Shown here: piece by piece, positions 1 through 64,000 of the stretch
How the letters are laid out: every line of letters begins with the position of its first letter
Position numbering within the stretch: position 1 is the first letter of the stretch
Source of the DNA: a bacterium
GTDB taxonomy: Bacteria > Bacillota > Bacilli > Lactobacillales > Streptococcaceae
Length of the DNA stretch: 64,000 nt
Direction of reading: 5' to 3'
Assembly: GCA_905221375.1 (NCBI GenBank)
Contig: CAJNCY010000009.1
Span: 1-64,000 of the forward strand
Made by a program: the position numbers and the translations under genes
The notes under the pieces: generated by a model
Database searches by the model: none
What the model was told of the DNA's origin: nothing
The model's input: only the letters and a program-made list of their open reading frames with translations

Positions 1-1779
1 GTAAATCCAGATGCAACAGTAGTTGTAGATGATAAAGGAAATGCGACAGTCACAACCCCAGCAGGTAAGACAGCTGTCATTCCAGCAGCAGACGTAACTA
101 AGTCAGCAGCAGATGCAGGTAAAGCAAATGCAGGAAATGCAGTAAACACACCAGCAGCTAAGGTAGAAGTTAAAGATCCAGCTAACTTAACAGACGCTGA
201 GAAGAAAGCGATCGAAGATAAAGTTAAAGCAGTAAACCCAGGATCTAAAGTTGTAGTAGACGATAAAGGAAACGCAACAGTAACAACACCAGAAGGAAAT
301 ACAGCCGTAATTCCAGCAGCAGACGTAACTAAGTCAGCAGCAGATGCAGGTAAAGCAAATGCAGGAAATGCAGTAAACACACCAGCAGCTAAGGTAGAAG
401 TTAAAGATCCAGCTAACTTAACAGACGCTGAGAAGAAAGCGATCGAAGATAAAGTTAAAGCTGTAAACCCAGGATCTAAAGTTGTAGTAGACGATAAAGG
501 AAACGCAACAGTAACAACACCAGAAGGCAAAACAGCAACAATTCCAGCAACAGACGTAACTAAGTCAGCATCAGACGCAGGTAAAGCAAATGCAGGAAAT
601 GGAGCAAATACACCAGCAACTAAGACAGTAGTTAAAGATCCAGCTAACTTAACAGATGAAGAAAAAGCAAAAGTTAAGAAAGCAGTAGAGGATGTAAACC
701 CAGGATCAACTGTAGTAGTAAATGATAAAGGTGATGTAATCGTTACTAAAGGTGATGGAACAGTATTAGTAATCCCAGAACTTGACTTAGTAATTCCAGA
801 AGATAAATTAACTGATCCAACTCAACAAAATGGTGTAAATACACCAGCAACTAGAGTGTTAGTTGGAGATAAAGCTAAATTAACAGCTGATGAAATTGAA
901 AAAGTTAAAGAATCAATTAAAGCAGTCAACCCAGGATCAACTGTAGTAGTAGACGAAAACGGAAATGCGACAGTAACAACTCCAGAAGGTAAGACAGCAA
1001 CAATTCCAGCAGCTCAATTAGTTAAAGATGCTAAAGATGTTGCAGCTAAGAACAATGGTGAAAACATCAACGTTGACTTCGAAAAAGAAACAGTAGCAGA
1101 CTTCAATAACTTAACAGATGCAGAAAAAGAAGCTGCAAAAGCTAAGATTAAAGGAGCAAATGCTGATGTAGTAGAAGTTATCTTCGACAAAGCAGGAAAC
1201 GCAACTGTAATTACTAAAGATGGTAAAGTTTACACAATCGTAGCTAAAGATATCTTTAAACAACGTCCATATGTACCATCAAATGGTGGAGGCAATAACG
1301 GAGCTACTAACACTGACGCAAAAGTGGATAAAGCTAAGTTAGAAGGTGCTATTCGTCAATTAGATGAATTGATCATTAAAGAATCAGCTAAGCTTGATGC
1401 AGAAACTGCAAAAGAAGCGAATGACTTATTAGCAGATGCTAAGAAAGTATTTGCTAATGCAGACGCAAGTCAAGCAGAAGTGGATGCAATGGTTAAACGT
1501 ATCGAAGACTTCATGGCGAAAGTTGCTCCATCAACTGATCATGCAACTCCAGCTAATGACCAAGCTGCTCAAACACCAGCTGTAGCTCCAGCTACAACTC
1601 AAGCAGCAGCTAATGCTAGCCAAACAGCATCAGCACAAGCAAATGCGCGTAAAGCAGCTAAAGAATTGCCAAATACAGGTACAGCAGATTCTACTGTAGC
1701 TATGGTAGCAGCTGCCGCAAGTGCATTACTTGGTCTTGGTCTTGCAGGCCGTCGTCGTAAAGAAGACGAAGAAGCTTAA
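1..1779 (+). CDS. LPXTG-anchored repeat surface protein (3' part; start outside window)
   Basis: The reading frame is open from the first base, so the N-terminus and signal peptide are missing. It holds six copies of a 231-bp (77-residue) repeat whose conserved point falls at 1, 232, 463, 694, 925 and 1156. Copies two and three are almost identical; the sixth is degenerate. The unit pattern (LTDxEK, NPGS, VVVDDKGNATVTTPEG, TIPA) is like the Rib/long-Rib-type modules of streptococcal adhesins; the exact family is uncertain. After the repeats comes a helical FIVAR-like segment, an Ala/Thr/Pro-rich wall-spanning stretch, then the sortase signal LPNTG, a hydrophobic segment and a charged tail (GRRRKEDEEA). 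It is therefore exported and covalently attached to the cell wall by sortase A, probably for adhesion. The identical repeats make copy number prone to change. Confidence 0.93.
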   Translation, partial: VNPDATVVVDDKGNATVTTPAGKTAVIPAADVTKSAADAGKANAGNAVNTPAAKVEVKDPANLTDAEKKAIEDKVKAVNPGSKVVVDDKGNATVTTPEGNTAVIPAADVTKSAADAGKANAGNAVNTPAAKVEVKDPANLTDAEKKAIEDKVKAVNPGSKVVVDDKGNATVTTPEGKTATIPATDVTKSASDAGKANAGNGANTPATKTVVKDPANLTDEEKAKVKKAVEDVNPGSTVVVNDKGDVIVTKGDGTVLVIPELDLVIPEDKLTDPTQQNGVNTPATRVLVGDKAKLTADEIEKVKESIKAVNPGSTVVVDENGNATVTTPEGKTATIPAAQLVKDAKDVAAKNNGENINVDFEKETVADFNNLTDAEKEAAKAKIKGANADVVEVIFDKAGNATVITKDGKVYTIVAKDIFKQRPYVPSNGGGNNGATNTDAKVDKAKLEGAIRQLDELIIKESAKLDAETAKEANDLLADAKKVFANADASQAEVDAMVKRIEDFMAKVAPSTDHATPANDQAAQTPAVAPATTQAAANASQTASAQANARKAAKELPNTGTADSTVAMVAAAASALLGLGLAGRRRKEDEEA

Positions 1780-1852
1780 TTGGTAGATTGTTTGATACTT
1801 ATCAGATGATAAATCCGATTTTCAAAGCTTAAACAAGTACCTCTCATAAGAA

Positions 1853-1888
1853 AATCTCCTAGCAGGAAAGCCTGCTAGGAGATTTTTG
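1853..1888. terminator. Bidirectional intrinsic terminator
   Basis: A 14-bp perfect stem (AATCTCCTAGCAGG with its complement, loop AAAG) is flanked by A and T runs. It sits between two convergent genes and can end both transcripts. Confidence 0.9.
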
Positions 1889-1892
1889 TATT

Positions 1893-3989
1893 TCAGGAAG
1901 TGGACGGCTGACTTGGTAGCCAGCTGAGGGTGAAGGTTAGCTGATCAGCTTTTAGGAGGTCTTGGTGTTGAATAGTTGATACTAGAGTTGTGTCCAGTCG
2001 GCATTCTTTGACAAAGTTAAAATGGTTGTGGTTTTGCTCAGTATGAATATCTAGCCATTTATCTTCTTTAGCGAGATAGATTCGGAGGTGGTCAAAGAGA
2101 GGGATTCCGAGATCATAGCTTGGTTTTCCTGGACAGGTCGGATAAAAACCGAGAGCTGACCAGATGTACCAGGCTGAGAGACTGCCGTTGTCTTCATCGC
2201 CAGGATAGGCTTGCCAGCTTGGGTGAAAGGCTTTTTGACGTAAGGTCTTGATAAGAAGGGCAGTGTAGTCAGGGTAGTTACTGTAACGGAAGAGATAAGG
2301 AATGTGGAAGCTTGGTTGGTTGGAAATGGCGAGTTGTCCAAAAGGAGCAATAGCCATTTCGCTCATTTCGTGAATCTCGTAACCATAGCCTGTGGTTTCA
2401 AAGAGGGGAGCCTCTTGGCAGACTTTCAAAAGATACTTGCTGAAGGCTTCTTTTCCACCCATAAGTTGGAGTAAGCCAGGGATGTCGTGGAAGACACCTA
2501 AAGTTGCTTGGATGGCAGAACATTCGGCATAATCTCGTCCCCAACTATAAGGAGAAAAGTCAGGACGGAAGTTTCCTTGATTGTCTCGCGCTCGCATGTA
2601 ACCTGTCTCAGCATCAAATAGATGGCGGTAATTTTGTGACGCAGTTCTATAAGTTTCCGCGATGTCATTCTGACCAAGTTTTTCGGCACAGCTGGCGATA
2701 CAAAAGTCGCTATAGGCATAGTCAAGAGTGTGACTGACACTTTCGTGGTGGTCGGTAGAGAGATAACCTAATTCTTGGTATTGGGCTAGTCCGTGACGAC
2801 CATTGATGCCGAGAGGGTCGGACTTGGTGGCTGTCTCCAGCATGGCTTGGAGGAGTTCTTTCTCTAAATCGGGAGCCATGTCCTTGCAGGCGCTATCTGC
2901 GATAATACCATCTAGCAGGGTACCTGGCATCATGCCCCGTTCATCTGGAGCCAGCCATTTTGGAAGGAAACCAGTATCGCGGTAGCTATTGAGAAAACCT
3001 TCTAAAAAGCGGTGATAGTGTTCCGGTATGATAAGGGAAAAGAGGGGGAAGGTGGTGCGGAAGGTATCCCAGAAACCATTGTTGCTGAAGAGGACACCGG
3101 GCTTGACAGTGCCAGTAGCCAGATCCATGTGGATGGCTTGCCCTGATTCATCAATCTCATAAAAAGTTTGAGGAAATAGGAAGAGTCTGTAAAGGCAGTG
3201 GTCAAAGAAGGTTCTGTCAGCCTCTCCTGTCTCGATAACGTCAAAACGATGGAGAAGATTTTCCCAATCCGCTTGGGCATTTGCTTTACAGCTATCAAAA
3301 TCTTTTTGAGGTAGATTAAGCAGTGCTTGAGAAGGCGAGATGAAAGAAGTCGCTAGCTGAATCTCAGCATGGCTATCTGCTAAGTCGATTCGCCAGTCTC
3401 CACCTTCTTGGCTAACAGCAAGAATATCCGTGTTTATTTGCAGAGAAGTGAACAGTATCAGTGGATTTTTGTTGGTTTCATTTTTACCTTCTTGTCGCAG
3501 GGCAAGATTCCTCTTATCTACTTGCTCTACTGTCAGTTCATCTGCTGCGTGGAGATAGAGGGAGAGGGCTTTGCCTTGCTTTTGCTCCAAACGAATAGAA
3601 GCACCGTAGCAAGTCGGTGTGAGCTGGGTTTCAATCTGATAGCGCAGGGAGAAAATCTTCAGATAATGAGGTTGGAAAGAGACCTTATCCATATCATAGG
3701 AAGACTGACGGTGGAAGAGGCTGTCTCCACCTAGTTGGCCTGTGACAGGTGTCAGGAGGAGCCAAGAGTAGTCCCCAATCCAAGGACTGGGTTGGTGGGT
3801 TAATCGAATCCCCTGAAAGATAGGCAGATGCGGATCGAAAAACCAAGAGCCCTCCTGGTCACTGGTCTGGGGTACAAAGTAATTCATCCCAAAAGGCACG
3901 CCTGTGTATGGCAGGGTATTTCCCCGAGAAAAGGCATGCTTGCTGGCAGTTCCAAATCGGGTATCGATGCTTTCAAGTAGTGGTTTCAT
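1893..3989 (-). CDS. GH92 alpha-1,2-mannosidase family protein
   Basis: A 698-residue protein of glycoside hydrolase family 92, calcium-dependent exo-alpha-mannosidases that trim alpha-1,2-linked mannose from high-mannose N-glycans. The family blocks GFWDTFRTTFPL, DGIIADSACKD and GDEDNGSLSAWY are visible; the last carries the acidic residues typical of the active site. There is no signal peptide or wall anchor, so it should act in the cytoplasm on imported glycans. It is divergent from the GH125 gene and shares a 170-bp promoter region with it. The length matches the pneumococcal homologue next to GH125 and GH38. Substrate linkage is inferred from the family and neighbours. Confidence 0.9.
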   Translation of the reverse strand: MKPLLESIDTRFGTASKHAFSRGNTLPYTGVPFGMNYFVPQTSDQEGSWFFDPHLPIFQGIRLTHQPSPWIGDYSWLLLTPVTGQLGGDSLFHRQSSYDMDKVSFQPHYLKIFSLRYQIETQLTPTCYGASIRLEQKQGKALSLYLHAADELTVEQVDKRNLALRQEGKNETNKNPLILFTSLQINTDILAVSQEGGDWRIDLADSHAEIQLATSFISPSQALLNLPQKDFDSCKANAQADWENLLHRFDVIETGEADRTFFDHCLYRLFLFPQTFYEIDESGQAIHMDLATGTVKPGVLFSNNGFWDTFRTTFPLFSLIIPEHYHRFLEGFLNSYRDTGFLPKWLAPDERGMMPGTLLDGIIADSACKDMAPDLEKELLQAMLETATKSDPLGINGRHGLAQYQELGYLSTDHHESVSHTLDYAYSDFCIASCAEKLGQNDIAETYRTASQNYRHLFDAETGYMRARDNQGNFRPDFSPYSWGRDYAECSAIQATLGVFHDIPGLLQLMGGKEAFSKYLLKVCQEAPLFETTGYGYEIHEMSEMAIAPFGQLAISNQPSFHIPYLFRYSNYPDYTALLIKTLRQKAFHPSWQAYPGDEDNGSLSAWYIWSALGFYPTCPGKPSYDLGIPLFDHLRIYLAKEDKWLDIHTEQNHNHFNFVKECRLDTTLVSTIQHQDLLKADQLTFTLSWLPSQPSTS

Positions 3990-4118
3990 AGTCTTTCCTT
4001 TAGCTGTTTTTCTACATTATATCAGAAAAATGGGGCCTTTAGAAAAGGAGTTTCAAAGATAGCTATTTTGTAGAAAAATGACTATCATTTGTGTATGTAT
4101 TTTCTGTCTCAAAAGCTA

Positions 4119-4124
4119 TATACT
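4119..4124 (+). promoter_or_regulatory. Candidate -10 (TATACT) for the glycan-hydrolase genes
   Basis: TATACT lies 35 bp before the GH125 start in the gap between the divergent mannosidase genes. No good -35 is seen at 17 bp, so an activator or low basal activity is possible. Confidence 0.4.
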
Positions 4125-4159
4125 GAAAATGAAACTTGTTTGAAAGAGGATACTGCACG

Positions 4160-5440
4160 ATGATTTATTCGAAAGAAATTGTTAGAGAATGGCTGGATGA
4201 AGTAGCAGAGCGGGCCAAGGACCATCCGGAGTGGGTGGATGTCTTCGAGCGTTGCTATACAGACACCTTGGACAATACGGTTGAAATCCTAGAAGATGGT
4301 TCAACTTTTGTCTTGACTGGGGATATTCCTGCTATGTGGCTTCGGGATTCAACAGCCCAACTCAGACCCTACCTGCATGTTGCTAAAAGAGACCCTCTCT
4401 TGCGCCAGACCGTTGCTGGTTTGGTTAAGCGTCAGATGACCTTGATTCTCAAGGATCCTTATGCCAATTCCTTTAACATTGAGGAGAACTGGAAGGGTCA
4501 CCACGAGACTGACCATACCGACCTTAATGGCTGGATTTGGGAACGCAAGTATGAGGTAGACTCGCTTTGCTATCCTTTGCAGTTGGCTTATCTCCTCTGG
4601 AAAGAGACTGGCGAGACTAGTCAGTTTGATGAGACTTTTGTCGCAGCGACTAAGGAAATTCTTCATCTGTGGACAGTGGAACAAGACCACAAGAACTCTC
4701 CTTATCGTTTTGTTCGAGATACAGACCGCAAGGAAGATACTCTGGTAAATGATGGCTTTGGACCTGATTTTGCAGTGACTGGTATGACCTGGTCAGCCTT
4801 TCGCCCGAGTGATGATTGCTGCCAGTATAGCTACTTGATTCCGTCCAATATGTTTGCTGTAGTCGTCTTGGGTTATGTTCAAGAAATCTTTGCAGCATTA
4901 GAACTAGCTGATAGCGAGAGTATTATTGCTGATGCTAAGCGTCTCCAGGCTGAGATTCAAGAAGGCATCGAAAACTACGCCTACACCACTAACAGTAAGG
5001 GTGAAAAGATTTACGCCTTTGAAGTGGATGGTTTGGGAAATGCTAGCATTATGGATGATCCAAACGTACCAAGTTTGTTGGCGGCGCCTTATCTGGGCTA
5101 CTGCGACATTGACGACGAAGTCTATCAAGCCACTCGTCGTACCATTCTGAGCCCTGAAAATCCATATTTCTACCAAGGAGAATATGCTAGTGGTCTCGGA
5201 AGTTCTCATACCTTCTATCGCTATATCTGGCCAATTGCTCTTTCTATCCAAGGCTTGACAACAAGAGATAAGGCAGAGAAGAAATTCTTGCTGGATCAGC
5301 TGGTTGCCTGCGATGGGGGGACAGGTGTCATGCATGAAAGCTTCCACGTGGACGACCCAACGCTTTACTCTCGTGAATGGTTCTCTTGGGCCAACATGAT
5401 GTTCTGCGAATTAGTCTTGGATTACCTGGATATTCGTTAA
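4160..5440 (+). CDS. GH125 exo-alpha-1,6-mannosidase
   Basis: A 426-residue protein matching the pneumococcal GH125 enzyme, an inverting, metal-independent exo-alpha-1,6-mannosidase. Conserved blocks include LTGDIPAMWLRDSTAQLRPY near the N-terminus, VNDGFGPDFAVTGMTWSAFR in the middle, and MHESFHVDDP, which contains the conserved Glu of the active site. The start is set at MIYSKE because an AGAGG ribosome site precedes it and the homologue has this length; an in-frame ATG eight codons upstream lacks such a site. There is no export signal. It follows the divergent GH92 gene and precedes GH38, so the three mannosidases together can strip the mannose core of imported N-glycans. Confidence 0.92.
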   Translation: MIYSKEIVREWLDEVAERAKDHPEWVDVFERCYTDTLDNTVEILEDGSTFVLTGDIPAMWLRDSTAQLRPYLHVAKRDPLLRQTVAGLVKRQMTLILKDPYANSFNIEENWKGHHETDHTDLNGWIWERKYEVDSLCYPLQLAYLLWKETGETSQFDETFVAATKEILHLWTVEQDHKNSPYRFVRDTDRKEDTLVNDGFGPDFAVTGMTWSAFRPSDDCCQYSYLIPSNMFAVVVLGYVQEIFAALELADSESIIADAKRLQAEIQEGIENYAYTTNSKGEKIYAFEVDGLGNASIMDDPNVPSLLAAPYLGYCDIDDEVYQATRRTILSPENPYFYQGEYASGLGSSHTFYRYIWPIALSIQGLTTRDKAEKKFLLDQLVACDGGTGVMHESFHVDDPTLYSREWFSWANMMFCELVLDYLDIR

Positions 5441-5650
5441 TCTAGGATTTTACTTGTTTTTAGTCAGTTTACTAAGACAAAGTAACTGAATATTTACTTC
5501 TTTCAAATTTCATCTCAAATCGTAGTTAAATTCTTGATAAATAAAATATTTAGAGTTAAACTGTTGGTGATTTGTTGAATTTGATTGAGCAAATCTTACA
5601 TCCAAAAATGTTAACAATAAAAATTTAAATTTAGAATGAGGTTTTACTTC

Positions 5651-8296
5651 ATGGAAAATGTTGTCGTACATATTATCTCACATAGTCACTGGGACCGTGA
5701 GTGGTACTTGCCTTTTGAAAGCCACCGTATGCAGTTGGTGGAATTATTTGACAATCTCTTTGATCTCTTTGAAAATGACCCTGAGTTCAAGAGTTTCCAC
5801 TTGGATGGACAAACTATTGTCCTTGATGACTACTTGGAGATTCGCCCTGAAAATCGCGACAAAGTCCAACGCTACATTGACGAGGGCAAACTTAAAATTG
5901 GTCCCTTTTACATCTTGCAGGATGATTACTTGATTTCAAGTGAAGCCAATGTCCGCAATACTCTTATTGGTCAGCAAGAAGCTGCAAAATGGGGCAAATC
6001 AACTCAGGTTGGTTACTTCCCAGATACCTTTGGAAATATGGGGCAAGCTCCTCAAATCCTTCAAAAATCAGGCATTCACGTGGCAGCCTTTGGTCGTGGT
6101 GTGAAACCGATTGGATTTGACAACCAAGTTCTCGAAGATGAGCAGTTTACTTCCCAGTTTTCAGAAATGTACTGGCAGGGTGCGGACGGAAGTCGTGTTC
6201 TCGGGATTCTTTTTGCCAACTGGTACAGTAATGGAAATGAAATCCCAGTTGATAAAGATAAAGCCTTGACCTTCTGGAAACAAAAATTGTCAGATGTGCG
6301 TGACTACGCTTCGACCAACCAATGGTTGATGATGAACGGCTGTGACCACCAGCCTGTTCAGAAAAATCTGAGCGAAGCCATTCGTGTAGCAAATGAACTA
6401 TTCTCAGATGTGACCTTTGTGCACAGTTCTTTTGATGAATATGTCCAAGCCGTGGAAGGTGCCCTACCTGAACACTTATCAACGGTTACAGGTGAGTTGA
6501 CCAGTCAGGAAACAGATGGTTGGTACACACTTGCTAACACTTCTTCATCCCGCATTTACCTTAAACAAGCCTTCCAGGAAAATAGCAACCTCCTAGAACA
6601 AGTGGTAGAACCCTTGACAATTATCACTGGGAGCCACAACCACAAGGACCAGTTGACCTATGCTTGGAAAACACTTTTGCAGAATGCACCGCATGATAGC
6701 ATCTGTGGCTGTAGTGTGGACGAGGTTCACCGCGAGATGGAAACTCGTTTTGCCAAGGTCAACCAAGTCGGAAACTTTGTTAAGAGCAATCTTCTTAACG
6801 AGTGGAAGGGTAAAATCGCTACGGCTAAGGCTCAAAGTGACTATCTTTTTACGGTTATTAACACAGGCTTGCATGATAAGGTTGATACTGTCAGCACAGT
6901 GATTGATGTGGCGACTTGTGATTTCAAGGAATTGCACCCAACAGAAGGTTACAAGAAGATGGCTGCTCTTACCTTGCCAAGTTATCGTGTCGAGGACTTG
7001 GATGGTCGTCCTGTAGAGGCTAAAATCGAAGACCTTGGGGCTAATTTTGAGTATGATTTACCAAAAGACAAGTTCCGCCAAGCTCGTATTGCTCGTCAAG
7101 TGCGCGTGACCATCCCCGTTCACCTAGCACCACTTTCTTGGACAACCTTCCAATTGCTAGAAGGAGAACAAGAACACCGTGATGGCATCTACCAAAACGG
7201 AGTGATTGATACACCATTTGTAACGGTCAGTGTGGATGATAACATCACAGTCTATGACAAGACAACTCACGAAGCCTATGAAGATTTTATCCGCTTCGAA
7301 GACCGTGGTGACATCGGAAACGAGTATATCTATTTCCAACCAAAAGGAACAGAGCCCATCTATGCAGAGCTTAAGGGCTACGAGGTCTTGGAAAATACAG
7401 CTCGCTATGCTAAGATTTTGCTCAAACATGAATTGACAGTGCCAGTCAGTGCCGATGAAAAACTAGAAGAAGAGCAAAAAGGTATCATCGAGTTTATGAA
7501 GCGTGAGGCTGGACGGTCAGAAGAATTGACAAGCATTCCTCTTGAAACTGAGTTGACTGTCTTCGTTGACAATCCACAAATCCGCTTTAAGACTCGCTTT
7601 ACCAACACTGCCAAGGATCACCGTATCCGTCTCTTGGTCAAGACTCATAACACGCGTCCAAGCAATGATTCCGAAAGCATCTATGAAGTGGTGACACGAC
7701 CAAACAAACCAGCGGCTTCATGGGAAAATCCTGAAAATCCTCAACACCAACAAGCCTTTGTCAGTCTGTATGACGATGAAAAAGGTGTGACTGTATCCAA
7801 CAAGGGATTGAATGAATACGAAATCCTTGGAGATGACACCATTGCCGTGACTATTTTGCGTGCATCAGGTGAGCTGGGCGACTGGGGTTACTTCCCAACA
7901 CCAGAGGCTCAGTGCTTGCGTGAGTTTGAAGTCGAATTTGCGCTTGAATGCCACCAAGCCCAAGAACGTTTTTCAGCCTATCGTCGCGCTAAAGCCTTGC
8001 AGACACCATTTACTAGCCTTCAGATTGCTAGACAAGATGGAAGCGTGGCTGCGACTGGTAGCCTCTTGAGTCATTCTGTTCTCAGCGTACCGCAAATCTG
8101 TCCGACAGCCTTTAAGGTAGCTGAAAATGAAGAAGGCTATGTTCTTCGTTACTACAATATGTGTAATGAAAATGTGCGTGTACCGGAAAGTCAACATCTC
8201 TTCCTTGACCTACTTGAACGACCATACCCAGTTCATAGAGGTCTCATTGCACCGCAAGAGATTCGTACAGAATTCATCAAAAAAGAAGAAATTTAA
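5651..8296 (+). CDS. GH38 alpha-mannosidase
   Basis: An 881-residue retaining zinc alpha-mannosidase of family 38. The N-terminal ISHSHWDREWY carries the zinc-binding His and Asp, and GYFPDTFGNMGQAPQ carries the catalytic nucleophile Asp plus substrate residues. NAPHDSICGCSVDEVH supplies a further conserved His-Asp pair, followed by the middle helical and C-terminal beta domains. The start at MENVVV is preferred because GAGG lies nine bases upstream; an ATG five codons earlier has no ribosome site. There is no signal peptide. Family members related to this one hydrolyse alpha-1,3-mannose of N-glycan cores. A 210-bp AT-rich gap separates it from GH125, so it may also have its own promoter. Confidence 0.92.
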   Translation: MENVVVHIISHSHWDREWYLPFESHRMQLVELFDNLFDLFENDPEFKSFHLDGQTIVLDDYLEIRPENRDKVQRYIDEGKLKIGPFYILQDDYLISSEANVRNTLIGQQEAAKWGKSTQVGYFPDTFGNMGQAPQILQKSGIHVAAFGRGVKPIGFDNQVLEDEQFTSQFSEMYWQGADGSRVLGILFANWYSNGNEIPVDKDKALTFWKQKLSDVRDYASTNQWLMMNGCDHQPVQKNLSEAIRVANELFSDVTFVHSSFDEYVQAVEGALPEHLSTVTGELTSQETDGWYTLANTSSSRIYLKQAFQENSNLLEQVVEPLTIITGSHNHKDQLTYAWKTLLQNAPHDSICGCSVDEVHREMETRFAKVNQVGNFVKSNLLNEWKGKIATAKAQSDYLFTVINTGLHDKVDTVSTVIDVATCDFKELHPTEGYKKMAALTLPSYRVEDLDGRPVEAKIEDLGANFEYDLPKDKFRQARIARQVRVTIPVHLAPLSWTTFQLLEGEQEHRDGIYQNGVIDTPFVTVSVDDNITVYDKTTHEAYEDFIRFEDRGDIGNEYIYFQPKGTEPIYAELKGYEVLENTARYAKILLKHELTVPVSADEKLEEEQKGIIEFMKREAGRSEELTSIPLETELTVFVDNPQIRFKTRFTNTAKDHRIRLLVKTHNTRPSNDSESIYEVVTRPNKPAASWENPENPQHQQAFVSLYDDEKGVTVSNKGLNEYEILGDDTIAVTILRASGELGDWGYFPTPEAQCLREFEVEFALECHQAQERFSAYRRAKALQTPFTSLQIARQDGSVAATGSLLSHSVLSVPQICPTAFKVAENEEGYVLRYYNMCNENVRVPESQHLFLDLLERPYPVHRGLIAPQEIRTEFIKKEEI

Positions 8297-8333
8297 GATT
8301 TTGAACGTGTTTGATAACTAATATTACGAGATA

Positions 8334-8382
8334 GAAAGGAGGGGCGAAAAGGTAAGAACTAACTGCTGATTCGCCCCTTTTT
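8334..8382 (+). promoter_or_regulatory. Hairpin between a strong ribosome site and the ROK start codon
   Basis: GAAAGGAGG is followed directly by the stem GGGGCGAA, a 21-base loop, TTCGCCCC and TTTTT, then ATG. Folded, the hairpin would bring the ribosome site next to the start; read by RNA polymerase it also resembles a terminator. No start codon lies at normal distance from the ribosome site. Confidence 0.6.
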
Positions 8383-9264
8383 ATGGTAAAAACAATGACC
8401 ATTGCAACGATTGATATCGGAGGGACTGGGATTAAGTTTGCTAGTCTGACTCCTGATGGGAAAATATTGGATAAGATAAGCATTCCAACGCCAGAAAGCT
8501 TGGAGGATTTACTAGCTTGGCTAGATCAGCGCTTGTCAGAACAGGATTACAGCGGGATTGCTATGAGCGTTCCAGGCGCGGTCAATCAAGAAACTGGTGT
8601 GATTGATGGATTTAGTGCGGTGCCTTACATCCACGGATTTTCTTGGTATGAGGCGCTTAGCTCTTATCAGATTCCTGTTCATCTAGAAAATGATGCCAAC
8701 TGCGTTGGGCTCAGTGAATTACTAGCTCATCCAGAGCTAGAAAATGCAGCCTGTGTCGTGATTGGGACAGGGATTGGCGGAGCCATGATTATCAATGGTA
8801 GGCTTCACCGAGGTCGCCACGGCTTGGGTGGAGAATTTGGCTACATGACAACCCTTGCCCCTGCTGAAAAGCTCAACAACTGGTCGCAACTAGCGTCAAC
8901 TGGGAATATGGTTCGATACGTGATTGAAAAGTCTGGTCAGACTGACTGGGACGGACGCAAGATTTACCAAGAGGCTGCAGCTGGTAATGTCCTTTGCCAA
9001 GAAGCTATTGAGCGCATGAACCGCAATCTGGCGCAAGGTTTGCTCAATATCCAGTATCTCATCGATCCAGATGTTATCAGTCTGGGAGGCTCTATCAGCC
9101 AAAATCCAGACTTTATCCAAGGTGTCAAGAAGGCTGTCGATGACTTTGTCGATACCTACGAAGAATACACGGTCGCACCTGTTATTCAAGCCTGTACCTA
9201 TCATGCAGATGCCAATCTCTACGGTGCCCTTGTCAACTGGCTACAGGAGGAAAATCAATGGTAA
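8383..9264 (+). CDS. ROK-family sugar kinase
   Basis: A 293-residue ROK protein. The N-terminal [13 protein letters not shown] is the ATP phosphate-binding loop, [11 protein letters not shown] holds the catalytic Asp, and [13 protein letters not shown] the adenosine-binding strand. The usual ROK zinc cluster (CxCGxxGC) is not evident; the corresponding loop reads [11 protein letters not shown], so this is a cysteine-less member. It likely phosphorylates a hexose or amino sugar (mannose, GlcNAc or glucose) freed by the neighbouring hydrolases, feeding glycolysis. The start is uncertain: ATG at 8383 directly follows a hairpin that could deliver the upstream ribosome site, while the ATG at 8395 ([10 protein letters not shown]) gives the more typical ROK N-terminus. 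It ends overlapping the next gene by seven bases. Confidence 0.87.
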
Positions 9265-11138
9265 GATTTACAGGAATTAATTCCAAACAAATTCAGGCAA
9301 TCGACTTGCTGACAAAACATATCTCTTTTCCAGATGTGGAAGTGGCAGTCGCTCAATCTGACCAAGCGTCTATCTCGATTAAGGGTGAAAGTGGACACTA
9401 TCAACTGACCTATCGCAAACCTCACCAACTCTACCGCGCCTTGTCCTTGTTGGTAACAGCTCTGTCAGAAGGTGCCAAAGTAGCGATTGAAGAACAGGCG
9501 GCTTATGAAGATTTAGCCTACATGGCAGACTGTTCGCGCAATGCAGTTTTGAATGTAGCCTCTGCCAAGCAGATGATTGAGGTCTTGGCGCTCATGGGAT
9601 ACTCAACATTTGAGCTCTACATGGAAGACACCTACCAGATTGAGGGGCAACCTTATTTTGGCTATTTCCGTGGCGCCTATTCAGCTGAGGAATTGCAGGA
9701 AATTGAAGCCTATGCCCAGCAGTTTGATATGACCTTTGTGCCCTGCATTCAGACCTTGGCTCACTTGTCAGCCTTTGTCAAATGGGGTGTCAAAGAAGTG
9801 CAGGAGCTCCGTGATGTAGAGGACATTCTCCTCATTGGTGAAGAAAAAGTTTATGACTTGATTGATGGCATGTTTGCTACTTTGTCTAAACTGCAAACTC
9901 GCAAGGTCAATATCGGGATGGACGAAGCCCACTTGGTTGGTTTGGGACGCTACTTGATTTTGAATGGTGTGGTAGATCGTAGTCTCCTCATGTGCCAACA
10001 CTTGGAGCGCGTACTGGATATTGCAGACAAGTACGGTTTCCACTGCCAGATGTGGAGTGATATGTTCTTCAAACTCATGTCAGCGGATGGCCAGTACGAC
10101 CGTGATGTGGAAATTCCAGAGGAAACGCGAGTCTACCTAGCCCGCCTCAAAGACCGTGTGACCTTGGTTTACTGGGATTACTACCAGGATAGCGAGGAAA
10201 AATACAACCGTAATTTCCGCAACCACCACAAGATTAGTCATGATCTTGCCTTTGCAGGTGGAGCTTGGAAGTGGATTGGTTTCACACCCAACAACCATTT
10301 CAGCCGTCTCATCGCTGTGGAAGCCAATAAAGCCTGTCGTGCCAATGACATTAAAGAAGTTATCGTGACAGGTTGGGGGGACAATGGTGGGGAAACAGCC
10401 CAGTTCTCTATTCTACCAAGCTTGCAAATCTGGGCAGAACTCAGCTACCGCAATGCCCTAGACCGTTTGTCTGCTTATTTCAAAACCAATACAGGTCTAT
10501 CAGTTGAGGATTTCATGCAGATCGACCTTGCCAACCTCTTGCCAGACTTACCAGGCAATCTCAGTGGCATCAATCCTAACCGCTATGTCTTTTATCAGGA
10601 TGTTCTTTGTCCGATTCTTGACAGACACATGACACCTGAACAGGACAAACCGCACTTCGCTCAGGCAGCTGAGACGCTTGCTGAGATTAAAGAAAAAGCA
10701 GGAAAGTATGCTTACCTCTTTGAAACTCAGGCTCAGTTGAACCAGATTTTAAGTAGTAAAGTGGATGTGGGACGACGCATTCGACAGGCCTACCAAGAAG
10801 GTGATAAGGAAAGTCTGCAAGAAATCGCAAGACAAGAATTACCAGAACTCAGAAGCCAAATCGAACACTTCCATGCCCTCTTTAGCCATCAATGGTTGAA
10901 GGAAAATAAGGTCTTTGGCTTGGATACAGTTGACATCCGTATGGGCGGACTCTTGCAACGCATCAAACGAGCAGAAAGTCGTATCGAGGCTTATCTATCT
11001 GGTCAGATTGACCGCATCGATGAGCTAGAAGTTGAAATTCTACCATTTACTGACTTCTATGCAGACAAGGATTTCGCAGCCACAACAGCCAACCAGTGGC
11101 ATACCATTGCGACAGCTTCAACCATTTATACAACTTAG
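9258..11138 (+). CDS. GH20 exo-beta-N-acetylhexosaminidase (GH20C type)
   Basis: A 626-residue cytoplasmic family 20 hexosaminidase, like the pneumococcal intracellular GH20C, which releases terminal GlcNAc or GalNAc by substrate-assisted catalysis. The barrel begins near residue 80 ([17 protein letters not shown]); [11 protein letters not shown] contains the conserved catalytic Asp-Glu pair, and [10 protein letters not shown] and VYWDYYQ contain sugar-stacking aromatic residues. It overlaps the ROK gene and has an AGGAGG ribosome site, so the two are translated together. No export signal is present. Together with GH92, GH125 and GH38 it completes stepwise breakdown of imported N-glycans. Confidence 0.9.
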
Positions 11139-11166
11139 AAACAAGAACAGTGTCCCTTGTTCAGAG

Positions 11167-11182
11167 TGTTTCCCGTGAAACA
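11167..11182. promoter_or_regulatory. Candidate parS (ParB-binding) site
   Basis: TGTTTCCCGTGAAACA matches the Firmicutes parS consensus TGTTTCACGTGAAACA in 15 of 16 positions. It is intergenic, just upstream of the terminator that follows the GH20 gene. Confidence 0.75.
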
Positions 11183-11199
11183 TCCCTTCTTAAAAAAGT

Positions 11200-11230
11200 A
11201 CTCCACATAAAATAATTTGTGGAGTTTTTT
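11200..11230 (+). terminator. Intrinsic terminator after the GH20 gene
   Basis: ACTCCACA pairs with TGTGGAGT around a 10-base loop and is followed by six T. It separates the hydrolase genes from the importer genes. Confidence 0.88.
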
Positions 11231-11243
11231 CTATAATTAGTAG

Positions 11244-11273
11244 TTTAACCTAACCTGCAAATAGGAGTATACT
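11244..11273 (+). promoter_or_regulatory. Promoter of the ngtP1-P2-S operon
   Basis: The -10 is TATACT at 11268-11273 with a weak -35 (TTTAAC) 18 bp upstream. A cre site begins five bases after the -10, placing it over the transcription start. Confidence 0.6.
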
Positions 11274-11277
11274 AATA

Positions 11278-11292
11278 ATGTAATCGTTATCA
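11278..11292. promoter_or_regulatory. cre site (CcpA operator) of the N-glycan importer
   Basis: ATGTAATCGTTATCA fits the consensus WTGNAANCGNWNNCW at every fixed position. Position just downstream of the -10 implies repression by CcpA when glucose is plentiful. Confidence 0.78.
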
Positions 11293-11346
11293 AAAGTCTA
11301 AAAAGGAATTTTTAGATAGATATCAAAATAAAAAAGGGAGGAAATT

Positions 11347-12276
11347 ATGAATAAGTTTTCAAAAACCTTGAGAGACAACTGGATCTTTCTCTTGATGGTT
11401 TTGCCAGGGGCACTCTGGTTGATTCTATTCTTCTACATTCCAGTATTTGGGAACGTGGTTGCCTTCAAAGACTACCACATGACCAGTAATGGTTTCATAG
11501 ATAGTATCATGAATAGTAAATGGGTCGGACTCGATAATTTCAGATTCTTGTTTAGTTCAAAAGACGCCTTTATTATCACACGAAATACTGTCCTCTACAA
11601 TCTCGGCTTTATCTTTATCGGCTTGATTGTATCAGTAGGGATTGCCATTATTCTCAGTGAACTCCGTTCTAAGAGAATGGTTAAGATCTTCCAAACTTCT
11701 ATGTTGTTCCCTTACTTCTTGTCTTGGGTTATCATCAGTTTCTTTACAGATGCCTTCCTAAACATTGATAAAGGGGTCTTCAACCATTTATTGGAAACTC
11801 TTGGTCTCAAAGAAATCAATTTCTACGCTGACTTGGGTATCTGGCCATATCTCCTACTTTTCCTAGGTATTTGGAAAGGTTTTGGATATAGCAGTGTCAT
11901 GTATTATGCGACCATCATGGGAATTGATCCAACTTACTACGAAGCAGCGACAGTAGACGGAGCCAGCAAATGGCAACGTATTCGCAACGTAACCATTCCG
12001 CAGTTGACACCATTGGTAACTGTATTGACTATCCTTGCAGTCGGAAATATCTTCCGTGCAGACTTCGGTCTCTTCTACCAAATCCCACACAATGCTGGCC
12101 AGCTTTACAACGTAACCAATGTCTTGGATGTTTATGTCTATAACGGATTGACTCAGACAGCGGATATCGGCATGGCATCAGCAGCAGGTCTCTATCAATC
12201 AGTTGTTGGCTTGATTCTGGTTATCTTATCAAACTTACTTGCAAGACGAGTTGATCCAAACTCAGCCTTGTTCTAG
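11347..12276 (+). CDS. ngtP1: N-glycan ABC importer permease 1
   Basis: A 309-residue integral membrane permease of the LplB/YtcP carbohydrate-uptake subfamily with six predicted membrane segments, the first at about residues 13-33. The EAA loop that docks the ATPase is visible (YEAATVDGASKWQRIRNVTI). A GGGAGG ribosome site precedes the ATG. With NgtP2 it forms the pore that takes N-glycans delivered by the lipoprotein NgtS. No ATPase is encoded here; by analogy with other pneumococcal sugar importers the shared ATPase MsmK encoded elsewhere probably powers it. Directly downstream of the mannosidase/hexosaminidase genes, which explains its cargo. Confidence 0.92.
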   Translation: MNKFSKTLRDNWIFLLMVLPGALWLILFFYIPVFGNVVAFKDYHMTSNGFIDSIMNSKWVGLDNFRFLFSSKDAFIITRNTVLYNLGFIFIGLIVSVGIAIILSELRSKRMVKIFQTSMLFPYFLSWVIISFFTDAFLNIDKGVFNHLLETLGLKEINFYADLGIWPYLLLFLGIWKGFGYSSVMYYATIMGIDPTYYEAATVDGASKWQRIRNVTIPQLTPLVTVLTILAVGNIFRADFGLFYQIPHNAGQLYNVTNVLDVYVYNGLTQTADIGMASAAGLYQSVVGLILVILSNLLARRVDPNSALF

Positions 12277-12289
12277 AAAGGAGGAGAAT

Positions 12290-13213
12290 ATGGCAGAAAA
12301 GAAAATTAAAAAAGAAAAAATTGATAATGTCGGCATTCACTCCTTCAGTAAGAAAGCAGATATCTTCTTCAGTACCATTTCTGGTTTGATCGCCCTCTCT
12401 TGTATCCTACCCTTTGTATTCGTTATCGTTATCTCGGTGACAGATGAAAAGAGTATCCTCCAAAATGGATATAGCTTCTTCCCATCTCAATTTGGATTAG
12501 ACGGTTTTGAGTTCTTAGCACAGTTTAAGGATAAAATTCTCCAAGCTCTCTTCATCTCAGTCTTTGTAACAGTGGTGGGGACTATCACAAACGTTTTTAT
12601 CACAACAACTTATGCCTACGCTATTTCACGGACAACCTTTAAGTATCGCAGATTCTTTACGATTTTTGCCCTTCTTAGTATGTTGTTCAACGCTGGTTTG
12701 GTACCAGGCTATATCGTGGTCACTCGTTTGCTTCAACTTGGTGATACAGTTTGGGCCTTGATTGTTCCAATGCTTCTCTCACCATTTAACATCATCTTGA
12801 TGCGTTCCTTCTTTAAGAAGACCATTCCAGAAGCCATTCTCGAATCCGCTCGTATAGATGGTGCCAGTGAAGCCCGAATCTTCTTCCAAATCTGTTTGCC
12901 ATTGTCACTACCAGGTATCGCAACCATCACGCTCTTAACAGCTCTTGGTTTCTGGAATGACTGGTTCAACGCTCTTCTTTATATCAAGAGTGACAACTTG
13001 TATCCATTACAATATTTGCTGATGCAAATTCAACAAAATATGGATTACATCGCCAAAGCAGTCGGTCTATCTGGTCAACTGGGAGTTGCTCTACCGAAAG
13101 AAACAGGACGTATGGCTATGGTTGTGGTCGCAACTCTTCCAATCGCGATTTTATATCCATTCTTCCAACGCTACTTTGTAAAAGGTTTGACTATCGGTGG
13201 TGTGAAAGAATAG
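12290..13213 (+). CDS. ngtP2: N-glycan ABC importer permease 2
   Basis: A 307-residue permease of the YtcP-like CUT1 subfamily, partner of NgtP1. A lysine-rich cytoplasmic N-terminus precedes six predicted membrane segments; the EAA loop reads ESARIDGASEARIFFQICLP. The start MAEKKIKKEK is chosen because AAAGGAGGAG lies immediately upstream; an earlier in-frame ATG overlaps ngtP1 without a ribosome site. Only 13 bases separate it from ngtP1, so the two are one transcript with the downstream binding protein. Confidence 0.92.
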   Translation: MAEKKIKKEKIDNVGIHSFSKKADIFFSTISGLIALSCILPFVFVIVISVTDEKSILQNGYSFFPSQFGLDGFEFLAQFKDKILQALFISVFVTVVGTITNVFITTTYAYAISRTTFKYRRFFTIFALLSMLFNAGLVPGYIVVTRLLQLGDTVWALIVPMLLSPFNIILMRSFFKKTIPEAILESARIDGASEARIFFQICLPLSLPGIATITLLTALGFWNDWFNALLYIKSDNLYPLQYLLMQIQQNMDYIAKAVGLSGQLGVALPKETGRMAMVVVATLPIAILYPFFQRYFVKGLTIGGVKE

Positions 13214-13315
13214 TGCTTGTTGAGAAAAAAATTTCTCGTTTTCAAACTTCCCTTGAGTGAAGTTAAGATCATTACATTGTTTATAAGTTTAAAAATAAAA
13301 AAAGGAGTTTTTGTC

Positions 13316-14797
13316 ATGAAAAACTGGAAAAAATATGCTTTTGCATCTGCTAGCGTAGTCGCTTTGGCTGCTGGTCTCGTTGCTTGTGGAAACCTTTCAG
13401 GTAACAAAAAAGCTGCTGACTCAGCTTCAGGTGAAAAACCTGTTATCAAAATGTACCAAATCGGTGACAAACCAGATAACTTGGATGAATTGCTAGAAAA
13501 TGCTAACAAAATCATCGGAGAAAAAGTTGGTGCTAAATTGGATATCCAATATCTTGGATGGGGTGACTATGATAAGAAAATGTCAGTTATCACATCATCT
13601 GGTGAAAACTACGATATCGCCTTTGCCTCTAACTATGTTGTAAATGCTCAAAAAGGTGCCTATGCAGACTTGACTGACTTGTACAAGAAAGAAGGGGCAG
13701 AACTTTACAAAGCACTTGACCCAGCTTACATCAAAGGTAACAGCATTAACGGTAAAATTTACGCAGTTCCAGTTGCAGCCAACGTTGCATCATCTCAAAA
13801 CTTCGCCTTCAACGGAACACTTCTTGCTAAATACGGTATCGATATTTCAGGTGTAACTTCATACGAAACACTTGAACCAGTCTTGAAACAAATCAAAGAA
13901 AAAGCTCCAGATGTAGTGCCATTTGCGGTTACTAAGAACTTCATCCCATCTGATAACTTTGACTATCCAGTTCCAAACGGACTTCCATTCGTTATCGACC
14001 TTGAAGGAGACACTACTAAGATTGTAAACCGTTACGAAGTACCTCGTTTCAAAGAACACTTGAAGACTCTTCACAAATTCTATGAAGCTGGATACATTCC
14101 AAAAGACGTAGCAACAAGCGATACTTCATTTGACCTTCAACAAGATACTTGGTTTGTTCGTGAAGAAACAGTAGGACCAGCTGACTATGGTAATAGCTTG
14201 CTTTCACGTGTTGCCAACAAAGATATCCAAATCAAACCAATCACTAACTTCATCAAGAAAAACCAAACAACACAAGTTGCTAACTTTGTCATCTCAAACA
14301 ACTCTAAGAACAAAGAAAAATCAATGGAAGTGTTGAATCTCTTGAATACTAACCCAGAACTCTTGAACGGTCTTGTTTACGGTCCAGAAGGCAAGAACTG
14401 GGAAAAAATTGAAGGTAAAGAAAACCGTGTTCGCGTTCTTGATGGATACAAAGGAAACACTCACATGGGTGGATGGAACACTGGTAACAACTGGATTCTT
14501 TACATCAACGAAAACGTTACAGACCAACAAATCGAAGATTCTAAGAAACAATTGGCAGAAGCTAAAGAATCTCCAGCGCTTGGATTCATCTTTAACACTG
14601 ACAGTGTGAAATCTGAAATCTCAGCAATCTCTAACACAATGCAACAATTCGATACAGCTATCAACACTGGTACTGTAGACCCAGACAAAGCTATTCCAGA
14701 ATTGATGGAAAAATTGAAATCTGAAGGTGCTTACGATAAAGTATTGAATGAAATGCAAAAACAATACGATGAATTCTTGAAAAACAAAAAATCATAA
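13316..14797 (+). CDS. ngtS: N-glycan-binding lipoprotein
   Basis: A 493-residue extracellular substrate-binding lipoprotein, nearly identical to pneumococcal NgtS, which binds N-glycan pieces released by endo-beta-N-acetylglucosaminidase. The signal peptide MKNWKKYAFASASVVALAAG runs into the lipobox LVACGN, so the protein is lipid-anchored at Cys22. The start is set by AAGGAG ten bases before this ATG; the longer upstream reading frame is not credible because it would bury the signal peptide. It closes the ngtP1-ngtP2-ngtS operon, with a strong terminator 50 bp downstream. In TIGR4-type pneumococci the importer genes lie apart from the mannosidase genes; here they adjoin. Confidence 0.94.
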   Translation: MKNWKKYAFASASVVALAAGLVACGNLSGNKKAADSASGEKPVIKMYQIGDKPDNLDELLENANKIIGEKVGAKLDIQYLGWGDYDKKMSVITSSGENYDIAFASNYVVNAQKGAYADLTDLYKKEGAELYKALDPAYIKGNSINGKIYAVPVAANVASSQNFAFNGTLLAKYGIDISGVTSYETLEPVLKQIKEKAPDVVPFAVTKNFIPSDNFDYPVPNGLPFVIDLEGDTTKIVNRYEVPRFKEHLKTLHKFYEAGYIPKDVATSDTSFDLQQDTWFVREETVGPADYGNSLLSRVANKDIQIKPITNFIKKNQTTQVANFVISNNSKNKEKSMEVLNLLNTNPELLNGLVYGPEGKNWEKIEGKENRVRVLDGYKGNTHMGGWNTGNNWILYINENVTDQQIEDSKKQLAEAKESPALGFIFNTDSVKSEISAISNTMQQFDTAINTGTVDPDKAIPELMEKLKSEGAYDKVLNEMQKQYDEFLKNKKS

Positions 14798-14840
14798 GAT
14801 CAATTGATTTCGTGTATTCATTCCTAATTCCTAAAAACTG

Positions 14841-14889
14841 AATCACTGTTTTCCTCAGGCTTATCTGGGGGAGACAGTGATTTTTTTTG
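14841..14889 (+). terminator. Intrinsic terminator of the ngt operon
   Basis: AATCACTGT pairs with ACAGTGATT, with inner CCTCAG/CTGGGG pairing, followed by a run of eight T. Confidence 0.9.
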
Positions 14890-14944
14890 GAAGTTTTTGA
14901 AGCCATGTATGTTGATGAAATGTATAAAGACTATCTAGCCTAAT

Positions 14945-15331
14945 TTATTTTAGGTTGTTATAAATGCCATCTAAATATGAGTGAATTTCTTGTCGTATAG
15001 ATTGTAAAGAATAATTTCTAGTTGTATCAACGACACCGAATATTCTGTAATGACTACGGAAAAGTTTATCATAATCAATATCACTCCCTATGATGATAAT
15101 GTGGGCAAATTCAGAATGGAGTCGTATATCTTCGATATAAGAATACATTGTATCTGAAGATAAAAACATTGATTTTATGATAAAATAGGTAGTAGTGTTA
15201 TAGGAATAGATGATACGCCTAGAAGCTATAATTCTCGTTTTTGTTGATAAGTTTTCTTTAATATAAGAATTGATATCATTTGTGATGATATATCCTAATA
15301 ATGAAAAATGTAGAATTTGAATTGTATCCAT
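14945..15331 (-). CDS. Hypothetical protein, possibly half of a receiver-like domain
   Basis: A 128-residue protein I do not recognise. It has an AGAGGA ribosome site before the ATG and is divergent from the LytTR module. It is rich in Ile, Tyr and Ser, without a signal peptide or clear membrane segment. The C-terminal half (HIIIIGSDID, then FGVVDTTRNYSLQSIRQEIHSYL) has the strand-helix rhythm of the last part of a CheY-type receiver and looks loosely like the neighbouring response regulator, but the phospho-acceptor region is absent. It could be a modulator of the adjacent two-component system; this is inference from position only. Confidence 0.55.
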   Translation of the reverse strand: MDTIQILHFSLLGYIITNDINSYIKENLSTKTRIIASRRIIYSYNTTTYFIIKSMFLSSDTMYSYIEDIRLHSEFAHIIIIGSDIDYDKLFRSHYRIFGVVDTTRNYSLQSIRQEIHSYLDGIYNNLK

Positions 15332-15424
15332 GTTTATCCTCTTGCTCTATCATATCAAAAACATCCGCTAGAAGATATCAAAATCTTAGATTGTATAAAT
15401 TTTAGCATGAAATGTTGAAAAATA

Positions 15425-15456
15425 ACCATTTATGATAACTCAGATACCTTTTAGGA
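15425..15456 (+). promoter_or_regulatory. Direct-repeat LytTR binding site
   Basis: ACCATTTATGA and ACCTTTTAGGA repeat with a 21-bp period, the geometry of ComE/BlpR-type boxes. A -10 (TATGAT, 15486-15491) follows, then AAGGAGG and the first gene of the module. Confidence 0.6.
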
Positions 15457-15514
15457 TTTTTTCAATCATAGGATACTAGTTTTGATATGATATAGGAGAG
15501 TAAGGAGGAAAAAT

Positions 15515-15862
15515 ATGCAAGAATATATTTTAAGTCAAGGTAGAGCAGTTGTTAAAGTGCCTCATTCTAAGGTTTACTATGTGACAACACATCCTACGAA
15601 GGCACATGCTGTTATTTTTATTACAGCTGATGGAGTATTTGAGAAGTATATGAGCCTAGCTAGAGTTGAGGAAATGAGTCTGGGTAAATTGTTTAGGTGT
15701 CATAGAAAGTTTCTTGTTAACTTATCCAAAGTAATAGGATTGAAGTATGAAACGAAGACCATTTTATTTATGGATGAAAGAGTATCAGATATTATCTGCT
15801 CTAGAAGATATTTTAAAACTGTAAAAGAAAGATGGTTAAATACTAAAGGAGACGAGAAATGA
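15515..15862 (+). CDS. Stand-alone LytTR DNA-binding protein
   Basis: A 115-residue protein made of only a LytTR domain: SKVYYVTTHPTKAHAVIF at the N-terminal side, the core LGKLFRCHRKFLVNLSKV, and RVSDIICSRRYFKTVKERW at the C-terminus. Without a receiver it cannot be phosphorylated and is comparable in layout to BlpS, the small LytTR partner in bacteriocin loci. It probably binds the same direct repeats as the adjacent response regulator and tunes its output, positively or negatively. The ribosome site AAGGAGG is strong. Its stop overlaps the next start (ATGA), so the proteins are translationally coupled. Confidence 0.82.
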   Translation: MQEYILSQGRAVVKVPHSKVYYVTTHPTKAHAVIFITADGVFEKYMSLARVEEMSLGKLFRCHRKFLVNLSKVIGLKYETKTILFMDERVSDIICSRRYFKTVKERWLNTKGDEK

Positions 15863-16608
15863 ATATCTTTATATTAGAGGATGATTTTATACAGCAGACT
15901 AGGATGGAAAATCTGGTGTATGATATTCTAGAGAAGAATTGTTGGGAAGTAAAGCACTGTGGTGTTTATGGCAAACCGAATCAATTGTTAGAAGATATGA
16001 TGGAACGTGGAGGTCATCAACTTTTCTTTTTGGATATTGAAATTAAAAACGATGTTAGAAAAGGGTTAGATATTGCTTTGGAAATCAGAGATAGGGATCC
16101 AAATGCAGTCATTGTCTTTGTAACAACTCATTCAGAATTTATGCCTGTTAGTTTTCAATATCAAGTATCAGCTTTAGATTTTATTGATAAGGAATTACCT
16201 GAAAGTGCTTTTAGGGAACGTGTGGAAAAGGCAATCGCTTATGTTCACAAGAATAAACATCAACTAATGACTGAAGATTCTTTTGTGTTTACAAATTCTA
16301 AAGCACTTGTTCAGGTTCCGTTTTCGGATTTGCTTTATATAGAAACGTCAATGATTCCTCATAAGCTAGTTCTTTATACTATGAGAGAAAGAATAGAGTT
16401 TTACGGTAAAATTTCTGATATATTGAAGCAAGAACCAAGATTGGTTCAGTGTCATCGTTCTTTTATTGTGAATCCTTATAATATCTCCTCAATAGATAAG
16501 GAAGAAAAACTAGTCTATTTGAAGAACGGGTCAAGTTGCCTAGTATCTAGGTTAAAAATGAGGGCATTGCTGAATATAGTTAAAGATTTACATGATAGTA
16601 AGGAGTAG
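15859..16608 (+). CDS. LytTR-family response regulator (ComE/BlpR-like)
   Basis: A 249-residue response regulator. The receiver occupies about residues 1-125: the acidic pair EDD near residue 8, the phospho-acceptor Asp in FFLDIEI, the switch Thr in VTTHSEF and Lys in DFIDKELP. A LytTR DNA-binding domain follows (LLYIETS, LVQCHRSFIVNPYNISSI, VSRLKMRALLNI). It is the partner of the HPK10-type kinase encoded three bases downstream. It most likely activates this operon and the double-glycine peptide gene through 21-bp-spaced repeats. The family controls peptide-pheromone circuits for bacteriocins or competence. Confidence 0.9.
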   Translation: MNIFILEDDFIQQTRMENLVYDILEKNCWEVKHCGVYGKPNQLLEDMMERGGHQLFFLDIEIKNDVRKGLDIALEIRDRDPNAVIVFVTTHSEFMPVSFQYQVSALDFIDKELPESAFRERVEKAIAYVHKNKHQLMTEDSFVFTNSKALVQVPFSDLLYIETSMIPHKLVLYTMRERIEFYGKISDILKQEPRLVQCHRSFIVNPYNISSIDKEEKLVYLKNGSSCLVSRLKMRALLNIVKDLHDSKE

Positions 16609-16611
16609 TAA

Positions 16612-17946
16612 ATGTCTTTTGTGTTAGTATCTTTGAATTTTTACATACTTTTATTTCTTCATGCAAAAATTTATGGCTATCAATTGACTATAAAGAGATC
16701 TTTAGAGTTATTGCTTTTCTATTTTTTATTAGAGTTTTTACTTTTCATCTTGATTAAGGTGTTCTATATCCCTGTTGTTATTACAGTACTAGATTATCCC
16801 ATCTTTTTTATTATCTACACATTGTCGTTGGATAAAAAGAAATACAGTCTGAGATCGACACTTTTTTATGCTCTGTTTCCTATTACATTTTGGTCGATTA
16901 TCTATGATTTTTTTGTTGATTTTATTATTCCTAATTTTGCTAGTTTAACAGAAATATATGTTTATTACGATGCTACAATTTTCTCAATTTTAGCAAGTCT
17001 CCTATCTTTGCTTATAATAAAAGTTTTTCAGTATGATTTTAGCTATTTAAGAAGTAAAGTGTTGGATAAACATCTAGATCAAATGATGAGGCTTACTAAT
17101 GCTGCAATGTTGGGGTATTTTATCCTTATTCCTTTTATTGGTTACATTAAAAACAGTCTGAATTTATCTGTAAATCATTATCAAGGAGCTATAACTGCAA
17201 TCTATTTCTTTTTATTTATCTATTTTGTCAATATACTGGACAGAAATGTACGTGAGGAATTGCAAAAAGATTTGGTACTTCAAAAAGAGATTCAACTTCA
17301 AAATCTTAATAGCTATAGTAAACAAGTAGAAGGGCTTTATCAAGAGGTTAGAAGCTTTAGGCATGATTATGCAAATATTTTAACAAGTTTAAAGATAGGA
17401 ATAGATCGCAAAGATATTGATTTAGTTGCTCAAATTTATGACAGTGTCCTGAAAGATTCGGGGAAAAATTTAAAAGATACAAAATTTGATGTAGTGAGAT
17501 TGAGAAACATAGAGGATTTATCCTTGAAGAGTTTATTAATCTCAAAATTATCCGAGGCTCAGAGTTTACTAGTGCCAGTTTCTTTGGAAATAGAAAAACC
17601 AATTGCTATCAAAAAGATTGAGGAAATTGATTTTTTAACAGTTGTTTCTATATTGTTAGATAACGCGATAGAGGCCGCTGCAAGCGCCACTGTCGAGGAA
17701 CCTCTAAGTGTTTGTTTTTTTGAAGATATGAGAAATAATAAGCAAGTTTTGATTATCCAAAATCCTACCCTAGATAGAGAGATTGATGTTACAAAAATAT
17801 TTGAGAGAGGAATGTCATCTAAAGGGCAGAATAGAGGAGTTGGTTTGTCTAATGTTAATAGTATTTTGACAAAATATCCAAATATCATTCTAAAAACCAC
17901 AAGTTCTAATTTTATATTTAAACAAGTCTTAGAGATAGAAGTATAG
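16612..17946 (+). CDS. HPK10-type sensor histidine kinase for a peptide pheromone
   Basis: A 444-residue membrane kinase. About residues 1-210 form six or seven membrane segments, followed by a helical linker, the phospho-acceptor motif SFRHDYANIL and the ATP-binding domain with N-box DNAIEAA and a G-box-like RGVGLSNV. There is no DxGxG motif of classical type, as usual for the AgrC/ComD/BlpH class. This class senses secreted peptides at the membrane face. AAGGAG stands before the ATG and only three bases separate it from the regulator gene. The likely ligand is the double-glycine peptide encoded 640 bp downstream, but this is not shown. Confidence 0.88.
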   Translation: MSFVLVSLNFYILLFLHAKIYGYQLTIKRSLELLLFYFLLEFLLFILIKVFYIPVVITVLDYPIFFIIYTLSLDKKKYSLRSTLFYALFPITFWSIIYDFFVDFIIPNFASLTEIYVYYDATIFSILASLLSLLIIKVFQYDFSYLRSKVLDKHLDQMMRLTNAAMLGYFILIPFIGYIKNSLNLSVNHYQGAITAIYFFLFIYFVNILDRNVREELQKDLVLQKEIQLQNLNSYSKQVEGLYQEVRSFRHDYANILTSLKIGIDRKDIDLVAQIYDSVLKDSGKNLKDTKFDVVRLRNIEDLSLKSLLISKLSEAQSLLVPVSLEIEKPIAIKKIEEIDFLTVVSILLDNAIEAAASATVEEPLSVCFFEDMRNNKQVLIIQNPTLDREIDVTKIFERGMSSKGQNRGVGLSNVNSILTKYPNIILKTTSSNFIFKQVLEIEV

Positions 17947-18024
17947 GTGAGGATGGGTGACTCACCAGTTAAAGTTTTGTCTTTATCCAGTTTGATTTTT
18001 ACCATAGTATGCGAGGTATATTAA

Positions 18025-18381
18025 ATGAATAAGAAATCCTTTTTTATCATCTGCTCTACGTTGATCATAGCATCGAATCTTCTCATGATTTCCGTGGTGA
18101 ACAAGGGAGAAGAAACAGGGGGCAACCTGTTTGTGATTGCTATAGCCTGTGTTATGCTACCAGCCTTTTTATATGCAGTTGAAAACAGACTTACTTCAAT
18201 GGTAAGAGTAGAATCAATACTCCTAATTCAGTTGACAGTTATATCCCTACTACGTCTTATTAATAGAATAGGGAGTACGCCTGAAATCCTCAACATTATC
18301 ATTACCCTTATCGCTTTGGCAAGTGGGACAGCTGCTATCCTTGTTGCGATCATGAGAATATATGAGAACAGACGGAAGTAA
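18025..18381 (+). CDS. Hypothetical membrane protein in the LytTR locus
   Basis: A 118-residue protein with about four predicted membrane segments (starting FFIICSTLIIASNLLMISVV) and a basic end (RIYENRRK). A GAGGT ribosome site precedes the ATG. I do not recognise its family. It lies between the sensor kinase and the double-glycine peptide gene on the same strand and is followed by a terminator, so it is probably the last gene of the kinase transcript. Small membrane proteins in such places are often immunity or accessory proteins of the peptide; this is inference. Confidence 0.7.
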   Translation: MNKKSFFIICSTLIIASNLLMISVVNKGEETGGNLFVIAIACVMLPAFLYAVENRLTSMVRVESILLIQLTVISLLRLINRIGSTPEILNIIITLIALASGTAAILVAIMRIYENRRK

Positions 18382-18431
18382 GGGTGCATAGCTTTCAATT
18401 TTGGATCTTTACGTTGGTAAGTTCCCTTAGG

Positions 18432-18459
18432 GCAAGTATGTTTTTCATGCTTGCTTTTT
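18432..18459 (+). terminator. Intrinsic terminator before the peptide gene
   Basis: GCAAGTATG pairs with CATGCTTGC (one wobble) around five T, followed by TTTTT. Confidence 0.8.
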
Positions 18460-18470
18460 AAATTTTTTAA

Positions 18471-18535
18471 CAATTCAAGATGTTTTGATGCCAATTAAAT
18501 ATTTTGATGAAAGAATAAAAAAATAGTGCTATACT
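18471..18535 (+). promoter_or_regulatory. Direct repeats and extended -10 of the double-glycine peptide gene
   Basis: CAATTCAAG and CAATTAAAT begin 21 bp apart and each is followed by TTTTGATG. The extended -10 TGCTATACT lies at 18527-18535, 20 bases after the repeats. There is no consensus -35, as expected for a response-regulator-dependent promoter. Confidence 0.6.
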
Positions 18536-18588
18536 AACAGTGAAAAGGTTGCAACAGGACAAAAATTAAAAATAAAAAGGATACAAAA

Positions 18589-18780
18589 ATGATGGAACAA
18601 TTTGAAATTATGGATACTGAAATGCTTGATCATATAGAGGGTGGAGATGTATCTGATATTTATAGAGGGTATGCTTATCAGGGAAGTCCATTTGGTTCTT
18701 ACCCTTCTATATTAAAAAATTCAGGTTCTTTTCCAGTAAGTGGGTACTGTCCGCGTGGTTATCGTGACCTTGGTTATTAG
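18589..18780 (+). CDS. Double-glycine leader peptide (pheromone or bacteriocin precursor)
   Basis: A 63-residue precursor (62 if the second ATG is used; AAAGGA serves both). The leader EQFEIMDTEMLDHIEGG fits the ComC/class II consensus, with spaced hydrophobic residues and a terminal Gly-Gly for a peptidase-containing ABC exporter. The 44-residue mature part is rich in Gly, Tyr, Ser and Pro, with one Cys (SGYCPRGYRDLGY at the end). It lacks GxxxG helix motifs and is not strongly cationic, so it does not look like a standard pore-forming bacteriocin. No exporter is encoded nearby; ComAB or BlpAB elsewhere would be needed. It could be the inducer of the adjacent kinase, a bacteriocin, or both. 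Confidence 0.82.
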   Translation: MMEQFEIMDTEMLDHIEGGDVSDIYRGYAYQGSPFGSYPSILKNSGSFPVSGYCPRGYRDLGY

Positions 18781-18840
18781 GAGCAGGTTTTCATTTATGT
18801 GGAATATAGGCTGAAATATAAGAAATGAGGAAGAATTTCT

Positions 18841-19530
18841 ATGAAAAAGTATCAACTTCTATTCAAAATAAGTGCAGTCTTCTCTTACCTGTTTTTCGTA
18901 TTTGGACTTGCTAAGCTGACGCTTATTGTTCAAAATTATTGGCAATTTTCTTCCCAGATTGGCAATTTCGTCTGGATTCAAAATATCTTGAGTTTGCTAT
19001 TTAGCGGAGTCATGATTTGGATTCTGGTTAAGACAGGTCATGGTTATCTCTTTCACATTCCAAGAAAAAAATGGCTTTGGTATTCGATTTTGACAGTATT
19101 AGTGGTAGTGCTCCAGATCTCTTTTAACGTTCAGACAGCTAAACATGTTCAGTCAACTGCTGAAGGTTGGGCTGTATTGATCGGTTATAGTGGGACCAAC
19201 TTTGCAGAGCTAGGTATTTATATAGCCCTGTTCTTTCTGGTTCCACTGATGGAAGAGTTAATCTATAGAGGATTACTGCAACACGCCTTTTTTAAGCATT
19301 CGAGATTTGGCCTTGATTTGCTTCTTCCGTCAATTTTATTTGCTCTTCCTCATTTTTCAAGCCTGCCTAGTCTGTTAGATATCTTTGTCTTTGCAACATC
19401 TGGTATCATCTTTGCTAGTTTGACCCGCTATACCAAGAGCATTTATCCTTCCTATGCGGTGCATGTGATCAATAATATTTTCGCAACATTACCATTTTTG
19501 CTGACTTTTTTACACAGGGTATTTGGGTAA
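18841..19530 (+). CDS. CPBP (CAAX/Abi) family membrane protease
   Basis: A 229-residue protein with six or more membrane segments. The three family motifs are present: MEELIYRGLL (EExxxR), FALPHFSSL (conserved His) and HVINNIFA (HxxxN). These intramembrane metalloproteases are common in class II bacteriocin loci such as blp, where they confer self-immunity. It starts 60 bp after the double-glycine peptide gene with AGGAAG before the ATG, so it is likely co-transcribed with it. Role in immunity to that peptide is inferred. Confidence 0.85.
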   Translation: MKKYQLLFKISAVFSYLFFVFGLAKLTLIVQNYWQFSSQIGNFVWIQNILSLLFSGVMIWILVKTGHGYLFHIPRKKWLWYSILTVLVVVLQISFNVQTAKHVQSTAEGWAVLIGYSGTNFAELGIYIALFFLVPLMEELIYRGLLQHAFFKHSRFGLDLLLPSILFALPHFSSLPSLLDIFVFATSGIIFASLTRYTKSIYPSYAVHVINNIFATLPFLLTFLHRVFG

Positions 19531-19589
19531 AATATTAGCATGAGAGCTAGGAATGATAGCTTTTCAAATATTTCAGGAGGTAAATGAGT

Positions 19590-19886
19590 ATGACACCATT
19601 AAAATGGTTTGCCGGAGGCAGTGAAAGACGTTGTGAAGCCATGATTATCATAGATCATCTATTGGAAGATATAAAGGATACGCCTCAACTGACTCCTTTG
19701 AAAAATCTGTTAGTAAGTTATAAAAGGCGATTAGAGGACGATGGGACCTCTACCCCATTTATATTGAGCCAAATGAATGTTGACATCTCACGTATGTTAA
19801 TTGACAATAAGCTGATTCTGTCAGAAAGTCAAGCTGAGCAGATCAAAAAATTGAGAGAACTATCTGCTATTCGCTATGGTTACTGA
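19590..19886 (+). CDS. Bacteriocin immunity protein (EntA immunity-like)
   Basis: A 98-residue cytoplasmic helical protein. Size and layout match the enterocin A/PncM-type immunity family: a four-helix bundle with a polar C-terminus (MLIDNKLILSESQAEQIKKL). The start is set at ATG 19590 because AGGAGGT is nine bases upstream; the ATG at 19584 would be too close. It follows the CPBP gene by 59 bases and ends the peptide cassette. A second member of this general type is encoded at 56337. Confidence 0.75.
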   Translation: MTPLKWFAGGSERRCEAMIIIDHLLEDIKDTPQLTPLKNLLVSYKRRLEDDGTSTPFILSQMNVDISRMLIDNKLILSESQAEQIKKLRELSAIRYGY

Positions 19887-20017
19887 GGAAGTGCAGGGAC
19901 AGGCCACCTTCTACAATTTCCAGTCAAATAAATTGCATTCGTTTTCTCAAGCAGGTATACTAGTATAGTTAGATGAAAAATTCTGAAAATTTAATAATAG
20001 AAAAGAGAACAAATCTT

Positions 20018-21004
20018 ATGGCAAAAGATATTCGTGTCTTACTTTACTACCTTTACACTCCAATTGAAAATGCAGAGCAATTTGCTGCAGACCACTTGGC
20101 TTTCTGTAAATCAATCGGCCTTAAAGGCCGTATCCTAGTCGCTGACGAAGGAATTAACGGAACAGTTTCAGGTGATTATGAAACAACTCAAAAATACATG
20201 GACTACGTTCATAGCCTCCCAGGCATGGAAGACCTCTGGTTCAAGATTGACGAAGAAAATGAACAAGCCTTCAAGAAGATGTTTGTTCGCTACAAGAAAG
20301 AAATTGTCCACCTTGGTTTGGAGGATGATAACTTTGACAACGACATCAACCCACTTGAAACAACAGGTGCCTACTTGTCTCCAAAAGAGTTCAAAGAAGC
20401 CCTTCTTGACGAAGATACAGTTGTCCTTGACACACGTAACGATTACGAGTATGATCTAGGACATTTCCGTGGGGCTATCCGCCCAGACATCCGCAACTTC
20501 CGTGAGTTACCACAATGGGTTCGTGATAACAAGGAAAAATTCATGGACAAGCGTGTCGTGGTTTACTGTACAGGTGGCGTTCGCTGTGAGAAATTCTCAG
20601 GTTGGATGGTCCGTGAAGGCTACAAAGATGTTGGTCAATTGCACGGAGGAATTGCAACTTACGGTAAAGACCCCGAAGTCCAAGGTGAGCTTTGGGATGG
20701 AAAAATGTATGTCTTTGACGAGCGTATTGCCGTAGATGTTAACCACGTTAACCCAACTATCGTAGGAAAAGACTGGTTTGATGGAACACCATGTGAACGT
20801 TATGTCAACTGTGGAAATCCATTCTGTAACCGTCGTATCTTGACATCAGAAGAAAATGAAGACAAGTACCTTCGTGGATGCTCACACGAGTGCCGTGTTC
20901 ACCCACGTAACCGCTATATTTCAGAAAATGAATTGACACAAGCTGAAGTTATCGAGCGCCTAGCCGCTATCGGTGAAAGCTTGGATCAAGCAGCTACAGT
21001 ATAA
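20018..21004 (+). CDS. trhO: tRNA U34 hydroxylase TrhO (UPF0176)
   Basis: A 328-residue protein equal in length to pneumococcal UPF0176. TrhO-family rhodanese proteins hydroxylate uridine-34 of tRNAs (ho5U34). The N-terminal acylphosphatase-like domain ([10 protein letters not shown] to about residue 100) precedes the rhodanese domain with active-site Cys in [15 protein letters not shown]. The C-terminal Cys cluster ([21 protein letters not shown]) probably binds metal. The start is placed at MAKDIRV in line with the family; an in-frame ATG 15 codons upstream has no ribosome site. Core gene, with a terminator directly after it. Confidence 0.95.
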
Positions 21005-21009
21005 GATTA

Positions 21010-21033
21010 AACAGTCCTCAGGGGCTGTTTTTC
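21010..21033 (+). terminator. Intrinsic terminator of trhO
   Basis: AACAGTCC pairs with GGGCTGTT around a four-base loop, followed by five T. Confidence 0.85.
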
Positions 21034-21090
21034 TATGTTTTTTACTCAAAAATCTAAAGTTTGTTTCTGTATCTTTCAGGAAAATAAGGT

Positions 21091-21113
21091 ATACTATATG
21101 TAAACGATTTCAA
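21091..21113 (+). promoter_or_regulatory. -10 box with overlapping-start cre site
   Basis: TATACT (21091-21096) is followed by ATGTAAACGATTTCA (21099-21113), a perfect cre by both common consensus forms. The cre lies three bases after the -10 and eight before the ribosome site, so CcpA should repress the following gene. Confidence 0.75.
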
Positions 21114-21125
21114 AGGAGTCCAGTT

Positions 21126-21986
21126 ATGACGAAAACATTTTTTATTCCAAATAAACAGAGCATTTTAGGAGAACAGGAAATTTTGACTGCCAAGTCCATC
21201 TTGGCTTTGGTAGATGGTTTGGAGTCACATAGCTATGATGCAGTCTATCTCCGTCAGCCACTTAATCGTCTCGAGTATATCGAGTGTGCAATAGTGGGGC
21301 AATCACAATTTCTCTTTAAAATTAGTTATGCTGATGGTCAAAAGGCTTATCGTGTCGAGCTTCCTGATCTATTAACGAAGACAGACTGGGAGATTATCAA
21401 AGCATTTTTAGATGCCCTGCTTGCTTACACAGGAACTGAGATTGAAGGGCTCGATGGTTTTGACTTTGAAGCTTATTTCCAAGCAGGTATTCAAGCCCAT
21501 CTGGCTGATAGTGCAGCCCGTTTTACGATTTGCCAAGGAATTTTTAATCCTGTTTTCTTTAGTCATGATGATTTGAAAAGCTTTTTAGAGGCAGATGGCT
21601 TGGCTCAGTTTGAAGCGCGTGTACGTGCGGTTCAAGAGACGGATGCTCACTTTGCAAGAGTTTCCTTTTATCAGGATGGAGAAGGACAAGTTCACGGTGT
21701 TTACCATCTGGCTCAAGGAGTCAAGACAGTGTTACCGAGAGAACCATTTGTTCCTGCTGCCTATATTGAGCAATTGGTGGATAAGGAAGTCCAGTGGGAG
21801 ATTGACTTGGTTCAAATTACAGGAGATGGCTCTAAACCAGAAGACTATGAAGCCATTACTCGCTTGGACTATGCAAAATTCCTAGAGTCACTACCATCAG
21901 CATCTTACCACCAACTAGACGCCAATCAATTAGAAATACAACCCATCTTAGACAAAGATTTTAAAGCATTAGCACAAGAAAAGTAA
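21126..21986 (+). CDS. Conserved hypothetical protein under a cre site
   Basis: A 286-residue soluble protein conserved next to trhO in pneumococci; I do not recognise a functional family. It starts MTKTFFIPNKQSILGEQEIL after an AAAGGAG ribosome site; longer upstream frames are excluded because they overlap trhO and its terminator. It has no signal peptide or membrane segments and is acidic, with few cysteines. The promoter region carries a perfect CcpA operator, which ties it to carbon status. No catalytic motif was seen. Confidence 0.8.
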   Translation: MTKTFFIPNKQSILGEQEILTAKSILALVDGLESHSYDAVYLRQPLNRLEYIECAIVGQSQFLFKISYADGQKAYRVELPDLLTKTDWEIIKAFLDALLAYTGTEIEGLDGFDFEAYFQAGIQAHLADSAARFTICQGIFNPVFFSHDDLKSFLEADGLAQFEARVRAVQETDAHFARVSFYQDGEGQVHGVYHLAQGVKTVLPREPFVPAAYIEQLVDKEVQWEIDLVQITGDGSKPEDYEAITRLDYAKFLESLPSASYHQLDANQLEIQPILDKDFKALAQEK

Positions 21987-21991
21987 AGCAG

Positions 21992-22017
21992 AAGCAGGTC
22001 AATCGACTTGCTTTTTG
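21992..22017 (+). terminator. Intrinsic terminator (rightward)
   Basis: AAGCAGGTC pairs with GACTTGCTT (one wobble) around AATC and is followed by T. Confidence 0.82.
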
Positions 22018-22021
22018 GCAT

Positions 22022-22051
22022 AGAAAAAATCCTGCCATGGATGACAGGATT
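22022..22051 (-). terminator. Intrinsic terminator (leftward)
   Basis: AATCCTG pairs with CAGGATT; on the minus strand it is followed by a T run. It ends the transcript of the Glu-rich membrane protein gene. Confidence 0.8.
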
Positions 22052-22056
22052 GAAGT

Positions 22057-23121
22057 TTAAAGAAAGGCCAAGATACGAAGATAGTCCCCAATCAGTGCGA
22101 CTTCAGCTACAAAGAAGAGGAGGATAATAACTCCGTTCACAAGGACAGACAAGAATAATTGATAGAAGGAGTCGGTTTCACTTGCTTGACTTGGTCTTGT
22201 AATGATATGGAGACTAGCGAGCAGAATGATCCCAATGCTAATCACACACAAGAGAGCTGTAAATCGTAGGCTGTCAAAGAAGGCAAAGAAACTAGCAATA
22301 GCAGTGAGGAAGATTGGAATTGCCAAGAGTTGACTATATTGTTGGAGAATCTTTTCTAGCGTCCAGTCCTTTTCTTGGTAGATAAATCGTCTCACGACGA
22401 AACTACCCAAGAGGAATGAAAAGAAGAAGAGTGTTGTCGCTACTAGGATAGAGATAATCGAAAAGAGATTTAATGAAGCAAATTGTTCAGGGAAGTGATT
22501 ATGCATAGTTGCTATATATCCATAGTAAGCATGTTTGATGTGGTAGATACTAAAGAAAAAGGAAGATGCAGAAAACAGAATGAGCAAGAGAAAGGCTGTG
22601 TAGCTGTGTGTGCTACTTGTTTCAAGCTTGCTTGTAGGAGATTTGAGAGCCTCCACTAGCCAAGACCAAAAATCAAGCACTTGCTCTTTCCATTTATCCG
22701 TAGATTTTGGAGCTTGGTCGGGGATATAAGGACTTTCTAAGGATTGACTGATAAGAAGTGGCTCTTTCGTGGTTGCTTTTTGCTGAGAAAGAGCTTCTTG
22801 GTTCTCTTCAGCTTTAGTGACTTTTTCTGTTTCTTTAGAAATGTCAGGCTCTTCTTCAGTAGAATTGGATGCTTTCTTTTCTTCTATTTCTGTTCTCGCT
22901 TCACTGTCTTCAGGAGCTTCAATTTTCTCTTCTTGCTGGCTTTCCAGTTCGACTTCAGCTTGAGAGACTTCCTCCTCTACTTGAGTATTTTTTTCAATTG
23001 GCGTATCGAGATCGGCTATCCTTTCTTCAGCCTTGTCTGCAACATCTTGGACTTGTTCATCAGGCTTGTTCTTGCTTGTTGTTTTTACAAAATCATTACT
23101 TTCAAACCATTCTTGTTTCAT
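22057..23121 (-). CDS. Membrane protein with Glu-rich cytoplasmic tail
   Basis: A 354-residue protein in two parts. Residues 1 to about 140 are a charged, low-complexity Glu/Lys/Ser/Thr tail. Residues 170-354 carry about five membrane segments (HSYTAFLLLILFSASSFFF begins the first), similar in outline to Yip1-type membrane domains. AAAAAGGAGG precedes the start. It is conserved at this place in pneumococci, but the function is unknown to me. The tail resembles scaffolding or cell-envelope interaction regions. It follows the DUF4097 gene on the same strand by 57 bases and may be part of the PadR operon. Confidence 0.8.
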   Translation of the reverse strand: MKQEWFESNDFVKTTSKNKPDEQVQDVADKAEERIADLDTPIEKNTQVEEEVSQAEVELESQQEEKIEAPEDSEARTEIEEKKASNSTEEEPDISKETEKVTKAEENQEALSQQKATTKEPLLISQSLESPYIPDQAPKSTDKWKEQVLDFWSWLVEALKSPTSKLETSSTHSYTAFLLLILFSASSFFFSIYHIKHAYYGYIATMHNHFPEQFASLNLFSIISILVATTLFFFSFLLGSFVVRRFIYQEKDWTLEKILQQYSQLLAIPIFLTAIASFFAFFDSLRFTALLCVISIGIILLASLHIITRPSQASETDSFYQLFLSVLVNGVIILLFFVAEVALIGDYLRILAFL

Positions 23122-23178
23122 GGTAGAACCTCCTTTTTAGTGGGTTATGTGTCATAGTGGTCGATATAAATAGGTTTA

Positions 23179-24090
23179 TTAAGGTCTGTTAGCTGTAGTT
23201 TCAAGACTAATATAATCATCAGCCTTAGCGATGAGTTGACCTTTTGCATCAGTTTTTTCAGTTTTGTAAGGGTTGCTTAATTCGTTGGGGTGGCGTTGAC
23301 TCTCATCTCTCGATAACTGATAAATAGGACCATGGTGACTCGAGAGGTCTAAGTTAATTTCTTGGCTTTCTTTTTGAGTTAGCATGATACTGAGCGTATT
23401 TTTAGAAGATAGTTCTACTTTACCATATACTTTAATATTTTCAGCGTGGAAGTGATGTTCTGTTGACTCTAGCTGACTATCTGTAAGGTCTGTATCAAAG
23501 ATATTAATGATATTAGGGGTTGTGAGTTTGCTGTTTTTGATACGACTTCCTTCAATTCGGAGGATATAGCTGTTTGTATTGAGGGTCGCATTTTCAAGAG
23601 TGGCATTAGTGATACTGGTTTGACCGCGATTGGCTGACACGTTGATCCCTTTTAGACTTCTTCCTTTTGGAACTTGGAGAATAACTTCTTCAAAACGACG
23701 AGAGTAGCTACTTGCGATATGGAGAATCCCGCCAATTCCAGAAGAGAGAAATGGGGTTTCAGACAGTTTCTTATCAGTGAGGCTCAGCGTTTTATCGTTT
23801 TGATTTGTGACAAGATCATGGTTAGCAGAAATAGATGGATGGTAAGAAATGTGGATTTGATCATCCAAAGAGTCTGTGATGGTCAGCGCGTGTTGGTGGA
23901 GAGTAATTTCTAGGTTTTCGACTTCCTTGCCAAAGGTTAGCTCTTCCATCCGGCTATCATAGACAGGTTCTTTGGACATGGCCAGTAGGCTCTTAATTCC
24001 GTCAGATTGGATACCTACAAAAAGCAAGATAAAGCCGATAACGGTAGTCACCACACCAAAAATGAGAAATCCTTTTGTCAATTTACGCAT
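23179..24090 (-). CDS. DUF4097-type membrane-anchored beta-helix protein
   Basis: A 303-residue protein with one N-terminal membrane segment (GFLIFGVVTTVIGFILLFVG) and an outside beta-rich domain with repeated N/S/T strand patterns (INVSANRG, ATLNTNSY, TTPNIINIFDTDL), typical of DUF4097 beta-helices. The start at MRKLTKGF follows AGAGGTG; longer forms lack a ribosome site. The gene overlaps the DUF1700 gene by eight bases, so translation is coupled. This PadR-DUF1700-DUF4097 set is widespread in Firmicutes and thought to respond to envelope stress. Confidence 0.85.
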   Translation of the reverse strand: MRKLTKGFLIFGVVTTVIGFILLFVGIQSDGIKSLLAMSKEPVYDSRMEELTFGKEVENLEITLHQHALTITDSLDDQIHISYHPSISANHDLVTNQNDKTLSLTDKKLSETPFLSSGIGGILHIASSYSRRFEEVILQVPKGRSLKGINVSANRGQTSITNATLENATLNTNSYILRIEGSRIKNSKLTTPNIINIFDTDLTDSQLESTEHHFHAENIKVYGKVELSSKNTLSIMLTQKESQEINLDLSSHHGPIYQLSRDESQRHPNELSNPYKTEKTDAKGQLIAKADDYISLETTANRP

Positions 24091-24676
24091 GCTGGTCACC
24101 TCTCTTTCCTTTTTTAAGAACAAATTGCACCAGGCGAACAATGAGTAGGCCGAAGAAGCGGGCTACATAGGAAATACCTAGTAAAACCAGCGAAGAAGCA
24201 CCGATGGCTAGTAAACCAGAACCGAAAATCAAGATAAAGGCTGATTTTGCTTGGGCGAGGACAGTGAAACTTTCAACTAAAAATAGGAATCCGCCGATGA
24301 TACCAAGTATGGAAACCGCAAAGAAAGCTAGAATGACAGTCAAGGCTGCCACAAGGATTGCGAACAGGGACACGAGGATGGCGATTCCCAGAGGAATACC
24401 GATGGGTGCTGCAAGGAGAGCTAACAAGGCGATATGCAAAATTTGTCGGTTATTCTTTTGAGCGGGTGCCTCATTGATTTTTTTATCGAGAAGATTAGAG
24501 AGGACTTCGTGAGCTGCTTCCTTAGGAGTTCCCAAACTAGCGATGAGTTCTTCTTCTCCCTCGACTCCAGCATCGTCAAAGAGTTCCCTGAAATAGTCCA
24601 TGGCTTCAATTTGGTCAGCCTGAGGCAGTTTTTTGAGATAAAGTTCTAGCTGAGTCAGGTATTCAGTTCTTGTCAT
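24083..24676 (-). CDS. DUF1700 membrane protein
   Basis: A 197-residue protein. The N-terminal cytoplasmic helical part (MTRTEYLTQLELYLKKLP, then AMDYFRELFDDAGVEGEEEL) is the hallmark of DUF1700/HAAS proteins. About four membrane segments follow, and the end is basic (KKGKRGDQHA). It overlaps the padR gene by 14 bases and the DUF4097 gene by eight, a tightly coupled three-gene operon. HAAS domains are linked to PadR-controlled membrane systems. Molecular role unknown. Confidence 0.88.
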   Translation of the reverse strand: MTRTEYLTQLELYLKKLPQADQIEAMDYFRELFDDAGVEGEEELIASLGTPKEAAHEVLSNLLDKKINEAPAQKNNRQILHIALLALLAAPIGIPLGIAILVSLFAILVAALTVILAFFAVSILGIIGGFLFLVESFTVLAQAKSAFILIFGSGLLAIGASSLVLLGISYVARFFGLLIVRLVQFVLKKGKRGDQHA

Positions 24677-24989
24677 GGCGGATACTCCCTTCTATGATGC
24701 CATTAATGGTGTCTGTATAGAGTGCCCATTCATCTTTTAGGGTCACGAGCTGTTCTATACCACCATTTGTCAAGGAGTAGTATTTGCGCATGCGACCTTG
24801 GAACTCTCTAGAATAGGTGGTCAGAAAGTTATTGCCCTCCAATTTTTTGAGAATGGGATAGAGCGTAGATTCTTTGATATTAGCGATAAGCTTAATGGTC
24901 TGGCTAATCTCATAACCATAAGAATCATCTTGCTCCAGTACGGCCAAGATGAGAAATTCAATCAAGGCAGAGGATGTTGGAAAGTACAT
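24663..24989 (-). CDS. PadR-family transcriptional regulator
   Basis: A 108-residue winged-helix repressor of the PadR family, subfamily 2 size. The motif ALIEFLILAVLEQDDSYGYEIS opens the DNA-binding domain; ESTLYPILKKLEGNNFLTTY is the recognition helix and wing start, and YYSLTNGG the wing. It is first in a three-gene operon and most likely represses its own promoter through the ATGTGTA/TACACAT repeats immediately upstream. The inducer is unknown; PadR proteins of such operons often sense membrane-active compounds. Confidence 0.92.
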   Translation of the reverse strand: MYFPTSSALIEFLILAVLEQDDSYGYEISQTIKLIANIKESTLYPILKKLEGNNFLTTYSREFQGRMRKYYSLTNGGIEQLVTLKDEWALYTDTINGIIEGSIRHDKN

Positions 24990-25007
24990 GGGAAACCTCC
25001 TTTTCTA

Positions 25008-25043
25008 ATGTGTAAGATTTTTATATATAATTTTTCTACACAT
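25008..25043. promoter_or_regulatory. PadR operator candidate
   Basis: The inverted arms ATGTGTA and TACACAT are 22 bp apart, between the -10 and the start of padR. A further ATGTGTA with matching AT-rich flank lies at 25080. Confidence 0.6.
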
Positions 25044-25045
25044 AC

Positions 25046-25074
25046 ATTGTACATCTAAATGAAAGCCCTGTCAA
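25046..25074 (-). promoter_or_regulatory. padR operon promoter
   Basis: On the minus strand: TTGACA, 17 bp, TACAAT. Both boxes are close to the sigma-A consensus. Confidence 0.85.
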
Positions 25075-25100
25075 GAAAAATGTGTAAAATTTTTATATAT

Positions 25101-25131
25101 ATAAAAAAACTTCTAGGCAAAACTAGAAGTT
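25101..25131 (-). terminator. Terminator of the MFS transporter gene
   Basis: AACTTCTAG pairs with CTAGAAGTT around six bases; on the minus strand a T run follows. The stem reaches the stop codon. Confidence 0.82.
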
Positions 25132-26297
25132 TAGAGGATTTTATCAGCTCTGTCCACTGTAAAGAGGGCCACAGTCATGATGATATCGACGAGTAAGAGG
25201 GCAGCTACAGCTGGCACCCAAGAGTGGAAAAGGTCAAAACTGTAACCAAAGAGGGTTGGTCCAAAGGCTGCTAGAATATAGCCTCCTGTTTGAGAAAGGC
25301 CAGATAATTGGGCTGTCTTTTCAGGGGCGCTTGTCTTGAGTGAAAAGTTGACCATGAGATAAGGGAAGAGGGCGCTGGTTGCGGTTCCGATGAGGAGATG
25401 GATGGCAAGCCAGTAAAAGAAATTACCGATTGGGAAAAAGAGCATGGAAATGCCGACCACACCAGCTAGTGAAACTAGAGTGAGCATGAGCTGACGGTTG
25501 CGAGTAGATAAACTAGTTGTCAAGCTTGGGATGGTCATTGAAAAAGGAATGCTAATCAGAGAGAAGATAGAAGTGAGCAAGCCAGCTTCGTGACTGGATA
25601 GACCTGCGTGGATGGCCATGGTAGGTAACCAAGTCATAGCGGTGTAAAAGAGCAAGGATTGAAAACCTGCAAAGATAATCACTGCCCAGACCTGTTTATT
25701 ATGCATGACCTTTGTTTGGCTTTTTTGTTTGGTTTGTGGAGCCAGTCTGTGATTATAGCGGTGATTTGGGAGCCAGACCAAAAAAGTTGCTAGACAGAGC
25801 AGGGTGAGGAGGATGATAAGTCCTTTCCAAGAACTGGCTTGTGTAATAGGCACGGCTAGATAGGAAGCTAGAGCCGTCGCAACCCCCATAGAAGTTACAT
25901 ATAAGGTAGTCAGAAAACCAATCTTCTTTGGTTGATTGGCTTGGATAAGACTAGGGAGCAGAACGTTGATGACTGCGATACTTGCCCCAACCATCAAAGT
26001 TCCTAGATAGAGCAGGGGTAGATTGATTAGTCGAATGAGAGAACCGATGGTCAAGAAGAAAAGGCTGTAGGTAAAGAGATGCTCTAAGCCGATTTTCTGA
26101 GCCAGTCGGGTAGAAAAGAGCGAGAAGAGGGTAAACATGAGGAGAGGAAGGCTGGTCAAGACACCAAGTGAACTAACTTCTACCCCCAGACCTTGCGAAA
26201 TATCTCCCAAAATAATGGGTAAAACAGTAAAAGGAGTCCGCAAGGAAACACCAATCAGGATAATACCTGGAACAAAAAAGAGTGATTGCTTTTTCAT
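25131..26297 (-). CDS. MFS transporter, CynX/NimT type
   Basis: A 388-residue major facilitator protein with twelve predicted membrane segments, in two six-helix halves joined by a basic loop (PNHRYNHRLAPQTKQKSQTK). Sequence style (MKKQSLFFVPGIILIGVSLR, then FTVLPIILGDIS) fits the CynX/NimT cyanate/nitroimidazole subfamily. The true substrate is not predictable. AGAGGT precedes the ATG. It is a single-gene unit with its own terminator, divergent from the glycosyltransferase gene. Conserved at this place in pneumococci. Confidence 0.87.
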   Translation of the reverse strand: MKKQSLFFVPGIILIGVSLRTPFTVLPIILGDISQGLGVEVSSLGVLTSLPLLMFTLFSLFSTRLAQKIGLEHLFTYSLFFLTIGSLIRLINLPLLYLGTLMVGASIAVINVLLPSLIQANQPKKIGFLTTLYVTSMGVATALASYLAVPITQASSWKGLIILLTLLCLATFLVWLPNHRYNHRLAPQTKQKSQTKVMHNKQVWAVIIFAGFQSLLFYTAMTWLPTMAIHAGLSSHEAGLLTSIFSLISIPFSMTIPSLTTSLSTRNRQLMLTLVSLAGVVGISMLFFPIGNFFYWLAIHLLIGTATSALFPYLMVNFSLKTSAPEKTAQLSGLSQTGGYILAAFGPTLFGYSFDLFHSWVPAVAALLLVDIIMTVALFTVDRADKIL

Positions 26298-26451
26298 ATA
26301 ATACCTCTTCTAGCTGATTTTAATAACAGCTTATTTTAAGGCTTTTTCCCTATAATGTCAAGTAAGGTTTCTGGCTTTCAAGATAAAAATGGGAAAGTCT
26401 TGAAAATTATGATAAAATAGTGGAAGGAAATCTATACATTGGAGAAAAACT

Positions 26452-27282
26452 GTGTCTGAAAAGCAAAAAATCAGCGTATTGATGTCGGTCTATATCAAGG
26501 AAAATCCGACATTTTTAAAGGATGCTATTGAGAGTGTTCAAAATCAGACCCTGAAACCGAGCGAATTGGTTCTGGTTGAGGATGGGCCTTTGACACCTGA
26601 GCTCTATCAGGTATTAGACCAGCTTGAAGCTGAGTCTGATATTCCAGTGAAACGCTATCCTCTTGAGCAGAATCAAGGTTTGGGTCTGGCTCTTCGACAG
26701 GGTGTTTTGCAGTGTCAGTATGATATTATTGCCCGTATGGATACGGATGATATAGCTGTTCCAGACCGTTTTGAGAAACAGATTCAATTAATGGAGAAGG
26801 ACAAGCTCGACCTATTAGGTGGACATATTGCAGAGTTTATTGACAATCCTGATGAGATTGTTTCTTACCGTCGTGTTCCGACTCAACATGCAGATATTGT
26901 AGCTTATCAAAGGATGAGAAGTGCCTTTAACCACATGACTGTCATGTTCAAAAAGGATATGGTTCTCAAGGCAGGCAACTATGAGGATGGCCTTTATATG
27001 GAGGATGACCTCCTCTGGCTCAATATGATTGCTGCAGGAGCCAAGACTGGAAATCTGGATCAAATCTTGTGTAAGGTTCGTGTCGGAGCAGGGATGTTTG
27101 AGCGTCGTGGGGGACTGCGTTACCTCAAACTCTATCGTCAGGCTCGTCAACGGATGCTGAAGCGAGGACAAATTTCTTACCTGGAGTACGCCAAGAGTGT
27201 TGCGATTCAGATGGTTGTTGCCCTTTGTCCAGGATTTGTCCGACAGTTTATTTTTATGAAACTGTTACGAAAAAGCAAGTAA
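26452..27282 (+). CDS. Family 2 glycosyltransferase
   Basis: A 276-residue GT2 enzyme with a GTG start behind GGAG. The N-terminal Rossmann-like fold opens with ISVLMSVYIKENPTFLKDAI; MDTDDIAVPDRFEKQ holds the DxD metal/nucleotide-sugar motif; GLYMEDDLLWLNMIAAG holds the ED catalytic-base region. The C-terminal helix (VAIQMVVALCPGFVRQFIFM) suggests membrane contact. It probably adds a hexose or HexNAc in envelope glycan synthesis. The next gene, a nucleotide-sugar dehydratase, is separated by a BOX element. Confidence 0.88.
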   Translation: MSEKQKISVLMSVYIKENPTFLKDAIESVQNQTLKPSELVLVEDGPLTPELYQVLDQLEAESDIPVKRYPLEQNQGLGLALRQGVLQCQYDIIARMDTDDIAVPDRFEKQIQLMEKDKLDLLGGHIAEFIDNPDEIVSYRRVPTQHADIVAYQRMRSAFNHMTVMFKKDMVLKAGNYEDGLYMEDDLLWLNMIAAGAKTGNLDQILCKVRVGAGMFERRGGLRYLKLYRQARQRMLKRGQISYLEYAKSVAIQMVVALCPGFVRQFIFMKLLRKSK

Positions 27283-27316
27283 AAGATTGTAGCAAATCGT
27301 AAACTAGAGAAAAAAG

Positions 27317-27325
27317 TGTTATAAT
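27317..27325 (+). promoter_or_regulatory. Extended -10 promoter upstream of the BOX element
   Basis: TGTTATAAT with no clear -35, ten bases before the BOX repeat and about 240 bp before the dehydratase gene. Confidence 0.5.
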
Positions 27326-27334
27326 AACAATATA

Positions 27335-27531
27335 ATACTCTTCGAAAATATCTTCAAACCGCGTCAACGTCGCCTTGCCGTATATATGGTTACTGACTTC
27401 GTCAGTTCTATCCACAACCTCAAAACGGTGTTTTGAGCTGACTACGTCAGTTTCATCTACAACCTCAAAACAGTGTTTTGAGCAGCCTGCGGCTAGTTTC
27501 CTAGTTTGCTCTTTGATTTTCATTGAGTATA
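27335..27531. repeat. BOX element, boxA-boxB-boxB-boxC
   Basis: It begins ATACTCTTCGAAAAT and ends GATTTTCATTGAGTATA, the known BOX termini. CGTCAACGTCGCCTTGCCGTA corresponds to the boxA BOX-PCR primer site on the other strand. The boxB-type unit (CTACAACCTCAAAACAGTG and its earlier variant) is present twice. About 197 bp in total, between two glycan genes. Confidence 0.92.
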
Positions 27532-27565
27532 ACCATCGAGCTCTTTTAAGGAGGAGTAAATTTCT

Positions 27566-29416
27566 ATGAATAAAAAACTAACAGATTATGTGATTGATCT
27601 GGTGGAAATTTTAAATAAACAACAAAAGCAGGTTTTCTGGGGAATATTTGATATTTTGAGTATGGTGGTTTCCATCATTGTATCTTATATCTTATTCTAC
27701 GGATTGATTAATCCAGCCCCTGTTGACTACATTATCTATACGAGTTTGGCCTTCTTGTTTTATCAGTTGATGATTGCATTTTGGGGCTTGAATGCTAGTA
27801 TTAGTCGTTACAGCAAGATTACGGACTTTATGAAAATCTTTTTTGGTGTGACTGCGAGCAGCGTCTTGTCATATAGTATCTGCTATGCCTTCTTGCCACT
27901 TTTTTCAATCCGTTTCATCATTCTCTTTATCTTGTTGAGTACCTTCTTGATTTTATTGCCACGGATTACTTGGCAGTTAATCTACTCTAGACGCAAAAAA
28001 GGAAGTGGTGATGGAGAACACCGTCGGACCTTCTTGATTGGTGCTGGTGATGGTGGGGCTCTCTTTATGGATAGTTACCAACATCCAACTAGTGAATTAG
28101 AACTTGTCGGTATTTTGGATAAGGATGCTAAGAAAAAGGGACAAAAACTTGGTGGTATTCCTGTTTTGGGCTCTTATGATGACCTGCCTGAATTAGCCAA
28201 ACGCCATCAAATCGAGCGTGTTATCGTTGCGATTCCGTCGCTGGATCCGTCAGAATATGAGCGTATCTTGCAGATGTGTAATAAGCTGGGTGTCAAATGT
28301 TACAAGATGCCTAAGGTTGAAACTGTTGTTCAAGGACTTCACCAAGCGGGTGGAGGTTTCCAGAAAATTGATATCACAGACCTTTTGGGCCGTCAGGAAA
28401 TTCGTCTTGACGAATCGCGTCTGGGCGCAGAACTGACAGGTAAGACAATTTTAGTCACAGGTGCTGGTGGTTCAATCGGTTCTGAAATCTGTCGCCAAGT
28501 TAGTCGATTCAATCCTGAACGCATTGTCTTGCTCGGTCACGGTGAAAATTCAATCTACCTTGTTTATCATGAGTTGATTCGCAAGTTCCAAGGGATTGAT
28601 TATGTGCCTGTGATTGCGGACATTCAAGACTATGACCGTCTGTTGCAAGTCTTTGAGCAGTACAAGCCAGCTATTGTTTATCATGCGGCTGCCCACAAGC
28701 ACGTTCCTATGATGGAGCGCAATCCAAAAGAAGCCTTCAAAAACAATATCCGCGGAACCTACAATGTTGCTAGAGCTGTTGATGAAGCCAAGGTGCCTAA
28801 GATGGTTATGATTTCGACGGATAAGGCGGTCAATCCACCCAATGTTATGGGAGCAACCAAGCGCGTGGCTGAGTTGATTGTCACTGGCTTTAACCAACGT
28901 AGCCAATCAACCTACTGTGCGGTTCGTTTTGGGAATGTTCTTGGTAGCCGTGGTAGTGTAATTCCAGTCTTTGAACGTCAGATTGCTGAAGGTGGGCCTG
29001 TAACGGTAACAGACTTCCGTATGACCCGTTACTTTATGACCATCCCAGAAGCTAGCCGTCTGGTTATCCATGCTGGTGCTTATGCCAAGGATGGAGAAGT
29101 CTTTATCCTTGATATGGGCAAACCAGTCAAGATTTATGACTTGGCCAAGAAAATGGTGCTTCTAAGTGGACACACCGAAAGCGAAATTCCAATCGTTGAA
29201 GTTGGAATTCGTCCAGGTGAAAAACTCTACGAAGAACTCTTGGTGTCAACTGAACTTGTTGATAATCAGGTTATGGATAAGATTTTCGTTGGTAAAGTCA
29301 ATGTCATGCCTCTAGAAGCCATCGATCAAAAGATTGAAGAGTTCCGCACTCTCAGTGGAGATGAGTTGAAGCAAGCTATTATCGCCTTTGCTAATCAAAC
29401 AACCCATGTTGAATAA
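27566..29416 (+). CDS. Membrane nucleotide-sugar 4,6-dehydratase (CapD/polysaccharide biosynthesis type)
   Basis: A 616-residue protein. Residues 1 to about 140 hold four membrane segments; a CoA-binding-like Rossmann domain follows (TFLIGAGDGGALFMDSY), then the extended short-chain dehydrogenase domain with NAD loop LVTGAGGSIGSEICRQV, ISTDKAVNPPNVMGATKR (catalytic region with Lys) and GEKLYEELL. This layout is that of the PglF/WbpM/CapD large dehydratases that make UDP-4-keto-6-deoxy-GlcNAc as a precursor of rare amino sugars for surface glycans. AAGGAGG precedes the ATG. A long-stem terminator follows. Confidence 0.92.
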   Translation: MNKKLTDYVIDLVEILNKQQKQVFWGIFDILSMVVSIIVSYILFYGLINPAPVDYIIYTSLAFLFYQLMIAFWGLNASISRYSKITDFMKIFFGVTASSVLSYSICYAFLPLFSIRFIILFILLSTFLILLPRITWQLIYSRRKKGSGDGEHRRTFLIGAGDGGALFMDSYQHPTSELELVGILDKDAKKKGQKLGGIPVLGSYDDLPELAKRHQIERVIVAIPSLDPSEYERILQMCNKLGVKCYKMPKVETVVQGLHQAGGGFQKIDITDLLGRQEIRLDESRLGAELTGKTILVTGAGGSIGSEICRQVSRFNPERIVLLGHGENSIYLVYHELIRKFQGIDYVPVIADIQDYDRLLQVFEQYKPAIVYHAAAHKHVPMMERNPKEAFKNNIRGTYNVARAVDEAKVPKMVMISTDKAVNPPNVMGATKRVAELIVTGFNQRSQSTYCAVRFGNVLGSRGSVIPVFERQIAEGGPVTVTDFRMTRYFMTIPEASRLVIHAGAYAKDGEVFILDMGKPVKIYDLAKKMVLLSGHTESEIPIVEVGIRPGEKLYEELLVSTELVDNQVMDKIFVGKVNVMPLEAIDQKIEEFRTLSGDELKQAIIAFANQTTHVE

Positions 29417-29433
29417 AAAATCTTGAAAATCAG

Positions 29434-29484
29434 AAAACGCATATTATCAGGACTTTAAAAGTCTTGGTAATATGCGTTTTGTTA
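29434..29484 (+). terminator. Intrinsic terminator of the dehydratase gene
   Basis: AAAACGCATATTA pairs with TAATATGCGTTTT, with an inner GACTT/AAGTC stem; the T run is short. Confidence 0.8.
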
Positions 29485-29546
29485 TGTAGAGACTTGCTTC
29501 GTTTTCATTGAGTATGAAATGGAGTTTTTGCCCAGTCTCCGTTATG

Positions 29547-30179
29547 TTATTGGAAATACGCCAAAACTTCTAAGGGTTTGTGGGCGATATAATCAGGCTG
29601 ATAGTTGAGCAAGTCTGATTGCTCTCCAAATCCCCAAGTGACAGCTAATTTCTGAATGCCTGTTTCCTGAGCCCCCAGCATATCAAACTTGGTATCACCG
29701 ATGATGATGGCTTGTTCTGGAATTAATTGATGTGCCTGCAAGGCTTGGCGAATGACATCGGCCTTATGGGGTGCCTCAGGGCTGGAACCATAAATGCCCT
29801 CAAAGAAATGATGGATTCCCAAATTTTTAGTCATGTCCTGAGTGGTTGGTGTATTCTTTGTAGTGGTGATGTAGAGAGGATAATTGCTTGATAATTCCTC
29901 AAGCAATTCTACAATCTGAGGGAAGAGCTGAGCTTCATGGATGCCTTTTTCCTTATAGTAAGAACGGTATATCTGCACAGCTTCAGATATTTGTTCTTTG
30001 GGCAGGCAGGTCGCAAAACTACTTTCGAGAGGCGGTCCCATAAAACCACGAATCGTTTGGGCATCAGGGCTAGGCACGCCTAGCTCCTTAAAAGTATGGG
30101 TAAAGGCATTGTGAATCCCAATAGAACTGTCAACGAGGGTTCCATCTAGGTCGAAAAAGATAGCTGAGATAGAGGTCAT
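29547..30179 (-). CDS. HAD-superfamily phosphatase (phosphoglycolate phosphatase-like)
   Basis: A 210-residue HAD hydrolase. Motif I is FFDLDGTLVDSS (nucleophile Asp), motif II YITTTKN, and motif III/IV GDTKFDMLGAQETG; the helical cap of subfamily IA lies between I and II. Family members of this size dephosphorylate phosphoglycolate, pyrophosphate or sugar phosphates; the substrate cannot be told from sequence. It follows sdhA by 21 bases on the same strand, so it may be co-transcribed with the serine dehydratase genes. Confidence 0.88.
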   Translation of the reverse strand: MTSISAIFFDLDGTLVDSSIGIHNAFTHTFKELGVPSPDAQTIRGFMGPPLESSFATCLPKEQISEAVQIYRSYYKEKGIHEAQLFPQIVELLEELSSNYPLYITTTKNTPTTQDMTKNLGIHHFFEGIYGSSPEAPHKADVIRQALQAHQLIPEQAIIIGDTKFDMLGAQETGIQKLAVTWGFGEQSDLLNYQPDYIAHKPLEVLAYFQ

Positions 30180-30200
30180 AGTTTCTCCTATTTGATAAGC

Positions 30201-31073
30201 TTATTCTCCGAAAATTTCTTTTTGGAGACGACGACCAGTAGGTGTGGCAGCGAGTCCACCTTCAGCTGTTTCACGAAAGGCAGTTGGCATGCTTGCTCCT
30301 ACTTGGTACATGGCATCGATAACTTCATCCACAGGGATTTTAGATTCGATACCTGCCAAGGCCATATCTGCTGCGATAAAGGCAAAGCTGGCTCCCATGG
30401 CATTGCGCTTGACGCAGGGAACTTCGACTAAGCCGGCAACAGGGTCACAGATGAGCCCCAGCATATTTTTAATGACAAAGGCAATGGCCTGACTGGCCTG
30501 ATAAGGTGTTCCACCAGCAGCTAGAGTCAAGGCGGCAGCACTCATAGCAGAGGCCGAACCAACCTCGGCCTGACAGCCACCCTCAGCACCTGAGATAGAG
30601 GCATTGTTTGCGATGACTAGTCCAAAGGCACCAGCAGCAAAGAGGAAATCCAGCTGTTGCTCGTGGTTGAGGTCTAATTTTTCAATAGCAGCAGTGAGAA
30701 CTGAGGGCAGACAGCCAGCACTTCCTGCGGTCGGAGTGGCACAGACCAAGCCCATTTTGGCATTGTGTTCATTGACTGCGATGGCATTTCGGGCAGCAGA
30801 CAGAATCGTGTAATCTGACAAGGTTTTTCCGTTTTTGATGTAGTGGTCCAATTTGGCAGCATCTCCACCTGTCAGACCACTACGAGATTTATTTTCATTG
30901 AGGCCAAGTTGGACAGAGGCTTTCATGACTTCCAGATTGCGTTCCATGAGAAGGAGGACTTCTTCACGTTCGCGACCGGTCAATTCAAACTCTGTTGTAA
31001 TCATGAGTTCTGCGACATTTCCTTGAAAGTCCAGTTCTGCCTGCTCGACCAATTCTTTGATAGAATAAAACAT
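30201..31073 (-). CDS. sdhA: L-serine dehydratase, iron-sulfur alpha subunit
   Basis: A 290-residue alpha chain of the oxygen-sensitive iron-sulfur L-serine dehydratase, which converts L-serine to pyruvate and ammonia. Conserved blocks are TPTAGSAGCLPSVL, SGAEGGCQAEVGSASAMSAA and GLICDPVAGLVEVPCVKRN; their cysteines bind the [4Fe-4S] cluster. The beta-subunit gene lies eight bases upstream with a good ribosome site (AGGAGG) between. Lies in the cytoplasm and supplies pyruvate from serine. Confidence 0.94.
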   Translation of the reverse strand: MFYSIKELVEQAELDFQGNVAELMITTEFELTGREREEVLLLMERNLEVMKASVQLGLNENKSRSGLTGGDAAKLDHYIKNGKTLSDYTILSAARNAIAVNEHNAKMGLVCATPTAGSAGCLPSVLTAAIEKLDLNHEQQLDFLFAAGAFGLVIANNASISGAEGGCQAEVGSASAMSAAALTLAAGGTPYQASQAIAFVIKNMLGLICDPVAGLVEVPCVKRNAMGASFAFIAADMALAGIESKIPVDEVIDAMYQVGASMPTAFRETAEGGLAATPTGRRLQKEIFGE

Positions 31074-31081
31074 GCTTCCTC

Positions 31082-31753
31082 CTATTTAAAGAAATTGACA
31101 TTGTGGAGATGAGGGATTTTTCGAATTTTTTCGATGGCCTCATCGCAGTTGCGACTGTCAACTTCGATAATCATAATGGCTTTTTCACCAGCTTTTTCAC
31201 GAGTAACGTTCATTTGGGCGATATTGATATCATAGCGGGAAAGTGCCTCCGTTACGAGGGCAATCATACCTGGAATATCTTGATGAACAATGATGATAGT
31301 CGGTGTATTCATATTGAGAGAGACGGCAAAGCCATTGAGTTCGGTAACCTGAATATTTCCTCCACCGATAGAAATACCAGTCACGCTGATGGTCTTGTGG
31401 GCATTTTTAACAGTAATTTTAGTAGTATTAGGATGCGGAGCATTGCTGTCTTTCTGAATAGTCCAGACAATCTTGATACCACGCTTGTGGGCAATTTCCA
31501 GACTGTTTGGAATTTCAGGATCATCTGTATCCATGCCCAAAATTCCTGCAACAAGGGCTAGGTCTGTCCCGTGGCCACGATAAGTCTTAGCAAATGAGTT
31601 AAATAGTTGGAATTCGACTTCTGTCGGAGTATCATCAAAAATGGAAGATACAATCTTCCCAATACGAACAGCACCAGCGGTATGGCTACTAGATGGGCCA
31701 ATCATAACTGGTCCGATGATATCAAAGACAGATTGAAAACGAAGTGATTTCAT
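31082..31753 (-). CDS. sdhB: L-serine dehydratase, iron-sulfur beta subunit
   Basis: A 223-residue beta chain. The N-terminal part carries the family motif FDIIGPVMIGPSSSHTAG; the C-terminal 75 residues form an ACT domain (NTPTIIIVHQDIPGMIALVT) that probably senses serine. It is first in a cluster with the alpha subunit. On the minus strand an extended -10 (TGATATAAT) lies about 30 bases upstream of the start. Confidence 0.94.
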   Translation of the reverse strand: MKSLRFQSVFDIIGPVMIGPSSSHTAGAVRIGKIVSSIFDDTPTEVEFQLFNSFAKTYRGHGTDLALVAGILGMDTDDPEIPNSLEIAHKRGIKIVWTIQKDSNAPHPNTTKITVKNAHKTISVTGISIGGGNIQVTELNGFAVSLNMNTPTIIIVHQDIPGMIALVTEALSRYDINIAQMNVTREKAGEKAIMIIEVDSRNCDEAIEKIRKIPHLHNVNFFK

Positions 31754-31783
31754 CAGTTTCCCCTTATAAAAATTCTTATCTCT

Positions 31784-31792
31784 ATTATATCA
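31784..31792 (-). promoter_or_regulatory. sdhBA promoter (extended -10)
   Basis: TGATATAAT on the minus strand, about 30 bases before sdhB; the -35 is weak. Confidence 0.6.
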
Positions 31793-31956
31793 AAGAATGA
31801 AGGTCTTGGCTTTAATTGTGGATGAAAACCTTTTTACACTATAAATGGCATAAAAATAGTATCTTTTATGACAAAAAATACCTTATTTAGGGAAATAAAA
31901 AATAATTTTGTAATATTTCTACATAAAAGTGTCAAGAAACAGTAATATTTAAAGGG

Positions 31957-31962
31957 TATGAT
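31957..31962 (+). promoter_or_regulatory. -10 of the LysM protein gene
   Basis: TATGAT without a good -35, 31 bases before the start. The pneumococcal orthologue belongs to the WalRK (VicRK) regulon, so activation is expected, but I could not find a convincing WalR double box. Confidence 0.5.
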
Positions 31963-31993
31963 AGTACTATAGAAAGAAGGAGAATTTTCGAAT

Positions 31994-32614
31994 ATGAAAT
32001 CAACAACTAAAAAGATTAAAACAACTCTTGCAGGAGTAGCTGCCTTGTTTGCAGTATTTGCTCCATCATTTGTATCTGCTCAAGAATCATCAACTTACAC
32101 TGTTAAAGAAGGTGATACACTTTCAGAAATCGCTGAAACTCACAACACAACTGTTGAGAAATTGGCAGAAAACAACCACATTGACAACATCCATATGATT
32201 TATGTTGGTCAAGAGTTGGTTATCGACGGTCCAGCAGCGCCAGTAGCACCATCTTCAACGACTTATGAAGCTCCAGCTGCCCAAGATGAAGCTGTTTCAG
32301 CCACAGTGGCAGAAACTACAGAGGTAGAGGAGGAAACTCCAGTAGTAAGCGAAACAGTAGCAGAAGAAACTGTTGCTTCAACTGTAAGCGGCTCTGAAGC
32401 AGAAGCCAAAGAATGGATAGCTCAAAAAGAATCAGGCGGTAGCTACACAGCTACAAATGGACGTTACATCGGACGCTACCAATTGACAGATTCATACTTG
32501 AACGGTGACTACTCAGCTGAAAACCAAGAACGTGTAGCAGATGCCTACGTTGCAGGACGTTACGGTTCATGGACAGCCGCTAAAAACTTCTGGCTTAATA
32601 ACGGCTGGTATTAA
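31994..32614 (+). CDS. Secreted LysM protein with lytic-transglycosylase-like C-terminus
   Basis: A 206-residue exported protein. The signal peptide (TTKKIKTTLAGVAALFAVFA, cleavage near SAQE) is followed by one LysM peptidoglycan-binding domain (YTVKEGDTLSEIAETHN to GQELVIDG), a Glu/Val/Ala/Thr linker of about 60 residues, and a C-terminal domain (EWIAQKESGGSYTATNGRY, then GRYQLTDSYLNG) like aggregation-promoting factors and small lytic transglycosylases. It should bind and possibly cleave peptidoglycan. It equals the pneumococcal WalR-regulon LysM protein. A decayed copy of its last codons lies at 41228. Confidence 0.92.
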   Translation: MKSTTKKIKTTLAGVAALFAVFAPSFVSAQESSTYTVKEGDTLSEIAETHNTTVEKLAENNHIDNIHMIYVGQELVIDGPAAPVAPSSTTYEAPAAQDEAVSATVAETTEVEEETPVVSETVAEETVASTVSGSEAEAKEWIAQKESGGSYTATNGRYIGRYQLTDSYLNGDYSAENQERVADAYVAGRYGSWTAAKNFWLNNGWY

Positions 32615-32635
32615 GAAAATATAGAAAAGGAAGTC

Positions 32636-33502
32636 TCAATGGCTTTCTTTTTTGTTTACAAAGATGTTAACTTCACGCTCTAGCTCTGTTAGTAAGTGTT
32701 CATCTTCTACTAGTTTAGCTAAGGAGAGTCCATTCTCTATTAACTGAGCATCATTAGCACAAATGCCGATACGAATATAGGCAAACGCAAGTGTATCATA
32801 CTGTTTGCTTGCTTTTGCCTCCTCTAAGAGAGTGTAGCAAAGCTGTTTGCAAAGCAACTTATCACCATTGTAAAGATAAAGAGTTGAGAGATTCAGAAGT
32901 AACATCATACGAAGCTGAAAGATAGAACTATAGTGTTTATAAACCTCTAGTCGTTCGAGAATTTTTCCGGTAATCTGATGAATATACTCTATAGGAAAAG
33001 CAAAGAGAATGGTATTAAGGACTTTGAGGTCGCTCTCATACCAAGTATCTTGTTTCTCAATCTTATCCCATAATCTATTTACAATGTTGTCAACCTTACT
33101 TGACAATTTTTCTATCCCATTTTCACGGATGTAGATAACGATTTCGAGCATATCTTGTAACTGCTGGATGGGGAAATCATGATGTGTTTTTAGATAATGT
33201 TGACATTTTTTGAGTAATTTACTTAAGTCGCTCGTACCACTAATAGAAGCCATTTTTAGAAAAGTCTGCATGATAGTTGATCGTTCACTCGGTTGATAGA
33301 AGTGGCAGATATAGTCAAATTCTTCAAAACTCATATTGATTTGCCGGAGAAGAAACTCCATATTTTCATATTTGGGAGTTACCTTACCACTTTCGATCTT
33401 TGATAGGCTAGTTCTTGAAAGGACATCTCCACAGACCTCTTCTTGGGTCAATCCTTTTGATTCACGTATTTCTTTATAGACTTTTCCAAAATCATAACGC
33501 AT
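32636..33502 (-). CDS. XRE-type regulator with TPR-like C-terminus (RRNPP-like)
   Basis: A 288-residue regulator. Residues 5-60 form a helix-turn-helix of XRE type (YKEIRESKGLTQEEVCGDVL, then SRTSLSKIESGKVTP); the remaining 220 residues are all-helical with TPR-like pairs (LRMMLLLNLSTLYLYNGDKL). Such proteins (PlcR/Rgg/TprA relatives) usually sense a short intracellular peptide; no partner peptide gene could be found. The start MRYDFGK follows AAAAAGGAGA. It is convergent with the LysM gene and divergent from the ABC cassette. A frameshifted paralogue with the same upstream region lies at 41324. Confidence 0.87.
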   Translation of the reverse strand: MRYDFGKVYKEIRESKGLTQEEVCGDVLSRTSLSKIESGKVTPKYENMEFLLRQINMSFEEFDYICHFYQPSERSTIMQTFLKMASISGTSDLSKLLKKCQHYLKTHHDFPIQQLQDMLEIVIYIRENGIEKLSSKVDNIVNRLWDKIEKQDTWYESDLKVLNTILFAFPIEYIHQITGKILERLEVYKHYSSIFQLRMMLLLNLSTLYLYNGDKLLCKQLCYTLLEEAKASKQYDTLAFAYIRIGICANDAQLIENGLSLAKLVEDEHLLTELEREVNIFVNKKESH

Positions 33503-33557
33503 GGGTTTTCTCCTTTTTGTGAAAAAAGTTAACAAATAATAAAATCCTATTAAAAAT

Positions 33558-33566
33558 ATTGTATCA
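33558..33566 (-). promoter_or_regulatory. Extended -10 of the XRE/TPR regulator gene
   Basis: TGATACAAT on the minus strand. About 60 bp around it, including GTTAAC and TTTTTTCAC near the start, are conserved upstream of the broken paralogue, suggesting an operator. Confidence 0.55.
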
Positions 33567-33727
33567 TAGTAATATAAAAAGTAGAAAAGAAAACTAAAAT
33601 AAGCTTGGTGTAATTTTAAGACGGAGTTAACGAGTACTATGATGTCGCTAGAAAAGAAAGAATTCTAGTTTGATACAATGCTGCCCGTCTTATTTAAAGT
33701 TGTTATGGAACTATTTTCAAAATAAAT

Positions 33728-33752
33728 ACGACTCTGCTTTAGGTGGAGTCGT
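33728..33752 (+). promoter_or_regulatory. Hairpin just before the ribosome site
   Basis: ACGACTC pairs with GAGTCGT around 11 bases, directly upstream of AGGAGG of the following gene; no T run follows. It may protect or control that mRNA. Confidence 0.35.
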
Positions 33753-33770
33753 GAATCAGGAGGTTAAGTG

Positions 33771-34358
33771 ATGAACTACAATTTAAAATATCTTTTATCA
33801 GGACTATTTAGCATAGTCTTTATAGCTTTCCTAGTCTGGATGCGTTATGTTAATCAGAAGAAGGAAGAAGAGCATTCAGATGTGTCTTTTGAAGCGAGGT
33901 TAGATAGTGAGGTCAAGGCCTTATATAAACAACTAGGATTGGGTGAGGAGCCTCATTATTTCTTAGCGTATCGCTACCTATATCCCTGGTTTAATTTGGC
34001 GATTTTACCACCAACAGTTGAAATTTTCTTAACTAAAATAGCGCTGGTGATGGTAACTCCAGATGAGCTACTGATAAGAAATCTTGGAAATGGGATGACT
34101 TTCACAAGTGAGCATCATCGTGATTTGCGGCAAGGACTTATCCGCATTCTAAAATCAGAGATGAAAGAATTTGAGATTCGTAACTGGAAAAAATTTTTTG
34201 TATTTGGCGATTTTTTGACAATTAAAACAAGCCAACATAGTTATTATTTACAGGTTAGAGATGATGGACTTCAAAGAGGAAGTCTCTCTACCAAACATTT
34301 CTCAGACTTGAAACGACAAGATTTTCTAGGATTGTTGACAGATAAAAGAACATTCTGA
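33771..34358 (+). CDS. Hypothetical membrane-anchored protein in the bacteriocin-type ABC cassette
   Basis: A 195-residue protein of unknown family. One N-terminal membrane segment (YLLSGLFSIVFIAFLVWM) is followed by a charged region and a soluble domain of mixed strands and helices (VMVTPDELLIRNLGNGMTF). The ATG at 33771 is preferred since AGGAGG lies six bases upstream; a GTG precedes it directly. It begins a rightward run that continues with a 51-residue membrane peptide and a lactococcin-972-type ABC transporter, so it may be an accessory or immunity protein of that system. Confidence 0.65.
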   Translation: MNYNLKYLLSGLFSIVFIAFLVWMRYVNQKKEEEHSDVSFEARLDSEVKALYKQLGLGEEPHYFLAYRYLYPWFNLAILPPTVEIFLTKIALVMVTPDELLIRNLGNGMTFTSEHHRDLRQGLIRILKSEMKEFEIRNWKKFFVFGDFLTIKTSQHSYYLQVRDDGLQRGSLSTKHFSDLKRQDFLGLLTDKRTF

Positions 34359-34438
34359 TAGATAATTGCCCTAGTTGTTTATTGTAAACTTTACAAATGA
34401 GCTGTAAACACTAGAATCCATTCAGAAAGGCAATTCCT

Positions 34439-34594
34439 ATGAAAAATAAAATTTTAATCATTGTTTATATTTTAGCCTCGCTAATCATCAGTTTTGTAAT
34501 CTTTTCACTTTTGCATATTGATTTTAAATGGTGGACAACTCTGGCTATAAGTGCAGGATTTATTTACACCTACTTAAAATTTAGTAAAAAATAA
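34439..34594 (+). CDS. Small two-segment membrane protein
   Basis: A 51-residue open frame (MKNKILIIVYILASLIISFV at the start, YLKFSKK at the end) with two hydrophobic segments and basic ends. An AGAAAGG ribosome site lies about ten bases upstream. It sits 80 bases after the previous gene and 50 before the large transporter subunit. Its size and place fit an immunity or accessory protein; there is no double-glycine leader or cleavable signal. Confidence 0.6.
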   Translation: MKNKILIIVYILASLIISFVIFSLLHIDFKWWTTLAISAGFIYTYLKFSKK

Positions 34595-34643
34595 AAAGCA
34601 CTTGCACCTATCTCACTTTCGTCTCTTCACGGGAGGTATCTCT

Positions 34644-36752
34644 ATGAAAAAAATCAGTCATCTTTGTATGCTCCTGCTCTTGCTGTGTACTACATTTTTT
34701 GTCCTGAATGTAAATGTTACACGTGAAATAGTGCGGATTCAGGAGATGGGCAAGACAACTTATTCATTTGACTTGTACTTGAAAGATGTCACTAAACCGA
34801 CAGAAACGATTCTCCAGTTTTTTGAAGAGGTTGCAAGTCAAGACAAGGTCTCTATTATCAAAGTAGATAATGGCGATGAGGCCGTCAAGGCTGGTGTTTT
34901 TGATAAGGAAACCTTCCCCTATCAGGAGTTCGGTCTGACTTCTCTTGATTTTTCAAAGAATGAGAAGGGAGTCTACAGCAACCAGGATCTTCCTAATAAT
35001 CTAGGAACCATTCCCACCTTTTTAAAGGTGAAACTCATTCGACTCCAGACCTTCCGATCCTATATTGAGGATAAATCCCATACTGTAAATGGGCGCTACA
35101 TGATTACCTCCAGCAAAGAGATAGATCGCGATACCATTCTACAAAAGTGGAGTGATTTTTTCCAGATAGATAAGACGATTTTATTAGAACCCACTTACCG
35201 AAGTCAGGTTGGAGTGCTAAATCAAGAGTTGTTACTATCTATCATTATCTTTATCTTGGCAATCTTGCTTGTGATTTTAATGACAGTTTATCAGCCGATG
35301 ATGGAGATGAAACGAGTGGGGGTTCAAAAGTTACTTGGTTTTCAAAGTAGGGCGATTTTAGCTGGTTTTGTAAAGACTAATTTTTATCTTCTCTTGGGTG
35401 GAAGTCTTATCATTGACTTGGGACTATTTTTAGTGCTGGACTACAGACCAAAACTTTTGTTTCCAAGTTTACTCTTATCCCAATTCCTGCTTTTACAGTT
35501 GTATTTGTTCATCAGTTGGCTGACCTACCTGATGATTCAGAAAATGACAGTCAGTTCCATGTTGAAAGGTTTTTCATCTGTCAAACTTGGTCTCATCTTC
35601 AATTATGTGATGAAAATAGGGACAACTATTTTACTGACGGCCTTACTGATTGGGGTGGGCAGAAGTTTAGAACAAGAAAACAAAGAACTTGCTTATCAGC
35701 AACAGTGGGTAAGCCAAGGAAATTACCTGACCTTAGAAACCTTCAAACTCAATGATAACCTGTGGCAAGAAGAGCTAGCAGGTTCAGGGAAATCTACAGA
35801 TTATTTCTACCAATTTTATCAAGACTTGCTAGCAAAAACACAAGTAAACTATGTGCGAAGTACGAGTCTTCCTATCAAACCAGTCATCAAAGCTGAACAA
35901 GTGCAGAACTACCAACTGCCTGATAAGGTAGATGTTTACTATGCTAATAGCAATTTTCTAAAGAGCAAGGGATTCAAGTTACCAGATACCGGCACTAAAA
36001 AGGTGATTTTGTTGCCAATCAGTGACAAAGGACAAGAAGGCAAGAATCAGTTCTTGGGAAAATCCATCGCCTATCTTTCTCTGAGGTATGAAGATCAGCA
36101 AAAGCAAACAATAGAAGATATGGATGTAGAAATTGCCTACTATGAAGGAGATTGGTCTTTCTTCCCTTATAATAATGAGCGAAAGGAAAATCTCCACAAT
36201 CCAATCATTAGTCTGGTAAATGATCAAGACATGATGTGGGAAGAAAAGACTTACTTGTCAACGACAGGTTTAAACAATCCAATGAAAGTTGAAAATACAG
36301 AACAAAATCAAAAAGTGATTACAGAGTTAGTCGATAACTTATCTGATGGTAGCTATTTAAAATTTTCATCGATTCAAGCAATTCAAGAGGGGATGGTTGA
36401 TACCTATCGGGATTCTGTTCGTAATTTTAACGTTCTTTTTGCCTTATTTGCTCTTCTCAGTATGATTGTCTCCTACTTTTTACTCGTTACTACTTTCTTG
36501 TTGAAGCGCAGGGATATCATTACCAAGAAGTTTATGGGGTGGAAACTGGTCGATCGCTACAGAGCTCTCTTAGTTCTGCTCTTGCTGGGCTATAGTCTCC
36601 CTCTTCTAGTCTTGATTTTCTTTGCCCATGCGCTCTTGCCACTCCTGCTGTTTGCAGGCTTTACATGTTTGGATATACTATTTGTGCTAGCCTTGGCTTC
36701 TAGGATGGAGAAAAGAAGTCTAGTAGAGTTATTGAAAGGGGGCATCTTATGA
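34644..36752 (+). CDS. Bacteriocin-associated integral membrane protein (ABC permease, DUF1430 type)
   Basis: A 702-residue membrane protein with an N-terminal membrane segment, a large outside domain of about 180 residues, three or four segments near residues 190-330, a second outside domain, and three C-terminal segments with a FtsX-like pattern (LFALFALLSMIVSYFLLVTT). This layout is that of the permease found with lactococcin-972-type systems. The start MKKISHLCML follows GGGAGGT; a longer frame upstream has no such site. It overlaps the ATPase gene by four bases. Substrate is unknown because no lactococcin-972-like precursor is seen. Confidence 0.85.
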   Translation: MKKISHLCMLLLLLCTTFFVLNVNVTREIVRIQEMGKTTYSFDLYLKDVTKPTETILQFFEEVASQDKVSIIKVDNGDEAVKAGVFDKETFPYQEFGLTSLDFSKNEKGVYSNQDLPNNLGTIPTFLKVKLIRLQTFRSYIEDKSHTVNGRYMITSSKEIDRDTILQKWSDFFQIDKTILLEPTYRSQVGVLNQELLLSIIIFILAILLVILMTVYQPMMEMKRVGVQKLLGFQSRAILAGFVKTNFYLLLGGSLIIDLGLFLVLDYRPKLLFPSLLLSQFLLLQLYLFISWLTYLMIQKMTVSSMLKGFSSVKLGLIFNYVMKIGTTILLTALLIGVGRSLEQENKELAYQQQWVSQGNYLTLETFKLNDNLWQEELAGSGKSTDYFYQFYQDLLAKTQVNYVRSTSLPIKPVIKAEQVQNYQLPDKVDVYYANSNFLKSKGFKLPDTGTKKVILLPISDKGQEGKNQFLGKSIAYLSLRYEDQQKQTIEDMDVEIAYYEGDWSFFPYNNERKENLHNPIISLVNDQDMMWEEKTYLSTTGLNNPMKVENTEQNQKVITELVDNLSDGSYLKFSSIQAIQEGMVDTYRDSVRNFNVLFALFALLSMIVSYFLLVTTFLLKRRDIITKKFMGWKLVDRYRALLVLLLLGYSLPLLVLIFFAHALLPLLLFAGFTCLDILFVLALASRMEKRSLVELLKGGIL

Positions 36753-37390
36753 TTGAGTTGGAAAATATTACCAAAACCATTGGGGGAAAAGTGATTTTGG
36801 ATAACTTGTCTCTCAGGATTGATCAGGGGGATTTGGTAGCCATTGTTGGAAAGAGTGGTAGTGGTAAGTCGACCTTGTTAAATTTATTAGGTTTGATAGA
36901 TGGTGATTATAGCGGACGGTATGAGATTTTTGGTCAGACAAATCTAGCAGTCAATTCTGCTAAGTCACAAACAATAATCCGTGAACATATCTCTTATCTG
37001 TTTCAAAATTTTGCCCTGATTGATGATGAAACGGTCGAGTACAATCTCATGCTGGCGCTGAAATATGTGAAATTGTCCAAGAAAGACAAGCTCAAAAAGG
37101 TGGAAGAGATTTTAGAGAGAGTAGGTTTGCCAGCTACTTTGCATCAAAAGGTCTCCGAGTTGTCTGGTGGGGAGCAACAACGAATTGCAGTTGCTAGAGC
37201 CATCTTAAAACCCAGCCAGCTGATTTTAGCCGATGAACCGACAGGTTCGCTGGATCCTGAAAATAGAGATTTGGTCTTGAAGTTTCTCTTAGAGATGAAT
37301 CGAGAGGGGAAAACAGTCATTATTGTGACCCACGATGCTTATGTAGCCCAACAATGTCATCGTATCATTGAATTGGGCAAGGGGAAATGA
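36749..37390 (+). CDS. ABC transporter ATPase (lactococcin-972 export type)
   Basis: A 213-residue ATPase of the MacB/LolD-like group. It has Walker A GKSGSGKST, the Q-loop region LFQNFALID, signature LSGGEQQRIAVARA, Walker B LILADEPTGSLDP and switch His in IIVTHDAYVA. It is translationally coupled to the permease (overlapping stop and start). Together they would form a bacteriocin export or resistance pump, or a MacB-like mechanotransmitter. A long-stem terminator follows 65 bases later. Confidence 0.92.
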   Translation: MIELENITKTIGGKVILDNLSLRIDQGDLVAIVGKSGSGKSTLLNLLGLIDGDYSGRYEIFGQTNLAVNSAKSQTIIREHISYLFQNFALIDDETVEYNLMLALKYVKLSKKDKLKKVEEILERVGLPATLHQKVSELSGGEQQRIAVARAILKPSQLILADEPTGSLDPENRDLVLKFLLEMNREGKTVIIVTHDAYVAQQCHRIIELGKGK

Positions 37391-37455
37391 GTTCGTTTGG
37401 TTTCATTTGACTGACTGAATACTCATGTTTTTCAGAGAGAAATAGCATAAATACG

Positions 37456-37496
37456 CCTAGGAATGACATTTTTATGTAGTATTTCTAGGTTTTTTT
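37456..37496 (+). terminator. Intrinsic terminator of the ABC cassette
   Basis: The stem runs CCTAG...GACAT with ATGTA...CTAGG around TTTT, followed by seven T. Confidence 0.88.
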
Positions 37497-37527
37497 GTTT
37501 TAAACTGAAAAAATTTTCAATTTAGGC

Positions 37528-37556
37528 TTGACAAACGATTAGGATAGGTGTATTAT
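37528..37556 (+). promoter_or_regulatory. Promoter of the binding protein-argG-argH operon
   Basis: TTGACA, 17 bp, TATTAT: a strong sigma-A promoter 41 bases before the gene. Confidence 0.88.
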
Positions 37557-37563
37557 TTATACA
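37549..37563. promoter_or_regulatory. ARG box (ArgR/AhrC operator)
   Basis: TGTATTATTTATACA is a palindrome with core TGNATN5ATNCA, the ARG-box half-site pattern. It covers the -10, so arginine-loaded ArgR would block transcription. Confidence 0.75.
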
Positions 37564-37596
37564 ACCAAAAGGAATAAACATAAAGGAGGCTTTGTT

Positions 37597-38403
37597 ATGA
37601 ATAAGATGAAGAAGGTGTTGATGACGATGTTTGGTTTAGTGATGCTCCCCCTACTATTTGCTTGTAGTAACAATCAATCGGCTGGAATTGAAGCCATCAA
37701 GTCCAAAGGAAAATTGGTTGTAGCCCTTAATCCAGATTTTGCTCCATTTGAATACCAAAAAGTGGTTGATGGGAAAAATCAGATTGTGGGTTCAGATATC
37801 GAATTAGCCAAGGCTATCGCAACAGAACTAGGTGTCGAATTGGAACTATCTCCCATGAGTTTTGACAATGTACTGGCTAGTGTTCAATCAGGAAAAGCCG
37901 ATCTTGCCATATCAGGTGTTTCTAAGACAGATGAACGGAGCAAGGTGTTCGACTTTTCCATTCCTTACTATACTTCAAAAAATAAACTCATTGTCAAAAA
38001 ATCAGACTTGGCAACTTATCAGTCTGTAAACGACTTGGCGCAGAAAAAGGTTGGAGCGCAGAAAGGTTCGATTCAAGAGACGATGGCGAAAGATTTGCTA
38101 CAAAAATCTTCCCTCGTATCTCTGCCTAAAAATGGGAATTTAATCACTGATTTAAAATCAGGACAAGTGGATGCCGTTATCTTTGAAGAACCAGTTGCCA
38201 AGGGATTTGTGGAAAATAATCCTGATTTAGCAATCGCAGAACTCAATTTTGAAAAAGAGCAAGATGATTCCTACGCGGTCGCTATGAAAAAAGATAGCAA
38301 GGAATTGAAAGAGGCAGTCGATAAAACCATTCAAAAGTTGAAGGATTCTGGAGAATTAGACAAACTCATTGAGGATGCCTTTAAAGCATCCATTGAAAAA
38401 TAG
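37597..38403 (+). CDS. Amino-acid ABC transporter binding lipoprotein (probably arginine-related)
   Basis: A 268-residue family 3 solute-binding protein. The signal peptide ends in lipobox LLFACSN. The ligand fold starts [15 protein letters not shown] and has the family signature [20 protein letters not shown] and the [15 protein letters not shown] block. AAAGGAGG precedes the ATG. Because it shares one transcript with argG and argH under an ARG box, its cargo is probably arginine or a precursor such as citrulline or ornithine. No permease or ATPase is encoded with it, so it must use a partner transporter elsewhere. Confidence 0.88.
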
Positions 38404-38419
38404 AAAGAAGGAAAAGAAT

Positions 38420-39616
38420 ATGAGTAAAGAAAAAGTAATTTTGGCCTATTCTGGCGGTTTGGACACATCAGTTGCTATTACCTGGCTGAAGAAAGACTAT
38501 GATGTTGTTGCAGTTTGTATGGATGTGGGTGAAGGGAAAGACTTAGATTTCATCCATGATAAGGCTCTCAAGGTTGGGGCAGTCGAATCTTATGTCATTG
38601 ATGTTAAGGACGAATTTGCTACAGATTATGTGCTAGTGGCTCTCCAGTCACATGCCTACTATGAACAAAAGTACCCCTTGGTATCTGCCTTGAGCCGCCC
38701 TCTTATTTCTAAAAAATTGGTTGAAATCGCGCATCAGACAGGAGCGACTACAATTGCTCATGGTTGTACCGGTAAGGGGAATGACCAAGTACGTTTTGAA
38801 GTATCGATTGCAGCCTTGGATCCCAATTTAAAAGTGATTGCGCCAGTTCGTGAATGGAAATGGTCTCGAGAGGAAGAAATTCATTATGCTAAGGAAAATG
38901 GGGTGCCTGTTCCTGCTGACCTTGACAATCCTTACTCTGTTGACCAAAATCTTTGGGGACGTGCCAATGAGTGTGGTATTTTGGAAAATCCATGGAATCA
39001 GGCTCCAGAAGAAGCCTTTGGTATCACATCTTCTCCAGAGGAAGCTCCAGATACGCCAGAATACATTGAGATTGAGTTTAATGAAGGTATTCCAGTTTCC
39101 CTCAATGGAGAAGGGCTAAAATTGGCAGATTTGATTCAAAAACTCAATGAAATAGCTGGAAAACATGGGGTCGGACGGATTGACCACGTGGAAAATCGCT
39201 TGGTGGGGATTAAATCAAGAGAAATCTATGAGTGCCCAGGGGCAGTGACCCTGCTGACAGCTCATAAGGAAATTGAGGATTTGACGCTTGTGAGAGAAGT
39301 GGCTCATTTCAAACCAATCATAGAAAATGAATTATCAAATCTTATTTATAATGCTTTGTGGTTTAGTCCGGCTACACAAGCCTTGATTGCTTATATTAAA
39401 GAGACTCAAAAAGTTGTCAATGGGACTGCAAAAGTTAAACTGTATAAGGGGAGCGTTCAGGTCGTGGCTCGGAAATCACCAAATTCACTTTACGATGAAA
39501 ATTTGGCGACTTATACCAGCGCAGATACCTTTGACCAAGATGCGGCTGTTGGCTTTATTAAGTTATGGGGACTTCCAACCAAGGTTCATTCTGAGGTTCA
39601 AAAAAGCGCCAAATAG
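38420..39616 (+). CDS. argG: Argininosuccinate synthase
   Basis: A 398-residue enzyme joining citrulline and aspartate with ATP to argininosuccinate. [14 protein letters not shown] is the PP-loop; [14 protein letters not shown] and the [16 protein letters not shown] block bind citrulline and aspartate. The start MSKEKV follows GAAGGAAAAG; longer frames reach into the binding-protein gene. It lies 16 bases after that gene and 28 before argH. Citrulline must come from uptake or the arginine deiminase route, since the earlier arginine genes are not here. Confidence 0.96.
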
Positions 39617-39644
39617 GGCGATTGACTAGAGAGGTGGATGTGAT

Positions 39645-41036
39645 ATGGCTAAGAATACAAAATTATGGGGTGGTCGCTTTGAGGGTACTGTCGAAGACTG
39701 GGTAGAGCGCTTTGGTGCGAGTATATCTTTTGACCAGAAATTAGCTAAATTTGATGTGATTGGTTCCTTAGCCCACGTTCAGATGTTGGGCCAGACGGGC
39801 ATTTTGAGTTTGGAGGAGTCAGAAAAAATCCAAGCAGGCTTGAAAGAGCTTTTAGAAGAGCTAGAGGCAGGTCAACTTGATTTTGATATCGCAAACGAAG
39901 ATATTCACATGAATATGGAAGTATTACTGACAGAAAAAATTGGTCCTCTTGCAGGGAAGTTACATACAGCTCGTTCTCGAAATGACCAAGTTGCGACAGA
40001 TATGCACTTATATCTCAAGGAACAACTAGGCCATGTCCTAGATAAACTGGCTCATCTCAAAGGTGTTTTATTAGACTTGGCGGAAAATCATGTGGAGACG
40101 ATCATGCCGGGCTATACCCATCTGCAACATGCCCAGCCGATTAGTTTTGCCCACCACCTGATGGCTTACCACAATATGTTTCAAAGAGACAGTGAACGTT
40201 TTGAATTTAATCAGCAGCATACAGACCTATGCCCTCTAGGTGCGGCAGCTTTGGCAGGAACGACTTTCCCCATTGATCGCCAATTATCTAGCGATTTGCT
40301 GGAGTTTAAGCAACCCTATACAAATTCTTTGGATGCTGTTAGTGACCGCGATTTTATCTTAGAATTTCTATCCAATGCCAGCATACTCATGATGCATATG
40401 AGCCGTTTTTGCGAAGAAATGATAAATTGGTGCAGTTTTGAGTACCAATTCATTACTTTGTCAGATACGTTTACAACAGGTTCCTCTATTATGCCCCAAA
40501 AGAAAAATCCAGATATGGCTGAGTTGATTCGAGGAAAGACTGGCAGAGTTTATGGTAATCTGTTTGGACTATTGACAGTCATGAAGTCCTTGCCTTTAGC
40601 TTATAATAAGGATCTGCAAGAGGATAAGGAAGGAATGTTTGATACGGTCGAAACGATTTTAAATTCCCTCGATGTATTGGCAGGTATGTTATCTAGCTTG
40701 CAGGTAAACAAGGAAAAAATGCAAGAGTCGACAGAGAAGGACTTTTCAAATGCGACTGAGTTGGCAGATTATTTGGCAGGGAAAGGCTTGCCATTTAGAG
40801 AAGCTCATGAGGTTGTAGGAAGATTAGTGTTAGACTCTATCAAGTCTGCTAAAAATATTCAAGATTGGACTTTGGAGGAATTGCAAACCTATCATTCCCT
40901 CATTGCCGAGGATATCTATGTCTACTTGCAACCTAAAACTGCTGTTCAAAGACGAAATTCCTTGGGAGGTACAGGATTTGACCAAGTGAAATACCAAATT
41001 GCAGTTGCTAAGAAAGCGAATGAAGCTAGAAAGTGA
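39645..41036 (+). CDS. argH: Argininosuccinate lyase
   Basis: A 463-residue member of the fumarase/aspartase superfamily that splits argininosuccinate into arginine and fumarate. The superfamily signature [12 protein letters not shown] with its flexible catalytic loop is present, as are the [11 protein letters not shown] and [11 protein letters not shown] blocks. GAGAGG lies before the ATG. Last gene of the ARG-box operon. The following weak hairpin (AAGAGG/CCTCTT) may terminate it. Confidence 0.96.
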
Positions 41037-41056
41037 TAGATTGATAGGTTCAGAAC

Positions 41057-41090
41057 AAGAGGTTGGTCGATTGACAGCCTCTTTCTTGTC
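41057..41090 (+). terminator. Weak terminator after argH
   Basis: AAGAGG pairs with CCTCTT around about 18 bases, followed by TCTTGT only. Confidence 0.4.
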
Positions 41091-41227
41091 GTTGAAAAGT
41101 GAGTTATATTGACTTTTGAAAAAAATGTCATAATTGAGTTGGGATAAACGTAAAAGTCATACTTTCTCGTTAAATAGTTCGGCGATTCATGGTGACATGG
41201 ACATGTAGTAGTAAGCAAACTATGTGG

Positions 41228-41271
41228 CTTGGCAGAGCTAAAAGCTTCTGGCTTAACAACAGCTGGTATTA
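41228..41271 (+). pseudogene. Remnant of the LysM protein 3' end
   Basis: The bases encode AKSFWLNNSWY and a stop, matching the LysM protein end AKNFWLNNGWY and its stop almost base for base. Nothing upstream resembles the rest of that gene. It marks a recombination seam together with the broken regulator behind it. Confidence 0.8.
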
Positions 41272-41296
41272 AGAAATAACAAATAGAATAATATGA

Positions 41297-41325
41297 AAAG
41301 GTCGAGGAACCCCCTCGACTTTTTT
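41297..41325. terminator. Bidirectional terminator
   Basis: GTCGAGG pairs with CCTCGAC between A and T runs, between the LysM remnant and the convergent broken regulator. Confidence 0.82.
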
Positions 41326-42186
41326 ATAATTTCTTTGGTTGATAATGGGTCTCTACTTCTTTTTTGAGATGAGATAGCATAGAAGTTTCCTCGGTTAGCT
41401 CCAGAAGGGAGAAACCTTTTTGGATAAGTTTAGCATCATCCGTACAAATTCCGATACGGACATAGCAGATCGCAAGCCTATCGTAGCTTTTCTTGTTCTT
41501 GACGTCCTCTAGTAACGTATAGCAGATTTGCTTACACATGTTTTTGTCTTGATTGTATAAGTAAATGGTGGAAAGGTTGAGTAGGATTGCCACTCGTAAT
41601 TCATATAAATGTTGATAATTTTTATAGACTTCCAAGCGTTGCAATATTTTTCCAGTGATGAGATGGAGGTGTTCAATGGGAAAACTGAAAAGAATGGTAT
41701 TGAGGATTTTCAGGTCACTCTCATACCATGTATCTTGTTTTTCAATTTTCTCCCAAAGTTTTGTGACAGTCTGTTTCACTTGGTTTGACAGTTGCTCTGT
41801 ACCATGTTGACGGATATGAATGACAATTTCCAACATATCTCTGATTTCTTCTATAGGGAGATCGTGGTGGGTCTTGAGGTAGTCTTGGCATTTTTGAAAT
41901 AATTGACAAGATCGCTGGTCCCGATAATGGAACGCATATTGAGATAGGTTTGCATAATCTCTGTGCGTTGACTTGGTTGATAAAGTTGACAGATATATTC
42001 AAACTCTTCAAAACTCATATTGATTTGACGGAGAAGAAATTCCATATTTTCATATTTTGGGGTTGTCTTGCCACTTTCGATTTTTGATAGGCTGGTTCTT
42101 GAGAGAACACCCCCACAGACCTCTTCTTGGGTCAGCCCCTTTGACTCACGTATTTCTTTATAGACCTTTCCGAAATCATAACGCAT
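41324..42186 (-). pseudogene. Frameshifted XRE/TPR regulator, paralogue of the intact one at 32636
   Basis: Two frames together reproduce the whole 288-residue regulator. The 5' frame (MRYDFGKVYKEIRESKG to SDLVNYFKNAK) and the 3' frame (CQDYLKTHHDLPIEEIRDML to the end) join if one base is restored near 41902, in GTCAATTATTTC read on the minus strand. Without it translation stops shortly after the shift, leaving about 110 residues with a complete helix-turn-helix but no sensor part. The start and ribosome site (AAAAGGAGAA) and the promoter region are still like those of the intact paralogue. A truncated DNA-binding fragment might still act; this is inference. A sequencing error is the alternative. 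Confidence 0.85.
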
Positions 42187-42342
42187 GATTTTCTCCTTTT
42201 CGTGAAAAAAGTTAACAAACAATAAAATCTTGTTAAAAATATTGTATCATAGCAATGTAGAAAGTAAAAAAGAAAGTCGAAATAAAGTTGTGAAAAAGGT
42301 TGACATAGTTTAAAAATGGAACCAAGGATAAGAGGAAGAAGC

Positions 42343-43074
42343 ATGAGTAATCTAGAGTCAATTCGTAAAGCGCATATCATCGTGTGGGGTGCCTATCTAT
42401 TTTTATCATTAAGGGCGCCGTTAATTAGCAGTACTGAGTATTTCTTGCTTATTTTTTTAGCATTCCTCTATTCGATAGTATCGCTACCCATATACTCTGT
42501 GAAGAACAAAATAGTATCTATTTGTCTGGCTATAAACTCAATTCTGTTAATGAGTTTCCCGATTTTAATCAATAAATATTTCCCAGGAAAGGTTTCTACT
42601 TATATCGTATTAATTAGTATTTTTATCTTGGAGTTCTTAATCTTTAATATAATTGGTAAAGATTTTGATACTAGATTAGCTAGTGAATATAGGAAAATCA
42701 GTCAGTTTAAAAGTAAGATGTCTCAATCTCCTTGGATAAAATATTTAGAGATTTCTAGTTTTATAGTAACTATATTTCCATTTATTCTTCATGGTACAGT
42801 TGATAACCATGTACTGACTCTTATCTTTTTGATAAAAATTTGTGTAGATACTACGATAAAGGTTCTATTAAATAGAATCTTTAAGACAAGTAAGGCAATT
42901 AAAAGGAGGATATTTTCTCTTTTTGTACTAGATTTGATTGTCTATTTATTTTTAGGTTATGTTTTAGCAATGCAAAAAGATGGATACCTATTTTCAATTC
43001 TACTAATTTTTTCTAATTTTTCACTTCCCTTTATCAGAGAAAAAGAGTATGAATTATTTAAAAATAAGAAATGA
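42343..43074 (+). CDS. Hypothetical multi-pass membrane protein beside the bacteriocin gene
   Basis: A 243-residue protein with six or seven predicted membrane segments (AHIIVWGAYLFLSLRAPLIS begins the first) and basic loops; AT-rich codon use unlike the core genes around. I do not recognise the family. The start MSNLES is preferred (AAGAGGAAG upstream); an ATG nine codons earlier is possible. It lies between the broken regulator and a bacteriocin-like gene, on the strand of the latter, so an immunity or transport role is plausible. Confidence 0.65.
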   Translation: MSNLESIRKAHIIVWGAYLFLSLRAPLISSTEYFLLIFLAFLYSIVSLPIYSVKNKIVSICLAINSILLMSFPILINKYFPGKVSTYIVLISIFILEFLIFNIIGKDFDTRLASEYRKISQFKSKMSQSPWIKYLEISSFIVTIFPFILHGTVDNHVLTLIFLIKICVDTTIKVLLNRIFKTSKAIKRRIFSLFVLDLIVYLFLGYVLAMQKDGYLFSILLIFSNFSLPFIREKEYELFKNKK

Positions 43075-43177
43075 GATAGATATGGTTAAATCTTAGTTCT
43101 CTTTAAAATCAAATCAGGTAGAGAAAGGATATCTTATCTAGGTAACTAAGTGCTATAAACAAAGTCGATGCTCACTT

Positions 43178-43196
43178 GTTAGGAAACTATCCTAAC
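43178..43196 (+). promoter_or_regulatory. Perfect small hairpin in the bacteriocin leader
   Basis: GTTAGGA pairs with TCCTAAC around five bases, 28 bases before the start codon; no T run. An extended -10 (TGCTATAAA) lies at 43151-43159. Confidence 0.4.
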
Positions 43197-43224
43197 CATG
43201 CTTAATAAAAAAAGGAGAATTTTG

Positions 43225-43539
43225 ATGGAACTCGTATTACCAAACAACTATGTTACTATTGATGAACAAGAAATGATGTATCTTGATGGTGAAGGGTGGC
43301 TTGCCTTGCTTTGTGGAGGTGTAGGTGGTGTCGCAAGCGGAATAGCAGGAGCTATAACTGGTGCAGCACTAGGGACAATAACCTTACCAGTTATTGGTAC
43401 AGTTAGCTATTCATTTATTTTAGCTACTTGTGGTGCAGCAACAGGTTATATGTCAGGTTATATGTCAGGTTATATGTCAGGGTATATTATCGGCTATAAT
43501 TTCGGTAGGATATTGGAAAGTAATTTAGGTTGGGACTAG
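43225..43539 (+). CDS. Bacteriocin-like glycine-rich peptide
   Basis: A 104-residue precursor. The N-terminal 24 residues (LPNNYVTIDEQEMMYLDGEG) resemble a double-glycine leader, but the expected GG reads GEG. The rest is a hydrophobic, Gly-rich chain with many GxxxG-type spacings (GGVGGVASGIAGAITGAALG), as in class IIb two-peptide or circular-type bacteriocins. A perfect short tandem of YMSG units (12-bp period) follows. The ATG at 43225 is chosen because AAAGGAG lies just upstream. A 63-residue membrane protein gene follows after two bases and is the likely immunity gene. Confidence 0.72.
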   Translation: MELVLPNNYVTIDEQEMMYLDGEGWLALLCGGVGGVASGIAGAITGAALGTITLPVIGTVSYSFILATCGAATGYMSGYMSGYMSGYIIGYNFGRILESNLGWD

Positions 43540-43541
43540 TT

Positions 43542-43733
43542 ATGAAAGATAAAAAAGTACAACTATTTGCGTCTATAGTATTTATTATAAATCTATTATT
43601 AGCTATTGTGAGTTTATTTGATACTAGTATTTTTAAGCATGTTTTCCTTATAGTTAGCTATCTGGCAATCATGCTTGCCTTTCTTATCTATATTATTGTT
43701 AAATACATTCAATCACGGAATAATGGAAAGTAA
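43542..43733 (+). CDS. Small membrane protein, probable bacteriocin immunity
   Basis: A 63-residue protein with two hydrophobic segments (VQLFASIVFIINLLLAIVSL; VFLIVSYLAIMLAFLIYIIV) and basic ends. The start codon is two bases after the stop of the bacteriocin-like gene, so it is translated by re-initiation; an ATG four codons earlier overlaps that stop. Size, topology and coupling fit an immunity protein. No family recognised. Confidence 0.65.
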   Translation: MKDKKVQLFASIVFIINLLLAIVSLFDTSIFKHVFLIVSYLAIMLAFLIYIIVKYIQSRNNGK

Positions 43734-43840
43734 GCGTAGGCTGTTTTTATGCGTCTATTCAATCATGGGCATCTTTATCGATTACCATTTCATTTTCGGT
43801 TTAGAAAAGAAAGGACAAGGTTAAAATAATTTCTTCAACA

Positions 43841-43865
43841 AAGGAGTCAAGATTGGCTCCTTTTC
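43841..43865 (+). terminator. Intrinsic terminator before mnmA
   Basis: GGAGTCA pairs with TGGCTCC (one wobble), flanked by A and T runs. Confidence 0.8.
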
Positions 43866-43894
43866 TTGTCTTCTCTAACCAAGCATGTTATAAT
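43866..43894 (+). promoter_or_regulatory. mnmA promoter
   Basis: TTGTCT, 17 bp, TATAAT, with extended -10 TG (TGTTATAAT). Confidence 0.82.
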
Positions 43895-43896
43895 GA

Positions 43897-45096
<1,200 letters not shown>

Positions 45097-45236
45097 ATTG
45101 ACAAATTTTCTCAATTTGCTACAATAATAAAAGCAATAGAAATGATGGTCAAAGCTCATGGATGTTGCAGGCTTTTTTGTCCTGCACTTCTTTGGAGTTT
45201 TGACTGTTTTTGTGTCGTTTAAGGGAAAGGATAAAA

Positions 45237-45692
45237 ATGACTCAACAAGACTTTCGGACAAAAGTGGAAAATACAGTTTTTGGTGTTCGAGCGACAGCCT
45301 TGATTCTCCAAAATGGCAAGCTTCTAGTTACCAAAGATAAGGGTAAGTATTACACTATTGGCGGTGCGATTCAAGTCAATGAAAGCACGGAAGACGCGGT
45401 AGTTCGTGAAGTGAGGGAAGAATTAGGTGTCCGAGCTCAAGCTGAGCAGCTAGCTTTTGTGGTTGAAAATCGTTTTGAACAGGACGGTGTTTCCTATCAC
45501 AACATTGAGTTTCATTATTTGGTGGAATTACTTGAGGATGCCCCATTGACCATGCAGGAAGATGAGAAAAGGCAGCCTTGTGAGTGGATTGACTTGGATC
45601 AGCTCCAGAATATCCAGCTAGTTCCAGCCTTTTTAAAAACAGCCTTGCCAGATTGGGACGGCCAACTAAGACACATTCATCTTGAGGAATAG
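45237..45692 (+). CDS. Nudix (MutT-like) hydrolase
   Basis: A 151-residue Nudix protein. The Nudix box GGAIQVNESTEDAVVREVREELG shows the Rx5GU-type metal-binding pattern (REVREELG) in full. Start at MTQQDF with AAAGGAT upstream. It hydrolyses a nucleoside diphosphate derivative; the substrate cannot be read from sequence. It lies ten bases before mnmG and is probably co-transcribed with it. Confidence 0.9.
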   Translation: MTQQDFRTKVENTVFGVRATALILQNGKLLVTKDKGKYYTIGGAIQVNESTEDAVVREVREELGVRAQAEQLAFVVENRFEQDGVSYHNIEFHYLVELLEDAPLTMQEDEKRQPCEWIDLDQLQNIQLVPAFLKTALPDWDGQLRHIHLEE

Positions 45693-45701
45693 GAGAGAAA
45701 C

Positions 45702-47615
45702 ATGACATATAATTTTACTGAAGAATACGATATTATTGTAATTGGTGCGGGACACGCTGGGGTCGAGGCTTCCTTGGCTGCTAGCCGTATGGGTTGTAAG
45801 GTTTTGCTTGCGACTATCAACATTGAAATGCTGGCTTTCATGCCTTGTAATCCTTCTATCGGTGGTTCTGCCAAGGGGATTGTCGTGCGTGAAGTTGATG
45901 CCCTTGGTGGTGAAATGGCCAAAACCATTGACAAGACTTACATCCAGATGAAGATGCTTAACACAGGGAAGGGGCCAGCTGTTCGTGCTCTTCGTGCGCA
46001 GGCTGATAAGGAACTTTACTCTAAGGAAATGCGCAAGACAGTTGAAAACCAAGAAAATCTGACCCTTCGTCAGACCATGATTGATGAGATTTTGGTGGAA
46101 GACGGCAAAGTTGTCGGTGTTCGTACAGCGACCCATCAAGAGTATGCTGCCAAGGCCGTTATCGTGACGACAGGGACCGCCCTCCGTGGGGAAATTATCA
46201 TCGGAGACCTCAAGTACTCATCAGGTCCTAACCACAGCTTGGCTTCTATTAACCTTGCTGACAATCTCAAGGAACTGGGCCTCGAAATCGGTCGTTTTAA
46301 GACAGGAACCCCTCCACGTGTCAAGGCTTCTTCTATCAACTACGATGTGACCGAGATTCAGCCAGGGGACGAAGCGCCTAATCACTTCTCATACACTTCA
46401 CGTGATGAGGACTATGTCAAGGACCAAGTGCCATGCTGGTTGACCTATACCAATGGTACCAGTCATGAGATTATCCAAAACAACCTCCACCGTGCGCCTA
46501 TGTTTACAGGTGTGGTCAAGGGAGTGGGACCTCGTTACTGCCCATCGATTGAGGACAAGATTGTGCGCTTTGCGGACAAGGAGCGCCACCAACTCTTCCT
46601 TGAGCCAGAGGGGCGCAATACTGAAGAAGTCTATGTTCAAGGACTTTCAACCAGTCTGCCTGAGGATGTCCAGCGTGACTTGGTTCATTCCATCAAAGGT
46701 TTGGAAAATGCAGAAATGATGCGGACAGGTTATGCCATTGAGTATGATATGGTCTTGCCTCATCAGTTGCGTGCGACTCTGGAAACCAAGAAAATCTCAG
46801 GTCTTTTCACTGCTGGTCAGACAAATGGAACGTCAGGTTACGAAGAGGCAGCAGGCCAAGGGATTATCGCGGGTATCAATGCGGCTTTGAAAGTCCAAGG
46901 CAAGCCTGAGTTGATTTTGAAGCGTAGTGACGGTTATATCGGGGTGATGATTGACGATTTGGTAACCAAGGGGACTATCGAACCTTATCGTCTTTTGACC
47001 AGTCGTGCTGAATACCGTCTCATTCTCCGTCATGACAATGCTGATATGCGTTTGACTGAGATGGGACGCGAGATTGGCCTTGTGGATGATGAACGCTGGG
47101 ATCGCTTTGAAATCAAGAAAAATCAATTTGACAATGAGATGAAGCGACTAGACAGCATCAAACTCAAGCCAGTCAAGGAAACAAATGCCAAGGTTGAGGA
47201 AATGGGATTCAAGCCGTTGACAGATGCAGTGACAGCCAAGGAATTCCTTCGCCGTCCAGAAGTTTCTTATCAAGATGTGGTGGCTTTCATCGGACCAGCT
47301 GCAGAGGACTTGGATGACAAGATTATCGAATTGATTGAAACAGAAATCAAGTACGAAGGCTATATTTCCAAAGCTATGGATCAAGTAGCTAAGATGAAAC
47401 GCATGGAAGAAAAACGTATTCCAGCTAATATCGACTGGGATGACATTGACTCTATCGCGACAGAAGCCCGTCAGAAGTTCAAACTTATCAATCCAGAAAC
47501 CATCGGCCAAGCCAGCCGTATTTCGGGAGTAAACCCAGCAGATATTTCTATTTTGATGGTCTATCTGGAAGGTAAAAATCGTAGTATTTCTAAAAATCAA
47601 GAAAAGAAAGCATAG
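45702..47615 (+). CDS. mnmG: tRNA U34 carboxymethylaminomethyl transferase subunit
   Basis: A 637-residue FAD enzyme (GidA). [19 protein letters not shown] is the FAD-binding loop; [20 protein letters not shown] and the C-terminal tRNA-binding helical domain (ending [10 protein letters not shown]) are typical. With MnmE it adds the cmnm5 group at tRNA wobble U34 using methylene-tetrahydrofolate. AGGAGAG precedes the ATG. It ends at a terminator shared with the convergent RNase J gene. Confidence 0.97.
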
Positions 47616-47618
47616 AGA

Positions 47619-47647
47619 AAAACAGCTCCGAAGACGGGGCTGTTTTG
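47619..47647. terminator. Bidirectional terminator between mnmG and rnjA
   Basis: AACAGCTCC pairs with GGGGCTGTT between A and T runs. Confidence 0.88.
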
Positions 47648-47652
47648 TTGCT

Positions 47653-49332
47653 TTATTCTTCATCTGGGGTGAGGATCATAGGGATGATAATCGGTTCACG
47701 TTCTGTATTTTCATAGAGGAAGGGGCGAATGGCGTTGACAATGGCACCATTGACAGATTGCACGCTAGCATCCTTGTTTTTCAGTGCGATACGAATTGCA
47801 TTGAAGAGGATGCGTTGGCTTTGGCGAATCAGGTCGCCAGACTCTCTCATGTAGACAAAGCCTCGGCTGAGGATGTCTGGACCAGATAGAATCATCTGCG
47901 ATTTGAAGTCAACAGTTGCGACTGCTAGAACGACACCGTCTTCAGATAGATCACGACGATCTTTGAGGACAGCTGCGCCGATTTCACCGATACGATTTCC
48001 ATCGACATAGATGTCTTGGGCGTTGAAATGACCTGCGATACGAGCTGAGTCAGCAGTAAGGGCAAGCACATCACCATTGCTCATGATAAAGATGTTGTCC
48101 TTCTCAACACCAGTATCCACCGCTAGTCCAGCGTGGACTTTTTGCATACGGTATTCACCGTGGACAGGCATGAAGTATTTTGGCTTAATCAAGCGGAGCA
48201 TGAGTTTTTGCTCTTGCTGCCCACCGTGTCCAGATGTATGGATATTGTTCACTTTACCGTGGATAACTTCGACACCAGCTTCAGAAATGATGTTAATCAG
48301 CTTGTTGACGCTAGTAGTGTTTCCAGGGATTGGACTTGAAGAGAAGATAACTGTATCACCTGGTTGGAGTTGCACCTGACGGTGGGTTCCGTTGGCGATA
48401 CGAGAGAGGGCCGCCATAGGTTCACCCTGACTACCTGTACAGAGGATCAGAATTTCTCCTGCAGGGTAGTCTTTGATTTCATTTGGCTCGATAAAGGTTC
48501 CTTTTGGAGCTTTTATGTAACCAAGCTCAATTCCGTTGACAATAGCCTTTTCCATCGAACGACCAAAGACCGCAATCTTACGTCCAGTCTTAACAGCGGC
48601 TTCTGTTGCTTGTTGGAGACGGAAGATATTTGAGGCAAAGGATGCAAAGATGATACGTCCCTCTATGCCTTGGATAATCTTCATGATGGACTGGCCAACG
48701 ACTTTTTCAGAGTTGGTAAAGGTTGGCACTTCCGCATTTGTTGAGTCAGACAGGAGACAGAGCACGCCTTCTTCACCAAGCGCAGCCATACGGTGCAAAT
48801 CTGCTGGTTCACCAACTGGTGTTAAGTCAAACTTGAAGTCACCCGTACAGACAATTTTCCCTTGAGGAGTATGAATGACAATCCCCAAAGGTTCTGGAAT
48901 AGAGTGTGTAGTTCTAAAGAAAGTTGCCTTGAGATTTTTAAAGGTCAACTCAGTATTATGGTTGATTTCGTAAAGTTTGGCGTTGCGCAAGAGGCCGTGT
49001 TCTTCGAGTTTTCCACGGATCAAAGCCAAGGCAAGCGGTCCAGCATAGATAGGGACATTTGCTTGCTTGAGTAGGAAAGGAATCCCACCGATGTGGTCCT
49101 CGTGTCCGTGGGTAATCAAAACAGCCTTGACGCGGTCGATATTGTCGACTATGTAAGAGTAGTCAGGGATAACATAGTCGATACCAAGCAAGTCATCTTC
49201 TGGGAATTTAATCCCAGCATCGACGATGATAATCTCGTCTTGGTATTCAATTCCGTATGTGTTTTTCCCGATTTCTCCCAGACCACCGATGGCAAAAACG
49301 CCGACTTCTTCAGGTTTAAGAGTGTAGGCCAT
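47653..49332 (-). CDS. rnjA: Ribonuclease J1
   Basis: A 559-residue beta-CASP metallo-beta-lactamase RNase with 5'-3' exonuclease and endonuclease activity for mRNA decay and rRNA maturation. [15 protein letters not shown] binds the two zinc ions; CTGDFKFD and [11 protein letters not shown] complete the site. The full HGHEDH motif argues for the active J1 paralogue rather than J2. It lies one base behind rpoY, the same order as rnjA-rpoY in Bacillus. Confidence 0.95.
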
Positions 49333-49333
49333 A

Positions 49334-49567
49334 TTAGAACTCCGTAATTTCGAAGGCGCCAGTTTCTTTTTCGTAATCTAGCAATTTGTCAGACAAGAGT
49401 TCGATATACTCGATGTTGTACTCTGGGCGATTTTCTTCGACAAGTTGGCGAGCAGCGATACGACCCTCAAGTTCTGAGCTGGCATCGATGTCTAGATAAA
49501 GTGCGCGTGTAGTTTCACGGCGTGGGCTACGTTCTTTTGTTTCTTGATAAAAAACTTTGTAAATCAT
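49334..49567 (-). CDS. rpoY: RNA polymerase epsilon subunit
   Basis: A 77-residue DUF1447 protein ([20 protein letters not shown]), the small Firmicutes RNA polymerase subunit epsilon. First gene of the rpoY-rnjA operon, so RNA synthesis and decay factors are co-transcribed. The ribosome site is AAGGAAC. Confidence 0.93.
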
Positions 49568-49677
49568 ATAGTTCCTTTCTATTTACAGGTCAGCTTATTC
49601 CAAACTTTTAGCAGAGATTTGCTTGATTTCATTCCATTTTGTGTCTAGATTGACCTTGATTCGTTACAATTATTTCA

Positions 49678-49706
49678 ATTATACCACAAAATGAAAAATT
49701 AGTAAA
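49678..49706 (-). promoter_or_regulatory. rpoY-rnjA promoter
   Basis: On the minus strand: TTTACT, 17 bp, TATAAT, with an extended TGG in front of the -10. Confidence 0.8.
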
Positions 49707-49740
49707 AGACAGAAACGAGAAAGTCACATAAGCACCTAAA

Positions 49741-49778
49741 GGTAAGCGTTTGCAAAAATAAAGAAAATGTGCTATATT
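49741..49778 (+). promoter_or_regulatory. Promoter with cre-like site
   Basis: TTGCAA, 17 bp, TATATT. GGTAAGCGTTTGCAA, read on the other strand, fits the cre consensus except the last base and overlaps the -35. Confidence 0.55.
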
Positions 49779-49844
49779 GATAATGGAAGTGAAATTTATC
49801 GCTTGTCATAATTCCATATAGTTTTAAGTCAAGGAGGTTGCCCT

Positions 49845-50060
49845 ATGAATAGTTTATTTGCTTTTGCTATCGGAGTTCGCTTGGTGACTTTTATTGTTTT
49901 TGTTGCTTGCGTTTATGCTGGGAATCTTCTATTTGCCAAACTGGAACAACGACAAACCAAGTTCTTGTGGAAAATTATTTTTGTGACTCTCTACTCGCTT
50001 TTTCTCCTCCTCGTAACCTATGTCGTTTGGTTTGTATTTTACTTTGGTTTAAATGCTTAG
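49845..50060 (+). CDS. Small membrane protein
   Basis: A 71-residue protein with two or three hydrophobic segments (FAIGVRLVTFIVFVACVYAG at the N-terminus). AAGGAGG precedes the ATG, and it has its own promoter and terminator, so it is a real gene. I do not recognise the family. A near-cre site overlaps its promoter, suggesting carbon control. It lies between the divergent rpoY operon and the t6A genes. Confidence 0.75.
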   Translation: MNSLFAFAIGVRLVTFIVFVACVYAGNLLFAKLEQRQTKFLWKIIFVTLYSLFLLLVTYVVWFVFYFGLNA

Positions 50061-50062
50061 AT

Positions 50063-50088
50063 GCCCTGCTTATGCTGGGGCTTTTTTG
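50063..50088 (+). terminator. Intrinsic terminator of the small membrane protein gene
   Basis: GCCCTG pairs with TGGGGC, followed by six T. Confidence 0.78.
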
Positions 50089-50164
50089 TTTAGGGATAAA
50101 GAAAATTCCCATGTGCCAGCTTTTGTAGTATAATAGTAAGCAGACAAAAAGATAGGAATGTGTT

Positions 50165-50848
50165 ATGAAAGTATTAGCTTTTGATACGTCCAGCAAGGCT
50201 CTTTCTCTGGCTATTTTAGAGGACAAGCAGGTTCTTGCCGAGACGACGATTAATATCAAGAAAAATCACAGTATTACCCTTATGCCTGCCATCGATTTTT
50301 TGATGGCAAGTTTAGACTGGACACCCAAGGATTTGGACCGAATCGTGGTAGCTGAAGGGCCTGGTAGCTACACAGGATTGCGAATTGCGGTAGCAACTGC
50401 CAAGACCCTGGCTCATACCCTGAACATCGAGTTGGTTGGCATGTCTAGCCTCTTAGCTCTGGTGCCATACCAGCAAGAGGGCTTATTCGTTCCTTTGATG
50501 GACGCGCGTCGTAACAATGTTTATGCAGGATTTTATGAAAATGCCAAACCTGTCATGCCAGAAGCGCACCTGCCTTTTGAGCGAGTCATCGAGCTAATCA
50601 AGGGTGCTAGTCAGGTAACCTTTGTCGGAGAAGTTGGCCCCTTTGTTGAGCAGATTCAAGAACACTTGCCAAGGACTAATTTCAAAGAAACCTTGCCTAA
50701 TGCAGCCAATCTTGCTCTTTTGGCTTGGGACAAGGAAGCAGACTCCTTGCACGACTTTGTGCCGAACTACCTCAAGCGTGTCGAGGCTGAGGAAAACTGG
50801 CTTAAGAACCACACTGAGTCTGGTGAGTCTTACATTAAACGCCTATGA
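50165..50848 (+). CDS. tsaB: tRNA t6A synthesis protein TsaB
   Basis: A 227-residue ASKHA-fold protein without the metal-binding HxxxH of TsaD. LAFDTSSKALSLAIL and VAEGPGSYTGLRIAVATAK are the family signatures. It forms the platform for TsaD in threonylcarbamoyl transfer to adenosine-37 of ANN-decoding tRNAs. Its stop overlaps the rimI start by four bases in a tsaB-rimI-tsaD operon. Confidence 0.95.
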   Translation: MKVLAFDTSSKALSLAILEDKQVLAETTINIKKNHSITLMPAIDFLMASLDWTPKDLDRIVVAEGPGSYTGLRIAVATAKTLAHTLNIELVGMSSLLALVPYQQEGLFVPLMDARRNNVYAGFYENAKPVMPEAHLPFERVIELIKGASQVTFVGEVGPFVEQIQEHLPRTNFKETLPNAANLALLAWDKEADSLHDFVPNYLKRVEAEENWLKNHTESGESYIKRL

Positions 50849-51282
50849 TAGAAATAAAACGAATCCAACAGCAGCCTGATTTGGCACAAGCCATCTATGC
50901 TGTTATGCTAGATGTTTACCCAGTCAGTCCTTGGACATTGGAACAAATCCAAGCAGACCTGTCCCAAGACCAGACTTGGTACGCTCTAGCTTATGATGGG
51001 GCGGAAGTGATTGCCTTTCTAGCTGTTCAGGAGAATCTCTTTGAAGCAGAAGTCCTGCAAATCGCTGTCAAACAAACTTATCAGGGTCAGGGAATTGCGT
51101 CAGCCTTGTTTGCTCAATTGCCGACAGACAAGGAGATTTTCCTCGAAGTCAGAAAGTCAAATCAACGAGCGCAAGCATTTTACAAGAAAGAAAAGATGGC
51201 AGTCATCGCTGAGCGAAAGGCCTACTACCATGACCCAGTCGAGGATGCCATCATCATGAAGAGAGAAATAGATGAAGGATAG
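50845..51282 (+). CDS. rimI: Ribosomal protein N-acetyltransferase RimI-like
   Basis: A 145-residue GNAT enzyme. [20 protein letters not shown] is motif A with the acetyl-CoA loop (Q-x-x-G-x-G/A); [15 protein letters not shown] is motif B. RimI acetylates the N-terminus of ribosomal protein S18 in E. coli. It overlaps tsaB and tsaD, the common arrangement in Firmicutes. Confidence 0.92.
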
Positions 51283-52282
51283 ATATATTTTAGCATTTGA
51301 GACATCCTGTGATGAGACCAGTGTCGCCGTACTGAAAAACGACGATGAACTCTTGTCCAATGTCATTGCTAGTCAAATTGAGAGCCATAAACGTTTCGGT
51401 GGCGTAGTGCCGGAAGTAGCTAGTCGTCACCATGTCGAGGTCATTACAGCCTGTATCGAGGAGGCGCTAGCAGAAGCAGGGATTACTGAAAACTATGTGA
51501 CAGCTGTTGCGGTTACCTATGGACCAGGCTTGGTTGGAGCGCTGTTAGTTGGTTTGTCAGCTGCCAAGGCCTTTGCTTGGGCTCATGGACTTCCGCTGAT
51601 TCCTGTTAACCACATGGCTGGCCACCTCATGGCAGCTCAGAGCGTAGAGCCTTTGGAGTTTCCCTTGCTAGCCCTCTTGGTCAGCGGTGGGCACACAGAG
51701 CTGGTCTATGTTTCTGAGGCAGGAGATTACAAGATTGTTGGAGAAACGCGAGATGATGCGGTTGGTGAGGCCTATGATAAGGTTGGCCGTGTCATGGGCT
51801 TGACCTATCCAGCAGGTCGTGAAATTGACGAGCTGGCTCATCAGGGGCAGGATATTTATGATTTCCCACGTGCCATGATTAAGGAGGATAATCTGGAGTT
51901 TTCATTCTCAGGTTTGAAATCTGCCTTTATTAATCTTCACCACAATGCCGAGCAAAAGGGAGAGAGCTTGTCAACAGAGGATTTGTGTGCTTCCTTCCAA
52001 GCAGCTGTACTGGATATTCTCATGGCAAAAACCAAGAAGGCTTTGGAGAAATATCCTGTTAAAACTCTAGTTGTGGCAGGTGGCGTGGCAGCCAATAAAG
52101 GCCTCAGAGAACGCCTAGCAGCCGAAATCACAGATGTCAAGGTCACCATCCCACCTCTGCGTCTTTGCGGAGATAATGCAGGTATGATTGCCTATGCCAG
52201 CGTCAGCGAGTGGAACAAAGAAAACTTTGCAAGCTTGGATCTCAATGCCAAACCAAGTCTCGCTTTTGATACACTGGAATAA
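51272..52282 (+). CDS. tsaD: tRNA threonylcarbamoyl transferase TsaD
   Basis: A 336-residue protein (former Gcp). The metal-binding motif is [10 protein letters not shown], the nucleotide region [16 protein letters not shown], and ATP-binding [17 protein letters not shown]. It completes t6A37 synthesis with TsaB, TsaC and TsaE. It overlaps rimI by 11 bases. The last 18 codons ([15 protein letters not shown] at the end) recur in diverged form 4.4 kb downstream, marking an island between. Confidence 0.96.
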
Positions 52283-52284
52283 GG

Positions 52285-52308
52285 AGTCAGCTTAAGGCTG
52301 GCTTTTTT
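52285..52308 (+). terminator. Intrinsic terminator of tsaD
   Basis: AGTCAGC pairs with GCTGGCT (one wobble) around five bases, followed by six T. Confidence 0.87.
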
Positions 52309-52331
52309 GTTCTCTTAAATGTCAGAATATT

Positions 52332-52361
52332 TTGACAAATGATTGTAAATAATGATATACT
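52332..52361 (+). promoter_or_regulatory. rgg promoter
   Basis: TTGACA, 18 bp, TATACT, 24 bases before the Rgg start codon. Confidence 0.85.
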
Positions 52362-52385
52362 ATATAAAAAATAGGAGGTGGTCAG

Positions 52386-53249
52386 ATGATTGAGAGAATG
52401 GAATTGGGAGAATTTTACAAGGAATTGCGCTTGGCGAGAAAGCTCAAGCAGTCAGATGTGTCTTGTGCTGGACTAACAGCTTCTCAGCTATCCAAGTTTG
52501 AACTAGGACAGTCTATGCTATCTGCGGACAAGCTAATCCTAGCTATTCAAGGAATCAATATGAATTTTGATGAGTTTGGTCACAAGCTCAATAATTATCA
52601 AGAATCCCTACATATGCAGATTGGTAGAAAGGTTGTGGATCGCTTTGCCCATCAAGATATTGCTGGCTTAGAGCAACTGTTGGAGGAAGTCGAGCAAGAA
52701 CAGATGGCGCAGACCTATCGTCGTTTGAATGCTATTGTGATTAAAAATGCACTCCATTCCTTAGATAAAAGCTACCCGCTAACAGAGGAGGATAGCGAGT
52801 TTTTGACTACCTACCTCTATGCTATTGAGTCTTGGACCTGGTTTGAACTCTATCTTTTTTGCAATACCATGCCCTTCCTAAGCAATCAAGATCTGATTTT
52901 TTTATCAACCTCTTTGCTTGAAAAATCCAAAGAATTTAAAGAGTTAGTACACAATCGATTGTATATGAAGCAAGGACTATTAAATATCTTATCAGAGCTC
53001 ATGGAGCGCAAGCTTTTCTCCTATATCCCAATCTTTGAAGCAGAGCTGGAGAGCATGTTGCGTCCGTACGATGTTTTTGAGAAACTATCGTGGCAATTTT
53101 TAAAGAAAATGAGTATATTTCTTCAAACCAAAGGAAGTAATCAAAAAGAGATTGAACACTTTATCCAATCTCTGCAAGTATTAGAAAATTCACAATTAAC
53201 AGCCCTCTTCGAATTGCGTTTTCAGCAATACAAAGAACTTATCGATTGA
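52386..53249 (+). CDS. rgg144: Rgg144-type pheromone-responsive regulator
   Basis: A 287-residue Rgg/MutR protein. Residues 8-60 are the helix-turn-helix (FYKELRLARKLKQSDVSCAG, then TASQLSKFELGQSMLS); the remainder is the all-helical peptide-binding repeat domain, including WTWFELYLFCNTMPFLS. It corresponds to pneumococcal Rgg144 by sequence, place behind tsaD, and the convergent SHP144-like gene overlapping its 3' end. Imported SHP should bind the C-domain and switch it to activate the divergent shp and modified-peptide promoters. AGGAGGT precedes the ATG. Confidence 0.9.
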   Translation: MIERMELGEFYKELRLARKLKQSDVSCAGLTASQLSKFELGQSMLSADKLILAIQGINMNFDEFGHKLNNYQESLHMQIGRKVVDRFAHQDIAGLEQLLEEVEQEQMAQTYRRLNAIVIKNALHSLDKSYPLTEEDSEFLTTYLYAIESWTWFELYLFCNTMPFLSNQDLIFLSTSLLEKSKEFKELVHNRLYMKQGLLNILSELMERKLFSYIPIFEAELESMLRPYDVFEKLSWQFLKKMSIFLQTKGSNQKEIEHFIQSLQVLENSQLTALFELRFQQYKELID

Positions 53250-53322
53250 TTAGAAACGGGAAGACGATAACCCACTCCGAAATAAGCAGGAGTATCAGTT
53301 GGATTTTTCTTTTCTTCATCAT
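53239..53322 (-). CDS. shp144: Short hydrophobic pheromone precursor (SHP144-like)
   Basis: A 27-residue peptide on the minus strand, convergent with rgg and overlapping its last 11 bases. It starts MMKKRKIQLILLLI (basic then hydrophobic, the SHP leader pattern) and ends EWVIVFPFLINR. The C-terminal part is close to the pneumococcal SHP144 pheromone region as I recall it (EWVIVIPFLTNL). AAGGAGGG lies upstream of tandem ATG codons. It would be exported, trimmed, and re-imported by the Ami oligopeptide permease to bind Rgg144. An extended -10 (TGGTATAAT) stands 30 bases upstream. Confidence 0.9.
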   Translation of the reverse strand: MMKKRKIQLILLLISEWVIVFPFLINR

Positions 53323-53350
53323 TATATCCCTCCTTGTCAGTAATAACTTT

Positions 53351-53359
53351 ATTATACCA
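53351..53359 (-). promoter_or_regulatory. shp promoter (extended -10)
   Basis: TGGTATAAT on the minus strand, with no sigma-A -35; one arm of the inverted repeat lies 23 bases upstream. Confidence 0.75.
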
Positions 53360-53379
53360 GTGAAATAATCAAATCCACT

Positions 53380-53431
53380 AAAATCGCAAATCAGAAATTT
53401 CTATAAGAAAAAATATCAAATATGCGATTTT
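53380..53431. promoter_or_regulatory. Candidate Rgg144 operator (inverted repeat between divergent promoters)
   Basis: AAAATCGCA (53380-53388) and TGCGATTTT (53423-53431) are perfect inverted arms. Each arm's outer edge is exactly 23 bases from the -10 of one of the two divergent promoters, at the -35 position. A direct repeat CAAATATGCGATTTTC / CAAATACGCCAATTTTC overlaps the right arm. Confidence 0.7.
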
Positions 53432-53451
53432 CTCAAATACGCCAATTTTCG

Positions 53452-53460
53452 TGTTATAGT
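53452..53460 (+). promoter_or_regulatory. Promoter of the modified-peptide operon
   Basis: Extended -10 TGTTATAGT without a consensus -35, 76 bases before the peptide gene; likely Rgg-dependent. Confidence 0.7.
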
Positions 53461-53535
53461 GTTCTTGTAAAGTACTTGAAGCAAATCCTAGGTCGCATAA
53501 GTGGTTTACAAAGAAAAATAATTGGAGGAGAAACA

Positions 53536-53586
53536 ATGTCTGCTGTACCATATTCATTTCAAGGGCATCGTTTAGGTGGCCGTTAG
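53536..53586 (+). CDS. 16-residue precursor peptide of a MccB-type system
   Basis: MSAVPYSFQGHRLGGR, with a strong ribosome site (TTGGAGGAG) six bases before the ATG and an Rgg-type promoter upstream. It is followed on the same strand by an E1-like MccB homologue and an MFS exporter, the layout of mccA-mccB-mccC. Known MccA peptides end in Asn, which MccB couples to AMP; this one ends in Arg, preceded by Gly-Gly. It has no leader with double-glycine consensus and no signal peptide. It may be modified at its C-terminus directly, or trimmed first to expose Gly-Gly, which would look like a ubiquitin-like tail. Chemistry is inference. Confidence 0.75.
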   Translation: MSAVPYSFQGHRLGGR

Positions 53587-53968
53587 TTAAATAATAGCAA
53601 TCTATAGGATAGAAAAGATAAACTTTGGATTAGATATAGTGGATTGAAATCAAGATAAACATATACGACAAAAATTCTAATTAATATATATTTTGCTGCA
53701 AATGCAACGGATATTATACAAAAAATCTTAAATCTTAATAATTGTGAAGAATGATGATATTCATAATGTTTAAAAGTTAATGTCTGCATGCTATTAAGAT
53801 TTTAACTGAATTTTAGAAGTCGATAAGTTTTTTGTATTTTAATTTATTATATGGATAGAAATTATAAATGAGTTGTATTCGTATTTATAATTTTGGAGTT
53901 TAGGAAAATATTTTCCAAACTCCTATTTGTTGTTTATCTTTTAATAGTTTTTGATTAGGAGGATCTAA
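53587..53968 (+). other. AT-rich spacer between peptide and E1 genes
   Basis: No open frame with a ribosome site was found on either strand. It includes a fragment ATAGTGGATTGAAAT that resembles repeats seen in mitis-group genomes, and one strong hairpin near its end (separate entry). In the E. coli microcin C operon a terminator also separates the peptide gene from mccB. Confidence 0.6.
53895..53928 (+). terminator. Attenuator-like hairpin upstream of the E1 gene
   Basis: GGAGTTT-A-GGAAAAT pairs with ATTTTCC-AAACTCC (14 bp, one bulge), followed by a T-rich but broken run. It could end most transcripts after the peptide gene and let some reach the enzyme gene. Confidence 0.6.
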
Positions 53969-54931
53969 ATGAGAATAAAGAGAACTCTTCAACCGTATAT
54001 ATTTAAAGATAAAATAAAATTTGGTTTTGGTAATGTTTCTCTTGTAAGGGAGATTGATTTTAATGAAGAGAACATCAATTTAATAAAAAAATTAGATAAT
54101 GACATTGATATAAAATTGTTGTCTAATGGAGAAAAACAAGTTGTTGAGTCGATGATATCTATGGGATTAGTGACTAGTAATCAATATGATAATTCCAAAT
54201 ATTCCCGAAATATTAATTTCTTTGAGTGGGTTGATTTGTCAGAAAATTTAGACCCTAGTAAGTATCAGGATAGATTATTAAATTCAACAGTTTTAATTGT
54301 TGGTGTAGGGGGTATTGGATCAACAACAGTCGAAATTTTAGCTCGTCTAGGTATAGGTAATTTCATATTAGTAGATTTTGACATTGTGGAAGAGTCAAAT
54401 CTTACTAGACAAACATCCTTTAAGAAATCTGATATTGGTAAGCTAAAAATAGACATAATAAAACAGCATATTCAAGAGATTTCTGATTCAAATGTGACAA
54501 CTATTTATAGGAAGTTAGAGTGTCAGAATGACTTAGAAACTATTTTTAAAGATTATAATTTTGACATTGCTTTATGCTGTGCAGATACTCCTAGAATAGA
54601 GATAGACTACTGGTTTGATGATTTAGCTCATAAATATACGAGACCTATTATTGTTGGCTCATATGCATCTACGGTAATAAACTACCTACATATTATTCCG
54701 GGCAAAACTATTTCATTGAGGGAGTTTTATAGGGACTTTATGATAACAGATGATCATGTTTTGGATAGTAGAATACCGTATAGTGTTATTTCTCCAATAT
54801 CATATATGGCTGCATCAATCATATCTTATAAAGTATTAGATACTTTAACAGGATTATTGAATTTAACGGATTATATTCAAATCGATTGCATGAATTTTGA
54901 GGTTTATAAGCATGATATTAAGAAAATTTAG
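53969..54931 (+). CDS. MccB-like E1/ThiF adenylyltransferase
   Basis: A 320-residue protein. Residues 1-100 correspond to the MccB peptide-clamp region, including the linker YSRN; residues 105-320 are the ThiF/E1 adenylation fold: VGVGGIGS (112-118), LVDFDIVEESNLTRQ with Asp and the Arg finger (134-148), GKLK (157-160), CADTP (204-208) and IIPGKT (242-247). MccB has a Cys-x-x-Cys just after PGKT and another near its end for zinc; both are absent here. No E1 catalytic Cys is evident, as in MccB, which transfers AMP without a thioester. It likely adenylates the short peptide encoded upstream. AGGAGG precedes the ATG. AT-rich codon use differs from the core neighbours and suggests transfer. Confidence 0.87.
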   Translation: MRIKRTLQPYIFKDKIKFGFGNVSLVREIDFNEENINLIKKLDNDIDIKLLSNGEKQVVESMISMGLVTSNQYDNSKYSRNINFFEWVDLSENLDPSKYQDRLLNSTVLIVGVGGIGSTTVEILARLGIGNFILVDFDIVEESNLTRQTSFKKSDIGKLKIDIIKQHIQEISDSNVTTIYRKLECQNDLETIFKDYNFDIALCCADTPRIEIDYWFDDLAHKYTRPIIVGSYASTVINYLHIIPGKTISLREFYRDFMITDDHVLDSRIPYSVISPISYMAASIISYKVLDTLTGLLNLTDYIQIDCMNFEVYKHDIKKI

Positions 54932-56135
54932 CCAAAATTTTATAAATTTAATATTAGGTAGATCGTCTAGGAATATTGCAGATAGTTTTTACTTTATTGC
55001 TTTATCGATAGGGTTAGTAAGTGTATATCATATTGAGGCAGGACAGTTATCTCTATTTACTCTAATTGGTTTTATCCCAAATTTGCTTGCTGTTTTTTAT
55101 GGAAGTTTTATAAATAAAATTCAGAGAGATAAAATTTGGCTAGTGATTTTCCAGATTCTCCAGTTTATTATAATTGTGATTACAATTCTGTGTTTAAGGT
55201 ATCATTTTCGTGTTGTGTATATCTATGTATTGAATTTTTTGTTCGCATTATCAACTAATTTATTAAATACACTGCAGATGAAAATTGTTCCAGAAACTTT
55301 AAATAATGATGACATGCTAATAAAGAAATCGATAGATGTTCAATACTTGGCATCAAATGTGTTAGATATTATTAGTAATTTAACTGCATCTCTACTATTA
55401 GGGCTTCTATCTTATTTTGTTGTTTTTAATTTAAGTATTCCGTTTTTTGTGGCTGCTATTTATTTTATGATTAAAATCAGATTGCCCGGTTCCAAAAACA
55501 ATACTAAAAGTGTTCGACCTGAAAAGGTAGATTTGGAAAGTAATTCTTCTTTCAAATTTTTGGGAACTGTTTCTGCTTTTCGAGAATCAAAATTTGCCTC
55601 TTTTATAGTAGTTACAGAGTCAATTTTAAGTGGGGGTACAGATCTACTTTTAACTTTAATGCCACTGTATCTTTTATCAGAAGGCATACCTATTCAATAT
55701 TTGGGATTGGTACTAGGAGCTCAAAGATTTGCCGATTTGATAGGAGCAATTTTGGCTCCTAGAGTGGGAATTCCGTATAAAATGTTTTTCTTTATTGATT
55801 ATACTGTATCTGGATTAGCACTCATGCTAGTATTTATTACTCCATTTCCGTTAATAAAGTTGTTGTTATTTTTTTTAGCATTTATTTTAATAGGTATATC
55901 AGGAAATATGTTTGAAAAAATGATTTACTCAGAGTATAGATACGACACTATGGGATTGATATATTCGACTAATTCAAGTTTATATGCTTTATTTGCCATT
56001 CTATTTTTGATTATTCCTCAATTTTATACAGATATAAAAATTTTGGGTATTTTAATAAATGGATTTACACTATCTATAGGAATTTATTTATTAGTTATTT
56101 GTAATTTTTTCAAAAAGAATGATACTAATTGTTAA
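54912..56135 (+). CDS. MFS exporter of the MccB-like operon (MccC position)
   Basis: A 407-residue major facilitator protein with about twelve membrane segments (SFYFIALSIGLVSVYHI starts the first group); a basic loop (PGSKNNTKSVRPEKVD) joins the halves. MccC exporters of microcin C pathways are MFS proteins in this place. It overlaps the E1 gene by 20 bases. The ATG at 54912 is chosen because GAGG lies nine bases before it; a TTG five codons earlier is possible. It should export the modified peptide and may itself give immunity, since no MccE- or MccF-like gene is present. Confidence 0.85.
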   Translation: MILRKFSQNFINLILGRSSRNIADSFYFIALSIGLVSVYHIEAGQLSLFTLIGFIPNLLAVFYGSFINKIQRDKIWLVIFQILQFIIIVITILCLRYHFRVVYIYVLNFLFALSTNLLNTLQMKIVPETLNNDDMLIKKSIDVQYLASNVLDIISNLTASLLLGLLSYFVVFNLSIPFFVAAIYFMIKIRLPGSKNNTKSVRPEKVDLESNSSFKFLGTVSAFRESKFASFIVVTESILSGGTDLLLTLMPLYLLSEGIPIQYLGLVLGAQRFADLIGAILAPRVGIPYKMFFFIDYTVSGLALMLVFITPFPLIKLLLFFLAFILIGISGNMFEKMIYSEYRYDTMGLIYSTNSSLYALFAILFLIIPQFYTDIKILGILINGFTLSIGIYLLVICNFFKKNDTNC

Positions 56136-56170
56136 AATTTATTTTATATGAATGTTGCATGATTATTTGA

Positions 56171-56323
56171 AAAGAACTTCTAAAAATTTTTAGAGGTGTC
56201 CATGAAAGAAACGAAATTTCACCTAGCAACTGGAAGTCTGTACAATATATTTCTAATTTGGAACATACTGTAAATGTTATAGTAGATGGTTGGGGGAAAT
56301 ACCGTCCTTGGAGTCCTAGATAA
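56171..56323 (+). pseudogene. Broken small gene upstream of an immunity gene
   Basis: Two overlapping frames are seen. One starts at ATG 56202 after AGAGGTG and runs 23 codons (MKETKFHLATGSLYN at the start). The other has no ATG and ends VNVIVDGWGKYRPWSPR with a stop, 13 bases before the immunity gene. Joined by a frameshift they would give a small bacteriocin-sized peptide of about 40 residues. No family is recognised; it may instead be two unrelated short frames. Confidence 0.35.
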
Positions 56324-56336
56324 AATGAGGTAAACG

Positions 56337-56621
56337 ATGGGAAAGCAAAGCCAGTTGCAAATGTTGATTCATTCTCTGTACAATAATAAAGAAATTAGCT
56401 TGACGGAAGAATTTAGGAAGCAATTGCTGGAAACAGCAAAACAGTTTTCTAGTACTAGCGAAGATTTGCTAGCTGCACGTCTTTCTTTTGCCGTCTCTAA
56501 AGAATTATTGGACTTTAAAGGTGAACCGCCGACAGAGTTGTTGGATTTAGCAAAATTTGTCCAAAAGAAAGAAGCTAAATATAAGCAGGGAATAGTGTGG
56601 TCTGGTATTTTTAAAATATGA
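56337..56621 (+). CDS. Bacteriocin immunity protein (EntA/PncM-like)
   Basis: A 94-residue cytoplasmic helical protein (MLIHSLYNNKEISLTEEFRK, LLAARLSFAVSKELLDF). Length and helix pattern match the enterocin A immunity family, which protects against pediocin-like or Blp bacteriocins by acting at the membrane on the receptor side. ATGAGGTAA provides the ribosome site. No complete bacteriocin gene is next to it, so it may be an orphan immunity gene or may once have served the broken gene upstream. Confidence 0.75.
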   Translation: MGKQSQLQMLIHSLYNNKEISLTEEFRKQLLETAKQFSSTSEDLLAARLSFAVSKELLDFKGEPPTELLDLAKFVQKKEAKYKQGIVWSGIFKI

Positions 56622-56684
56622 TTCATTATAAAATACGGTATTAACGGTTATATAATGCATGAATCTAACATGAAAAATATATAA

Positions 56685-56739
56685 GCGAGGCTTGGACCTC
56701 AATGCCAAACCTAGCCTCGCTTTTGATAACATGGAATAA
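56685..56739 (+). pseudogene. Second, diverged copy of the tsaD 3' end
   Basis: In frame it reads [15 protein letters not shown] and a stop, against [15 protein letters not shown] in tsaD. Most codons match, with several synonymous changes, and a terminator follows in the same place. It marks the right border of the island inserted behind tsaD. Confidence 0.85.
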
Positions 56740-56744
56740 AATGG

Positions 56745-56777
56745 AGTCTGTCTGATTACAATCAGCAGACTTTTTTC
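56745..56777 (+). terminator. Intrinsic terminator at the island border
   Basis: AGTCTG-T-CTGAT pairs with ATCAG-CAGACT around four bases, followed by T. It is the counterpart of the tsaD terminator. Confidence 0.85.
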
Positions 56778-56858
56778 TCTTTCCTGAATGTGTTATAATA
56801 GTCCATGCTGTGGCTGGAACTGATTCAGCCCATTTATTAAGACAATATGAGGAGAAAG

Positions 56859-57554
56859 ATGAAAGAAAAAGGATTTTGGGAGGGGGCGCAGGCAGCCATG
56901 CCAACAGCCCTTGGTTATGTCAGTATCGGCCTGGCCTGTGGGATTATTGGTGCACCCTATGTGACACCTGTTGAGATGGGTTTGATGAGCCTATTTGTTT
57001 ATGCTGGGAGTGCCCAGTTTGCCATGCTGGCACTGATTGCGGTTCAAGCACCTGTGGCAGCTATTGCTATGACGGTTTTTTTGATCAATTTGCGTCTCTT
57101 TTTGCTGAGCTTGCATGCGTCGACCTATTTCCGTCATACTAGTCTCTGGCAAAATATCGGTATGTCTAGTCTCTTGACAGATGAGACTTACGGCGTTTTG
57201 ATGGGTGAATTAGCCCATACAGATAAGGTCAATCCTATGTGGATGCACGGAAACAATCTCAACAGCTATGTGGCTTGGTTTGTGGGAACAGTTGCCGGAA
57301 CGGCTCTGGGTGGTCTGCTGCCAAATCCAGAAATCTTTGGATTGGATTTTGCCCTGGTTGGGATGTTCATTGGAATTTTTGCTTCGCAATTCCAGATTAT
57401 GCAAAGACGGATTCCTGTCCGCAATCTGTTCATCATCCTAGCGGTTGTTGCGGTGTCCTTCTTTTTGCTCTTGACAGTGGTGTCTCAGTCACTAGCTGTT
57501 CTGTTTGCGACCTTGCTAGGTTGTACAATGGGGGTGGTTTTAGATGGTCAGTAA
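56859..57554 (+). CDS. azlC: Branched-chain amino acid exporter, large subunit
   Basis: A 231-residue membrane protein of the AzlC family with about five to seven segments. The N-terminal GFWEGAQAAMPTALGYVSIG and YAGSAQFAMLALIA motifs are characteristic. With AzlD it forms an exporter of leucine, isoleucine and valine analogues. The ATG at 56859 is preferred because GAGGAG lies five bases upstream; ATG 56847 is part of that ribosome site. It overlaps azlD by 11 bases. Confidence 0.92.
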   Translation: MKEKGFWEGAQAAMPTALGYVSIGLACGIIGAPYVTPVEMGLMSLFVYAGSAQFAMLALIAVQAPVAAIAMTVFLINLRLFLLSLHASTYFRHTSLWQNIGMSSLLTDETYGVLMGELAHTDKVNPMWMHGNNLNSYVAWFVGTVAGTALGGLLPNPEIFGLDFALVGMFIGIFASQFQIMQRRIPVRNLFIILAVVAVSFFLLLTVVSQSLAVLFATLLGCTMGVVLDGQ

Positions 57555-57867
57555 GTATCTTTTATTAGCAGTTATTTTCTCTGGTCTTGTGACTTGGATT
57601 CCCCGTATGATTCCCTTCATCTTGGTCAAGTATAAGGGTCTGCCTGCGATTGTTGAACGTTTTTTGAAGTTCTTGCCCGTTTCTATTATCTTTGCCTTGA
57701 TTCTTTCAAGTGTAGTGACAGGCAAGGTTGGGAGTCTTCCTCAAATCAAATGGCTGGACTTCTTAGCCATCTTTCCAACAGCTTGGGTAGCCTTTCGCTA
57801 CCGCAATCTAGTCGGAACAGTTCTCTTTGGAGTGGTTTTGATTGCCGTCTTGCGTTTGGTCTTTTAA
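57544..57867 (+). CDS. azlD: Branched-chain amino acid exporter, small subunit
   Basis: A 107-residue AzlD protein with three or four membrane segments. FSGLVTWIPRMIPFILVKYK carries the family TxxxRxxPF pattern, and the end WVAFRYRNLVGTVLFGVVLI is also typical. Coupled to azlC by overlapping frames. A BOX element begins right at its stop codon. Confidence 0.92.
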   Translation: MVSKYLLLAVIFSGLVTWIPRMIPFILVKYKGLPAIVERFLKFLPVSIIFALILSSVVTGKVGSLPQIKWLDFLAIFPTAWVAFRYRNLVGTVLFGVVLIAVLRLVF

Positions 57868-58020
57868 TACTCTTCGAAAATCAAATTCAAACCACGTCAG
57901 CGTCGCCTTACCGTAGGTATATGTAACTGACTTCGTCAGTCTTATCTCCAACCTCAAAACAGTGTTTTGAGCAACCTGCGGCTAGCTTCCTAGTTTGCTC
58001 TTTGATTTTCATTGAGTATA
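57867..58020. repeat. BOX element, boxA-boxB-boxC
   Basis: The 154-bp unit begins ATACTCTTCGAAAAT and ends TTTTCATTGAGTATA. It has one boxB-type unit, so the length equals 59+45+50 bp, the canonical minimal BOX. It fills the gap between azlD and the next lipoprotein gene. Confidence 0.94.
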
Positions 58021-58091
58021 AATCAGCCATAAAGAAAACCTATCACAGAGATAGATATCATATAATGGCGTAAATGCTCTTTTTCTGTTAA

Positions 58092-58955
<864 letters not shown>

Positions 58956-58961
58956 TTTTTT

Positions 58962-59004
58962 GAAATCATCCATTCTGAATAAGGTGGATGATTTCTCAGT
59001 TTTT
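58962..59004 (+). terminator. Intrinsic terminator after gshT
   Basis: GAAATCATCCA pairs with TGGATGATTTC around 12 bases; TTTTT follows after four bases. Confidence 0.78.
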
Positions 59005-59009
59005 AGGGA

Positions 59010-59026
59010 TATAGTTTTAAACTATA
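59010..59026. promoter_or_regulatory. MET-box (MtaR/MetR operator)
   Basis: TATAGTTTTAAACTATA is an exact match to the streptococcal MET-box TATAGTTTnAAACTATA. It lies about 20 bases upstream of the metQ promoter -35. Confidence 0.87.
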
Positions 59027-59043
59027 TATCTGACTATCTAATA

Positions 59044-59077
59044 ACAATTTGTGAAATCAAACAAATTGTGAGATACT
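59044..59077 (+). promoter_or_regulatory. metQ promoter with overlapping inverted repeat
   Basis: A weak -35 (TTGTGA) and GATACT -10 are 17 bp apart. ACAATTTGT and ACAAATTGT form a perfect 9-bp inverted repeat over the -35, a possible second operator. Confidence 0.55.
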
Positions 59078-59108
59078 AATACGGTATTATTTTTAAGGAG
59101 AAAGAATC

Positions 59109-59963
59109 ATGAAAATTAAAAAATGGCTTGGTGTAGCAGCTCTTGCTACAGTCGCAGGTTTGGCTCTTGCAGCTTGCGGAAACTCAGAAAAGAAAGCAGA
59201 CAATGCAACAACTATCAAAATCGCAACTGTTAACCGTAGCGGTTCTGAAGAAAAACGTTGGGACAAAATCCAAGAATTGGTTAAAAAAGACGGTATCACT
59301 TTGGAATTTACAGAGTTCACAGACTACTCACAACCAAACAAGGCAACTGCTGATGGCGAAGTAGACTTGAACGCTTTCCAACACTACAACTTCTTGAACA
59401 ACTGGAACAAAGAAAACGGAAAAGACCTTGTAGCGATTGCAGATACTTACATCTCTCCAATCCGCCTTTACTCAGGTTTGAATGGAAGTGACAACAAGTA
59501 CACTAAAGTAGAGGACATCCCAGCAAACGGAGAAATCGCTGTACCGAATGACGCTACAAACGAAAGCCGTGCGCTTTACTTGCTTCAATCAGCCGGCTTG
59601 ATTAAATTGGACGTTTCAGGAACTGCTCTTGCAACAGTTGCTAACATCAAAGAAAATCCAAAGAACTTGAAAATCACTGAATTGGACGCTAGCCAAACAG
59701 CTCGTTCATTGTCATCAGTTGACGCTGCCGTTGTAAACAATACCTTCGTTACAGAAGCAAAATTGGACTACAAGAAAGCACTTTTCAAAGAACAAGCTGA
59801 TGAAAACTCAAAACAATGGTACAACATCATCGTTGCGAAAAAAGATTGGGAAACATCACCAAAAGCTGATGCTATCAAGAAAGTGATTGCAGCTTACCAC
59901 ACAGATGAAGTGAAAAAAGTTATCGAAGAAACATCAGACGGTTTGGATCAACCAGTTTGGTAA
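59109..59963 (+). CDS. metQ: Methionine-binding lipoprotein
   Basis: A 284-residue NlpA/MetQ lipoprotein with signal peptide MKIKKWLGVAALATVAG and lipobox ALAACGN. It shows the family blocks FTDYSQPNKATADGEVDLNA, FQHYNFL and PNDATNESRALYLLQ. It delivers L-methionine (and D-Met or Met derivatives) to MetN-MetP, encoded downstream. A perfect MET-box precedes it, so methionine starvation should switch the operon on. Confidence 0.95.
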   Translation: MKIKKWLGVAALATVAGLALAACGNSEKKADNATTIKIATVNRSGSEEKRWDKIQELVKKDGITLEFTEFTDYSQPNKATADGEVDLNAFQHYNFLNNWNKENGKDLVAIADTYISPIRLYSGLNGSDNKYTKVEDIPANGEIAVPNDATNESRALYLLQSAGLIKLDVSGTALATVANIKENPKNLKITELDASQTARSLSSVDAAVVNNTFVTEAKLDYKKALFKEQADENSKQWYNIIVAKKDWETSPKADAIKKVIAAYHTDEVKKVIEETSDGLDQPVW

Positions 59964-60059
59964 TAAGAAACAGGGAGGTGGGAGAGAGAATTCCACCTCT
60001 TGCTTTTGTATAGAGCATGTATTGTCAGGAAGAGTAGTTCACAGAAAGGTAGAGAGAAT

Positions 60060-61433
60060 ATGGTTTTTCCTAGCGAACAAGAACAGATTGAAAAATTTGA
60101 AAAGGATCATGTGGCCCAGCATTATTTTGAGGTTTTGCGTACCTTAATTTCTAAGAAGTCAGTCTTTGCCCAGCAAGTTGGACTTAAGGAAGTTGCAAAC
60201 TATCTGGGTGAGATTTTCAAGCGTGTTGGGGCTGAAGTGGAGATTGATGAGACTTATACGGCGCCCTTTGTCATGGCGCATTTCAAGAGTTCGCGTCCAG
60301 ATGCCAAAACCTTGATTTTCTATAACCACTATGACACTGTGCCAGCGGACGGGGATCAGGTCTGGACAGAGGATCCCTTTACGCTTTCGGTCCGCAATGG
60401 CTTCATGTATGGGCGTGGGGTTGATGACGACAAGGGTCATATCACAGCTCGTTTGAGTGCTTTGAGAAAATACATGCAGCACCATGATGACCTGCCTGTC
60501 AATATCAGTTTTATCATGGAGGGAGCGGAGGAATCGGCTTCAACAGACCTAGATAAGTATTTGGAAAAACATGCGGACAAACTTCGTGGGGCGGATTTGT
60601 TGGTCTGGGAACAAGGAACCAAGAATGCCTTGGAGCAGCTAGAAATTTCTGGTGGAAACAAGGGGATTGTGACCTTTGATGCCAAGGTAAAAAGTGCGGA
60701 TGTGGATATTCACTCGAGTTATGGTGGGGTTGTGGAATCAGCTCCCTGGTATCTCCTTCAAGCCTTACAGTCTCTTCGCGCTGCAGATGGCCGTATCTTG
60801 GTTGAAGGTTTGTACGAAGAAGTTCAAGAACCAAATGAACGGGAATTGGACTTGGTGGATACCTACGCTCAACGAAATCCAGGGGAAATCAGCCAGATTT
60901 ATGGATTGGAATTGCCTCTCTTACAAGAGGACCGTGCAGCCTTCCTAAAACGTTTCTTTTTCGAACCAGCCCTTAATATCGAAGGAATTCAGTCAGGCTA
61001 TCAAGGACAAGGAGTTAAAACGATTTTGCCAGCAGAAGCCAGCGCTAAGCTAGAAGTTCGTTTGGTTCCTGGCCTAGAACCGCATGATGTTCTGGAAAAA
61101 ATTCGGAAACAGCTAGACAAAAATGGCTTTGATAAGGTAGAATTATACTATACCTTGGGAGAGATGAGCTATCGAAGCGATATGAGCGCGCCAGCCATTC
61201 TCAACGTAATCGAGTTGGCCAAGAAATTCTATCCACAGGGCGTTTCAGTCTTGCCGACAACAGCGGGGACAGGGCCTATGCATACGGTCTTTGATGCCCT
61301 AGAGGTGCCTATGGTAGCTTTTGGTCTAGGAAATGCCAATAGCCGAGACCACGGTGGAGATGAAAATGTGCGAATCGCCGATTACTACACCCATATTGAA
61401 TTAGTAGAGGAGCTGATTAGAAGCTATGAGTAG
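60060..61433 (+). CDS. M20 family metallopeptidase in the met operon
   Basis: A 457-residue M20 (ArgE/DapE/CNDP-like) dinuclear zinc peptidase. [11 protein letters not shown] and [11 protein letters not shown] hold the metal-binding His and Asp; [11 protein letters not shown] has the catalytic Glu pair; the dimer lid lies in the middle; and [10 protein letters not shown] has the last metal ligand His. Start MVFPSEQ follows AAAGGTAG. Being between metQ and metN (overlapping metN by eight bases), it may release methionine from dipeptides or N-acyl-methionine. Cytoplasmic. Confidence 0.9.
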
Positions 61434-62487
61434 AGATATTATCAAGTTAGATCAGATCGATGTGACTTTTCACCAAAAGAAGAGAACCATCACAGCGGTT
61501 AAGGATGTGACCATTCACATCCAAGAAGGGGATATCTACGGAATTGTTGGATATTCTGGAGCAGGGAAATCAACCCTTGTACGGGTGATTAACCTCTTGC
61601 AAAAACCATCTGCAGGGAAAATTACCATTGACGATGATGTGATTTTTGATGGTAAGGTGACCTTGACGGCAGAGCAGTTGCGTCGTAAACGTCAGGATAT
61701 CGGGATGATTTTCCAGCATTTTAACCTCATGAGTCAAAAGACAGCAGAGGAGAATGTAGCCTTTGCCCTCAAACACTCTGGACTCAGCAAGGAAGAAAAG
61801 AAGGCTAAAGTCGCTAAGTTGTTGGACTTGGTTGGCTTAGCAGACCGTGCTGAAAACTACCCTTCACAACTATCTGGAGGGCAAAAACAGCGTGTGGCCA
61901 TTGCGCGTGCCTTGGCCAATGATCCAAAAATCTTGATTTCAGATGAGTCAACGTCTGCCCTTGACCCTAAGACAACCAAGCAGATTTTGGCCTTGTTGCA
62001 AGATTTGAACCAAAAATTAGGCTTGACTGTTGTCTTGATTACGCATGAAATGCAGATTGTCAAAGATATTGCCAACCGTGTGGCAGTTATGCAGGATGGA
62101 CATTTGATTGAAGAGGGCAGTGTCCTTGAAATCTTCTCAGATCCTAAACAACCTTTGACCCAAGACTTTATCTCAACAGCAACAGGTATTGATGAAGCCA
62201 TGGTTAAGATTGAGAAGCAAGAAATAGTGGAACACTTGTCTGACAACAGTCTCTTGGTGCAACTCAAGTATGCAGGAGCTTCAACAGATGAGCCACTTTT
62301 GAATGAATTGTACAAGCGTTACCAAGTAACGGCTAATATCCTTTATGGGAATATCGAAATCCTCGATGGCACTCCTGTTGGAGAATTGGTGGTGGTCTTG
62401 TCAGGTGAAAAAGCAGCGCTAGCAGGTGCTCAAGAAGCCATTCGTCAGGCAGGCGTACAGCTAAAAGTATTGAAGGGAGGACAGTAA
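61426..62487 (+). CDS. metN: Methionine ABC transporter ATPase
   Basis: A 353-residue ATPase. Walker [10 protein letters not shown], signature [15 protein letters not shown], Walker [14 protein letters not shown] and switch [11 protein letters not shown] are in place. The C-terminal 100 residues form the NIL/ACT-like domain ([20 protein letters not shown]) that senses intracellular methionine and shuts the transporter. It overlaps the M20 gene and lies one base from metP. Confidence 0.96.
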
Positions 62488-62488
62488 G

Positions 62489-63181
62489 ATGGAATCATTG
62501 ATTCAAACCTATTTACCAAATGTCTATAAAATGGGCTGGGCTGGTCAAGCAGGCTGGGGAACAGCCATCTACCTAACCCTTTATATGACAGTTATTTCCT
62601 TCATCATCGGAGGGTTCTTGGGGCTGGTGGCAGGTCTTTTCCTTGTTTTGACAGCACCAGGTGGTGTCTTGGAAAATAAGGTCGTTTTCTGGATTTTAGA
62701 CAAGATCACGTCAATCTTCCGTGCGGTGCCATTTATTATTCTCTTGGCAGTCTTGTCACCCTTCTCTCATCTAATCGTAGGAACAAGTATCGGACCAAAT
62801 GCGGCTATCGTACCTCTATCTTTTGCGGTCTTTGCCTTCTTTGCCCGTCAGGTGCAGGTTGTCTTGGCTGAATTGGATGGTGGTGTCATTGAGGCGGCTC
62901 AAGCTAGCGGAGCGACTTTCTGGGATATCGTGGGTGTTTACCTATCAGAAGGTCTTCCAGATTTGATCCGTGTGACAACTGTAACCTTGATTTCCCTTGT
63001 TGGTGAAACAGCTATGGCTGGTGCGGTTGGAGCTGGTGGTATCGGTAACGTAGCCATCGCCTATGGATTTAACCGCTATAATCACGATGTGACCATTTTG
63101 GCAACCATCATTATCATCTTGATTATCTTTGCAATCCAATTCTTGGGAGATTTCTTGACCAAAAAATTGAGTCATAAATAA
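62489..63181 (+). CDS. metP: Methionine ABC transporter permease
   Basis: A 230-residue MetI-type permease with five membrane segments. The EAA loop IEAAQASGATFWDIVGVYLS contacts MetN, and ETAMAGAVGAGGIGNVAIAY is a family hallmark. GGGAGG precedes the ATG. Last gene of the metQ-M20-metN-metP operon. Confidence 0.95.
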   Translation: MESLIQTYLPNVYKMGWAGQAGWGTAIYLTLYMTVISFIIGGFLGLVAGLFLVLTAPGGVLENKVVFWILDKITSIFRAVPFIILLAVLSPFSHLIVGTSIGPNAAIVPLSFAVFAFFARQVQVVLAELDGGVIEAAQASGATFWDIVGVYLSEGLPDLIRVTTVTLISLVGETAMAGAVGAGGIGNVAIAYGFNRYNHDVTILATIIIILIIFAIQFLGDFLTKKLSHK

Positions 63182-63186
63182 AATAG

Positions 63187-63236
63187 GCTCCATAATATCT
63201 ATAGGGGATTTACCCACTACAAATATTATAGAGCCA
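63187..63236. mobile_element. 50-bp mini-element with ISL3-like ends
   Basis: GGCTCCATAATAT and ATATTATAGAGCC are imperfect terminal inverted repeats (12 of 13 match) bounding a 50-bp stretch that includes GGGGATTTACCCACTACAA. The ends resemble those of ISL3-family elements (GGCTCT...). It has no coding capacity: either a remnant of two IS ends or a tiny non-autonomous unit. Confidence 0.5.
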
Positions 63237-63240
63237 TAAA

Positions 63241-63264
63241 AAAGAGCCGTGTGGCTCTTTTTTA
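63241..63264. terminator. Bidirectional terminator between metP and the next gene
   Basis: AAAAGAGCC pairs with GGCTCTTTT around GTGT, between A and T runs. Confidence 0.9.
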
Positions 63265-63268
63265 TTGA

Positions 63269-63838
63269 CTAGATTTTCTGCGCAAATTTTTTACTCAAGG
63301 CTTGTCCAATCAAGGCACCCACTAGGGCTCCGATGACAACACTTGCGACAAATAGAAGGATGGTTCCAGGGTTTGGCGCGACCATGATACGGTCGATATA
63401 TTCTTGGGATTTTCCTCTTGCCAGAAGGGTAGCCATATAGGCTTTGGGAGCAATCCACATAAGCAAGATTGGACCTGTTGAACTAAAGGCAAAAATAACG
63501 AAAGAAAGGAAGTTCTTTGTTTGGTCCTTGTATTTTCCTAGGCTAGCTACTGCATCTGCTAGGAGACCACAGATAATTCCAGGAAGGAAGGCACCGGCAC
63601 CGTGTTTAGTTCTCAAGAAAAAGAGAGCAATGACAAGGCCGATAGTGGTAATGGCTCCAAAGCGCGGAACTTTTGCGACTAGGATCATATAGACGCTACC
63701 GCCGACAAGGGCAGTAAAGGCAGGCGCATAAAACATGTTTCCAGTTTGGTCAAAGAGATTGCCCAAAAGGACACCAATCCCCATGCAGAGGAAGTAAAGA
63801 ACTGCAAAAAGCAGTGTAGTTAAGATAGATTTTTTCAT
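63269..63838 (-). CDS. Trep_Strep-type hydrophobic membrane protein
   Basis: A 189-residue protein with five or six membrane segments (TLLFAVLYFLCMGIGVLLGN first) and few charged loops. It has the outline of the Trep_Strep/MptE-like group, considered relatives of S-components of ECF vitamin transporters. The start MKKSIL follows AGGAGAC; an upstream ATG six codons earlier is less likely. Substrate unknown; no ECF partner genes nearby. Convergent with metP. Confidence 0.75.
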   Translation of the reverse strand: MKKSILTTLLFAVLYFLCMGIGVLLGNLFDQTGNMFYAPAFTALVGGSVYMILVAKVPRFGAITTIGLVIALFFLRTKHGAGAFLPGIICGLLADAVASLGKYKDQTKNFLSFVIFAFSSTGPILLMWIAPKAYMATLLARGKSQEYIDRIMVAPNPGTILLFVASVVIGALVGALIGQALSKKFAQKI

Positions 63839-63914
63839 GAATTGTCTCCTGATCATTTTTTCACAATTCTCATTGTATCACGGTTTGATGGGATTGTAAA
63901 TGGGCACTAGAATT

Positions 63915-63943
63915 TTTTGAAAACGCTTGAAATATGATATAAT
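63915..63943 (+). promoter_or_regulatory. Promoter of the last gene
   Basis: TATAAT with a weak -35 (TTTTGA) 17 bp upstream. An imperfect cre-like sequence (TTGAAAACGCTTGAA) overlaps the -35. Confidence 0.55.
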
Positions 63944-63972
63944 AGTTTCATAGTTATTTTTAGGAGGATATC

Positions 63973-64000
63973 ATGGGGAGATTTTTAGACTTTGTCTTTA
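63973..64000 (+). CDS. Start of a gene running off the window
   Basis: AGGAGG lies five bases before an ATG; nine codons are visible (MGRFLDFVF). Such a start is seen in YesL/DUF624 membrane proteins, but this is too short to be sure. No stop is reached within the window. Confidence 0.6.

What the first reader, a model, noticed from the sequence alone, without database searches (positions are those of the whole stretch)
52386..56135. Pheromone-controlled MccB-type modified-peptide system (Rgg144/SHP144, 16-residue peptide, E1 enzyme, MFS exporter)
Seen: rgg, a convergent SHP gene, a divergent promoter region with a symmetric inverted repeat, then a 16-codon gene with a strong ribosome site, a MccB homologue with clamp and ThiF regions, and an MFS gene. 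Known: mccA-mccB-mccC make microcin C, a peptidyl-AMP that poisons aspartyl-tRNA synthetase; Rgg/SHP circuits switch on secreted peptides in streptococci. Inferred: this is a quorum-sensing-controlled nucleotide-peptide or otherwise modified peptide. In pneumococcus Rgg144 is known for controlling a different (vp1) operon, so the cargo of this circuit has been exchanged.
Basis: partly seen in the sequence, partly recalled or inferred. Interest (0 to 1): 0.9.

Follow-up and report, generated by a model that had tools for sequence, protein, structure and literature searches.

The report
Pheromone-controlled tiny arginine-tipped modified peptide
A streptococcal gene set beside a cell-to-cell pheromone switch appears to make a 16-residue peptide that an enzyme related to the microcin C enzyme would activate at its tip, and a similar tiny gene ending in an arginine pattern sits beside this enzyme in several other bacterial groups.

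Summary

I examined 17 genomes with this E1 subfamily. Fifteen have the tiny gene (Streptococcus, Aerococcus, Lactobacillaceae, Alloscardovia, Lysinibacillus); 14 of the 15 peptides end in R-x-G-x-R. The two genomes without it have a damaged E1. A hairpin lies between the two genes in 11 of 11 loci folded, as in the mcc operon.

I read it as a distinct ThiF-type RiPP: the E1 adenylates the C-terminal Arg carboxylate, most likely for dehydrative ring closure. A true microcin C is less likely: no terminal Asn, no CxxC motifs.

The 'exchanged cargo' idea is supported. Among 64 rgg144-type loci the slot holds VP1/CAAX (49), ThiF (4), a LanKC-like synthetase (4) or none of these (7); a block of about 3.3 kb, pheromone gene included, was recently shared between genomes.

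The kind (ThiF-RiPPs, some near rgg genes) is known. The chemistry, function and SHP control of this member are untested, and the key 2024 survey was not available to me.

The parts
52386..53249 (+). rgg, probable ortholog of pneumococcal rgg144 (inferred from slot, SHP and VP1 neighbours at sister loci)
   Evidence: PF21259 and TIGR01716; proteins at least 89% identical in 64 of 284 Streptococcus genomes, one of them partial
53239..53322 (-). shp, convergent pheromone gene (predicted mature end EWVIVFPFLINR)
   Evidence: sequence; same or variant SHPs at many sister loci, none found at others; D39 SHP144 is printed as EWVIVIPFLTNL in PMC13361665
53323..53520 (.). divergent regulatory region shared with VP1 and LanKC cargo loci
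   Evidence: alignments of 17 loci and 4 loci
53380..53431 (.). inverted repeat AAAATCGCAAAT..ATATGCGATTTT, candidate Rgg operator (function inferred)
   Evidence: 21-nt arms, 81% complementary; kept in all cargo types, with changed left-arm bases in the four loci that lack shp
53524..53528 (+). Shine-Dalgarno GGAGG of the tiny gene
   Evidence: sequence
53536..53586 (+). 16-codon precursor gene MSAVPYSFQGHRLGGR, C-terminal RxGxR
   Evidence: such a gene upstream of the E1 in 15 of 17 genomes
53895..53923 (+). hairpin between precursor and E1 genes (attenuator/terminator-like, inferred)
   Evidence: a hairpin also in the 10 other loci folded and in the mcc control
53969..54931 (+). ThiF/E1-like peptide adenylyltransferase
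54912..56135 (+). MFS-type exporter, overlaps the E1 end by 20 nt
   Evidence: homologous gene after the E1 in 15 of 17 genomes counting the window, in L005 only its first 68 residues; exceptions L010 (ABC transporter genes instead) and L036 (no match)

Best explanation
It is a minimal ThiF-type RiPP operon in the Rgg144/SHP144 cargo slot. Imported SHP would activate Rgg at the shared divergent promoter region, transcribing shp leftward and the operon rightward (inferred from Rgg144/VP1). The first gene makes a 16-residue precursor; the hairpin after it would lower E1 and MFS expression relative to the peptide (inferred from mcc). The N-terminal domain of the E1 would bind the precursor, and its catalytic domain would adenylate the C-terminal Arg carboxylate (inferred from the fold, the conserved Arg147, Lys160 and Asp206, and a motif that ends at the stop codon). 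The activated carboxylate is most likely attacked within the peptide with loss of water: by the guanidine of Arg(-5), by a backbone amide, or by the terminal Arg's own side chain. The MFS protein would export the product, for competition or signalling.
Against: No expression, mass or activity data. No protease or dedicated immunity gene was seen inside the cassette. The E1 was modelled alone, without peptide or ATP. L010 departs from the motif and has ABC transporter genes in place of the MFS. SHP control is inferred from position only; at many sister rgg loci no shp was found by my scan. Between window and L004 the peptide's dN/dS is 0.57, so its N-terminal part is loosely held. The regulators of this peptide elsewhere differ or are not seen.
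Confidence: 0.72

Rival explanations
1. A true microcin C relative: the E1 joins a nucleotide to the peptide end, giving a Trojan-horse inhibitor (by analogy perhaps of arginyl-tRNA synthetase).
For: MccB is the closest sequence and structure in the PDB. Tiny gene, hairpin, E1 and overlapping MFS gene is also the layout of the mcc plasmid record L140.
Against: No terminal Asn in any of 11 distinct peptides; no CxxC in 7 family E1s; no mccD/E/F-like neighbours in the window; the E1 rows with a known peptide fall in a clade (96/95) apart from the heptapeptide MccB group; the MFS has no significant BLASTP similarity to that of L140 (E 1.3).
Confidence: 0.13
2. The tiny ORF is a regulatory leader (attenuator or arrest peptide) for the E1-MFS genes, not a substrate.
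For: Short ORF followed by a hairpin before the enzyme gene.
Against: Residues -5, -3 and -1 are fixed in 10 of 11 peptides while codons, length (10-23) and the N-terminal part vary; absence of the ORF goes with E1 damage in 2 of 2 cases; an E1 of MccB fold is expected to need a peptide substrate.
Confidence: 0.07
3. The E1 serves a protein substrate or sulfur carrier (MoeB/ThiF or ubiquitin-like conjugation), and the peptide is incidental.
For: ThiF domain; Gly-Gly near the end of several peptides recalls ubiquitin-like tails.
Against: The best structural hits are the peptide-modifying MccB and PaaA, which align over the whole model, ahead of MoeB and ThiF, which align from about residue 72 on; none of the 25 NCBIfam families listed reaches its cutoff; no carrier-protein gene was recognised among the neighbours scanned.
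Confidence: 0.04
4. Same chemistry, but the product is a signal (as VP1 and SHP are) and not an antimicrobial. This is compatible with the best explanation.
For: Sits in a slot otherwise often used by VP1, described as a signalling peptide (PMC7595303, passages); no immunity gene seen inside the cassette.
Against: A LanKC-like cargo in the same slot makes a bacteriocin-like role equally possible.
Confidence: 0.35

Closest known systems
Microcin C operon (mccA-mccB-mccC...)
   Same: Tiny gene, intervening hairpin, E1 of the same fold, overlapping MFS gene
   Different: 7 residues ending in Asn against 10-23 ending in Arg; no CxxC motifs; no mccD/E/F-like neighbours in the window; separate E1 clade
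ThiF RiPPs of streptococci and enterococci: IndF (indolylamide), EnfB (macrocyclic imide), GrcB (thiolactone)
   Same: N-terminal peptide-binding (RRE) domain plus ThiF domain acting on a precursor peptide (PMC12150305, PMC12250964); ThiF or radical-SAM genes near 11 of 21 S. thermophilus rgg clusters (PMC12445099, passages)
   Different: Precursor shorter (EnfA has 21 residues, GrcA 39), no Trp-, Cys- or Ile-ended motif, no peptidase seen, MFS exporter. The IndF, EnfB and GrcB sequences themselves were not compared here
Pantocin A enzyme PaaA
   Different: Pantocin chemistry uses internal Glu residues (recalled, from no call); no Glu is conserved in these peptides
Rgg144/SHP144-VP1 locus of S. 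pneumoniae
   Same: Regulator, pheromone gene, inverted repeat and slot
   Different: Cargo is a ThiF peptide cassette plus MFS, not double-glycine VP1 plus CAAX protease

Membership tests
ThiF-type (adenylyltransferase) RiPP cluster | ThiF/E1 enzyme with an N-terminal peptide-binding (RRE-type) domain | tested here: met
ThiF-type (adenylyltransferase) RiPP cluster | Conserved precursor peptide gene beside the enzyme | tested here: met
   15 of 17 genomes
ThiF-type (adenylyltransferase) RiPP cluster | ATP-dependent modification of the precursor | not testable with these tools
   needs an enzyme assay
Microcin C-like peptide-nucleotide | Precursor with C-terminal Asn | tested here: not met
   0 of 11 distinct peptides; the ORF finder gave MRTGNAN before the E1 of L140
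Microcin C-like peptide-nucleotide | MccB fold | tested here: met
Microcin C-like peptide-nucleotide | CxxC motifs as in E. coli MccB | tested here: not met
   none in the 7 family E1s examined, two in MccB; that these bind zinc is recalled
Microcin C-like peptide-nucleotide | Accessory/immunity genes mccD, mccE, mccF in the cluster | tested here: not met
   Window only: genes from rimI to the M20 peptidase are RimI-type GNAT, TsaD, Rgg, E1, MFS-type, EntA_Immun-like, AzlC, AzlD, SBP_bac_3, NlpA lipoprotein, M20 (names TsaD and RimI fit the conserved tsaB-rimI-tsaD order, recalled). L140 has methyltransferase, GNAT and S66 peptidase genes. Minimal three-gene mcc clusters are reported (PMC12250964), so this feature is not decisive
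Rgg/SHP (Rgg144-type) quorum-sensing locus | Rgg regulator with adjacent shp and shared regulatory region | tested here: met
Rgg/SHP (Rgg144-type) quorum-sensing locus | Operon induced by the cognate SHP | not testable with these tools
   needs expression data

The most novel reading that the evidence does not exclude
The subfamily carries out a new post-translational chemistry: E1-driven closure of the C-terminal Arg carboxylate by the conserved Arg(-5) guanidine (a macrocyclic acyl-guanidine) or by its own side chain, the only side chains shared by the precursors. The tiny gene would then be among the shortest RiPP precursors (10 codons in Alloscardovia and Lysinibacillus), and the streptococcal Rgg144 slot a plug-in site that trades peptide cargoes of different chemistry together with their pheromone.
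Probability: 0.35. Interest if true: 0.78.

Novelty: new variant of a known kind. Interest (0 to 1): 0.62.

Why it matters
It gives a compact, testable enzyme-substrate pair (320-residue E1, 16-residue synthetic peptide) whose conserved end leaves arginine side chains and backbone amides as the shared candidates for the reacting group. It also shows that a pheromone switch studied in pneumococcus for VP1 sits in front of a slot where cargoes of different chemistry are found in different streptococci, which bears on whether Rgg144 phenotypes can be carried over from strain to strain.

Tried and rejected
Phages and plasmids: no phage record with a relative at 1e-10; 50 plasmid records, all under 60% identity, 26-35% in the 20 listed. 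The viral-contig scan gave two distant hits. EntA_Immun (56337-56621) was considered as cassette immunity and rejected: it also occurs in slot loci without ThiF (e.g. L088, L089, L101, L123) and identity to sister genomes falls behind the MFS. MFS against the MccC-type MFS of L140: no significant BLASTP similarity, which does not exclude a shared fold. The 54-codon ORF that includes the 16 codons (53422-53586) was rejected as the gene: the frame in front of the 16 codons is not kept in L003, L004, L006 or L009. The promoter scan was no better than shuffles. No search for tRNA-synthetase copies as immunity was made. Literature: searches listed no paper that I recognised as describing this cassette, but I opened only seven papers, six of them in part only, and Wang et al. 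2024 (ACS Omega), which surveys ThiF-RiPPs of lactic acid bacteria, is not held. I therefore cannot say that the group is unpublished.

Tree caveat: 42 rows chosen by me; of the loci offered, L031, L036, L037 and L038 were dropped because the script found no ORF with its motif. Midpoint root, so 'apart from' means a supported split only.
Full report
What is there. Window 52386-56135 holds rgg, a convergent shp overlapping its 3' end, a divergent regulatory region with a 21-nt-arm inverted repeat (81%), a 16-codon gene with GGAGG seven bases upstream, a 382-nt gap with a hairpin, a ThiF/E1 gene and an MFS-type gene overlapping it by 20 nt. TsaD (PF00814) lies before it and AzlC (PF03591) after it.

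The tiny gene is conserved. One genome scan with an alignment of 22 relatives gave 21 loci, of which L001-L011 are close (38-100%). Genome searches found the subfamily in 7 of 284 Streptococcus genomes at E 5e-119 or better (3 more genomes, and a second place in G246, match only at about 1e-42 to 1e-44) and in 5 of 330 Lactobacillaceae genomes at 1e-60. Searches of 395 Lactobacillales (1e-40) and 398 Bacilli genomes (1e-60) gave, beyond Streptococcus genomes already seen, L035 (the Aerococcus of L006), L036 and the more distant L037 and L038. Fifteen have a short ORF with a ribosome site upstream of the E1. Distinct peptides, one genome each unless stated: MSAVPYSFQGHRLGGR (4), MSAVPCSFQGHRLGGR, MTVVAVQTFPGHRVGGR (2), MTAEVVNRPGYRIGGR, MFPTYRVGQR, MLPAFRNGDR, MDFADLNGSNGHRVGGR, MTTRQWRNGGR, MSSRLPAPKHSSLPPVGFRVGSR, MTEVVELPGGWRWGKR, MTLDGDRVGWRKGCGLR. 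Ten of these 11 end in R-x-G-x-R, and those ten have H, Y, F or W before the first Arg; the eleventh (L010) has RVGWR internally and ends in Arg. Codons at the fixed positions differ. Control: of 7,952 ORFs of 8-20 codons in 673,056 strand-nt, 20 ended so; 15 were this gene in 10 loci and 5 were elsewhere, in L012, L019 and L021. An ORF finder of the same kind recovers MccA (MRTGNAN) on an E. coli plasmid.

The exceptions. L036/L137 has an E1 with no tiny gene found and no MFS match; its glycine loop and NLTRQ motif are altered. L005/G009 matches only from residue 85, its open frame is 239 codons, and the sequence in front of that point is the region that in L004 precedes the tiny gene, so the tiny gene and the E1 start are missing together. 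An assembly error in L005 is not excluded.

Layout. In 11 of 11 loci folded, the gap has a local hairpin more stable than most dinucleotide shuffles (0 to 3 of 60 shuffles as stable; z -2.1 to -6.9); the mcc control gives z -2.5, 1 of 60 (the L010 gap started 25 bases early). In mcc a terminator between mccA and mccB lets the peptide RNA exceed the enzyme RNAs (PMC6495379, passages). An equivalent role here is inference. An MFS homolog follows the E1 in 15 of the 17 genomes, counting the window.

The slot. Rgg144-type proteins at 89% identity or more occur in 64 of 284 Streptococcus genomes, one of them partial. I fetched the downstream DNA of all 64 as L069-L132; five are cut by contig ends within about 2.2 kb and L122 at 5.2 kb. 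Cargo by tblastn (tally in 98): VP1 and/or CAAX in 49; ThiF plus MFS in 4 (L070, L071, L072, L091), of which L091 also carries two VP1+CAAX modules behind it; a LanKC-like synthetase in 4 (L069, L073 and L129 in two ORFs, with RamC_N PF25816 in L069; L106 one 838-codon ORF that matches weakly, 26%); none of these in 7 (L088, L089, L099, L100, L101, L103, L123). Three more distant rgg loci (62-72%, L133-L135) were fetched and left out of the count. The inverted repeat is kept across cargo types in 17 loci aligned, but four of them (L088, L101, L079, L123) lack the shp part and have changed left-arm bases, and L079 departs soon after the repeat; in the others the shared stretch runs to about the ribosome site of the first cargo gene.

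Mosaic. Against L001, L002 and L072 the window is 98.8% identical in the 3' half of rgg, 100% in shp, 98.5-100% in the regulatory region and precursor, and 99.5-99.9% in the gap, E1 and MFS; but 91.3% in the 5' half of rgg, 91.7-93.1% in tsaD, 96.0% just behind the MFS, and 93.7-95.2% in the EntA_Immun-like and azlC genes. I read this as recent transfer of one block of about 3.3 kb, pheromone gene included, by homologous recombination (inference; segment borders are mine). L003 is older: 95% in E1 and MFS, 76% in the gap, 87-89% in rgg.

Regulators elsewhere. L004 (S. parasanguinis) has an HTH regulator gene and a 44-codon ORF with a hydrophobic start before the tiny gene. L011 has a divergent Rgg_C-type regulator (E 2.1e-11) and a 28-codon ORF. 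In the ORF lists of L006-L010 I recognised no such regulator by eye (only 0.9 kb is held upstream in L009). Peptide quorum sensing may therefore have been joined to this cargo more than once (inference).

Mechanism. Shown: gene content, conservation, predicted fold, invariant residues, mosaic identity. Inferred: SHP control (from VP1 at the same promoter region; PMC5913232 and PMC7595303), adenylation of the C-terminal Arg, cyclisation, export. The motif ends at the stop codon in 10 of 11 peptides although length varies from 10 to 23, which points to the C-terminal carboxylate. Phe before the first Arg in two peptides argues against that side chain as the nucleophile (contrast the Trp of IndF). 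Arg side chains and backbone amides are left as shared candidates.

Papers. PMC12150305: parts 1 and 2 of 3 of the text. PMC12250964: sections 8 and 17 and passages. PMC13361665, PMC12445099, PMC7595303, PMC5913232, PMC6495379: passages only. All others: search listings.

Verdict. A well-supported member of the ThiF-RiPP kind with a distinct precursor motif and unknown product; not a microcin C by the tests made.

Noticed in passing
L069, L073, L129, L106 (rgg144 slot): LanKC-like synthetase (two ORFs in the first three, one 838-codon ORF in L106) as another cargo behind the same rgg and regulatory region.
   Followed up: partly
window 52233-52282 and 56690-56739: A 50-nt copy (88%) of the 3' end of tsaD lies before azlC, so the rgg-ThiF stretch is flanked by a direct repeat; TsaD-end matches near azlC also in L071, L088, L089 and L099.
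   Followed up: partly
L022 5914-5937 (IMG/VR viral contig): Seven-codon ORF MLGKTRN before a ThiF-like gene: a microcin C-like pair on a contig classed as viral.
   Followed up: no
L014 5611-5634: Seven-codon ORF MNTTPRN before a ThiF-like gene in an Oscillospiraceae MAG, microcin C-like.
   Followed up: no
L034 1323-1373 (G246, same genome as L003): A second, distant ThiF gene with a 16-codon ORF MKITKVIAAASTVEGR upstream.
   Followed up: no
L032 1046-1105 and L033 1158-1217 (reverse-complement coordinates): Nineteen-codon ORFs ending in GSC upstream of another streptococcal ThiF type (MKKVAEVKSFSEKEKMGSC, MKKINEVKVLSENSKTGSC); possibly thiolactone precursors.
   Followed up: no
L036 / L137: E1-family gene 12 nt behind an unrelated long ORF, without tiny gene or MFS and with altered ATP-site motifs; a relic or a protein with a new role.
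   Followed up: partly
window 56337-56621: Enterocin A immunity-like protein (PF08951, E 0.0056, below cutoff), present in this slot with and without the ThiF cargo.
   Followed up: partly
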